Positions 1 to 37,282 of a stretch of 37,282 nucleotides of DNA are shown here, in pieces. Source of the DNA: a virus. Position numbers and translations under genes: made by a program. The DNA lies in the IMG/VR virus record IMGVR_UViG_3300034774_000181, positions 1 through 37,282 of that record; one strand, 5' to 3'. How positions within the stretch are numbered: the stretch's first letter is position 1; every line of letters begins with the position of its first letter. The notes beneath the pieces are model-generated. The model ran no database searches, had not been told where the DNA came from, and saw only the letters and a program-made list of their open reading frames with translations.

Positions 1-123
1 CGACGGATTGAGGACATGCTCAACCCCTATTTCGCCATGAATAAGATACCGGGCGAATTAAAGTTCCTTGAGCAACAGATGGATGTATTCCAGACGGATG
101 AGGCGGACCGGTCAAGCTCGTTA
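1..123. repeat. Terminal direct repeat, left copy
   Basis: These 123 bases are identical to 37160-37282. The repeat lies inside the portal reading frame, and joining the two ends keeps that frame. This is what a circular molecule, or a circularly permuted phage genome, gives when assembled as a linear contig. It is most likely an assembly overlap rather than a physical terminal repeat, because it cuts a gene. Confidence 0.97.
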
Positions 124-543
124 GCGAGTTTGGTTGTATCAGGTATTCCGTTGGTCACAGCGATGGAGATACTAGGGTATGACTTGACGGATGAGCAATG
201 GGGGGTTGTTAGGTTGTCGCTCCCGAGTCCTGAACCCGAGATGGTCATTAGCGAGACCCCAATTGTATCGACGAATGGGGAAACGGATATGGTTGAAGTC
301 CGCACATTTAAGTCGGTTGAGTCGATTGCAACCCATTTGGATATGTGGGAACGTAAGGCGACCAAAGCCTATCGGAGACAGGGGAATGCGGAGGTTGACT
401 TTGAGAGTAATTTAATCCCACCAACATTAGCATCTGCGATTCGTGGGCATTTGGCGGAGGTTGATTATAAAGGCGATATCCCGACGATCTTCCAACATGC
501 GGTCAGTCTGTCTGACCACCATCACGATAATGAGGAGTATTAA
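1..543 (+). CDS. Portal protein, C-terminal part (continues from 36245)
   Basis: This is the C-terminal 180 residues of the portal protein whose start is at 36245. Joined across the circle the protein has 485 residues. The portal is the dodecameric ring at the capsid vertex through which DNA is packaged. The segment begins inside the helical stretch PIARRIEDMLNPYF, typical of HK97-type portals, and ends in an acidic, histidine-containing tail. The ATG at 16 is internal and not the true start. The stop at 541-543 overlaps the ATG of the next gene by one base, which indicates translational coupling. Confidence 0.93.
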   Translation, partial: RRIEDMLNPYFAMNKIPGELKFLEQQMDVFQTDEADRSSSLASLVVSGIPLVTAMEILGYDLTDEQWGVVRLSLPSPEPEMVISETPIVSTNGETDMVEVRTFKSVESIATHLDMWERKATKAYRRQGNAEVDFESNLIPPTLASAIRGHLAEVDYKGDIPTIFQHAVSLSDHHHDNEEY

Positions 544-1259
544 TGCCTGTCTTATCGAATCGTGACGCATTAGAGCAACGCATGGCGGAAGCGGTGGGCA
601 AGCTCAATGGAAGGACACGGCGCAAACTATTGAAGCTAATTGGCGACCCCCCAGCCCTATCGAATTTTACAGACGACGTATGGCGTGAAATCCTAGTTGA
701 TTTTCAGACCACGTTAACCCCCCAACTGGAAACCGTGTTTATTGAGTCGATTGGCAATATGGCAACGGAGGTTAATTTTACAGGGGTGTCGGTTGACTTG
801 GCAAATGAGCGAGCGATTGAGTGGGCACGGACCTATAGTAGCCAATTATCGAATGGTCTAATTGATACCCGCAGACGGCATATGGGGAGATTCATTGGTG
901 ACTATTTAGAAAATAAGATTGACCGTGACGGGTTATTTGAGCGAGTCGGGCGCATCTATGGACCGGCTAAAGCTGAAGAAATCGCGATCACGGAAGTAAC
1001 CCGCGCCGCGGTTCAAGGTGAGAGGTTAGTTGTCGATGAATTGACCAAAGAAGGCGTGCTGTTGCGGAAGGTGTGGTTAACCGTGCGGGATGCGAATGTA
1101 TGTCCTGTATGTGAACCGTTGGACGGTGTAAAAGCTGAAGGAATCGGGTTTAATGCTTATTTTGTGAACCCGTCATCAGGCAGACAATACGATAACCCGC
1201 CCGCGCATACCCGATGTAGGTGTGGTGTCCGATACGATTACGAGAACCCTATACTATGA
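543..1259 (+). CDS. Phage head morphogenesis protein (SPP1 gp7 / Mu F-like)
   Basis: This 238-residue protein carries, near its C terminus, the motif VCPVCEPLDG followed by NPPAHTRCRCGVRYDYE. Paired cysteines followed by a proline-rich PPAHxxCRC segment are the signature of the SPP1 gp7 / Mu gpF minor head family, which binds the portal and is injected or needed for capsid assembly. The middle contains a TEVTRAAVQGE helix, also typical. It follows the portal directly, as expected. The start overlaps the portal stop and the end overlaps the next gene by ATGA. Confidence 0.9.
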   Translation: MPVLSNRDALEQRMAEAVGKLNGRTRRKLLKLIGDPPALSNFTDDVWREILVDFQTTLTPQLETVFIESIGNMATEVNFTGVSVDLANERAIEWARTYSSQLSNGLIDTRRRHMGRFIGDYLENKIDRDGLFERVGRIYGPAKAEEIAITEVTRAAVQGERLVVDELTKEGVLLRKVWLTVRDANVCPVCEPLDGVKAEGIGFNAYFVNPSSGRQYDNPPAHTRCRCGVRYDYENPIL

Positions 1260-1642
1260 AGATTAACATCAAGGCAGACATGGGAAAATCCGTAAGCATC
1301 GCACAAGCTCTGGTTAAATTAAAAGGGTTGAAGCGCGGGTTAGCAGTTGCGATTGTTTATGCAAAGGGCAAACTACAAGAATACCCGCACCAACCGTCAA
1401 GCTCTCGTTACAAACGAACCAACCGACTACGGACTGGATGGGCATCTAAAGCCAGTCATGGTGGGCTGACTCAAACATTAGGGAATAACACCGAATATTT
1501 AGACGACGTACAAGGTAGCCAACGTGGGAATCCCTATTTTAAGCGCGTGTGGGGCAAGCATTCCATCCGGTCCGTATCAAACCGAGAACGTCGGCGGATT
1601 GGGGAGATTGTTGCCAATGAGATTAAGCGAAGTATATCATAG
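1256..1642 (+). CDS. Putative minor head or head-tail protein
   Basis: A 128-residue basic protein. I chose the ATG at 1256 because it overlaps the upstream stop as ATGA; an upstream in-frame ATG at 1220 lies well inside the previous gene. The stretch YPHQPSSSRYKRTNRLRTGW resembles a motif (YPP..PS.RYxRTGxLxxxW) found in many small phage structural proteins of the gp10-like or minor capsid group. Its place between the minor head gene and the protease supports a virion or assembly role. The exact function is unknown. Confidence 0.6.
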   Translation: MKINIKADMGKSVSIAQALVKLKGLKRGLAVAIVYAKGKLQEYPHQPSSSRYKRTNRLRTGWASKASHGGLTQTLGNNTEYLDDVQGSQRGNPYFKRVWGKHSIRSVSNRERRRIGEIVANEIKRSIS

Positions 1643-1655
1643 TGGAGACAAAACC

Positions 1656-3590
1656 ATGCCAAATTTAATTACACTGGGTAGTGAAGTGAAGATGCACGAT
1701 TCTGTTGATGGGAAACGGGTTGTCGAGGGGCATCTTGTTCTGTTCGGGTCGCCCGATGAAGCAGATTTCGTAGGAGACTACTTCACAAAGGCTACCGATT
1801 TTGATCTTGATGGCGGGACGGGTAAAGCCACGATGTATTTTAACCACGGGCTTGACCCTGTGCTAAAGACTCACAAACTCAACCATGGCATCAAGGCGGA
1901 ATTGTCCATTAAGGATAAAAGCGTGTGGATTCAGGGCTTGTTGGATGAAGCCAACGAATATGACGCGATGGTGATTGACTTGATGGAACAGCGTCAATCT
2001 AGGGGAAAGTCGGTGGGTTGGTCCAGCGGTGTTCCGTCTCACTTAGTGGAGAAGCACGAAATCAAAAGCGGTATCTATGAAATTACAAAATGGAGTCTGG
2101 GGAGCGATGCAAGTTTAACTCATACCCCAGCGGATTATCGAAACAAGGCGACATATAAAACAATCGAGATGTTGCCGATTAATACGGTATTAAACGCGAG
2201 TGATGCGACGAACTTAGACGAGCCAGAGGCTGTGCAAGCAAAGGGTTCAAACGGTGATACACACACGAGCGACGATACACATTCTACTCAAATAAGTTTT
2301 AGAGGTGATAACATGAGTGATGACACTCAAAAGAAAACGCCTGCACAGTCTGACAACGATCAGTTAAATCAGATCATTGATGGTAAAGTGCAAGCAGGAA
2401 TGAAAAGCCTTGACGGCAAACTCTCAGAATATCGAGGCGAAGTCAAGGGCATGTCGGATGCAATCGGCAAGCTGTTGCAACAGATGGAAGACAGCCCAAC
2501 GATTCGTAAAAGTGGCTATTTTACCGCCGATGGTGGCACGGCTGATAAAGATGTCAAGTCATTTGGTGATTGGCTAATGGCGGTTAAGCGCAAAGATGAT
2601 GTCCGGCTTACATCGGTTTATGGGTCGACCCATATGAAAGCTCAATCAGGTGATAGCGGTGGTCTTGGGGGGTATTTGATTCCTGAAGAATTTGGGGACC
2701 AATTCCTTAACGCCATTATGCGGAGTAGCCCGATTGTAAATGGGGTGACACGTCAACAGGTCTCAGTACGATCGGGACGTTTCCCGAGCCTTGACTTAGC
2801 AACAGCCCCAACGGCTGGGGGGGGTGAATCTGCGGAACAATCAGGTGTAGGAACTAACGTGCGCGCTGAAGGTGGTGCATACACCGAAGAAACCGCAAAT
2901 TTTGACCAAATTCTATTTAACGTTTCCGATGCTGCGAGTGGCCACGTCAAAGTGAGCTGTGAATTGACTCAAGAAGTTGCTGGTATGGAGTCACTATTGC
3001 GTAACTTGATTACCCGCGGTCAAACTGAAAAAATTGAACGGTTGATCCTTCTAGGGTCCGGCGCATCGCAACCTCTCGGGATTTTGAATGGAGATTGTTT
3101 GATTAGCCTCACGGTTGATACCTCCGATTCGTTTGTATTGGCTGATATGTCTGAAATGATAAGTCGATTTAAACCCATGTTTTCCCAAACTGATGACAAT
3201 CAGATTAGCGGTGGTGCATGGTTGATGCACCGGTCTATGTTACCAGACATCTATGCGCTGGAAACAGGAACAGGGGGGTCGGTCTGGAATACGAATGTAT
3301 CGCAAGGACCGACAATGGTGCTTGATGGTCGTCCAATCATCTTTAGTGAACACCTAGCACAAGCTAATTCAAGTGGTGCATTGTTACTGGCTGAATTGGC
3401 ATCTTACATCCTGTTTGAACTGGGTGGAATGTACATTGACTATAGTGAGCATGCCGACTTCACCAATGGGAATGATGTATGGCGTTATGGAGCGCGCATT
3501 GATGGAAAACCATGGCTTAATAGTGAAATTACCTTGGCTGGCCCTGGTTCAGCATACACCGTTTCCCCATTCGTCAAGATGGACGATTAG
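1656..3590 (+). CDS. Fused HK97-type prohead protease and major capsid protein
   Basis: One 644-residue reading frame joins two proteins that are usually separate. Residues 1 to about 165 are an S78-type prohead protease: EGHLVLFGSPDE, the candidate catalytic histidine at 64 in YFNHG, and candidate serines at 123-124 in VGWSSG. A hydrophilic linker (about 190-218) follows. From residue 220 comes a delta-like coiled segment and then an HK97-fold capsid protein, with GGYLIPEEFGDQFLNAI, a glycine-rich loop near TAGGGESAEQ and the family-typical GSGASQPLGILNG. The ATG at 1656 is preferred over one at 1524 inside the previous gene. The protease would cut the delta segment off the capsid protein. 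An internal Shine-Dalgarno site suggests that the capsid protein is also made alone. Confidence 0.9.
   Translation: MPNLITLGSEVKMHDSVDGKRVVEGHLVLFGSPDEADFVGDYFTKATDFDLDGGTGKATMYFNHGLDPVLKTHKLNHGIKAELSIKDKSVWIQGLLDEANEYDAMVIDLMEQRQSRGKSVGWSSGVPSHLVEKHEIKSGIYEITKWSLGSDASLTHTPADYRNKATYKTIEMLPINTVLNASDATNLDEPEAVQAKGSNGDTHTSDDTHSTQISFRGDNMSDDTQKKTPAQSDNDQLNQIIDGKVQAGMKSLDGKLSEYRGEVKGMSDAIGKLLQQMEDSPTIRKSGYFTADGGTADKDVKSFGDWLMAVKRKDDVRLTSVYGSTHMKAQSGDSGGLGGYLIPEEFGDQFLNAIMRSSPIVNGVTRQQVSVRSGRFPSLDLATAPTAGGGESAEQSGVGTNVRAEGGAYTEETANFDQILFNVSDAASGHVKVSCELTQEVAGMESLLRNLITRGQTEKIERLILLGSGASQPLGILNGDCLISLTVDTSDSFVLADMSEMISRFKPMFSQTDDNQISGGAWLMHRSMLPDIYALETGTGGSVWNTNVSQGPTMVLDGRPIIFSEHLAQANSSGALLLAELASYILFELGGMYIDYSEHADFTNGNDVWRYGARIDGKPWLNSEITLAGPGSAYTVSPFVKMDD
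2301..2315 (+). promoter_or_regulatory. Internal ribosome binding site for free major capsid protein
   Basis: AGAGGTGATAAC lies directly before an in-frame ATG at 2313, with the strong core AGAGGTGA at a usable spacing. Starting here gives a 425-residue protein that begins with a hydrophilic delta-like region, a normal length for an HK97-type capsid precursor. The site falls between the protease domain and the capsid domain, where a separate capsid gene would start. Confidence 0.75.
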
Positions 3591-3606
3591 TCTAGGAGAA
3601 TATGAT

Positions 3607-4056
3607 ATGACTACGAATATAAGATTATCTGAAATGCTGGGTATTGTTGCGACAATTGACCCAGATGCAAATACCGCCGCGGCACTGATTACTGATGAGA
3701 TTGATATGAGTAAATGGTCGCGGGTAATGTTCATCGTGCAAACAGGCATTCTAGGAACATCGGCAACACTTGATCTTGCTATCAAAGGTGGCGCGTCCAC
3801 GAATGCAGGATCACACGCAACCGCCGTCACAGGTAAAAGTATCACGCAATTGGTGAAGGCAACCAATGACGATGACCAAGTGATCCTTGAGGTTAGCGCG
3901 GAAGAATGCGCGGCGCAGGGTCTAAACTTCATTGAGGGTACATTCACAATCGGTACAGCAACCAGTGATTGTAGTTTGGTCGCTATTGGGTTGCGCCGTG
4001 ATTACAGCAATGTAACAAGCCACGACCTCGCTAGCGTTGTAGAGATCGTAGCGTAA
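3607..4056 (+). CDS. Putative capsid-associated structural protein
   Basis: A 149-residue protein directly after the capsid gene. The start at 3607 is preceded by TAGGAGAATAT. The sequence is rich in Ala, Thr and Val, with predicted beta strands (MSKWSRVMFIVQTGILGTSA) and ends with SHDLASVVEIVA. Similar small proteins after HK97-type capsid genes are often head decoration or uncharacterised virion proteins. No catalytic motif is visible. The role is inferred from position and composition. Confidence 0.6.
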   Translation: MTTNIRLSEMLGIVATIDPDANTAAALITDEIDMSKWSRVMFIVQTGILGTSATLDLAIKGGASTNAGSHATAVTGKSITQLVKATNDDDQVILEVSAEECAAQGLNFIEGTFTIGTATSDCSLVAIGLRRDYSNVTSHDLASVVEIVA

Positions 4057-4059
4057 CCA

Positions 4060-4614
4060 ATGGCTTACGTGACGAAGGCAGAGGTTTTACAGCACGGGGG
4101 CATGGATTCCAATGATGCGCTGGGGGCTGAAATATCTTCGCTTATCGCTCGGGCAGAGTCTGCGATTGAGTCGGACACGGGTAATGTATTTGAACTTACG
4201 AGTACATCTACCCGTAAGTTTGACGCGATTGCTAATGTCGATGGGAGCATCCTCTATTTTGATGAGTGGCTGGCAAACACCACGTCACTCGTCATCACGA
4301 ATGGGGACGCTGATGAAACGGTTATCGCGTCAACTAAATATGTAACGTTGCCCCGCAATAGCACACCGATCTATGGGATACAGTTGAAAACGGATACAAC
4401 GGACGTGTGGGAATATAGCACATCGCCCGAAGATGCAATTTCAGTTGTTGGGAATTGGGGCTATAGTGAAAATCCAAGTAGCGATGTAAAGCTGGCGTGC
4501 ATCATGCTGATTTTGCATTGGTTGCGCCAAGAGGATCAAAGCGACGATAAGGATTTCCCCAGTGATGTGTGCAAACTGTTGAAACACTACACACGGGCGG
4601 TGGCGTGGTTATGA
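4060..4614 (+). CDS. Head-tail connector (gp6-like adaptor)
   Basis: 184 residues. The N-terminal part (MAYVTKAEVLQHGG, then DALGAEISSLIARAESAIESDTG) matches the usual layout of gp6 / phiE125 gp8-like adaptors: an alpha-helical protein that docks under the portal, with a helix containing I..A...I...TG. The C terminus (VKLACIMLILHWLRQED) is the second typical helix. It lies two genes after the capsid, as expected for the connector cluster, and overlaps the next gene by ATGA. Confidence 0.75.
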   Translation: MAYVTKAEVLQHGGMDSNDALGAEISSLIARAESAIESDTGNVFELTSTSTRKFDAIANVDGSILYFDEWLANTTSLVITNGDADETVIASTKYVTLPRNSTPIYGIQLKTDTTDVWEYSTSPEDAISVVGNWGYSENPSSDVKLACIMLILHWLRQEDQSDDKDFPSDVCKLLKHYTRAVAWL

Positions 4615-5063
4615 GTCAAATCACGCAGATCATTGACGCGATCGGCAATGTAAGCGTCAATACACTGAGTAAAACCCCAAAGGTTTATAGCTTGGATAAT
4701 GCAAGCAACTCCGTAAAAGGAACACCCGCGCGGGTAGTTTTCCCGATGCAAACGGGCGATAACGATGGCGATATGGTTGCTGTTACGCTCGGTGGTGGGG
4801 TGGTCGTGCGGTGGGAATTAGCGGACTTGATGCTATTTGCACCTATCAAAAATGGATCAACGTTACAAGCATCGTTGCCTGAGTTGGTGACATATGTCGG
4901 GAATTATATAACGCAATTCAAAGCACAACTAAAATTAGGGCTGAAACAGGTAACGATTGAGTCGATTGACTATGAATGGAATCAGTTTGTGTTTCCTGAA
5001 GGCTCTAAAAATGAATACTACGGTGTTCTAATGATGTTAACCGTAAAGGAAATTGTGGAATGA
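4611..5063 (+). CDS. Putative head closure or tail completion protein
   Basis: 150 residues, starting at the ATG that overlaps the upstream stop. An upstream ATG at 4569 is inside the previous gene. The protein is a mix of beta strands (GDMVAVTLGGGVVVRWELADLML) and a helix, and ends with a strand (YYGVLMMLTVKEIVE). Position between the adaptor and the tail tube fits the head closure (gp16-like) or tail terminator slot. No family is firmly recognised. Confidence 0.5.
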   Translation: MSQITQIIDAIGNVSVNTLSKTPKVYSLDNASNSVKGTPARVVFPMQTGDNDGDMVAVTLGGGVVVRWELADLMLFAPIKNGSTLQASLPELVTYVGNYITQFKAQLKLGLKQVTIESIDYEWNQFVFPEGSKNEYYGVLMMLTVKEIVE

Positions 5064-5410
5064 CAATTTATAAAGTAATTACAAACCTTGTCCATAGCGG
5101 GTCACAAGAACGAGTGCCTGCAGGAGCGTTTGTCTCTAATGAGGGGACATACAATGCGGATGATGGGATTCAAGAAATCAGTACGGGTGACGCACAAGCC
5201 AATCTACGGCAAGCTCCCCCCCCGATTTTGTTGAGACCGTCCTACCTTGCTGGCAAGACCCAACGCGAGATTAATTTCTTGCTAGGGTATGCGCTAGAGT
5301 CTGTGGACAACGAGCATGATGATTACGCACGTCTGGTTGAGTTTGGCGTAATCAAAACCAAAAAGAAGAAATTAGCGTTGCCTAAAACGGCGACGGAAGG
5401 GAATGACTAA
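5060..5410 (+). CDS. Hypothetical protein in connector/tail module
   Basis: 116 residues, overlapping both neighbours (ATGA at the start, TAATG at the end). The N-terminal half is a small beta-rich segment and the C-terminal part is basic (KTKKKKLALPK). Eight consecutive C residues near 5216-5223 encode a proline run (APPPILLRP). I do not recognise the family. Position suggests a small virion or assembly protein. Confidence 0.55.
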   Translation: MTIYKVITNLVHSGSQERVPAGAFVSNEGTYNADDGIQEISTGDAQANLRQAPPPILLRPSYLAGKTQREINFLLGYALESVDNEHDDYARLVEFGVIKTKKKKLALPKTATEGND

Positions 5411-5856
5411 TGGCTGTTGTCGTAGCTGATGAAGGCGTTATTCAAATTGACAATGCAAGCGATGCGTTACAAGACTATTCAACAGATGTTGATAGCTGGC
5501 AATTAGCTCTCAATATCAATGGGTCAACCTTTCACACGATGAGCAACCGCTGGGCGAAAGCCCTTGAAGGTGGCGTGGGTGGCACGTTGACATTATCGTA
5601 TCTCAACGATACAACTGCTACCGAGCTGGCGGGAATTGTTCGGGCGTGGATGTTACATGCCACGGCAAAGGGTGGAGCGCGGTCTATTCGCCTTCAAGTC
5701 CCTGATGCAACCAGTGGGTCAACGCAATATGACTTTGAAGTTCGGCTTGGCGGGAATGCTGATTTGAACCAAAAAACGGCGGGGGCAGGTGATCCTGAAA
5801 AACTATCCCTGACCTTGAACGTAGACGGCGCAATTACAGCGTCTACGATTGCGTAG
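5410..5856 (+). CDS. Major tail tube protein
   Basis: 148 residues, mostly beta structure. The N-terminal features (EGVIQIDNASDALQDYSTDV, then a WQLALNI strand and a T.H.MSNRW segment) are typical of siphovirus tube proteins, whose starts read like a short tag, then DxSxxxxxV and a turn with a T/S-rich loop. The C-terminal part (YDFEVRLGG, then PEKLSLTLNVDGAI) is also typical. It lies between the head-tail joining genes and the chaperone/tape measure pair, the usual tube position. Confidence 0.75.
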   Translation: MAVVVADEGVIQIDNASDALQDYSTDVDSWQLALNINGSTFHTMSNRWAKALEGGVGGTLTLSYLNDTTATELAGIVRAWMLHATAKGGARSIRLQVPDATSGSTQYDFEVRLGGNADLNQKTAGAGDPEKLSLTLNVDGAITASTIA

Positions 5857-5865
5857 GGGGACGAT

Positions 5866-6273
5866 ATGGCTGATATAACATTCAGTGGCGTATCGACACC
5901 GGGCAGTAAGGCAAAGACCATCACCGAAGTTGCGGGGGGGACGATTGCCAAACATGATTGGGTGTACCGTGACACGGCGGATAATAACAAGGTCAAAGCA
6001 GCGGACAACGATGCTGTTGCGAGTGCAGTTGTGCTGGGGATGGCATTACATGCGGCCGCCAGCGGTGAATTTGTGCTTATTGCGGTAGATGGAGCGACGG
6101 TAACGGTTGGAGGCGGTCTGACTGCCAAAACGACCTATTACCTGAGTGGCACGGCTGGGGCAACTGCTCCATTAGCAGATGTAACCAGCGGTAAATATAT
6201 CAGTCGGGTGGGAATTGCCACAGCGACAACCACGCTATTGATTGATATTAACAATACCGGTTTGACAACTTAA
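5866..6273 (+). CDS. DUF2190-like capsid decoration or fibre protein
   Basis: 135 residues with a start preceded by GGGGGACGAT. The sequence is rich in small residues. The layout ITEVAGGTIAKHDWVYRDT, then VLGMALHAAASGEFVLIAVDG, resembles DUF2190-type proteins that form trimeric beta structures on capsids. These usually sit near the capsid gene; here the gene is in the tail section, after the tube. A tail decoration role is an alternative. Confidence 0.55.
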   Translation: MADITFSGVSTPGSKAKTITEVAGGTIAKHDWVYRDTADNNKVKAADNDAVASAVVLGMALHAAASGEFVLIAVDGATVTVGGGLTAKTTYYLSGTAGATAPLADVTSGKYISRVGIATATTTLLIDINNTGLTT

Positions 6274-6332
6274 CATAACTAGAGGTGGTGCGGTATAGAT
6301 TGTACCGCCTCTGCAACCCAAAAGGTGGCAAG

Positions 6333-6824
6333 ATGGCATTTAAAGTTAACGATTACACGGATAATACCTTTCACCTAGACATTTTAGGTGACGACGGTGC
6401 AATGATAGCGACGTATGAATTGAAAGCATTGACCTATACGGAGTGGAATGAAATTGGATTAACAGTCGTGGTAGATGAAGCCCCGAAGATTAAAGACCCC
6501 GACAACCCCAAAAAGTTGATCCATGATTTGGCGGGTCAGCGGTTAATTGACGCGCAAGCTGAAATAACACGAAATGTTATGCGTGTCGTCGTGTCGTTAG
6601 AAGGCGGTGAGGGGATTGAGTGGGGCGGGAAAACACCGTCTACATTAGAAGCTAAAGCAGAAATCCTTTTGAATATTGATTCGTCGATGGTGTGGACGCT
6701 ATTAAATGGGATTCGAACGCGCGCCTTTGGTAAGAAAGTGAGTTCTGAGGAAGCGACTGCCCGATTTCAACGCATGGAAGCTGAAGCTATTACGGGTAGT
6801 TCATCAGAAACAGATGACGATTAG
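6333..6824 (+). CDS. Tail assembly chaperone, first of pair (gpG-like)
   Basis: 163 residues, starting at the ATG after AAAGGTGGCAAG (an excellent Shine-Dalgarno site). The in-frame upstream start at 6285 lacks such a site. The protein is acidic and mostly helical, with an MVWTLLNGIRTRAFG helix near the end. It directly precedes a 55-residue overlapping gene and the tape measure gene, the standard place of the gpG/gpT chaperones that coat the tape measure protein during tail assembly. Assignment rests on position and size. Confidence 0.65.
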   Translation: MAFKVNDYTDNTFHLDILGDDGAMIATYELKALTYTEWNEIGLTVVVDEAPKIKDPDNPKKLIHDLAGQRLIDAQAEITRNVMRVVVSLEGGEGIEWGGKTPSTLEAKAEILLNIDSSMVWTLLNGIRTRAFGKKVSSEEATARFQRMEAEAITGSSSETDDD

Positions 6825-6981
6825 CGACTTTCTAGCGTTGCCTGAGTGGGAAAAAAAGATTCTATTCCAGTACGAGCAAGAGCGGGTCAAGACGCTAAAA
6901 GGTATATTAGACTCGATGGTTGACAAAGAAAAATTAAGCCCGGAAGCCTACGCAACCATTATGCAGTCACTCTATGGGTAG
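6814..6981 (+). CDS. Second tail assembly chaperone (gpT-like), 55 aa
   Basis: A short reading frame overlapping the end of the first chaperone by 11 bases, in the +1 frame. The product begins MTISDFLALPEWEKKILFQY and is helical and charged. Small proteins containing a PxWEK motif before tape measure genes are typical second chaperones. The second frame is open upstream to 6742, so a fusion by +1 (or -2) frameshift within 6742-6824 is possible, but I see no clear slippery heptamer. The run of seven A bases at 6850 lies after the first gene's stop and cannot serve. Confidence 0.65.
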   Translation: MTISDFLALPEWEKKILFQYEQERVKTLKGILDSMVDKEKLSPEAYATIMQSLYG

Positions 6982-7043
6982 ATATGCGAAACTTAACCGT
7001 TGCATTTTTCATTGGCGTTATTTGGATATTAGGCGGACTCACT

Positions 7044-9194
7044 ATGGCATCGAATGAACGGCTCACCTTTACAATATCGGCAAATGATGCGGCGACCCCT
7101 GCGTTTAAAAAGTTAAACACGGAACTTCTCAAGACCCAAAAAAGGTCAAAAGAGATGCAGGGCAACTCAGGCGCAATGGGGAGTCTTAAGGGTTTAGGAG
7201 ACAATATACAGGCCCTTGGTACAGCCTTTGCCGGATTTAAAATCATCCAGTATGCCGGGCAACTTAACGCGCTGGGGGTTGAAGCGCGTGGGACTGGGTT
7301 AATCTTCCAGAATTTGGCGACTGAATTTGGCGGGGCGAACCAGTTATTAAGCCAATTGAGGGAAACCACGGGTAAAGTGGTTGACGATATGACCTTGCAA
7401 AGTGGTGCTAACCAGATGATGAAAATGGGGTTAGCGGACTCTGCAGATGAGATGAACCGATTAATGGAATTGGCAATCAAACTCAAAAAGCCCACCGATA
7501 GTGCAACGGATGCCATAGATAACTTCTCAATGATGCTTGCGAATAATAGTGTCTTGAGGCTCGATTCGTTTGGCATGTCTTCGGGCAAAGCCAAAACCCG
7601 AATGGATGAGTTATTAGCATCAGGCGAAGCCCTAAATAGATCGGAAGCCTTCAAAATGACGGTGCTTGAACAGGGTGCTGATACGTTGGAACGGTTGGGT
7701 GATGCAGCGGATGTTAGTGAAACCTCAATGAATCGTTTGGGGACACGGCTTGATAACTTGATAACTAAGTTAGCAGGCGTAACATCAGGTGCGTTTGAAG
7801 CAGGGGCGCAACTTGCGGAGATGTTCATTATCGCGGTAGAGTCACCTGCAGAATTTGGAGAAGCCCTAGAGAAGGCTGTTGACCATGAGATTGAAACCTC
7901 GATGCTGGGGCGCGCCTTTGAATTACAACTGGAAGCGGAACGTCTCAAAATGGGATTAGCCCCTACGCTTGGGGAAACATCGACTGCGATGAATATTCAA
8001 CCGGGCATCTCTAGTACATCAACGGGGACATTTGCGTTTGATTTAGCCGCGTCTCAACAGGCTATCGCACAACAACAAACAGATTTATCTTATGGTCAGT
8101 TCGGTGGGGTCTATAGTGATATCCAGTCATCCTCATATTTAGGACAAGGGAATTTAGGGTGGATGCAACCTGACTCCATTAATGAAGCTATCAATGGCTA
8201 TGAAAAACTTAAATTATTAGCTGAAGACCTCAAAGAAGATCCGTTTATTCGTGAAGTCCAAGTGGAACGTATGGACGCAATGTTAGAGGGTGCAAAAGGT
8301 ATCGCTGAACAAGCGGAACGTGCGAAAGAAGCCTTTGATAACATGAGCCTATCAGGCATGTTGGGGCAAACATCAGGTGGGCGACTCGGTGAAGCTGGGG
8401 ACATGTTCCTTGGCGGATTCGAGGAGGGCGATACGAAAGACAAGTTCAAAGAAGCTATGGATCGAAAAAGTGGGCGCACAACTGATTTGTCATCAGCCTT
8501 TGAGGATGAATTTACCCCATTGATTGCCGATATTGCCGAACAGTATGGCGAAGATGTTGCGGTGTCTGCTGCGGAAGGTATCCTGAAAGCGGTTGAGTCA
8601 GGACAGCAAGCAGGGCTATCGGAGCAAGAGATATTAGAAAATGCACGGCGGGATGCTGGGTTCGCTCAAACAGGTGGTGGTGGCTCAGGTATTGAAATTA
8701 TGCCGGGCGATAATAATTATACACTCGCTGGGCGGTATGGTGGAAAGTGGCAGGATTACAATTATCTACGCGATGACAACGGCTATTTGCAACCGGGTAG
8801 TTATGCCGGTGGCGGTGGAGGTGGGCTAATTGGAACAGGTGTTGCACCCCCAATGAATGAAATGGGAATGTATGGGGGGGGCGGGCAAGGGACAGACCTT
8901 ACGCAAACGCTTAGTGATTCTCAAGGGATCCTTACCGAGATGGACACTTCCGTCCAAACAATTAGCGGGAACCTTGATGTGATGAGTATGGATCAGTTTA
9001 ACTCAACCGTTTACGATGGGATTGAGTTAACCGACGAATTAGGTGGGATGCTGGATGAAGTGGCAGGAAAAGATTACAGCGGGCAGATTAATATCAGAGT
9101 GAAGTTGGTTTATGATAGTCCAGAAGCTAAAAAACTATTGCAGGACGATATGACTGAGATTGTCAATAATAACGGGGGGTCACAACCCGAATAA
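7044..9194 (+). CDS. Tape measure protein
   Basis: A 716-residue protein with the N terminus MASNERLTFTISANDAATPA, typical of tape measure proteins. The first 300 residues are helical. The C-terminal third is glycine-rich (TGGGGSG, YAGGGGGG) and likely flexible. The length sets tail length. I chose the ATG at 7044 because AGGCGG lies seven bases upstream. An in-frame ATG at 6984 would add the hydrophobic stretch MRNLTVAFFIGVIWILGGLT but has poor ribosome binding context. The stop overlaps the next gene. Confidence 0.88.
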   Translation: MASNERLTFTISANDAATPAFKKLNTELLKTQKRSKEMQGNSGAMGSLKGLGDNIQALGTAFAGFKIIQYAGQLNALGVEARGTGLIFQNLATEFGGANQLLSQLRETTGKVVDDMTLQSGANQMMKMGLADSADEMNRLMELAIKLKKPTDSATDAIDNFSMMLANNSVLRLDSFGMSSGKAKTRMDELLASGEALNRSEAFKMTVLEQGADTLERLGDAADVSETSMNRLGTRLDNLITKLAGVTSGAFEAGAQLAEMFIIAVESPAEFGEALEKAVDHEIETSMLGRAFELQLEAERLKMGLAPTLGETSTAMNIQPGISSTSTGTFAFDLAASQQAIAQQQTDLSYGQFGGVYSDIQSSSYLGQGNLGWMQPDSINEAINGYEKLKLLAEDLKEDPFIREVQVERMDAMLEGAKGIAEQAERAKEAFDNMSLSGMLGQTSGGRLGEAGDMFLGGFEEGDTKDKFKEAMDRKSGRTTDLSSAFEDEFTPLIADIAEQYGEDVAVSAAEGILKAVESGQQAGLSEQEILENARRDAGFAQTGGGGSGIEIMPGDNNYTLAGRYGGKWQDYNYLRDDNGYLQPGSYAGGGGGGLIGTGVAPPMNEMGMYGGGGQGTDLTQTLSDSQGILTEMDTSVQTISGNLDVMSMDQFNSTVYDGIELTDELGGMLDEVAGKDYSGQINIRVKLVYDSPEAKKLLQDDMTEIVNNNGGSQPE

Positions 9195-10783
9195 TGAATA
9201 TTCAGGTATTGATTGACTTAAACCGTGATGAGCTATTTAGTCATCCACTCTCCGATGTGACCGCGCGCGTCCGCGATTCATGGACATTTACGTCAGGCTG
9301 GACAAATGTCGGGCAAGTAGAAAGCAATGTCGCGGCACATGTTGCCCCTGTGAACCAGATGCAACTCGTATTGGATAATAAAGACGGGCAATTGGCATTT
9401 GAGAATACAACGGCACAATTTTATAACTTGATCCATAGCGGAATTATGGTTCGGATCACCGTGTCGGATAATGGGTTGTCGTATAACTTCACCTATTTTG
9501 CGAAGTCGATCAAAGAAGCTCTCGGTGAATTTGGTCAACAAGTCGTTGTAATTTCGTGTGTCTGTGCGATGCCACGGGTGCAACGGCTGAATTATGAGCC
9601 TGATGTAGCTGAGTCAGTTACGACTGATGTGGCACTGACAACGATGATGGGAACTGGGCATTTAGTATTGCCGTATACCTCGGGTTTTTTCTTCATTGAT
9701 GGTCATGATATAGATAGCACGGTTAATATATTCGACCCGTCAACGGATGTAAGTGGGTTAATTGACTTCGAGACGGGGTACAGCACATTAGCTTATGTTG
9801 GGGATGTTTTACATGAGGATCGTAAGGGTTTGAGTGTTCAGAAGGCACAACTGTTCATTGCTGGGATGTGCATGGCTGAGGCGTTTGGTCGATTCTTCTA
9901 TCAACCGCGTGATGTTAAGTTTCATTTTCATAATCGGTATCATGACAGGTTACAGACGGTGGCATTATCGCTATCAGGTGGGGATTATGTGAGTGCGCCA
10001 CCTGTATCTACGCCTGTCTATAATGAAGCGCGGTTGCACTATTCACCTCGTAGCATAGGGGATTCTGATGCGTTGCTGTTTTCGTCTGACGGTGTGCCGA
10101 TTACAATTGCAAATGGAAGAAAAAAAGAATTGGGAATTCGGTATACAGACCCCGATAACCCAGCTACAAAAATCACAGCCTTGACGGTCGTTGAACCCGT
10201 GAAGTCTACTGACATTATCGTCACCAATAGCGATTCTGTGGATGTGACAAACTTTGTGTTCAAATCGGCTGATTTAAACGCATCAGGTGGGACGCTCTTC
10301 TTTCATAACAGTACAGGCGACAATGTGACAATCGAACTGGCAAAAGTTCGGGGTGTTCCCATTACAACATATCAACCCGAAATAGCCACAGCACAAAATG
10401 GTACAAGCATGATTACCTACAATTGGCTTCCCTTGCCTGATTTGCGGGGTGACTATATCACAGATGGGGAGTTTGCTCAGAGTGTCGTCGATTTTCTGGT
10501 TTTACGCCATAAGACGATGCGCCGGGTGATAGAGTCGGTGACGTTTATTATTACGGACGATAATTTCGCGGATGTGATGGACGTAACCATTGGGGATGTG
10601 GTTCAGATTCAGGACTCATGGTCAGTTCACAATACCGAATATGTGGTGTTGGGGGAGTTCCATCAATATGACATTGCCTATGATCGGTATAGCATTACAT
10701 GGTATCTACGCTCAAACGACACGACACCGTATTTTATAATTGACACAAGCTCGATTGACAGCAACGATTTAATTGGATATTAG
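9194..10783 (+). CDS. Tail tip / baseplate protein
   Basis: 529 residues directly after the tape measure. The N terminus describes a beta domain with an LDNKDGQLAFENTTAQFYN segment, as in tail tip proteins where LDNxDGxFxPxN precedes a circular oligomer interface. The C-terminal part (IGDVVQIQDSWSVHNTEYVV, then GEFHQYDIAYDRYSITW) resembles the oligonucleotide-binding or hub domain of distal tail or Tal-like proteins. It probably forms the tail tip or hub. No lytic motif is visible. Confidence 0.7.
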   Translation: MNIQVLIDLNRDELFSHPLSDVTARVRDSWTFTSGWTNVGQVESNVAAHVAPVNQMQLVLDNKDGQLAFENTTAQFYNLIHSGIMVRITVSDNGLSYNFTYFAKSIKEALGEFGQQVVVISCVCAMPRVQRLNYEPDVAESVTTDVALTTMMGTGHLVLPYTSGFFFIDGHDIDSTVNIFDPSTDVSGLIDFETGYSTLAYVGDVLHEDRKGLSVQKAQLFIAGMCMAEAFGRFFYQPRDVKFHFHNRYHDRLQTVALSLSGGDYVSAPPVSTPVYNEARLHYSPRSIGDSDALLFSSDGVPITIANGRKKELGIRYTDPDNPATKITALTVVEPVKSTDIIVTNSDSVDVTNFVFKSADLNASGGTLFFHNSTGDNVTIELAKVRGVPITTYQPEIATAQNGTSMITYNWLPLPDLRGDYITDGEFAQSVVDFLVLRHKTMRRVIESVTFIITDDNFADVMDVTIGDVVQIQDSWSVHNTEYVVLGEFHQYDIAYDRYSITWYLRSNDTTPYFIIDTSSIDSNDLIGY

Positions 10784-10794
10784 GAGAATATTAT

Positions 10795-11322
10795 ATGGCA
10801 TGGACAACCCCTAAAACATGGGCTGCTGAACCGTTGACTTCGACTGACTTAAACACGTACATGAGGGATAATCAGAACTCATTAAAAGACCGTGCCGATA
10901 ATTCGTCTGAATATACGGCTGATGAGGTCAGTGATTACACGACATCGAGTACGTCATTTGTTGATGTCGATGGTACGAATTTTTCGCTAACACTGACGAC
11001 ACAGGCAGATTCGGTTGTGTTAATTGGAATTTCGGCAACACTCAGTGTGAATGGCACGAATGCAGAGGGCCCGTGGCTTAATGTTTCGGTTGATGCGGTT
11101 GATGAGTTTGGTGATGATGGTATTACAATGCACCAATCAACAGGTGCTACGAATTCAGTCACGAATGTATCTTTTGTCATAATGATAGAGGATTTGGCTG
11201 CTGGTAGCCACACATTTAATTTGCGGTGGAAATCGGCGACTTCAAGAACTTCGACACTGTACGCAGGGGCCGGTACGGGTGGACACGATGTGCATCCACA
11301 GTTCTGGGCAAAGGAGATATAA
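10795..11322 (+). CDS. Putative tail fibre or receptor-binding protein
   Basis: 175 residues with TAGGAG upstream. The N terminus MAWTTPKTWAAEPLTSTDLN, then YMRDNQNSLKDRA, is a recurring start of phage tail proteins (WTTPRTWxxGExxTAxxLNxHxRDNLxxLK). The rest is beta-rich and compatible with a jelly-roll or TNF-like trimeric head. Likely a receptor-binding or minor tail protein. The short size suggests a simple adhesin. Confidence 0.65.
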   Translation: MAWTTPKTWAAEPLTSTDLNTYMRDNQNSLKDRADNSSEYTADEVSDYTTSSTSFVDVDGTNFSLTLTTQADSVVLIGISATLSVNGTNAEGPWLNVSVDAVDEFGDDGITMHQSTGATNSVTNVSFVIMIEDLAAGSHTFNLRWKSATSRTSTLYAGAGTGGHDVHPQFWAKEI

Positions 11323-11325
11323 ATT

Positions 11326-11778
11326 ATGGACATATCAATTGAAGCAGTCGCAAATACTCAGCTATTGGATCTGGTGGCGCGTGAGGGTCTGGGTGTTGCC
11401 ACCAGTGGTGTCTCGGTGGGGGGTGGTTCGTCACGGATTCACTTACTGGATGATAGTCAATCGAATCAGGATATAGCGAATGCGATTCTTGATAATTATG
11501 ATGGACTTGGCGTTACTGCCGATAAAACCGCGATGGTAGACGGTGATGCTGACCCAGTTGTGAGTTGCAATGATGTGATGATTGCTAGTGATTCGGATGT
11601 TGGGTATATCGTCTTGCTGGATGGTGTTGAGTATGCTTCGGGTACAGACGCGGTGTCGGCTGGGGTGGCTGATTTGACATTAGCGAGTCCGGTTGCGGGT
11701 GTATATGAGATATTCATTTATCGTCGGTTGGGTAATTATGCCAGTGGGTCAATAACAATTACAGTCAGCGAGGTGTAA
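11326..11778 (+). CDS. Putative virion protein, tail region
   Basis: 150 residues, three bases after the preceding stop, with GGAGATATAAAT before the ATG. The first third is helical and serine-rich. The last half is a run of beta strands (VGYIVLLDGVEYASGT, GVYEIFIYRR) like an Ig- or lectin-like domain. Possibly a small tail adhesin or accessory virion protein. No family recognised. Confidence 0.5.
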   Translation: MDISIEAVANTQLLDLVAREGLGVATSGVSVGGGSSRIHLLDDSQSNQDIANAILDNYDGLGVTADKTAMVDGDADPVVSCNDVMIASDSDVGYIVLLDGVEYASGTDAVSAGVADLTLASPVAGVYEIFIYRRLGNYASGSITITVSEV

Positions 11779-11780
11779 CG

Positions 11781-11975
11781 ATGGCAATGATACAACCGAA
11801 TACAAATGGGAAAGAGTTGCAAGCCTATCGACGGTTGAGAAAACAACAGCAGTGGATAAAACAACAATCGGATAGTGCCACGGCTAGCGAGCGGGAAGCA
11901 TTCCAAAAACAGTTGAACTTAACGCTCATCCATATTGCGATGATACAATCCAAGCAAAAAGATAAAATAGAATAA
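11781..11975 (+). CDS. Small coiled-coil protein
   Basis: 64 residues, mostly Gln, Lys and Ala, with a heptad-like pattern (LQAYRRLRKQQQWIKQQ), so a single long helix or coiled coil is likely. It follows the tail genes closely and precedes a small membrane protein. Function unknown. A structural spacer, or a partner of the following membrane protein in lysis, are both possible. Confidence 0.5.
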   Translation: MAMIQPNTNGKELQAYRRLRKQQQWIKQQSDSATASEREAFQKQLNLTLIHIAMIQSKQKDKIE

Positions 11976-11990
11976 TAGGAGCGTAACGGT

Positions 11991-12242
11991 ATGACTGATT
12001 ATAGCGGTGTAATTGAAAACTTTGACAAGATCATGCAGGTGATTTACCTATTAGTTGTTATCATTGCGGGCTTGAAGGTTGAGCGACATGTGACCGTGAA
12101 AGAAGCGAACCGCGTGATTGACCTGTTGGATAGTCTGGCAAAGAAAACAAAGACGAAGCTGGATGATAGCTTGGTGGGACTGGCGCGCCTAATTAATAGC
12201 TATCGTGCCGATACCGTAACCAAAGTTACGCCTCCCAATTGA
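11991..12242 (+). CDS. Small membrane protein, possible holin
   Basis: 83 residues with one clear hydrophobic segment (residues 17-29, IYLLVVIIAGLKV) and a charged C-terminal domain rich in Lys and Asp. It is the last gene before the late terminator, a frequent place for holins. Class III holins have one membrane helix. No endolysin is recognised next to it, so the holin call is tentative. The start is preceded by ATAGGAGCG. Confidence 0.45.
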   Translation: MTDYSGVIENFDKIMQVIYLLVVIIAGLKVERHVTVKEANRVIDLLDSLAKKTKTKLDDSLVGLARLINSYRADTVTKVTPPN

Positions 12243-12345
12243 CTAGCGGTGGACCTGTTACATGGGTTGAGCCGTGACACCATCCCCAGCAACTTGACAG
12301 ATGATCGTCAATCGCATAAACTAACATAGAACTAAGTATCTTATC

Positions 12346-12386
12346 AAAAAGAGTCGCTCCTAGGATGTGTGGGGTGGCTCTTTTTT
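12346..12386 (+). terminator. Strong intrinsic terminator of the late operon
   Basis: A 10 bp stem (GAGTCGCTCC with GGGGTGGCTC, three G-U pairs) around a 10-base loop is followed by six T and preceded by five A that extend the stem. It ends rightward transcription of the virion genes, just before the minus-strand island. The stretch 12243-12345 before it holds no gene I can support. Confidence 0.85.
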
Positions 12387-12388
12387 GA

Positions 12389-12400
12389 GTTAGGCTATAA
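12389..12400 (+). repeat. GTTAG-GGCTATA element, divergent copy
   Basis: GTTAGGCTATAA matches, apart from a two-base deletion, the GTTAGAGGCTATA element at 24644 and 27234. As there, it is followed by an A-rich stretch and a C-rich hairpin. Here the plus-strand direction points into minus-strand genes, so if it is a promoter core it would make antisense RNA, and it may be a relic. Confidence 0.5.
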
Positions 12401-12404
12401 ATAG

Positions 12405-12428
12405 AAAACGCCCCGAGTTACCGAGGCG
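12405..12428 (-). terminator. Minus-strand terminator at the end of the minus-strand island
   Basis: Read on the minus strand, CGCCTCG pairs with CGGGGCG around a six-base loop, followed by four T. The only imperfect pair is a G-U wobble on the minus strand but a C-A mismatch on the plus strand, which shows the direction of use. It lies 26 bases after the last minus-strand gene, converging with the late terminator. Confidence 0.65.
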
Positions 12429-12453
12429 ATTCTAAAACATAGTGTTTTGGCGG

Positions 12454-12666
12454 TCAATCATCGCAATTATCACATTTTGCAATCGTTACAATTTGCCCGT
12501 TACGGTCAAAATCTTGCAAGGCAATAATATCACCACAATCACACTCAAAATTAAGCCAATTAGCACCGCTATCACCTGTATAACGCGCGGTATTGCCACA
12601 ATATGGACAATCTATGGCTCTTACTGGTACTGCTATATTTACATCTCGTTTATCTGTTAAATTCAT
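12454..12666 (-). CDS. Small zinc-ribbon protein
   Basis: 70 residues with two or three cysteine pairs: CPYCG at 20-24, then CDCGD and a final CDNCDD. This arrangement would bind zinc as a ribbon. The start at 12666 is preceded on the minus strand by GAGAGGATAATTAACC. It is separated from the upstream minus-strand genes by a terminator, so it should have its own promoter in 12667-12768, where I found only weak candidates. Function unknown; such proteins often bind DNA or partner proteins. Confidence 0.65.
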   Translation of the reverse strand: MNLTDKRDVNIAVPVRAIDCPYCGNTARYTGDSGANWLNFECDCGDIIALQDFDRNGQIVTIAKCDNCDD

Positions 12667-12768
12667 GGTTAATTATCCTCTCAATAGTTGGGATGTATCG
12701 ACATTCTAGCGTGGTGAAGGTGGACTGCATGTATACTATTGTGACGCTTGAGGAATACTCGATGGCAT

Positions 12769-12800
12769 AAAAAAAGGTATCCATCTCAGGACACCCTTTT
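12769..12800 (-). terminator. Intrinsic terminator after the minus-strand membrane protein gene
   Basis: On the minus strand AAAAGGGTGTCC pairs with GGATACCTTTTT over 12 positions, with two G-U wobbles, a six-base loop and a T run. Both wobbles would be A-C mismatches on the plus strand, so it acts on the minus strand. It splits the island into two transcription units. Confidence 0.8.
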
Positions 12801-12807
12801 AGGTTGG

Positions 12808-12999
12808 TTAGCCAGCCAATGTCAGACAGAAGTCCCTGTCGTATTCCTTCTCGATACATGCTTGAAAACGCTCATATTCATAGGCTGTTTCACCCCAATC
12901 CCCACCCGCCATTGCGATTAAAGCAATCACAATTACTGTCGCTAGGGTCAAAAGAACGATGTACCCGATTAAACCGTAGTCACGAACAATTTCCTTCAT
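12808..12999 (-). CDS. Single-pass membrane protein, 63 aa
   Basis: A membrane helix spans about residues 11-31 (LIGYIVLLTLATVIVIALIAM) and is followed by an acidic outer segment with two cysteines (FQACIEKEYDRDFCLTLAG) that could form a disulfide outside the cytoplasm. The ATG at 12999 has AAGGAG nine bases upstream. A GTG one codon earlier is less likely. It overlaps the upstream 41-residue gene. It could be an accessory lysis or superinfection exclusion protein; nothing proves either. Confidence 0.65.
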   Translation of the reverse strand: MKEIVRDYGLIGYIVLLTLATVIVIALIAMAGGDWGETAYEYERFQACIEKEYDRDFCLTLAG

Positions 13000-13105
13000 C
13001 ACAGTCTCTCCTTATCAGTGCGATCATTTCATCACCCGTCATCCCTGTTACCCATGCGGGATACTTCAATTTCATGATTTCGTCAATAAGATGTCGTTCA
13101 CCCAT
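12980..13105 (-). CDS. Short unknown protein, 41 aa
   Basis: The product MGERHLIDEIMKLKYPAWVT... is a small charged protein. The start is preceded by AGGGGGGG at a good distance, and the end overlaps the start of the membrane protein gene by 20 bases, so translation may be coupled. Shown by coding context and ribosome binding site only. Confidence 0.5.
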   Translation of the reverse strand: MGERHLIDEIMKLKYPAWVTGMTGDEMIALIRRDCDEGNCS

Positions 13106-13114
13106 ATCCCCCCC

Positions 13115-13306
13115 CTAAAATGGAATTGTGTCATATTGATCACGAAGCGCGTAACATGCCTTAGTCGCGATGTCCAGCTTACCGCCCTCTAGGGTCTCGC
13201 TTTGGGGCATGGTTTGTTTGAGCGCAAACAGTGCTTGCAGTGCTTTGTGAATTTCTTTGTTGAAGATCACTTGCATATCGTCGGTCAATTCGATTTGTTC
13301 TGTCAT
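13115..13306 (-). CDS. Small helical protein, 63 aa
   Basis: Mostly alpha helix (IHKALQALFALKQTMPQ), with AAGGGGAAAG upstream. The start overlaps the stop of the next upstream gene by one base (TAATG on the minus strand), so it is part of the minus-strand operon. Function unknown. Confidence 0.6.
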   Translation of the reverse strand: MTEQIELTDDMQVIFNKEIHKALQALFALKQTMPQSETLEGGKLDIATKACYALRDQYDTIPF

Positions 13307-13512
13307 TATACTTTCCCCTTATAACTACCATTGCAAATACGTTCAATCTGTTCGTCTATTGCTACCCACAGCATCAATGTATAGGTCGCATATCGCTCAT
13401 CAGTGGAGAATGCCATTTCCATACATAGCTGTTTGATAAAGGCTTTCAATTCGGGCTGGGTTAATTTGGCAATTTCGACGAGTCTATCTTGGACAAACTT
13501 ATTAGTATCCAT
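13306..13512 (-). CDS. Small helical protein, 68 aa
   Basis: A compact helical protein (FVQDRLVEIAKLTQPELKAF) with an aromatic middle (YATYTLMLWVAIDEQIERI). The start at 13512 is preceded by GGAAAGGATAAAACGTA-like sequence. The end overlaps the following gene. No family recognised. It could be an anti-host or regulatory protein, as is common for small early genes. Confidence 0.6.
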   Translation of the reverse strand: MDTNKFVQDRLVEIAKLTQPELKAFIKQLCMEMAFSTDERYATYTLMLWVAIDEQIERICNGSYKGKV

Positions 13513-13518
13513 TACGTT

Positions 13519-14067
13519 TTATCCTTTCCATAACCATTGGTTCGTAAAATTATTGTACTGTGCAACAGCTTCCTTCTGTAGCTTCCAAGCGTCAAATTTT
13601 TTACCGCCGACTAAATTAAACCGAAAATATCCCAAGGTATGCCTTCCTAATAAGGGATCCCCTTCCTCAATTACGTGTCGAAAACTTTGTCGGGTTCGGC
13701 ATGTGAATGTTTTACCATCGGATACCGTTTGGTACTCTACCCATCGCCAATCTGGAAACACATCACCGACTTCAAGATCATTCAGCTTACAATACAACGG
13801 CTTGTCGATAATCTCATAATGGATACCCTCTATGCTATCTCGCTCTAGCACCTTCTGCGGGTCATAGATACGGCATTCTTGCGTTTCGGGTTTGAAGTTG
13901 TGCTTTGCTTCCATCTGTTGTTTTAATTCGCACCACGCCCGTGTTAGCGCATATTCGTCGTCATTCCCCATATGTTCTAGGTAGAAGGTTGGCATTACCT
14001 GCCGTCCCTTATCCCAAACGTTGATGTGAAAGGTCTTGTTGATATACTCAGGTTCGCGTGTTATCAT
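13519..14067 (-). CDS. Unknown protein, first gene of the minus-strand operon
   Basis: 182 residues, mixed alpha/beta, rich in aromatic residues (DWRWVEYQTVSDGKTFTCRT, then NNFTNQWLWKG at the end). The start at 14067 is preceded by TTTAGGAGACTGAG, a strong site. It is the first gene after the divergent promoter. I recognise no family and no catalytic motif. Being first in its own operon, facing the early genes, it could be an early function. Confidence 0.6.
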   Translation of the reverse strand: MITREPEYINKTFHINVWDKGRQVMPTFYLEHMGNDDEYALTRAWCELKQQMEAKHNFKPETQECRIYDPQKVLERDSIEGIHYEIIDKPLYCKLNDLEVGDVFPDWRWVEYQTVSDGKTFTCRTRQSFRHVIEEGDPLLGRHTLGYFRFNLVGGKKFDAWKLQKEAVAQYNNFTNQWLWKG

Positions 14068-14088
14068 CTCAGTCTCCTAAATTAGCTA

Positions 14089-14118
14089 TTTACATTATAA
14101 CAATGTCTATACTATAAT
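14089..14118 (+). promoter_or_regulatory. Rightward early promoter
   Basis: TTTACA (14089-14094) and TATAAT (14113-14118) are separated by 18 bases, close to sigma-70 consensus. It would drive the operon that starts at 14148. It overlaps the opposed promoter, so both cannot be occupied by polymerase at once: a simple switch arrangement. Confidence 0.7.
14094..14103 (-). promoter_or_regulatory. Extended -10 promoter for the minus-strand operon
   Basis: On the minus strand the sequence reads TTG TTATAAT, that is, TG-N-TATAAT, an extended -10 element. No good -35 is found at 16-18 bases, which is usual for extended -10 promoters. Transcription would start near 14087 and reach the gene at 14067. 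The -10 shares base 14094 with the -35 of the rightward promoter. Confidence 0.6.
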
Positions 14119-14147
14119 TAATTTAATTAAATTTGCAAGAGGGAAAT

Positions 14148-14384
14148 ATGGCAAAATCAAACAAGTTGCGTTGGAAATTGTATCTGGCACAAACTGACCA
14201 AACGCATCAAGAGGCGGTTGAGACGTTAATCAGATATACGAAGTGGGGCAAGTTATTGGATGCTATCGGTCTTCATCCATTACAAGCCAATTCAAAGAGC
14301 TTCTTTAAAGACCGCGCCCGAGAAGTCGGGTGGTTTTATAATGTAGACACTAGCCAATGGTATCAGGAAGGGGATAAGACATGA
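14148..14384 (+). CDS. Small unknown early protein, 78 aa
   Basis: First gene of the rightward early operon. The ATG at 14148 is preceded by AAGAGGGAAAT; a TTG further upstream is unnecessary. The protein is basic and helical (SNKLRWKLYLAQTDQTHQEA) and has a tryptophan-rich end (VGWFYNVDTSQWY). It overlaps the ERF gene by ATGA, which suggests a link to recombination, but I do not recognise it. Confidence 0.6.
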   Translation: MAKSNKLRWKLYLAQTDQTHQEAVETLIRYTKWGKLLDAIGLHPLQANSKSFFKDRAREVGWFYNVDTSQWYQEGDKT

Positions 14385-15082
14385 CAGAATCAAATATCTA
14401 CCAAAAGATTGCTAAAGTAATTTTACATGATGCGACTCAGACAATATCCAAAGGCAAACAGGGGTATACCTCTGACGACGTGTATGCTGCGGTACGAACC
14501 GCAATGGCTAAAAATGACTTGGTGTGTATCCCCCAGTTTAATGAGCATTACATGCAGGACAATCAAAACTGGGTTAGCTTTACATTCATTCTAGTTGATA
14601 CCGATAGTGGGGAACGAATTGAATCGACGTGGTATCAAATCGTGCCTAAACCTAACGGCATGATGACAATAGATAAGTGTATCGGTGCCGCGTCAACTTA
14701 TGCCCACAAGTATTTTTTGATGAGAACCTTTATGTTGACATCAAGCGATGACCCGAAGATTGACGCACCTAGCAGTAACCAACCTAACGTCAGCCGCCCA
14801 GACTTTGAGCCTAAACATGAGCCAGCCCCCCAACCGCAACTCACCGATGAGCAGGTCGCGCTCAATAACGAAGTCAAAGCGAAAACGGAATTACTCAAAA
14901 AGTTAGAGGCAGACCCGGCATTACGATCTGAGAAATACTATCCGAATTACCAACATCTTGTAAATACAATGAAACTGTATACGGATGAATTTGGGACTGA
15001 TCCCGTAAACGATGGGTTCAAAGTTGTGACGGCTAATCTGATGAACCGCAAAGATAAGGAAGCCAACCACCGTTATGAGTAG
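14381..15082 (+). CDS. erf: ERF-family single-strand annealing protein
   Basis: 233 residues. The N-terminal 130 match the ERF family: a helix, then YTSDDVYAAVRTAMAKNDLV, a beta region with DTDSGERIES, then the signature GAASTYAHKYFLMRTF followed by SSDDPKIDAP. ERF proteins anneal complementary single strands during phage recombination, replication and genome circularisation. The C-terminal part is a proline-rich linker and a helical tail, often used to bind a partner such as SSB or a nuclease. The next gene is a nuclease and overlaps it by eight bases. Confidence 0.88.
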   Translation: MTESNIYQKIAKVILHDATQTISKGKQGYTSDDVYAAVRTAMAKNDLVCIPQFNEHYMQDNQNWVSFTFILVDTDSGERIESTWYQIVPKPNGMMTIDKCIGAASTYAHKYFLMRTFMLTSSDDPKIDAPSSNQPNVSRPDFEPKHEPAPQPQLTDEQVALNNEVKAKTELLKKLEADPALRSEKYYPNYQHLVNTMKLYTDEFGTDPVNDGFKVVTANLMNRKDKEANHRYE

Positions 15083-15440
15083 AGGAAGAAAAGTAACATT
15101 CAACGGCATCGTGTTCGACTCTCAGATTGAGGGACAACGCTATTTACAATTGTTGTCTATGGAGCAGACAGGGGACATATCACATTTGGTATGTCACCCT
15201 AAATTTGAGTTACAGCCGTCATTCAAGCATCACGGCAAAACGATTCGCGCCATTACGTACACGGCTGATTTCCAGTACACCGACTTAGCTAATGGTGATG
15301 TGATAGTTGAGGACGTTAAAGGGCGAAACAACCGTGCTAAACGATCTAATACAGCCTTCATTCCACCTGCAGGACGGTTACGGATAAAGCTGTTCAAGTA
15401 CAAATTTCCAACCTTAAAATTTATCATCAAAGTAATGTGA
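15075..15440 (+). CDS. DUF1064 family endonuclease (Holliday junction resolvase-like)
   Basis: 121 residues. The order GIVFDSQIEGQRYLQLLSME, then HPKFELQP, then ITYTADFQYTD, then VIVEDVKG fits DUF1064: a PD-(D/E)XK-like fold in which E19, D90 and the E-x-K pair (EDVKG) form the metal site. The family is usually found next to phage recombination genes and is thought to resolve or trim DNA junctions. The segment after VKG differs from the common form, being basic and rich in Arg and Asn. Overlap with the ERF gene supports a joint role. Confidence 0.78.
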   Translation: MSRGRKVTFNGIVFDSQIEGQRYLQLLSMEQTGDISHLVCHPKFELQPSFKHHGKTIRAITYTADFQYTDLANGDVIVEDVKGRNNRAKRSNTAFIPPAGRLRIKLFKYKFPTLKFIIKVM

Positions 15441-15450
15441 GGAGCATTGA

Positions 15451-15537
15451 ATGTATGACTTACTATATTGTGGCGAATATGAAAAAGAAATCCGGGAGAT
15501 AGTCTTGAAAGTGGTAGAGGAGAAGAAAAACTCATGA
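15451..15537 (+). CDS. Microprotein, 28 aa
   Basis: MYDLLYCGEYEKEIREIVLK... is preceded by TGAGGAG at a good distance, and its stop overlaps the next ATG as ATGA. The helix is charged. It is probably translated and coupled to the next gene. Function unknown. Confidence 0.5.
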   Translation: MYDLLYCGEYEKEIREIVLKVVEEKKNS

Positions 15538-15761
15538 CACACATTACAGAAGAAAAAACTGGTGTCTCATTGTATGGTCAGCTGAGGGTATACGATTTGT
15601 TAGCTATTCGTGCGGTGAGCCTATTAGAGCGGGCTGTCATGCTCGATAGCCAGTATCTATTTGATTCACTCGTAGATGCGCCAGTTAAAAACATAAAATT
15701 TAAACTCACTGATGGTGAGCGAACACTTCAAGTCACAATAGAGATAGAGGAAGTCGAATGA
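15534..15761 (+). CDS. Small unknown protein, 75 aa
   Basis: A helical N-terminal half (LRVYDLLAIRAVSLLERAVM) and a beta C-terminal half ending in VTIEIEEVE. It overlaps both neighbours by ATGA. The C-terminal strands, with TDGERTLQV, look like a small domain of unknown function. It lies in the recombination/early operon. Confidence 0.6.
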   Translation: MTHITEEKTGVSLYGQLRVYDLLAIRAVSLLERAVMLDSQYLFDSLVDAPVKNIKFKLTDGERTLQVTIEIEEVE

Positions 15762-16357
15762 GTAACGCGCCCACACATTACACCGACATCATGACACAAA
15801 TCAAATCCGCGGGCGACTTCCAACCAGAAGCAATCGAGAATGTGATAGAGCGGTTATTGTCTCAGGCGGAAATGGGGCAGTGGCTCATCGGTGATGTCAT
15901 TAATTTGGTAGGCGGTGAGAGTGACCACATAGAACGACTCGCTAAAATGGTTGGGGTGCAAGTTGCCACGCTAGAAAGTTATGCCCGCATATCGGCAATA
16001 TGGGAATCAGATATTCGTTGGGATTTACTGGCAGACTACGAGTGGATAAAATATTCACACTTAAAAGCTCTAGCACCTATTGTAAATGACACTGAGTTTG
16101 GGTTTACAGTCGCCATAGACGCGATTAAACACGCATCCGCTAATCTTATGACGGTTAAGGAGTTACGTCGCTATATTGCCGTAACGATACGCGGGAATGA
16201 GCCGAAAACGAAATGGGTTAAGGTCTTTGAATGTGATGGGTACAAGACAAACAAAGACGGTTCTTATCCACAAATCGAGCTATCAGTATTAGCCGAACCG
16301 CTGGAAAGATGGAAAACATATAGAATTAAATTCTACGAGATTGAGGAACAATCATGA
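15758..16357 (+). CDS. HTH-containing protein of unknown role
   Basis: 199 residues. Residues about 45-90 (MGQWLIGDVINLVGG, then IERLAKMVGVQVATLESYARI) look like a KorB/ParB-type helix-turn-helix region. It is followed by a helix (YEWIKYSHLKALAPI) that recurs in phage proteins of this kind. The C-terminal 60 residues are basic and beta-like. A DNA-binding regulator or replication accessory is likely; no target is known. It overlaps both neighbours. Confidence 0.6.
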   Translation: MSNAPTHYTDIMTQIKSAGDFQPEAIENVIERLLSQAEMGQWLIGDVINLVGGESDHIERLAKMVGVQVATLESYARISAIWESDIRWDLLADYEWIKYSHLKALAPIVNDTEFGFTVAIDAIKHASANLMTVKELRRYIAVTIRGNEPKTKWVKVFECDGYKTNKDGSYPQIELSVLAEPLERWKTYRIKFYEIEEQS

Positions 16358-16551
16358 GTAAGCAAGAAACGCTAAAATTACTAAAGTCAAAACTAAACCT
16401 GATGGACAAACGTATTTCAGCGGTCAATCACCATTTTGCATTAGGGGGGACGTTTTGCGACTATTGTAATCAAATGGTCCCGTTGGAACAAAAGCGAGAC
16501 ACTATCCTTGATGAGATAGCAATGATTAACAACCATGAGTTGCTAGACTAA
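16354..16551 (+). CDS. Small protein with a CxxC pair, 65 aa
   Basis: Two helices separated by CDYCNQMV, a hairpin suited to share a zinc ion. Single CxxC proteins can dimerise around zinc. It overlaps the previous gene by ATGA. Unknown function; one of several small cysteine-pair proteins in this phage. Confidence 0.55.
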   Translation: MSKQETLKLLKSKLNLMDKRISAVNHHFALGGTFCDYCNQMVPLEQKRDTILDEIAMINNHELLD

Positions 16552-16579
16552 ACATACCCCAACAGAATAGGAGAATGTT

Positions 16580-16888
16580 ATGAATCATCCATTTAGTTAC
16601 CTACAGAAACATGCCGACCAAGCCATAGAGGTTTTGCAAGACTTGCCAATGGGGAATTTTCAGATTCTCCAATGGAATAGAGAGAAAACGGCTGAGGAAA
16701 TAGACCTAGTTGAATTATCGTTTCGTAATTTCTATTATTGCCGCTGTTGTGATGGTTGGATTGAGGGGCATATGAAAATTGAGTATGTCAATAACATCCA
16801 ACCGATGGCATTAGCTGGAAGGCAAGGAACGGCACTGGTTTGCAGACGTTGCAATTACGAAATTAGTTTTAGTGGGATGGTGTCATGA
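16580..16888 (+). CDS. Zinc-ribbon protein, 102 aa
   Basis: The N-terminal part is helical (DQAIEVLQDLPMGNFQILQW). The C-terminal half holds CRCCDGW and CRRCNYE about 30 residues apart, a four-cysteine zinc ribbon. The start is preceded by AACAGAATAGGAGAATGTT, a leader sequence that recurs before other genes in this genome. Possibly a DNA-, RNA- or polymerase-binding adaptor. Confidence 0.6.
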   Translation: MNHPFSYLQKHADQAIEVLQDLPMGNFQILQWNREKTAEEIDLVELSFRNFYYCRCCDGWIEGHMKIEYVNNIQPMALAGRQGTALVCRRCNYEISFSGMVS

Positions 16889-17103
16889 GTAACGAAATCA
16901 ATGCACGGAATCTAAACATAGCCATCCAAGATCAATACGATGCTGACGAGCATGTATTCAAAGTTGGGGATTATGTAACTATCAACAGTCACTCATCCCG
17001 TGTACCGTATCATGTCACCGAATTAATTGGTGAAGAACACGCGATGTTAGACGATAGTTACGCCTATCCATATAAATTCAGTGAGTTAACACATATTGAT
17101 TGA
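16885..17103 (+). CDS. Small unknown protein, 72 aa
   Basis: A beta-strand-rich domain (VFKVGDYVTINSHSSRVPYHV) resembling a KOW or SH3-like barrel, which is common in proteins that contact nucleic acids. It overlaps the zinc-ribbon gene by ATGA and is the last gene before leader A. Family unknown. Confidence 0.55.
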   Translation: MSNEINARNLNIAIQDQYDADEHVFKVGDYVTINSHSSRVPYHVTELIGEEHAMLDDSYAYPYKFSELTHID

Positions 17104-17134
17104 GCCTGTCATCTAAAGTCAATGTATTAGTTTC

Positions 17135-17163
17135 TTGCACAGTGGGGTGATCTCGTATACAAT
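17135..17163 (+). promoter_or_regulatory. Promoter of leader A
   Basis: TTGCAC (17135-17140), a 17-base spacer, and TACAAT (17158-17163). The spacer and flanks closely match the promoters at 17622 and 18684. It drives the leader and the gene at 17399. Confidence 0.75.
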
Positions 17164-17398
17164 TAGAGTGTATCTAAAGAGAAAAACCATTTTGAGATTC
17201 ATATTTAGTAGAGAGGTAGCCTATGCACAACATGTAACACGCGGTAGATGTCTATATAAAAAAGTGAATCCCTGACAAGTAACAAGCGAGTCAAGGATGG
17301 GTGGGGCAAAAACAGTTAACTGTTCATCTGCCTCCAAGTATATCAAAACCCCACCCACAACGCAACCTACGGACAATAGAATAGAATAGGAAAACATT
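17164..17398 (+). promoter_or_regulatory. Structured 5' leader A
   Basis: This gene-free stretch of about 235 bases holds an imperfect hairpin (CCCTGAC 17270-17276 with GTCAAGG 17290-17296). A 9 bp closing stem follows (TGGGTGGGG 17298-17306 with CCCCACCCA 17349-17357). Inside its 42-base loop lies the perfect 14 bp palindrome AACAGTTAACTGTT (17311-17324) and AAGTATATCA (17336-17345). It ends with AATAGAATAGGAAAACATT before the ATG. The same plan, with other sequences, is found in leaders B and C. It is probably a cis-acting RNA or DNA structure. Confidence 0.65.
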
Positions 17399-17602
17399 AT
17401 GACGTTCCCAAAGTATATTTACCCAACAGTTTGCCCCAAATGTGGTAGTAAGAATATAGACGGATGTGAAGGCACAACCTTTGACGGTTTGGCATTGGGA
17501 CATCTGACAAATTGGTGTTACGCATGTAAAACCCCAGACGGGAAGGGGTATGCTTGGTGTACGGGATTGATTGAAGAGACAGAGGATACCGACCATAAGT
17601 AA
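17399..17602 (+). CDS. Small zinc-ribbon protein, 67 aa
   Basis: CPKCGSKNIDGCEG, then NWCYACKTPDGKG, forms a four-cysteine zinc ribbon resembling those in DNA-binding or primase-like proteins, but nothing else is present. It stands alone between leaders A and B, so it is expressed from its own promoter. The amount of regulatory sequence before so small a gene is notable. Confidence 0.65.
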   Translation: MTFPKYIYPTVCPKCGSKNIDGCEGTTFDGLALGHLTNWCYACKTPDGKGYAWCTGLIEETEDTDHK

Positions 17603-17621
17603 ACGCTAATACCACAATTCC

Positions 17622-17650
17622 TTGCACAGTGGCGCGATCTCGGTTACAAT
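17622..17650 (+). promoter_or_regulatory. Promoter of leader B
   Basis: TTGCAC (17622-17627), 17-base spacer, TACAAT (17645-17650). The block 17617-17678 is almost identical to 18679-18739, including about 25 bases after the -10. A shared operator within the spacer (GTGGCGCGATCTCG) is possible. Confidence 0.78.
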
Positions 17651-17788
17651 TAAAGTGTACCTAAAAGAGAAAAACGCCACTGTTTTGAGACAGACGGCGC
17701 AGGAGTGGTTAGCAAGCATATGCTTATATGTCACCACAGTATAGCACAGACCACTCCTAAAACACAATAGAATAGGAGAATTATAGAT
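17651..17788 (+). promoter_or_regulatory. Structured 5' leader B
   Basis: After the conserved block comes a hairpin (CGCC-CTGT with ACAG-GGCG, 17675-17699). Next is a 9 bp closing stem (AGGAGTGGT 17701-17709 with ACCACTCCT 17750-17758). Its 40-base loop carries the perfect 12 bp palindrome AAGCATATGCTT (17714-17725) and AGTATAGCA (17738-17746). It ends in CAATAGAATAGGAG before the ATG at 17789. Confidence 0.7.
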
Positions 17789-18610
17789 ATGAATTATACC
17801 GAAGATAATCCGTTAAAATTATTTAGCTTTGGCGGAGGGGTTCAAAGTCATGCGGTACTACTCATGCAAATCAAAGGGCTAGTTAATTATGATGCTTTTA
17901 TATTTGCCAATGTCGGGAATGATTCGGAGAGTCCAAAAACTATAGCGTATATGGATGAGGTCACACGCCCGTTATGCGAGAAATACGGGATTAACCTTAT
18001 AGAAGTGCAAAAAACAACATTTGGTGAGCCTGAGACACTTGTAAAATATATATACAGAACGCCTTTAAGCGTACCAATTCCTGCAAGAACTTCCAACGGA
18101 GCACCGGGGAGCCGATCCTGTACCAATGATTTTAAAATAAGCGTGGTTGATAAATGGGTTAAACAACAAGACGCTACTCATTGCATAGTTGGGTTGGGTA
18201 TATCTTTGGATGAAATTAGACGAATGAGAGATGAAGACTGGCACGATATGCAAGGCAAGTCAAAAATCGGATTCTTTAAAAAACGCCAATATCCACTAAT
18301 TGATAATCGTATGAATCGGAATGATTGTCATAAAATAGCCAAAGAGTTCAACCTTCCACAAGTCCCCAAAAGCGCATGTTATTTTTGCCCGTTTACCAAA
18401 CACAACGAATGGATCGAGCTTAAAAAGAATCAACCTGCTGAGTTTAATAAAGCCATCGAACTCGAAAATCATATCAATACAAAGCGAGGGGCTACAGGAT
18501 CAGACCGCGTATTCTTACATGCGTCTGCAACGCCATTGAATAATGCAGTAGGAAATCAATTAGCGATGGATGATTTATTAGATGAATGCGATGGTTACTG
18601 CCATACCTAA
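17789..18610 (+). CDS. PP-loop ATP pyrophosphatase, PAPS reductase-like (first)
   Basis: 273 residues. The N-terminal motif LFSFGGGVQSHAVLL is a PP-loop that binds ATP. It is followed by FANVGNDSESPKT, NGAPGSRSCTNDFKI, ISLDEIRRMRD and KSACYFCPFTKH. This order marks a large family found in phages and bacteria, annotated as phosphoadenosine phosphosulfate reductase. Members adenylate a substrate and in related enzymes transfer sulfur or an amine. The Cys-Tyr-Phe-Cys pair and the CT cysteine may hold a metal or act as sulfur acceptors. No sulfate assimilation genes are present, so nucleic acid modification is more likely. It is expressed alone from leader B. Confidence 0.82.
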   Translation: MNYTEDNPLKLFSFGGGVQSHAVLLMQIKGLVNYDAFIFANVGNDSESPKTIAYMDEVTRPLCEKYGINLIEVQKTTFGEPETLVKYIYRTPLSVPIPARTSNGAPGSRSCTNDFKISVVDKWVKQQDATHCIVGLGISLDEIRRMRDEDWHDMQGKSKIGFFKKRQYPLIDNRMNRNDCHKIAKEFNLPQVPKSACYFCPFTKHNEWIELKKNQPAEFNKAIELENHINTKRGATGSDRVFLHASATPLNNAVGNQLAMDDLLDECDGYCHT

Positions 18611-18683
18611 TTCATTGACACGTAAACCCCAGACAAGTAATGTGTCTGAAATAAACATGCTCTAAAAATGGAGCATGGATTCC

Positions 18684-18712
18684 TTGCACAGTGGCGCGAT
18701 CTCGGTTACAAT
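18684..18712 (+). promoter_or_regulatory. Promoter of leader C
   Basis: TTGCAC (18684-18689), 17-base spacer, TACAAT (18707-18712), in a block almost identical to leader B. Directly upstream, CATGCTC and GAGCATG (18658-18678) form a 7 bp hairpin, and a second hairpin (CAGACA with TGTGTCTG) follows the previous gene. These may end or attenuate upstream transcription, although neither is followed by a T run. Confidence 0.78.
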
Positions 18713-18862
18713 TAAAGTGTATCTAAAAGAGAAAACGCCCACTGTGTATCATCACAGAAGGCGGAGGGGCTAGAACAGGTATATATACCGTATGTTGTGT
18801 TTAGTCTACCATTAAAGCCCCTCAAGCGCAACATACGCAAAAAGAATAGGAGTCATTTTATC
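18713..18862 (+). promoter_or_regulatory. Structured 5' leader C
   Basis: Hairpin CGCC-CTGTG with CACAG-GGCG (18736-18763), directly followed by an 8 bp closing stem (GAGGGGCT 18764-18771 with AGCCCCTC 18816-18823). The 44-base loop contains the perfect 12 bp palindrome GGTATATATACC (18778-18789). A second possible pairing (CGTATGTTG with CAACATACG) overlaps the closing stem and would compete with it. It ends in AAAGAATAGGAG before the ATG at 18863. Confidence 0.7.
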
Positions 18863-20143
18863 ATGAGTAAGAAACAAGACGGACAGAACATATCATCTGA
18901 GTCAGGCAATAAGTATTTTACAATGATCGAGAATATCGCATTGCTTGAGCTAAAACCACATCAATTAGCCCTCTACGCTAATTACAAGCGGACATGTGGG
19001 GACGGTGGTACAACATTCAAATCATTGGCGACGCTGGCAAAAGAAACTCATATGGGTAAAAGCAAAATTACATCCACGCGGAAAGAGTTAGAGGAACTTG
19101 GATACATAAAGGTAACTCAAAAGCCAGATGAGGGAGGTAATATCAACCAGCCCCCTGATGTCGTGGTGTGCGACCTAATGCCACGTAATGTTTCGCACTT
19201 CCAGACCCTACCGCAGAATAATAGCCCCCTACCGCAGAATAATAGCCCCCTACCACGAGATGATACCAAAGAAGAACCCTTTAAGAAGAACTCTTTAATA
19301 AGAGAAAAAGAAACTACATTGTCCGACAAATCGGACGGCGCAAATTCCACTACAGAAAAACAGGGATACACCAAAGACCATTTGCAATATGCGATAACGT
19401 TTGAGTGGAACGCACTGAAGAAAACAGGATGTACACCGAAGCTGGATGAGTGGAAGTCCATGTTTAATGATAGTGAACAACTATTGGTACTCAAGAAAGC
19501 AGTTGCGTTATCGAAAGAATCATTACCAGAGATACAACCCCAGTCCGAGCGTGATAGCAAAGCCGAGGCAATGGTGGATACATCCTTTGAAGATACACAG
19601 GCGGAACAATCGGCACTCGATAAGCCAAACGTAGAGAATGACGCGATGAAAGCCAAACGAGACCGCGCTGAATTAGATGTGCTGAATGAAAAGCTGGTGC
19701 AAGTTGCGAAGGCGAAGCATGGACTGTTTGATGAGATTGCACTTGCTCTAGGGCATGATGAAACGTCGCTAAAGTCAAAAGCAGTGGGGCGGGTGGTAGG
19801 ACAAACGCGCAAGGCATTTTTAGATGAGGGATTCGTACTCGGTGAGGCGAAACAATACATAGAACGCCTGCGAGCCTATTATCGCAAGCAAGAGTGGACA
19901 ATCACTGACGAGATATATAAGACCGATAAGAACTTAGCACGGTGGGCAAAGGCGAAAGCGAACAACTCCGAGATTGCAGATGTTAATGGGGTAAACCCTG
20001 CCAACAAAGTGCAGGTTAAATCCAATATACAAGGAACGGGGACATTGGCAACTGGGTTAGTTGTGGAATCAGAGAAGCCCCCAAAGATAGATGATCCTGA
20101 AATGGATAGATTATTTGATGAATTGGAAGCGAAACTTTCATGA
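18863..20143 (+). CDS. Replication initiator-like protein with N-terminal winged helix
   Basis: 426 residues. Residues about 20-100 (LLELKPHQLALYANYKRTCG, TTFKSLATLAKETHMGKSKI, KELEELGYIKV) form a winged-helix domain of the type in phage replication proteins and DnaD-like initiators. A low-complexity linker with the repeat LPQNNSP follows, then a charged middle and a helical C terminus (ARLRAYY-like region, ARWAKAKANN). The gene overlaps the DnaB gene, so it most likely binds the origin and loads the helicase, as lambda O/P or phage DnaD do. I chose the ATG after AGGAGTCATTTTATC. Confidence 0.7.
   Translation: MSKKQDGQNISSESGNKYFTMIENIALLELKPHQLALYANYKRTCGDGGTTFKSLATLAKETHMGKSKITSTRKELEELGYIKVTQKPDEGGNINQPPDVVVCDLMPRNVSHFQTLPQNNSPLPQNNSPLPRDDTKEEPFKKNSLIREKETTLSDKSDGANSTTEKQGYTKDHLQYAITFEWNALKKTGCTPKLDEWKSMFNDSEQLLVLKKAVALSKESLPEIQPQSERDSKAEAMVDTSFEDTQAEQSALDKPNVENDAMKAKRDRAELDVLNEKLVQVAKAKHGLFDEIALALGHDETSLKSKAVGRVVGQTRKAFLDEGFVLGEAKQYIERLRAYYRKQEWTITDEIYKTDKNLARWAKAKANNSEIADVNGVNPANKVQVKSNIQGTGTLATGLVVESEKPPKIDDPEMDRLFDELEAKLS
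19209..19250 (+). repeat. Two perfect 21-bp tandem repeats inside the initiator gene
   Basis: The unit TACCGCAGAATAATAGCCCC(C) occurs twice back to back, with a partial third copy (TACCACG) after it. Because 21 is a multiple of three, the protein repeats PQNNSPL. Direct repeats inside an initiator gene can be origin iterons, as in lambda O. Two copies are few, so replication slippage in a linker is also plausible. Confidence 0.6.
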
Positions 20144-21540
20144 GCTATCCATTAGCAACTACAAAGCCCAAACTCGTTACAGAGCAACATATTAGACCAA
20201 CTCAATTTGAAGTAGTCCCATTTACGCAAGAATCGGAGGAGGCGTTACTGGGCTGTTTGCTAATGGATCCTAAGATTTTCCCAATTATCGCCCGTCGTGT
20301 TGTGGCAGAGGATTATTTTTTAATTCGCCACTCATATATATTCAGAGCAATGGAGAACCTATTCAAAGAATTCCAAACCTATGACTATCTTACCTTATCC
20401 GACTATTTGAGAACACAAAATGTATTAGAAGAAATTGGAGGGCAAGCGCACCTAACATATTTAGTGACCCAAGTACCGAATACCATCCATGCAGAAGTAT
20501 ATGCCGAGCTAGTCGCACGAACAGCCACACGGCGTAGAATATTGATGGCTACGGATACGATGCGAAAGTTGGCACTTGATGAGTCCTTGTCGTTATCAGA
20601 AGTCATCGCTAAATCTGAGAAAGCCTATTCATTGTCTGTGATTGATTTTGCGCGACGGTCAGAGGAATATTGGAGTGATATTATCAATGTCGAAGTTGAT
20701 AAAATTCTTGACCCTGATAAGTATATCAACGATGGATTCCAATTAGAGTTTCCAATAAATAATATCAAATTCAAATTGCAAGCTGAGGAAGTTTCTGTTC
20801 TGGCAGGGCTAACAGGGACGGGGAAAACCGCATTTACGTTATGGTTGATCCTGCATCATCTTCGTGCAGGTCGTCGTGTCATATTTATATCATTGGAAAT
20901 GACCAAACGAAAAATCTTATATCGGCTAGTTGCATTGATAACAGGAATTAGTGCCGAGATGATAGAAAACCGAACCTATGCGAATGATTACGAGAATGGA
21001 GATCGTCGGACAGACGTTTTAAGTGCAATGACTGAGTTAGCCAAATATGAACCTATATTCCATGTTATTGAAAATGCGCGGAGTGCAAAGGCGATCAACC
21101 GTGCAGTTGCTTCGTTGGCATACTCTTCTGATGTTGATTTGGTGGTGGTAGACCATTTAAAGCGTGTTCATGGTGATAAAGGTCAACAAAAAGAATACGA
21201 GCGGTTAGAGAGCATTAGCCAAGAGTTTCAAGCACAGGCTAAAGAATACAAATGTCCCTATTTGGTGTTGCATCAATTGAAGTTACCCCCAGCTACTCAT
21301 ATCCGCAAAGACCAAACGCCATACAGCAATGATTTATATGGTGGTATCTATGTCGAAAATGTTGTGGATAATGTCTATGCGATACACCGTGACGACCACA
21401 GCAAACTGGATATAGCAGATGCTCAACCGGGGCGTGTAGACTTATTTGTGTTAAAAGATCGTAATGGGGGAGGAAACACACGGCAATTAATTGGGAACTT
21501 GCGTTATTTAGGGAATGAGCAATTCCGAAAGTGGCTGTAG
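20140..21540 (+). CDS. dnaB: Replicative DNA helicase, DnaB family
   Basis: 466 residues, the normal length. The N-terminal domain (ESEEALLGCLLMDPKIFPII, then EIGGQAHLTYLV) and the RecA-like C-terminal domain are both present. The Walker A is AGLTGTGKT (222-230), with the usual GRPxxGKT altered. FISLEMTKRKILYRLVALITG and the Walker B VDLVVVDHLKRV follow. It unwinds the fork as a hexamer. No phage polymerase or primase is seen, so it recruits host replication enzymes. The start overlaps the initiator gene by ATGA. Confidence 0.92.
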   Translation: MSYPLATTKPKLVTEQHIRPTQFEVVPFTQESEEALLGCLLMDPKIFPIIARRVVAEDYFLIRHSYIFRAMENLFKEFQTYDYLTLSDYLRTQNVLEEIGGQAHLTYLVTQVPNTIHAEVYAELVARTATRRRILMATDTMRKLALDESLSLSEVIAKSEKAYSLSVIDFARRSEEYWSDIINVEVDKILDPDKYINDGFQLEFPINNIKFKLQAEEVSVLAGLTGTGKTAFTLWLILHHLRAGRRVIFISLEMTKRKILYRLVALITGISAEMIENRTYANDYENGDRRTDVLSAMTELAKYEPIFHVIENARSAKAINRAVASLAYSSDVDLVVVDHLKRVHGDKGQQKEYERLESISQEFQAQAKEYKCPYLVLHQLKLPPATHIRKDQTPYSNDLYGGIYVENVVDNVYAIHRDDHSKLDIADAQPGRVDLFVLKDRNGGGNTRQLIGNLRYLGNEQFRKWL

Positions 21541-21569
21541 ATAGACAGCAAGAAAGTAGGAGGTGAATT

Positions 21570-21641
21570 ATGAAATGGAAACGTGTTTTGCAGATTGTAT
21601 CAACTGTCGAAGAACTAGAACACCAGATTAATGCTAGATAA
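21570..21641 (+). CDS. Microprotein, 23 aa
   Basis: MKWKRVLQIVSTVEELEHQI... is preceded by AGGAGGTGAATT, one of the strongest ribosome binding sites in the genome. It is a basic then acidic helix. It follows the helicase closely and ends just before an operator-like palindrome. Probably translated; function unknown. Confidence 0.45.
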   Translation: MKWKRVLQIVSTVEELEHQINAR

Positions 21642-21643
21642 GA

Positions 21644-21677
21644 ATGGTGTGTATACTCTTGACAATGTACACACCAT
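21644..21677. promoter_or_regulatory. Operator-like inverted repeat over the -35 element
   Basis: ATGGTGTGTATA (21644-21655) and TGTACACACCAT (21666-21677) are inverted copies with 11 of 12 positions matching, centred on the -35 of the promoter at 21659. A repressor bound here would block polymerase. The product of the next gene is a natural candidate. Confidence 0.6.
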
Positions 21678-21687
21678 TTGCTATAAT
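21659..21687 (+). promoter_or_regulatory. Consensus sigma-70 promoter
   Basis: TTGACA (21659-21664), 17-base spacer, TATAAT (21682-21687): a perfect consensus promoter. It would be very strong and so likely needs repression. It serves the gene at 21723 and probably the operon that follows. Confidence 0.85.
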
Positions 21688-21722
21688 TTGGTTATAAGGT
21701 AATTAAAAAACAGGGGAACGAC

Positions 21723-21965
21723 ATGAAGAAACTTACAAAACTACAACATGAAACAATGATTCACCTAGCACAACAAATCAAAATCCAAGAGGTAGATTTC
21801 CTGCCACTAGCAAATGTAAACATGAAGTCATTTTATGCTCTTAAAAGAAAAGGTTTTATAGTTGCGAAAACAATTGGAGGATCAACATTTACAGACAAGG
21901 GCATTGAATACTGTAATAAAAACTTTGATACATTCTTTGGACAATGGTGGGAACGGAATCAATAA
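21723..21965 (+). CDS. Small winged-helix protein, 80 aa, possible autoregulator
   Basis: The order KLQHETMIHLAQQI, LANVNMKSFYALKRKGFIVA, then GSTFTDKGIEYCNK matches a compact winged helix (helix, recognition helix, wing). It is the first gene after a consensus promoter overlapped by a palindrome, so autoregulation is the simplest reading. The start is preceded by CAGGGGAACGAC. The C terminus FFGQWWERNQ is unusual. Confidence 0.6.
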   Translation: MKKLTKLQHETMIHLAQQIKIQEVDFLPLANVNMKSFYALKRKGFIVAKTIGGSTFTDKGIEYCNKNFDTFFGQWWERNQ

Positions 21966-22036
21966 CACCAACCCACCAACGAACCCACAGCCCCTTAACT
22001 GGGGTCTTGGGCGTAAAACTAATAGGAGATGGGCTG

Positions 22037-22105
22037 ATGGAACGCACAGTTTATTGGGTACGATACGAAGATACAAAGGGAATTACAACTGGCGGTAGCC
22101 GATGA
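22037..22105 (+). CDS. Microprotein, 22 aa
   Basis: MERTVYWVRYEDTKGITTGG.. is preceded by AATAGGAGATGGGCTG and its stop overlaps the next ATG as ATGA. The sequence looks like a single beta hairpin. A small C4/G4 hairpin (near 21990-22005) lies in the leader before it. Translation is likely; a separate function is uncertain. Confidence 0.45.
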   Translation: MERTVYWVRYEDTKGITTGGSR

Positions 22106-22269
22106 CTAAATACAAAGGTGATAAACGAGATCACCGACTGCAGTCAGGCAAAGTAACATCTGATGAACGAAAGCGGATCAAGGCGATACTCAAGCAACGC
22201 AAATTATCAATGTCAGACTGGGTGATGGAAAAGGTCGCCCAAGAGGAAGCGAAGGGGAAAACACAATGA
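22102..22269 (+). CDS. Ribbon-helix-helix-like protein, 55 aa
   Basis: The sequence KVTSDERKRIKAILKQRKLS, then MSDWVMEKVAQEE, follows the ribbon-helix-helix pattern: a strand, a helix ending in a basic turn, and a second helix with SxxDWxxxKV. These small dimers bind DNA as repressors or nicking accessories. It overlaps both neighbours by ATGA and so belongs to an operon with the second PP-loop enzyme. Confidence 0.6.
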   Translation: MTKYKGDKRDHRLQSGKVTSDERKRIKAILKQRKLSMSDWVMEKVAQEEAKGKTQ

Positions 22270-23162
22270 GACACATTGTAAGTTTTAGTACAGGTATTCC
22301 TTCCGCCATAGTTGCTTATCTTATCTGCCAGCAACACCCAGACACGGTTGTTTTATTTGCAGATGTGCTATGGGAGGATGAGGATAATTACCGTTTTTAC
22401 AATGATGTGCAACGGTTACTAGATAGACCGATTCACAATGTATCGGGTGGGTTGTCCCCGTTAGAGATTGCTGATAATGAGGGTTATTCTTATATCCCGA
22501 ACCAACGGACGGCAACCTGTACACGCAAAGGTAAGATTCAAGTTATCAAAGATTTTATGCGAGATGGCGATATTCTATATCTAGGTATGACCCATGTCGA
22601 TAAAAACAACGGGCGCGACCTTGATGCGCCTATTCGTAATTGGTCTAAAATTGGGGTAACGGTTCGCTATCCATTGATTGAGCAGAATATAGAGCCTCAC
22701 GGATTTGCTAAAGAATTAGGGTTAGAACCGCCGCGCATGTATAGCATGGGATACAAACATGCGAATTGTGGTGGGCGATGTGTCAAGCAGGGGAGAGGCG
22801 ACTGGGTTAGAACGTTGGTACATTTCCCAGAGCGGTACAGTGAAGTTGAAGAATGGGAAACCTCTAAGCGGTTGAAACAGGCAACACGGATAATAGTCGA
22901 GATGGCATTATGTGCATCTATCGACAGTCTATATTTGCTAACCGTCAACTTCTCAAAGCTATATACAATTGTTCGGAAAGTGATTGACGGAATTAACGTG
23001 GGAATATCACTATCATCATTAAAAGCAGATTATCAAAACCAACACAAGCACCCTAATTTTTTTGATATGGTGGATGAATTAAACGGCTATGGTTGCACCG
23101 TCGATTGTGGAATTGGCGATATTAACGAATTAGAATTAGTATTTCAAGGGAGCAAGTCATGA
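22266..23162 (+). CDS. PP-loop ATP pyrophosphatase, PAPS reductase-like (second)
   Basis: 298 residues. The N-terminal HIVSFSTGIPSAIVAYL is a PP-loop variant in which TGIPS replaces SGGxxS. Then come FADVLWEDEDNYRF, the cysteine motif RTATCTRKGKI, VRYPLIEQN and CGGRCVKQGRGDW. The layout is that of phage PAPS reductase-like proteins, but it differs from the enzyme at 17789 and has its own C-terminal 100 residues without a recognised fold. It may act in the same modification pathway. The PP-loop has lost canonical residues, so activity needs testing. Confidence 0.72.
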   Translation: MRHIVSFSTGIPSAIVAYLICQQHPDTVVLFADVLWEDEDNYRFYNDVQRLLDRPIHNVSGGLSPLEIADNEGYSYIPNQRTATCTRKGKIQVIKDFMRDGDILYLGMTHVDKNNGRDLDAPIRNWSKIGVTVRYPLIEQNIEPHGFAKELGLEPPRMYSMGYKHANCGGRCVKQGRGDWVRTLVHFPERYSEVEEWETSKRLKQATRIIVEMALCASIDSLYLLTVNFSKLYTIVRKVIDGINVGISLSSLKADYQNQHKHPNFFDMVDELNGYGCTVDCGIGDINELELVFQGSKS

Positions 23163-23284
23163 ATTTATCATACCAGACTCAAACAGCTACACGATCACGG
23201 TTTTTAACATTTGAAGCCGCGCTAACCTACACGGTATACCCTATGCGATGTTATGGCACAAACACGGTTGGTCTCAAATGGTAG
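23159..23284 (+). CDS. Small unknown protein, 41 aa
   Basis: The start overlaps the previous stop by ATGA. The product MNLSYQTQTATRSRFLTFEA... is neutral, has no hydrophobic helix and no motif. It fills the gap before the C5 methyltransferase. Low confidence; it may be an unused frame. Confidence 0.35.
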   Translation: MNLSYQTQTATRSRFLTFEAALTYTVYPMRCYGTNTVGLKW

Positions 23285-23360
23285 CTTATCGTAAATTATC
23301 TGAGTTAGCGGTTTGACATGGAAAAAACGGGTAAGGGGAAAAACTGGGGGGCCAAAGATA

Positions 23361-24425
23361 ATGTTTAAAGTAGGGTCATTATTTACAGGGATTGGAGGTA
23401 TTGATTTGGCGTTCCAAAACGCAGGGTTTGAAATAGCGTGGCAATGCGAGATAGATGACTACTGCCATAAGGTTATAGCCAAGAATTTTCCAAACGTACC
23501 CAAATATCGGGACATCTACGATTGCGATAACTTTCCCTATGTTGATGTCATCACCGCCGGGTTTCCTTGCCAGCCGTTTTCAGTAGCAGGACTTCGCAAA
23601 GGTGCAGACGATGAACGTTTTTTGATTCCGAGAATGTTAGAGGTGGTCGCATATGTTAATCCAAAGATGGTTTTTCTCGAAAATGTACCGGGTTTTGCAT
23701 CACTCAATGATGGCACTGAGTTTAAACTATTACTCAGGTCGCTTGCCGAAATGGGGTACGATGCACAATGGGGACATATCCGAGCTTCGGACGTTGGCGC
23801 ACCCCATAGAAGAGAGCGTTGGTTTTGCGTGGCGCACTCCAATGGCAAACGACAGCAAAAAGGGCGCGAACTGCACAAATATTCCACGCAACGGATTACA
23901 AGCACAGATGAACTATCCAACACCGGGCGCAACCGATGGCAACCGAGGGGCTTCTATCGACCCGGACTTATTCGGCGAATCCGAAACGGGCGCACTGTAC
24001 CGAACCTCCAAAAACACCGGGACGCGCTTCGGGATGAATCTAACGCAATACGTAGCGATGGACGCGGGCAAGAATTACCCAACACCAACAACGGACGACA
24101 GCCCAATTCACGGGGGATTCAAAAGCGATTATGTACAACGTCGATTAAAAATAGGGAAACAAGTGAATTTAGCAATGACGACAACAACGGGCAAACTCAA
24201 CCCCGATTGGGTCGAGCTGCTCATGGGCTATCCTATCGGTTGGACGGACATCAATTCCCATCATCCCGAAACGTACCCCAATATGGATTTGAGCCATCAC
24301 GAGTTACCGATAGAAAGCAACACCGACGCGATAGAATAAAGGCATTAGGTAACGCGGTAGTGCCTCAAGTTATATTACCGATAGCGCAGGAAATGTATAG
24401 TTATTTAATGGAGTTGGAGGCTTGA
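23361..24425 (+). CDS. DNA (cytosine-5) methyltransferase
   Basis: 354 residues. Motif I VGSLFTGIGGIDLAF (4-18), motif IV GFPCQPFSVAG with catalytic Cys70, motif VI ENV (107-109), motif VIII GAPHRRERWF (146-155) and motif X RIKALGNAVVPQ near the end are all intact. It adds a methyl group to C5 of cytosine in a short DNA site, protecting the phage genome or altering host DNA. I see no partner restriction enzyme. The ATG at 23361 directly precedes motif I; an upstream TTG-based extension lacks support. The target recognition region (about 160-330) is low in recognisable structure and overlaps a long second frame. Confidence 0.92.
   Translation: MFKVGSLFTGIGGIDLAFQNAGFEIAWQCEIDDYCHKVIAKNFPNVPKYRDIYDCDNFPYVDVITAGFPCQPFSVAGLRKGADDERFLIPRMLEVVAYVNPKMVFLENVPGFASLNDGTEFKLLLRSLAEMGYDAQWGHIRASDVGAPHRRERWFCVAHSNGKRQQKGRELHKYSTQRITSTDELSNTGRNRWQPRGFYRPGLIRRIRNGRTVPNLQKHRDALRDESNAIRSDGRGQELPNTNNGRQPNSRGIQKRLCTTSIKNRETSEFSNDDNNGQTQPRLGRAAHGLSYRLDGHQFPSSRNVPQYGFEPSRVTDRKQHRRDRIKALGNAVVPQVILPIAQEMYSYLMELEA
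23653..24339 (+). other. Second open frame inside the C5 methyltransferase gene
   Basis: The +1 frame relative to the methyltransferase is open for 228 codons from an internal ATG. From about 23800 it encodes AWRTPMANDSKKGAN, two YPTP motifs and LNPDWVELLMGYPIGWTD, all typical of the C-terminal part of another group of C5 methyltransferases. It lacks motifs I-IV and motif X. The main frame in the same bases also looks genuine. There is no good ribosome site at 23653. Confidence 0.55.
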
Positions 24426-24426
24426 A

Positions 24427-24648
24427 ATTGATATATACAAATTAAGGAAGTGTTTAGGTTGGGTGCAAGATAATATTGAGATCGTCCTGCACCGTCGCAA
24501 ATTGATCCTGCACGGTTTAGAGATGGACGCGACCATCGAGCAATGCGATAGTGCGTTAAATGGTTGGTGTCAGGTTGAGCATGAATTGGAGGAGGCGATT
24601 ACCGATATTGAAAACGGGGCTGGTTCAGCCAGCGCGGATGTTCGTTAG
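24427..24648 (+). CDS. Small unknown protein, about 61-74 aa, unusual start
   Basis: The frame is open from 24409 to the TAG at 24646 but has no early ATG. GGAGG at 24416-24420 sits six bases before an ATT at 24427, which would be a rare start. A GTG at 24463 gives a 61-residue version but lacks a well-placed site. The product is helical and acidic (LEEAITDIENGAGSA at the end). The gene is likely coupled to the methyltransferase stop at 24423. Confidence 0.45.
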   Translation: MDIYKLRKCLGWVQDNIEIVLHRRKLILHGLEMDATIEQCDSALNGWCQVEHELEEAITDIENGAGSASADVR

Positions 24649-24762
24649 AGGCTATAATAGGGGTATACATAAAAGAAAAACACCCCGACTCTAATCAGGG
24701 CTTTCAGGAAATGTACAATTATATTGGGTAAGGTAAGTATATCATAAAAGAGCGAGGGAAAG
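24644..24762 (+). promoter_or_regulatory. Leader D before the helicase-methyltransferase gene
   Basis: Begins with GTTAGAGGCTATAAT (-10 TATAAT at 24653-24658, no clear -35) and an A-rich stretch. A hairpin CCCCGA/TCAGGG (24683-24700) follows, whose only flaw is a C-A mismatch on this strand but a G-U pair on the other. Then comes AAGTATATCATAAAA (24735-24749), identical to leader E and at the same 28-base distance from the ATG. Confidence 0.6.
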
Positions 24763-27234
24763 ATGGTTATAGAATACAATGAGTTTTTAACAAGTAAACA
24801 TAATACCCCTGTTTATCAGGGATTCGACGTGCCAGAGTCCGACATTCATCCGATGTTGTATAAATTCCAAAATGCAATTGTTAGATGGTCACTGAGTTTA
24901 GGTAAGTCGGGAGTTTTTGCCGAATGTGGACTGGGCAAAACTTTAATTCAGTTAGAGTGGGCACGTCATGTTATTGAATACACTGAAGGTCGAGTATTGA
25001 TCCTTGCACCACTGGCAGTCACTGCTCAAACAATTCAAGAGGGGGATCGAATCGGAGTCAAGGTTGTTTATTGTGAAGATGACAGCCAAGTAGAACAGCA
25101 TCCAATAGATACGATTATCATCACTAATTATGACCGCCTTCATAAGTTTGATACGACGCAATTCCGCGGAGTTGTTCTCGATGAATCGTCAATCCTCAAG
25201 AATTTCACAGGCAAAACCAAACAGCTATTGATTGAATCATTTCTACATACTGAATTCAAACTAGCATGCACCGCAACCCCAGCACCAAACGATTACATGG
25301 AATTAGGAAACCACGCGGACTTTCTATCTGTTATGCCATCGAATGAAATGTTGATGCGATGGTTTCAAGCAGATTCAATGAATGCAGGAAACTATATTCT
25401 CAAGCCCCACGGCAAACTTGACTTCTATAAATGGTTAACCTCGTGGGCGGTTTGCATATCTCATCCAAGAGATTTAGGCGATGAATATGATATGCCAGAT
25501 TTTGACTTACCACATTTGAATATATTGGAACATATCGTCAGTTATAGTCAGGCTTCAATCGATAAGGCGTGGGCAAAGGGGAGGCTAATCCCTGATACTA
25601 ATGTGTCAAGTATCTCGATTCATACCGTTAAACGTGATTCATTAAAGAGCCGTATAGAAATGTCTAATAGCATTGTAAAAGGCATTGACGATAAACCTAT
25701 TATCTTTTGGTGTGATACCAACGATGAAGCTAATGCGTTGATGGTAGAGAACCCTGACGCTGTAGAAGTTCGTGGTAGCCATTCACGCCAAGTTAAAGTT
25801 GAACGGTTAAACTCATTCAGTAATGGGGATGTGACTCAGATTATCACAAAACCATCAATCGCAGGGTTCGGATTAAACTGGCAGCATTGCACAAATCAAG
25901 TTCTAATCGGGTTGTCGTTTAGCTTTGAGAAACTATATCAGGCTATTCGTCGGAGCTATCGTTTCGGTGTGAAGGACGCGGTTAATATTCATATGATCGT
26001 ATCAGAGACGGAAGGTAACGTATTACAAGCTATCAAAACTAAGCAAGCCTTATTTAAAGAAATGCAGGAAGGTATGAATAACGCTATGACTGAACATGGG
26101 CTATTTAGGCAAGAGGGTAAGACCACGCTATCAACACCCGATTATGATTTTGCAAGTGGTAAAAATTGGGAACTTCATTTAGGCGATTGTGTTGAGCAGA
26201 TCGCAAAGGTAAAAGATAATTCGATAGACTTTGGGATTCACTCACCACCGTTTAGCAACCTATATATTTATAGTAATTCAGAAGCGGATATGGGGAATTC
26301 GTCTAATGACGATGAATTTTTTAACCATTACAAATATTTGATTCGTGAAATGTACCGCATAACCCGTCCCGGTCGATTGTGTGCTGTTCACTGTAAAGAT
26401 TTGCCATTATACAAAGGGCGTGATGGCGCGGCTGGACTATCTGATTTTGCAGGTGAGATAATTCGTGCGTTTGAAGAAATGGATAAACCCGATTTCAACC
26501 AATATGACGACATGGCAGAATACAAACGTGATATTGCTACATGGTCGGAATCGCGTAAAACATCACGCCAATGGGTGTTCCATAGTCGTGTGACTATCTG
26601 GAAAGACCCTGCAACCGAGATGCGACGTACTAAAAACAGTGGTTTATTACATAAGAACTTCAAAGTTCACGCTGAACAATGTCGTCAGGGAATGGCAGAT
26701 TATCTCATCGTCTTCCGTAAATGGGGGGATATTGATGATGGAGTAGGTGTTATCCAAAAACGTGAAATAGGGCAATATGTAGGGGATGAACCTCCGACAG
26801 AAGCTGACTATCTATATAAATATAACAAGGCGCGTGGTGGTGGAACTTTGAATACTCAATCAGGTCAAGTCCGTGCTAATTCTATCCGCACATGGCAGAA
26901 GTACGCTAGTCCAGTATGGTTTGATATTGACCAAACGAATGTTTTAAATCACAAAATAGCACGTGATGTGAATGACGAAAAACATATATGCCCGTTGCAA
27001 TTAGATGTGATAGAACGTGCAATTGACCTCTGGACGAATAAGGGGGAGGTCGTGTTTAGCCCGTTTGCAGGGGTAGGTAGCGAATTGGTATCGGCTATTA
27101 AAATGGGGCGCAAAGCAATAGGAATCGAGCTTAAAGAGTCGTACTATAAGACAGCGATTACGCATCTTAAAGAAGCGGAATTGTCCGGCACCCAACTAGA
27201 TATGTTTGATAACCTTATCAAAGTAGAAAGTTAG
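24763..27234 (+). CDS. SNF2-type helicase fused to DNA adenine/N4-cytosine methyltransferase
   Basis: 823 residues with two parts. Residues 1-460 are a superfamily 2 ATPase: Walker A AECGLGKT (53-60), LAPLAVTAQT, DESS (140-143), ACTATPAPND and a C-terminal RecA lobe (KPSIAGFGLNWQHC, AIRRSYRFGV). Residues 470-823 are a beta-type amino-methyltransferase: GDCVEQIAK, SPPF (494-497) before the SAM-binding FSPFAGVGSEL (765-775) and GRKAIGIELKESYY. Fusions of translocase and methylase are known from P1 DarB and other phage anti-restriction proteins. The joint enzyme may modify DNA while tracking along it. Confidence 0.88.
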   Translation: MVIEYNEFLTSKHNTPVYQGFDVPESDIHPMLYKFQNAIVRWSLSLGKSGVFAECGLGKTLIQLEWARHVIEYTEGRVLILAPLAVTAQTIQEGDRIGVKVVYCEDDSQVEQHPIDTIIITNYDRLHKFDTTQFRGVVLDESSILKNFTGKTKQLLIESFLHTEFKLACTATPAPNDYMELGNHADFLSVMPSNEMLMRWFQADSMNAGNYILKPHGKLDFYKWLTSWAVCISHPRDLGDEYDMPDFDLPHLNILEHIVSYSQASIDKAWAKGRLIPDTNVSSISIHTVKRDSLKSRIEMSNSIVKGIDDKPIIFWCDTNDEANALMVENPDAVEVRGSHSRQVKVERLNSFSNGDVTQIITKPSIAGFGLNWQHCTNQVLIGLSFSFEKLYQAIRRSYRFGVKDAVNIHMIVSETEGNVLQAIKTKQALFKEMQEGMNNAMTEHGLFRQEGKTTLSTPDYDFASGKNWELHLGDCVEQIAKVKDNSIDFGIHSPPFSNLYIYSNSEADMGNSSNDDEFFNHYKYLIREMYRITRPGRLCAVHCKDLPLYKGRDGAAGLSDFAGEIIRAFEEMDKPDFNQYDDMAEYKRDIATWSESRKTSRQWVFHSRVTIWKDPATEMRRTKNSGLLHKNFKVHAEQCRQGMADYLIVFRKWGDIDDGVGVIQKREIGQYVGDEPPTEADYLYKYNKARGGGTLNTQSGQVRANSIRTWQKYASPVWFDIDQTNVLNHKIARDVNDEKHICPLQLDVIERAIDLWTNKGEVVFSPFAGVGSELVSAIKMGRKAIGIELKESYYKTAITHLKEAELSGTQLDMFDNLIKVES

Positions 27235-27352
27235 TTAGAGGCTATACTTTAGGTGGACATAGATGAAAACCCCGACTTGAATCGGGGCATTGTGACAAAC
27301 GTACACCTACTTATTTATCAAGTGAAGTATATCATAAAAAAGGAGTGACATT
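27234..27352 (+). promoter_or_regulatory. Leader E before the gene at 27353
   Basis: Starts with GTTAGAGGCTATACT (-10 TATACT at 27243-27248). A perfect hairpin CCCCGA/TCGGGG (27270-27287) lies inside a weaker outer pairing (AGGTGGAC 27251-27258 with GTACACCT 27301-27308, seven of eight). It ends with AAGTATATCATAAAA (27325-27339) and AAAAGGAGTG. The layout matches leader D. Confidence 0.6.
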
Positions 27353-27580
27353 ATGCAATTAATACCTGATGACATTACAACGATTGAATTTAATCACGAT
27401 GGGCAAGCCTTATTATTTGCTGGGGAGGTACTCTCAAAAACTTATGATCCTCCGCAGGTCGGATATATTCATCAGTGGGTGTTATTCATGGAACGGCGCA
27501 ACCGCTGGCAATGTGATGATTTTGGGTCACTGTGCCGAACAGGTCGCGGGACGTGGCGGAAGGTGAAAAATGATGGCTAA
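27353..27580 (+). CDS. Small unknown protein, 75 aa
   Basis: The first gene of an operon of small genes. It has mixed strands (TTIEFNHDGQALLFAGEVL) and a Trp- and Arg-rich end (RNRWQCDDFGSLCRTGRGTW). AAAAAAGGAGTG precedes the ATG. It overlaps the next gene by 11 bases. No family recognised. Confidence 0.55.
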   Translation: MQLIPDDITTIEFNHDGQALLFAGEVLSKTYDPPQVGYIHQWVLFMERRNRWQCDDFGSLCRTGRGTWRKVKNDG

Positions 27581-27761
27581 ATATATAGAGCGTCTCGTTT
27601 TTTGGTGGAATTATGGTCGGTTTTCAACTGAAGAGTTGCGAAACCGTCGGGGGTTCTGCTCATTTGCCCTTTATGTTGCCGAAACTAGGGGCGACAGCAA
27701 ATACATTGATATATTTCAAAAAGACATGGACTATATTGACCGTGCGCTAACAGAAAGGTGA
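27570..27761 (+). CDS. Small unknown protein, 63 aa
   Basis: Two adjacent ATG codons follow GGAAGGTG. Helical and aromatic (YIERLVFWWNYGRFSTEEL), soluble. It sits between an unknown gene and the XRE regulator. Possibly a host takeover or inhibitor protein, but only context suggests it. Confidence 0.55.
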   Translation: MMAKYIERLVFWWNYGRFSTEELRNRRGFCSFALYVAETRGDSKYIDIFQKDMDYIDRALTER

Positions 27762-27765
27762 AAAA

Positions 27766-28146
27766 ATGATGAAACACATTGGGGAAACAATAAGACATAT
27801 ACGTGAAGGAGAGGGGATGACCATTTCCAAGTTATCACGTTTAAGCGGTGTGTCACGGGGGTATATCCACTTAATCGAGAAGGGGGCTAATAACCCCACA
27901 TGGGATAAATTACAGAGTATCGCAGATGCTCTCGGAGTACCGTTTGGGTTTGACATGCGACCCCGACGGGCATTAAGTGAGAGTCTACAGGAATTTGTAA
28001 ATCAGTATAGAGTCCCTTTTGCCGATATTGACATGCTTATTCATATAAATTACAGAGGAAATCAGCCTACGTCTGTCGTGGCGTGGAAGTTGCTTTATGC
28101 TATGATAAAGTCGGCATCGACTCCCCCCGTTGGAAAGGATACCTAA
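27766..28146 (+). CDS. XRE-family helix-turn-helix regulator
   Basis: 126 residues. Residues 1-60 form a Cro/C1-type helix-turn-helix: IGETIRHIREGEGMTISKLS, then LSGVSRGYIHLIEKG and NPTWDKLQSIADALGV, as in lambda-like repressors. The C-terminal half (FVNQYRVPFADIDMLIHI) is short and may mediate dimers; it has no LexA-type protease site. It overlaps the next gene by one base. It may regulate early genes. With no integrase present it is not good evidence for lysogeny. Confidence 0.82.
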   Translation: MMKHIGETIRHIREGEGMTISKLSRLSGVSRGYIHLIEKGANNPTWDKLQSIADALGVPFGFDMRPRRALSESLQEFVNQYRVPFADIDMLIHINYRGNQPTSVVAWKLLYAMIKSASTPPVGKDT

Positions 28147-28457
28147 TGGCAAATGTACGGGTACTAACGGCACAGCGCAACCGTTTACGATGGATGGGAA
28201 TGGTACTCGATATCCTAATTGAGCATGGGGAATTGACACGCCATAAAGTCCACCACTATTTCCCTGAACACTACGGTGCGCGAACATCTCTTGTGAGATT
28301 ACACAAATTAGGGGTATTGTGTCGCTCTGACCATGCCACGCCTTTATATCGTATCAAAAACAGTTTCGCAGCCTTCAACTGTTTTTATAATATCAGTGTA
28401 GAAATAGACGCCATTGATGAGGCAATTGAGAATCATAAGAAACGGGAGGTGTCATAA
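28146..28457 (+). CDS. Winged-helix-like protein, 103 aa
   Basis: The start at 28146 overlaps the regulator stop; an upstream ATG at 28083 is inside that gene. The order MVLDILIEHGELTRHKVHHY, ARTSLVRLHKLGVLCR, PLYRIKN fits a small winged helix with a wing strand. The C terminus is a helix. It may act with the XRE regulator. Confidence 0.6.
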   Translation: MANVRVLTAQRNRLRWMGMVLDILIEHGELTRHKVHHYFPEHYGARTSLVRLHKLGVLCRSDHATPLYRIKNSFAAFNCFYNISVEIDAIDEAIENHKKREVS

Positions 28458-29038
28458 TGGGGTTCATATTTACAGAGGACAATATCAAATCAATTATTCG
28501 AGGGGATAAGACTCAAACCCGACGGCCCGAAAAACCTAACGAACTGTTTATCCCGAATTATAGGGGGGAGGGCGATGCGGTTGTGATGTGCTATGCAGAT
28601 GATGCGAGGGGTGATATTAAATATCGCTTGAAATGGCAAGTCGGGCGCGATTACAAAGTTATAGCTGGCAGAACGTTGGGTTCAGCTTATTATCGGATGA
28701 ATGACGATGGTAAAATTGAGTTGGCACATACGACTTGGATGTATGTTACATCAGTACTGGGGTATGCTAGGCTTGAAAGTACATTAAATACGACTTGGCA
28801 AACGATATTGGAGAATATGGGTTGGCAACCGCTACCGTATCGTATCACGAGCCTACGCTCTGAACCGTTACAAGATATTAGTAAACAGGACGCTATTGCA
28901 GAGGGTGTTAGTCCCGCGTCCAGCCGTTCGCCAGTGCTAAACTTTATAGATACGTGGAACATGCTCCACAAGAAAACGGGGAACGGTGGGGATACGAACC
29001 CGAGCGTTTGGGTTATTGGGATTGAGAGGATTGGCTGA
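28457..29038 (+). CDS. ASCH domain protein
   Basis: 193 residues with the ASCH layout: IIRGDKTQTRRP near the N terminus, WQVGRDYKVIAGRT in the middle, ITSLRSEPLQDISKQDAIAEG and a final PSVWVIGIERI strand. ASCH domains resemble the PUA fold and bind RNA or modified nucleotides. Phage versions are widespread and their targets are mostly unknown. Both ends overlap neighbouring genes by TAATG or TGATG. Confidence 0.8.
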   Translation: MGFIFTEDNIKSIIRGDKTQTRRPEKPNELFIPNYRGEGDAVVMCYADDARGDIKYRLKWQVGRDYKVIAGRTLGSAYYRMNDDGKIELAHTTWMYVTSVLGYARLESTLNTTWQTILENMGWQPLPYRITSLRSEPLQDISKQDAIAEGVSPASSRSPVLNFIDTWNMLHKKTGNGGDTNPSVWVIGIERIG

Positions 29039-29235
29039 TGACAGGCGATGAGATCAAACGGGATTATGATAAGATTGATATGGGTTTATCGCCAGAACTA
29101 TTATGCACCGAATTAACCCTATTATGCAAAGAGTTGGGCATCGCGCCTGTTTATCTGCCCATGAACCGATTCGATTTTAATGCTACTCGCGAAGCTATTG
29201 AGAAGGAATTAGAGGATGGAGGGCATATACAATGA
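29038..29235 (+). CDS. Small unknown protein, 65 aa
   Basis: The start overlaps the previous stop and the end overlaps the next start by ATGA. An acidic helical protein (GLSPELLCTELTLLCKELGI) without catalytic motifs. Part of the operon of small genes. Confidence 0.6.
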   Translation: MTGDEIKRDYDKIDMGLSPELLCTELTLLCKELGIAPVYLPMNRFDFNATREAIEKELEDGGHIQ

Positions 29236-29642
29236 TTGCAAAGAATATAACATACGTGGGGATCCCACTTATTCTAATGTGCGATGGGAACTGCAAGAAA
29301 GCATGGGGGAACGGTCGCCCTCACATTTATCTTGATGATGTCGCATCAAAAGTATATGGGATTGGATTCCCCGATCTATACCATCCTGATCCTGACCGAA
29401 ACGGTATTGATGAGGACGACTGGGTATGGTTAGCTGACCACGAACTGGGAGATGCACCTGATGATAACGGTATGGTGGAAGGTGGGCATTCAAAACCAAT
29501 CGTGAATGCAGATCGGTTGAATAAATGGTGCGTTAGACAATGTGAACGTAGTGTCATGGTTGAAGAAGACCAAGATTTTGAGTTACCGAATTTAGACAGA
29601 CGACTCTATAATATAATTCCACATATACGCGAAAAAGACTAA
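29232..29642 (+). CDS. Cysteine-containing unknown protein, 136 aa
   Basis: The N terminus has CDGNCKKAWG and the later part has CVRQCERSV, so four cysteines could form one zinc site that folds the ends together. The middle is acidic and Asp-rich (HPDPDRNGIDEDDWVWLAD). This general pattern recurs in uncharacterised environmental phage proteins. Function unknown. Confidence 0.6.
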   Translation: MIAKNITYVGIPLILMCDGNCKKAWGNGRPHIYLDDVASKVYGIGFPDLYHPDPDRNGIDEDDWVWLADHELGDAPDDNGMVEGGHSKPIVNADRLNKWCVRQCERSVMVEEDQDFELPNLDRRLYNIIPHIREKD

Positions 29643-29703
29643 TCTGGGATAAGTTGGGATATAAATATAACGGTCAGAAACTACGATATAAGGAGTAAAA
29701 ACG

Positions 29704-30066
29704 ATGGACACAATAGCACAGTTGAACCAGACATACGGCACGGAAAACACGCATATTGGGGGCATTATGTCACCTGCACCCACGCAGATAGAGGGGGTTG
29801 TCTATGGTCACTATCTCTATTTTAGAGCGCGACATGGTGATTGGGAATTATCAGTCGGTAAGTCTCTGGATGAGGTTATGGATTTCTCGATAGGGGTCTC
29901 GTCTGATGACATAATTTATGCACGATTTGGTGACGATCCGACGCATGGTGATATGTCGGAATCAGATTGCGTTGATTTGATCGAATCGGCGATATTGACG
30001 ATTGGTGGTTTTATTGCTGGCGGAACATATACGACAGGCGATAATACTATAGGGGAGATATCATAG
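29704..30066 (+). CDS. Unknown protein, 120 aa
   Basis: TAAGGAG precedes the ATG. Beta-strand rich (VYGHYLYFRARHGDWELSVG), then an acidic helix (SESDCVDLIESAILTIGGFI). No membrane helix and no known motif. It follows a 61-base gap that holds only an AT-rich stretch. Confidence 0.55.
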   Translation: MDTIAQLNQTYGTENTHIGGIMSPAPTQIEGVVYGHYLYFRARHGDWELSVGKSLDEVMDFSIGVSSDDIIYARFGDDPTHGDMSESDCVDLIESAILTIGGFIAGGTYTTGDNTIGEIS

Positions 30067-30069
30067 ACG

Positions 30070-30300
30070 ATGGATAAATTAGAGAATGCAATGAATAATA
30101 ACCCCAAACGATTCAAGCGAGGTGATGTGTTAAAACCAACTTCCTATTCTCAATTAGAGTTGTTTTGCCTTGATACAAATAATAGTGTTTGGTTCTCTCG
30201 TGGCGAATTCGTAGTAGTTGCACCGCGAACCGAGATAGAATGGGCAACAATCAAAGACAAACACGGGGTGGAGTACGTATTGCCAGAAAGTGAGGATTAA
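30070..30300 (+). CDS. Unknown protein, 76 aa
   Basis: A small beta-rich protein (RGDVLKPTSYSQLELFCLD, then RGEFVVVAPRTE), possibly an SH3- or KOW-like barrel. It is five codons from the next gene in the same operon. No family is recognised. Confidence 0.5.
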   Translation: MDKLENAMNNNPKRFKRGDVLKPTSYSQLELFCLDTNNSVWFSRGEFVVVAPRTEIEWATIKDKHGVEYVLPESED

Positions 30301-30304
30301 CACG

Positions 30305-30598
30305 ATGGGATTAGATCAAGACGCATTTGTAAAGATTGATGGCAGAACCGTTAATATTGGGTGTTGGCGCAAACATTATCCATTGCAACGGGTTTTTATC
30401 GAATTAGCTGGGCAAGACATCAATTGCAAAGATATAGAACTAACGTTAGATATGCTAGAGGTGATCGAAACGTCACGAGATAAAGGCCATTGGTATATTG
30501 ATAGTGATGAGTACCGATGGGAAGACCATGCATTCATAGTTGGAGCGAAGGGTTATTTGATGCAAGCATACAAGGTGTATTATTCTTCTAACTATTGA
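30305..30598 (+). CDS. Unknown protein, 97 aa
   Basis: The ATG at 30305 has GAGG nine bases upstream; an earlier in-frame start at 30290 overlaps the previous gene. The start MGLDQDAFVKID and the CWRKHYPLQRVFIELAG segment recur in small phage proteins that begin MGLDQYA. Last gene of the early region. Function unknown. Confidence 0.6.
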   Translation: MGLDQDAFVKIDGRTVNIGCWRKHYPLQRVFIELAGQDINCKDIELTLDMLEVIETSRDKGHWYIDSDEYRWEDHAFIVGAKGYLMQAYKVYYSSNY

Positions 30599-30604
30599 CC
30601 TAGT

Positions 30605-30633
30605 TTGACAAGCTCCGCCCCGTTTGGTATAGT
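30605..30633 (+). promoter_or_regulatory. Strong promoter before the late regulator
   Basis: TTGACA (30605-30610), a 17-base GC-rich spacer and TATAGT (30628-30633), one mismatch from consensus. It would start transcription near 30640 and serve the gene at 30668, and perhaps the late operon. Confidence 0.8.
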
Positions 30634-30667
30634 TGTGTATATTATTGACTAACAGACGGTGTAGGCG

Positions 30668-31339
30668 ATGCAGTTTGTAGGGGATAACCAATGGTACGAA
30701 AACCCAGAACGCTGGGTGGATGCACTCGATATTCAAGAACAGGGCAAGCATTCCATCCAATTATTGAGAGACATGATTGTAAAGCGACCGACTGAGTTCA
30801 GCAGGTTCAGGCGACTATTCCTCAAGGCATTGAATAATCGTATGGTACTATTACCCCGCCAGAAAATCGTATTAGACCTAGCCTTAGAAGCCAAACAATT
30901 AGGGAAAACCGAGACGACCTATATTAGTGAGACATTAGGTATACATCGGCAAACCGCGTGGGAAAATCTGAGACGTGCGGAAGACCGCCAAATTATCATT
31001 AATTATCAATTAGAAACAAAAACCCTTACATTTGATACCAGCATGGCTATACGTAGTGAAGAGACAGTTAAAATAGAGCTACCAATGACCGTTATCGACA
31101 ATATGATAAAAAATGACAGGGTAGCATGTCCAACAAGCAATTATTTTGATGGGTGTTCAGGCATGGCTTATGTCAGACTTGGTTTATGTCCAGAGTGCCA
31201 CGAACATTTCAAAGATGACATGCCAGAGTGGGTTACGTTTTTACGAGATGATATGCGAACATCCGCTCGCAAAGAAGCCCGTCAAGTTCTATTTGTTAGC
31301 AAATACGGTGTGAATTCTGATATATCTGATATTATTTGA
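30668..31339 (+). CDS. Sigma-like HTH protein, candidate late gene regulator
   Basis: 223 residues. Residues about 60-110 (LLPRQKIVLDLALEAKQLGK, YISETLGIHRQTAWENLRRA) read like sigma region 4: a P-R-Q start, a helix, then the turn and recognition helix before RRA. The C-terminal part holds four cysteines (CPTSNYFDGCSG, GLCPECHEHF) that could bind zinc. It has its own strong promoter directly upstream of the virion genes. ArpU- and RinA-like phage regulators show this position and a similar helix-turn-helix, so control of late genes is the best guess. Confidence 0.6.
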   Translation: MQFVGDNQWYENPERWVDALDIQEQGKHSIQLLRDMIVKRPTEFSRFRRLFLKALNNRMVLLPRQKIVLDLALEAKQLGKTETTYISETLGIHRQTAWENLRRAEDRQIIINYQLETKTLTFDTSMAIRSEETVKIELPMTVIDNMIKNDRVACPTSNYFDGCSGMAYVRLGLCPECHEHFKDDMPEWVTFLRDDMRTSARKEARQVLFVSKYGVNSDISDII

Positions 31340-31449
31340 TTTTATTTCTAATGGTTAACGTTGTACGATGTTAGTCATACCTTATCCCCCTAAATTATCC
31401 GCCCTCCATGAGCCATACGCAATGGATCGTAGACTATGAATAGTATATC
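31340..31449 (+). promoter_or_regulatory. Gap between late regulator and next operon
   Basis: AT-rich, with GGTTAAC and a CCAT/ATGG pairing, but no convincing promoter hexamers or terminator. It ends in AGTATATCATGA, the motif found before 24763 and 27353. It probably holds the site where the late regulator acts. Confidence 0.35.
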
Positions 31450-32229
31450 ATGACTAATGACTTGACCACTAATGAGAGCATTGAACCAATGCCAGACTTA
31501 ACCGCTGTCTTTGAACAGCTCCGACAGTTAAATGATAAATTTGATGCCATCCCTAATTTGGTCAAAGATGAAATTGAAAAGTATGGTCTTATTTCTAAAA
31601 CTGATATTGACCACCAATTAGAGTCCTATAGTCCAACGGTTGATATTAATGCAACGGTGGCACAAGGGTTCCAAACATTGACGACTAAGTTTGATGCACT
31701 GTCGGGACAACTGACCAAACGCTCATTAGAACAACAGGTCTTAATTGACCATCAGGCAGGGGAATTAAAAAACCTAACCAATGGACACAATCAACAGCAA
31801 GAACGATTGGCACGACTGGACGCGCTGTTAGAGCTAATTGAGGGACTCGTTAAGACCGACATACCCGCGATTCGCAAAGAAGCGGAAGCAGATCGTTTAG
31901 AGGTGAGTATATGGCGTGGGCGTATCTTAACAGCCGAGCGAGATATCATAGAGGTAAAAGGGTCAATCGCTGAAACCAATCTAAAAATGGTTAACATCCA
32001 AAAAGAGAACAATGAAGCGAAAGCCCGCCAGAAAGAACTGGATACATGGCACACGAACTATGAGAATGCCCAAGCCGAACAGCGAAAGTTACGTCTTGCG
32101 AGAAAAGAAAAACGGAATGACCTTATCGCTAATATGGTGAATAAGGGAATTTATGTGGCGTTACGCGCAGGTATCGGTGGTGGCGTTGTTACAGCGTTGG
32201 GCGGTTTATTTGAACTGGCAGGGCGGTAG
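31450..32229 (+). CDS. Coiled-coil protein with C-terminal membrane helix
   Basis: 259 residues. Most is helical with heptads (QLTKRSLEQQVLIDHQAGEL and later segments). The last 30 residues contain a hydrophobic stretch (IYVALRAGIGGGVVTALGGL) suited to a membrane anchor. The ATG at 31450 has no clear ribosome site; an ATG at 31489 with GAGAG upstream is an alternative start. Such anchored coiled coils occur as phage lysis, exclusion or virion scaffold proteins. The role is unknown. Confidence 0.6.
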   Translation: MTNDLTTNESIEPMPDLTAVFEQLRQLNDKFDAIPNLVKDEIEKYGLISKTDIDHQLESYSPTVDINATVAQGFQTLTTKFDALSGQLTKRSLEQQVLIDHQAGELKNLTNGHNQQQERLARLDALLELIEGLVKTDIPAIRKEAEADRLEVSIWRGRILTAERDIIEVKGSIAETNLKMVNIQKENNEAKARQKELDTWHTNYENAQAEQRKLRLARKEKRNDLIANMVNKGIYVALRAGIGGGVVTALGGLFELAGR

Positions 32230-32472
32230 ATGAGTCACATTAAGACGATACGTAATGCGATAGATACCTATTTCGGAGATTACAAAGCCCTTGAGGTTGC
32301 TGTTATGGTTGACCCTGATGATATGGACTCTAAACACACATCGATTACGATTGTTACTGACTTGTCTGATGAAGAGTCCTATAAACGGCTGAAACACTTT
32401 GATTCGACGTGGTGGCTTGCCCAACCGATTGACTTGAGGCGACAGTTTGTTGTTTCGGTGGTGGGGCGATGA
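32230..32472 (+). CDS. Small unknown protein, 80 aa
   Basis: Directly follows the previous stop and overlaps the ParB-methyltransferase by ATGATG. An alpha/beta protein with a central strand pair (LEVAVMVDPDDMD, then TSITIVTDL) like small ferredoxin-like folds. It may be a partner of the following enzyme. Confidence 0.55.
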   Translation: MSHIKTIRNAIDTYFGDYKALEVAVMVDPDDMDSKHTSITIVTDLSDEESYKRLKHFDSTWWLAQPIDLRRQFVVSVVGR

Positions 32473-33935
32473 TGACCGTTAAGCTATCCGATATTAACCT
32501 GTGGGACGCGAATTATCGCCAAGGTGATGTGGCAATGATTACCGCAAGTATTCAGAAGTTCGGCTATGCGCGCAGTGTGGCCCTGTGGACAGATAACACG
32601 GTCATTGCTGGAAACCATACGATTAAGGCATTACAAGCCCTAGAGGCACAACAAGCAGATGTTCCTAACAATGTGGATGTTATTGATGGTGATTGGCATA
32701 TTGATGTTACTGATGTGAGCCACCTCGATGACCGTGAAGCACAGGCATATGGGATAGCGGATAATAGAACTGCCGATAGTGCAACCAATGACGATGAACA
32801 ACTCGCCAGCCTATTGACGCAATTACAGGATGAGCCTGATTTGTTGAAGGCGACGGGGTATGATGATGATGATATTGCGGAGTTATTAAGTGGGTTAATG
32901 TCTGATGATGAATCACACGACGGGGAAGATACAGTCCCCATTAAGTTAACCGAGCGTTTCGTTGTGCCTCCGTTTAGCGTATTGGATGCACGTCAGGGCT
33001 ATTGGCAAGACCGAAAGCGTCAATGGTTAGCGGTAGGGATAAAGAGCGAATTGGGACGGGGGAAAGACCTTGTTTCTTCTAGAAGGCCAGAGTTCCATGA
33101 TTACAGAAATGGGGCAACATCTAACGCATTAGCCAGCACGTTTAAAAACTCAACCCAACAGAATCAAGGCGAAGATGCTATCTTGACACAGGATAACGGA
33201 ACAAGCATCTTTGATCCTGTTATTTGCGAACTCGCTTATCTATGGTTTAGCCCTGTCGGTGCATCAGTTATCGACCCGTTTGCAGGTGGCAGTGTTCGCG
33301 GAATTGTAGCGTCAAAGTTAGGACGTGATTATACAGGTATTGACTTAAGCGAACCGCAGATTATAGCCAACCGAGAACAAGCAACATTGTTAACGCCTGA
33401 TAGTCAACCGAATTGGATAGTAGGCGATAGTTCAGGCATTGATTCATTAGTTGATGATACCTATGATTTATTTTTTACGTGTCCACCCTATGCAGATTTA
33501 GAGGTGTACAGCGATCACCCATCTGACATTAGTAATATGGCATATGCGGACTTTCTACCCATCTACCGCGACATTATCAATAAATCGTGTCAGTTATTAA
33601 ATGATGATCGTTTTGCTGTTATCGTCGTGGGCGAGGTTCGAGATAAAAAAGGACATTATTATAATTTCGTCGGGGATACTGTGACGGCGTTTTTAGATGC
33701 TGGTCTAGTATTGTATAACGAGGCGATTCTTGTTACAGCATTAGGAACTGTTATGATGCAAGCAAGCCGTAATTTCCCGATAGGTCGAAAGCTAGGCAAG
33801 ACACACCAAAACGTTTTGGTATTTCTTAAAGGCGATTCTAAACGAGCGGTTGAGTTTTGCGGTGATGTTGAAATTGTAATGCCAGCCGATGAGGGTGAAG
33901 AAAGTGAATACGGGGTGAAACTTGACCTTTCCTAA
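32469..33935 (+). CDS. ParB-like domain fused to DNA methyltransferase
   Basis: 488 residues. Residues 1-110 are a ParB/sulfiredoxin-like domain: VKLSDINLWDANYRQGD, then IAGNHTIKAL and DDREAQAYGIADNRTAD. After a linker the methyltransferase domain has motif I VIDPFAGGSVRGIVA (about 267), GRDYTGIDLSE, and motif IV CPPY (338-341), where Cys replaces the usual Asp, Asn or Ser. ParB-methylase fusions are common in phages and modify adenine or cytosine. The CPPY change could alter the chemistry. The end overlaps the PLP enzyme gene, so the two are co-translated. Confidence 0.83.
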   Translation: MMTVKLSDINLWDANYRQGDVAMITASIQKFGYARSVALWTDNTVIAGNHTIKALQALEAQQADVPNNVDVIDGDWHIDVTDVSHLDDREAQAYGIADNRTADSATNDDEQLASLLTQLQDEPDLLKATGYDDDDIAELLSGLMSDDESHDGEDTVPIKLTERFVVPPFSVLDARQGYWQDRKRQWLAVGIKSELGRGKDLVSSRRPEFHDYRNGATSNALASTFKNSTQQNQGEDAILTQDNGTSIFDPVICELAYLWFSPVGASVIDPFAGGSVRGIVASKLGRDYTGIDLSEPQIIANREQATLLTPDSQPNWIVGDSSGIDSLVDDTYDLFFTCPPYADLEVYSDHPSDISNMAYADFLPIYRDIINKSCQLLNDDRFAVIVVGEVRDKKGHYYNFVGDTVTAFLDAGLVLYNEAILVTALGTVMMQASRNFPIGRKLGKTHQNVLVFLKGDSKRAVEFCGDVEIVMPADEGEESEYGVKLDLS

Positions 33936-34620
33936 TCCGATTATTGAAAAACATAATAATATATTCGTTGTTCGTGACGACCTGATTGCAGGTGGCACGA
34001 AGTCGAGATACTGCGAATACCTATTCCAATCTTACGACCATGTGGTTTATGCTACGCCTGCATTCGGTGGCGCACAGGTTGCGCTCGCATTATGTGCCAA
34101 GTTAGCAGGCAAACGATGCACGTTATTTACAGCTAAGCGTAAAACGCCACATAGGCGAACAGTTCAAGCCTATAACTATGGGGCTGATGTATACATGGTT
34201 CCGTATGGTTATTTGCACGTGGTCCAGTCGAAAGCCAAAAAGTTTGCTAAGGATAAAAACGCCCATTATTTAGAATTTGGCGCAGATGAACAGCAAGCAA
34301 TTAATTTAATTGGGGATGCTGGCAGATACGTATTTGACCAAATAGGCGATGTTGACGAAGTTTGGAGTGCAAGTGGTTCGGGTGTATTGACAAGAGGGTT
34401 ACAAAACTCAGGCGTTAATGCAGATTTCCATGCTGTACAGGTAGGAAAACCGCCTAAGCATGGCAAGGCTAAACTCCATAAGTATCCTAAACCGTTCCAA
34501 TTTGAATCTAAGTTTAGAACACCGTTTCCAAGTTGCCCTAATTACGACCGCAAGGCGTGGGAGTATTGTTTGCGCCTAAAAGGTGACGGTAATATAGTGT
34601 TTTGGAATGTGATGGGTTAA
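33922..34620 (+). CDS. Fold-type II PLP-dependent enzyme
   Basis: 232 residues starting from a TTG that has GGGGTGAAAC upstream and overlaps the previous gene by 14 bases. LIAGGTKSRYCEYLF matches the GGNKxRKLEYL motif around the PLP-binding lysine in ACC deaminase and D-cysteine desulfhydrase. ATPAFGGAQVALALCAKLAG matches the next helix with its loop, and the later SASGSGVLTRGL matches the phosphate-binding glycine turn. It is shorter than the usual 300-340 residues. Members eliminate or replace groups on amino acids. Next to a ParB-methyltransferase it may add an amino-acid-derived group to a base. Confidence 0.75.
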   Translation: MTFPNPIIEKHNNIFVVRDDLIAGGTKSRYCEYLFQSYDHVVYATPAFGGAQVALALCAKLAGKRCTLFTAKRKTPHRRTVQAYNYGADVYMVPYGYLHVVQSKAKKFAKDKNAHYLEFGADEQQAINLIGDAGRYVFDQIGDVDEVWSASGSGVLTRGLQNSGVNADFHAVQVGKPPKHGKAKLHKYPKPFQFESKFRTPFPSCPNYDRKAWEYCLRLKGDGNIVFWNVMG

Positions 34621-34713
34621 TGTGATGTTCCAGCGACAACGTATAACCCAAACTCACCGCTTAATTACATTGTAGAACAAATGCAATTTGATACAATTGA
34701 AAGCTAAAAAAAG
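34621..34713 (+). other. Gap before terminase; in-frame continuation of the PLP gene
   Basis: The frame of the PLP enzyme is open for 28 codons (34621-34704) after its TAA, up to a second TAA at 34705. The translation (CDVPATTYNPNSPLNYIVEQ...) looks protein-like. It could be a degraded C terminus, readthrough, or chance. GATACAAT at about 34689 is a weak -10-like sequence. Confidence 0.3.
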
Positions 34714-35052
34714 ATGGCAAAGTATACAGCACAGCAAATGATAGATGCTTTAGTCGCAACCAAAGGTATGAAAACGCTTGCGGCTGTTCGGCTTGGATGT
34801 GCTTACAATACTGTACAATCCTACATAGAAAAGTACCCAACCGTACGCGAAGCCTACGAGACAGCGCATAGTAAAATGGGCGACGCGGTAGAGTTAAAGC
34901 TATATGATAAGGCGATGAATGGGGACACCACCGCCATGATCTTCATGCTCAAGACGAAATTCAGAGAGCGTGGGTACAGTGAACGATTCGAGATGACTGG
35001 CAAGGGCGGTGGTGCTATCGTCTACAAGTTAGAGTACCCAACCGCCGAATGA
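34714..35052 (+). CDS. Terminase small subunit-like protein
   Basis: 112 residues. The N terminus YTAQQMIDALVATKGMKTLA, then AVRLGCAYNTVQSYIEKYP, is a helix-turn-helix. The C-terminal part NGDTTAMIFMLKTKFRERGY is the phrase typical of small terminase and phage HTH proteins (GDTxAxxFxLKTxxxxRGY). It recognises the packaging site and recruits the large subunit, whose gene it overlaps by ATGA. Confidence 0.82.
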   Translation: MAKYTAQQMIDALVATKGMKTLAAVRLGCAYNTVQSYIEKYPTVREAYETAHSKMGDAVELKLYDKAMNGDTTAMIFMLKTKFRERGYSERFEMTGKGGGAIVYKLEYPTAE

Positions 35053-36236
35053 CAACCATCCCATTGACTTTACCGATACAGCCCCACGCGAACCAAGAGG
35101 CGATTATAAACCCGCCTGCACGGTTCAATGTGATAGCAGCAGGGCGGCGGTTCGGCAAGACTGAGGCGCAGAAGCTACGCGCTATTTACATGGTGATGCA
35201 AGGGTTAACGGTCTGGTGGGTAAATCCAACCTTTGATAATACGACAGAGACATGGCAAGCGTTTTTACAATTCTTTGAACAATTTGTGGCGCGCGATAAT
35301 ATCAATAAGTCACGACGCGAGATCATTACCCCCTCAGGTGGGAAGCTCCGAATGATCGGTGCGAATAACTTCAAGCGTGGGGCTGGTATACAGCACACCT
35401 TCATTGATGAGTCCGCCTTCTGTGCGTTAGAGGACCTATGGGATTATCAGTTGCGACCAATGCTATTAGAAAGTAAAGGTGGGGCAACGTTCCTAAGCTC
35501 AACCAATGGGCGTAACCATTTCTGGAAGTTGTATCTACGTGGGCTTGACCCTGAATACGACAATTGGGCATCATGGCATTTCACAAGCTATGACAACCCC
35601 CTGATAGACCATGCAGAGATTGAGGACATTAAACGCAATACCCCAGAACGGGTGTTCCGACAGGAATATATGGCGGAGTTCCTTGACGATGGGGGCGCGG
35701 TCTTTCGTAACTTGCAAGCGTGTATCAACCCCCCGCCCGCCGATGCGAAACATATTGTATTCGGTGTCGATTGGGGACGTGCGAATGACTTTACGGTTAT
35801 TGTTGCGATAGATGCTAATACGGGTCATATGGTGGCAATGGATCGGTTCAACCAAATTGACTGGACGATGCAACGCGACAGGCTCATTACCATGTATGAA
35901 AAATATAAGCCCCACATGATATTGGCAGAAGCGAATAGCATCGGCTCACCAAATATTGAAGAATTACAAAAGCGTGGGCTACCGGTGAGAGGGTTTACGA
36001 CAACCCAGCAGAGCAAAGCTGAAATTATTAACAGCCTTGCATTAAACTTAGAGCAAGAGACCATCGGTATTTTGAATGATCCTATCTTGCTGGGGGAGCT
36101 ACAAGCCTACACAATAGAAACGTTACCCAGTGGTAATTATCGGTATAACGCACCGTCTGGGTTACATGATGATATTGTTATCGCGTTGGCACTAGCAAAT
36201 AAAGCGCGTGTAAAACGTAGCCGATATTTTCTTTAG
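35049..36236 (+). CDS. terL: Terminase large subunit
   Basis: 395 residues. The ATPase has Walker A AGRRFGKT (31-38) and Walker B FIDE (118-121). The RNase H-like nuclease has Asp241 in FGVDWGRANDF, then EANSIGSPNIEELQKRG, and a final HDD at 373-375 in LHDDIVIALALA. It pumps DNA into the prohead and cuts at the ends. It is short for a large terminase but has all core motifs. No cohesive-end or direct-terminal-repeat evidence is visible, so headful packaging is possible. Confidence 0.93.
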   Translation: MTTIPLTLPIQPHANQEAIINPPARFNVIAAGRRFGKTEAQKLRAIYMVMQGLTVWWVNPTFDNTTETWQAFLQFFEQFVARDNINKSRREIITPSGGKLRMIGANNFKRGAGIQHTFIDESAFCALEDLWDYQLRPMLLESKGGATFLSSTNGRNHFWKLYLRGLDPEYDNWASWHFTSYDNPLIDHAEIEDIKRNTPERVFRQEYMAEFLDDGGAVFRNLQACINPPPADAKHIVFGVDWGRANDFTVIVAIDANTGHMVAMDRFNQIDWTMQRDRLITMYEKYKPHMILAEANSIGSPNIEELQKRGLPVRGFTTTQQSKAEIINSLALNLEQETIGILNDPILLGELQAYTIETLPSGNYRYNAPSGLHDDIVIALALANKARVKRSRYFL

Positions 36237-36244
36237 GATAATAC

Positions 36245-37282
36245 ATGCAAAAATCAACTAAAGCATTTCATTTCAATACCGTGAACGGGACAAAAGCGAT
36301 CCCTATTAGCCAGTTCCCTGCGGAGGCATGGACCAGTGTGCTGGGGGGTGCGTCTAGGAATGATGACCGCTATAAGCTCTACCAACAAGTGCCGTGGTTA
36401 TATCGTGCTGTAATGCTGATTTGTGAGGCGGTGGTCGGGTTGCCCCGCAATCAAGAAGAGCTAGACGCGATGGGGTTACGAGTTCGCTGGGCCAACTTCC
36501 TTAATTCGATTGTCGGAGATTACCTGTTTAACGCGGTGATGTATTGTGTTATCGAGCAGAACAGCCTCGGGACAAACAAAGAGATGCGCCGATTCCATCC
36601 GAAGTCGATTACCCCCAAGTTTGCAGATGATGTGGGATTGGTTGGGTTTGAACGTAAACTAAACAAGGGACAACCCATTCAATATACCCGTGACGAATTG
36701 GGATATTCATGGATACCGTCACGGTCGGATGAGTTATCCATTGGTGATGCGCCTATTGTTTCTGCATTAGCCGCTGCTGGGTTGTTACAATCAATTGATG
36801 GGTATGGCATCAAGTATTTCAAGAGCGGCGCGGTTAACCCGACACTTGTTGAGATTGAAGACTTTGAAACCATGCCAAAAGCAGAACAGGAACGGACTCG
36901 GAATATTTTCAAGCGGATGTTGGGAACGGGGTTATCTAAAGCCTACGAAGTATTTCCGATAGGGTCAAACACCAAAGTTCATACCATTGGCAGTCCGATG
37001 AAGGATTTAGCCGTGCCTGAGTTAACCAATTCAAAGCGCGAAGATATTGCGAATGCGCTAGGTATCCCGATGTCGAAGCTATTCAGTAATGCGGCGAATT
37101 ATGCCACTGCCCATGAGGATAACAGAACATTTTACACTGAGACGGTCTTGCCGATAGCACGACGGATTGAGGACATGCTCAACCCCTATTTCGCCATGAA
37201 TAAGATACCGGGCGAATTAAAGTTCCTTGAGCAACAGATGGATGTATTCCAGACGGATGAGGCGGACCGGTCAAGCTCGTTA
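36245..37282 (+). CDS. Portal protein, N-terminal part (continues at 1-543)
   Basis: The reading frame starts at ATG 36245 after TTTAGGATAATAC and is open to the window end. Across the circle it continues to the stop at 543, giving 485 residues. The sequence shows the HK97-type portal order: VPWLYRAVMLICEAVVGLP, NAVMYCVIEQNSLG (clip side), then IANALGIPMSKLFSN and NRTFYTETVLPIARRIEDML. It forms the packaging ring with the terminase coded just upstream. Confidence 0.92.
   Translation, partial: MQKSTKAFHFNTVNGTKAIPISQFPAEAWTSVLGGASRNDDRYKLYQQVPWLYRAVMLICEAVVGLPRNQEELDAMGLRVRWANFLNSIVGDYLFNAVMYCVIEQNSLGTNKEMRRFHPKSITPKFADDVGLVGFERKLNKGQPIQYTRDELGYSWIPSRSDELSIGDAPIVSALAAAGLLQSIDGYGIKYFKSGAVNPTLVEIEDFETMPKAEQERTRNIFKRMLGTGLSKAYEVFPIGSNTKVHTIGSPMKDLAVPELTNSKREDIANALGIPMSKLFSNAANYATAHEDNRTFYTETVLPIARRIEDMLNPYFAMNKIPGELKFLEQQMDVFQTDEADRSSSL
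37160..37282. repeat. Terminal direct repeat, right copy
   Basis: Identical to bases 1-123, in the same orientation and the same reading frame of the portal gene. It marks the assembly overlap of a circular contig. The unique length is 37,159 bp. Confidence 0.97.

Follow-up and report, generated by a model that had tools for sequence, protein, structure and literature searches.

An overprinted phage C5 cytosine methyltransferase gene with a putative target-recognition protein encoded in its +1 frame

The window, i.e., the whole stretch of 37,282 nucleotides of viral DNA analysed here, contains a gene for the catalytic subunit of a C5 cytosine methyltransferase (positions 23361-24425, plus strand; 354 amino acids; referred to below as alpha). 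Translation probably begins at ATG 23361; a longer reading from TTG 23313 is open as well. The main-frame protein matches PF00145 (2.7e-51) and phrog_363 (4.8e-75) and carries motifs I, IV (PCQ), VI (ENV), VIII and X in this order. The catalytic Cys70 lies in motif IV (23565-23573, plus strand), which is invariant in our alignment A2; motif VI (23679-23687, plus strand) was located in the same alignment. At the 3' end, the motif X region (RVTDRK..RIKALGNAVVPQ; 24318-24368, plus strand) is again read in the main frame, with its GN at 24348-24353. A gene for a PAPS-reductase-like protein (phrog_424) is located upstream (window 22266-23162), and a gene in which an SNF2-type helicase is joined to an N6/N4 DNA methylase follows directly 3' (window 24763-27234). 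Furthermore, a DNA methyltransferase with a fused ParB-like domain is encoded at window 32469-33935, and the phage possesses in total at least three methyltransferase genes.

Inside alpha, a second open reading frame (beta) lies in the +1 frame of the same strand. It extends from ATG to TAA (23653-24339, plus strand; 228 codons, 228 amino acids), and the first-pass annotation had given its coordinates, its openness and the quoted family phrases correctly. A Shine-Dalgarno sequence GAGGTG (23640-23645, plus strand) is present within alpha 7 nt before this ATG, and the motif VI DNA, read in the +1 frame, offers an alternative ATG at 23683. The beta translation matches phrog_1008 'DNA methyltransferase' (2.8e-18), i.e., PHROGs already includes this protein, and has no match of its own in Pfam and NCBIfam. 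Both translations match methyltransferases over the same interval, in agreement with the first-pass claim that these bases are coding-like in two frames. Beta comprises the recognition region with its WRTP.., YPTP.. and YPTP.. repeats (23830-24195, plus strand; alignment A1) and motif IX (LNPDWVELLMGYPIGWTD; 24196-24249, plus strand), the columns of which are invariant in A1. The statement in the same annotation that the main frame has all C5 methyltransferase motifs has to be corrected: alpha contains motifs I-VIII and X, and motif IX is found solely in the +1 frame, the LNPDWVELLMGYPIGWTD DNA reading LGRAAHGLSYRLDG in the main frame. In a single-chain C5 methyltransferase, the recognition region and motif IX share the frame of the other motifs; here, both are in +1.

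In the AF2 model of alpha, residues 1-166 have pLDDT mostly >90 and the motif X end has 76-95; residues 171-315 are at pLDDT <50 throughout, with almost no secondary structure. Foldseek matches the model to M.HhaI with an E-value of 6e-18 over 163 columns only. The main-frame segment of residues 171-315 (23871-24305, plus strand), which covers the recognition region, is thus predicted to be a disordered linker between motifs VIII and X. As this segment looks like an unstructured linker in the model, the earlier picture of two family-like C termini of equal standing does not hold. Beta, modelled alone, has a mean pLDDT of 59; it is best at motif IX (~84) and poorly structured in its N-terminal part. 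A Foldseek search of this low-confidence model (pLDDT 59) against PDB gave no match, nothing was found in PDB with the beta profile, and a motif IX-X profile had only weak matches among solved proteins, to a plant DRM-like methyltransferase (E 0.1).

The coexistence of two coding frames was compared with chance. When the synonymous codons of the window were shuffled under a fixed main protein, the +1 frame was open in 0 of 5000 shuffles, with a mean of 5.6 stops in the shuffled sequences and 0 in the real one. The +1 protein of the window scored 123 bits with a beta model made from 182 relatives with the window left out, and 1000 shuffles reached a mean of 22.7 and a maximum of 62. The real +1 sequence scored above all 50 shuffles in 105 of 105 nested loci; these include loci that were not used for model building, of which 48 of 48 passed. 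In the converse test, beta was fixed and its codons were shuffled; the main frame would then be expected to contain 5.5 stops, whereas 0 were seen. Alpha stays open through beta in 76/78, 62/68 and 50/53 loci of three sets; for the 11 loci in which it does not, motif X is in the beta frame in nine. The two-frame observation is therefore confirmed as real and far from chance. A +1 frame can open by chance under some main-frame sequences (mean P(open) 0.155 per locus). Nevertheless, it is hardly conceivable that the +1 resemblance simply reflects conservation of the main frame or base composition, as the shuffle and codon-position tests exclude this reading. The same tests led us to reject chance, base composition and a +1 frame that is only a vestige.

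Substitution rates at main-frame codon positions 1/2/3 were determined for 40 independent pairs of relatives. They come from relatives and not from the window because the window has no close relative (its best relatives have only ~38-44% identity). Before the overlap, the rates are.133/.076/.275; over the recognition region and motif IX, they are.365/.124/.134; in motif X, they are.159/.032/.255. The fast position, main-frame position 3 before the overlap, is thus position 1 in the recognition region and returns to position 3 at motif X, with sharp borders, which implies that selection over the recognition region acts on the +1 frame and that the main frame is mainly kept open. The first-pass annotation had suggested a test for synonymous-site constraint in relatives; over their recognition region, the wobble position belongs to the +1 frame. 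Judged from these substitutions, the main-frame residues there look weakly constrained, though stop-free. At the start of the beta core (first 40 codons) and in the N-terminal extension of the coextensive loci, substitutions follow the main frame, so that constraint on this part of beta is weak; the beta of the window holds just a short piece of it.

These rates also bear on the reading that the main-frame protein is a complete methyltransferase with a new, frameshift-born recognition domain and that the +1 frame is an untranslated relic. In its favour, the main ORF is intact and gene callers annotate only that ORF, e.g., in E. coli (the RefSeq annotation of E. coli PT62 contains alpha only, with the +1 ORF present in the DNA). 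However, selection over the recognition region tracks +1 rather than the main frame, conservation of the +1 protein goes far beyond that imposed by the main frame, the main-frame segment has no fold in the AF2 model, and such an enzyme would be without motif IX. We consider this reading very improbable.

Among the phage and bacterial methyltransferases of this group, the nested +1 layout is near-universal. With the main-frame protein as query, 57 viral loci were found, nearly all of which have beta in +1. A second viral sample was collected with a profile of main-frame proteins and is unbiased for beta; among the matches listed, 79 loci have a complete A domain, and 78 of them have beta in +1. 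In species-representative genomes of bacteria and archaea, the beta profile found 80 loci, of which 62 are fully nested and six more have beta together with motif X in one frame (beta-plus-X form); as this set was collected with the beta profile, it shows the arrangement of beta and not how often methyltransferases carry it. These loci span Bacillota, Pseudomonadota, Spirochaetota, Planctomycetota and others. Only two beta matches were found in plasmids. The first-pass annotation would have given up its proposal if the +1 translation had no methyltransferase match or if relatives freely interrupted it with stops; neither is the case, and the relatives keep the frame.

Some individual loci deviate from this layout or extend it. 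In L119 and L124, both alpha and beta are displaced by a one-base shift, either a real mutation or an error of sequencing, and the +1 relation is kept. The relative at L355:2453-3286 has a short main frame; beta was not detected there, and the recognition region is apparently lost. At L462:800-1561 (E. coli PCP07014), annotated in RefSeq as a pseudogene, alpha has an internal stop and the downstream beta core is still open. In L003:2695-4347, the beta ORF runs stop-free into an amino-methyltransferase (SPPYW, DPFCGSGTT), possibly a natural fusion. Finally, one prophage locus contains a second, divergent nested pair (L122:351-1365) whose methyltransferase frame looks different and whose +1 frame ends GQLNPTHSRWLMALPPEWDD; dual coding may thus occur beyond the studied clade.

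Two further forms of the gene can be found among the relatives. In L155, L304, L072, L385 and L207, motifs I-VIII, a WPTP-type recognition region, IX and X are encoded in one ORF. As the recognition region, IX and X are in one frame in these single-chain relatives, the nested gene corresponds to the single-chain gene in which the frame changes once behind motif VIII and is restored by an opposite, compensating change behind IX; this sequence comparison describes the relation of the layouts and not the direction of change. In another set (e.g., L004, L051, L141 and L148), alpha ends soon after motif VIII, and the +1 ORF contains motifs IX and X as well as the recognition region. A tree was made from 233 catalytic domains; its branch support is modest, and some form labels (L205, L332 and L391) are based on partial cases. 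In this tree, the nested form is dominant, and the single-chain form (9 rows, 8 changes, 6 forced) and the beta-plus-X form (21 rows, 20 changes) are scattered. This scatter suggests that the nested, single-chain and beta-plus-X forms repeatedly interconvert.

How beta would be made can be judged from its starts. A Shine-Dalgarno match of at least 6 nt precedes a beta-frame start in 89 of the 207 loci in which beta opens inside alpha, compared with 11/207 and 2/207 in two control frames; these counts are rough, as near-copies are present and the candidate starts are unequal in number. In the coextensive class, the ATGs of alpha and beta are 4 nt apart and share one GGAGG upstream. The own start codons and ribosome sites of beta point to separate initiation and argue against frameshifting. 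According to the latter reading, the ribosome would undergo a programmed +1 shift after motif VIII and return after IX, giving one chain VIII-recognition region-IX-X, and the order of frames is indeed the same as in the single-chain relatives. Yet it demands two opposite programmed shifts, the starts and ribosome sites of the beta ORF lie far upstream of the shift point, and the main frame would not need to stay open over the recognition region, although it does. Furthermore, beta in some relatives spans in one frame from beside the alpha start to motif X. Programmed frameshifting is thus very unlikely. The first-pass annotation had posed a pair of frameshifts and two products as alternatives; the data favour the two in combination, the former being indicated by the single-chain relatives and the latter by two-frame selection and the own ribosome site of beta.

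Taken as a whole, the locus very likely consists of two nested genes, alpha for catalysis and beta for target recognition with motif IX, whose products form a two-subunit enzyme similar to M.EcoHK31I. Alpha would provide AdoMet binding and the catalytic Cys with motifs I-VIII, followed by the long unstructured linker and motif X. Beta would be translated independently from its own internal site (GAGGTG, ATG 23653) and would supply the target-recognition region and motif IX, i.e., the small domain that single-chain relatives keep within one ORF. Alpha and beta would then assemble to an active enzyme with beta determining the site at which the DNA of the phage (or the prophage-bearing DNA) is methylated, presumably for shielding the phage's own DNA from restriction or for regulation. 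For this phage, we infer translation of beta, alpha-beta assembly, activity, and recognition by beta alone; assembly and activity are proposed by analogy to M.EcoHK31I. Beta most likely carries the DNA-recognition part. The absence of a Pfam or NCBIfam match and the poorly structured N-terminal part of beta would fit a translated overlapping protein with another job outside the methyltransferase (e.g., anti-restriction, regulation). However, the same sequence fills the recognition-IX position in the five single-chain relatives, and beta takes over motif X where alpha stops early, so that there is just a slim chance of such a separate function.

M.EcoHK31I and M.EaeI are C5 methyltransferases consisting of two polypeptides and recognizing YGGCCR. 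Lee et al. (1995) reportedly found that the small-subunit gene of M.EcoHK31I is nested out of frame within the large-subunit gene and that activity needs both proteins; if so, the window has the same nesting of the small-subunit gene. The large subunit of M.EcoHK31I contains motifs I-VIII and X and the small subunit motif IX (PMC3404938). Compared by motif layout, the window is alike, with I-VIII and X but not IX in alpha and IX on the second polypeptide. In contrast to the assignment of the M.EcoHK31I target-recognition domain to the large subunit (PMC3404938), the substitution pattern, AF2 and the single-chain relatives place it in beta. The small subunit of M.AquI contains a part of the variable region, IX and X (PMC3404938). 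The split near the recognition region and the presence of IX on the partner are shared with M.AquI, whereas the window keeps X in the alpha main frame rather than together with IX on the second subunit. L004, L051, L141 and L148 resemble M.AquI in having X on the second protein, but here it is overlapped in +1. With the single-chain M.HhaI and M.HaeIII, alpha shares motifs I-VIII, X and the large-domain fold; unlike in these enzymes, the recognition region and IX are in another frame and on another protein. Some Paenibacillus larvae phages encode the same nested +1 CDS, annotated by the depositors as SHELLY_56 ('g55 internal gene') and BLOOM_57; the proteins of this pair are ~30% identical to those of the window, and the depositors state no function for it.

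The kind of arrangement is therefore already known from M.EcoHK31I (PMC3404938), and the first-pass proposal of a new way to change DNA specificity is not supported by these data. In the open-licence papers searched, no literature on the breadth of the arrangement or on the assignment of recognition was found beyond M.EcoHK31I summaries. What is new is this breadth, the evidence for recognition in beta, and the scattered one-chain and beta-plus-X variants. We think it probable that the C5 methyltransferases of a very large clade, from phages and bacteria, are encoded by a conserved two-protein gene overprinted on the same strand, with the recognition protein out of frame inside the catalytic one, that the annotated main-frame 'recognition domain' is unstructured read-through, and that small frame changes move the clade between nested, beta-plus-X and single-chain forms. 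For many such genes, annotation pipelines name the main-frame protein only. If recognition resides in the unannotated +1 protein, then the wrong sequence is being used in this clade for predicting specificity, for cloning and for assigning methylomes, and the named protein expressed alone should be inactive. Dual coding is seen in this family with unusual clarity for a natural example, as the selected codon position visibly changes frame and then returns. The family also allows a direct test of the old question of which M.EcoHK31I subunit reads the DNA.
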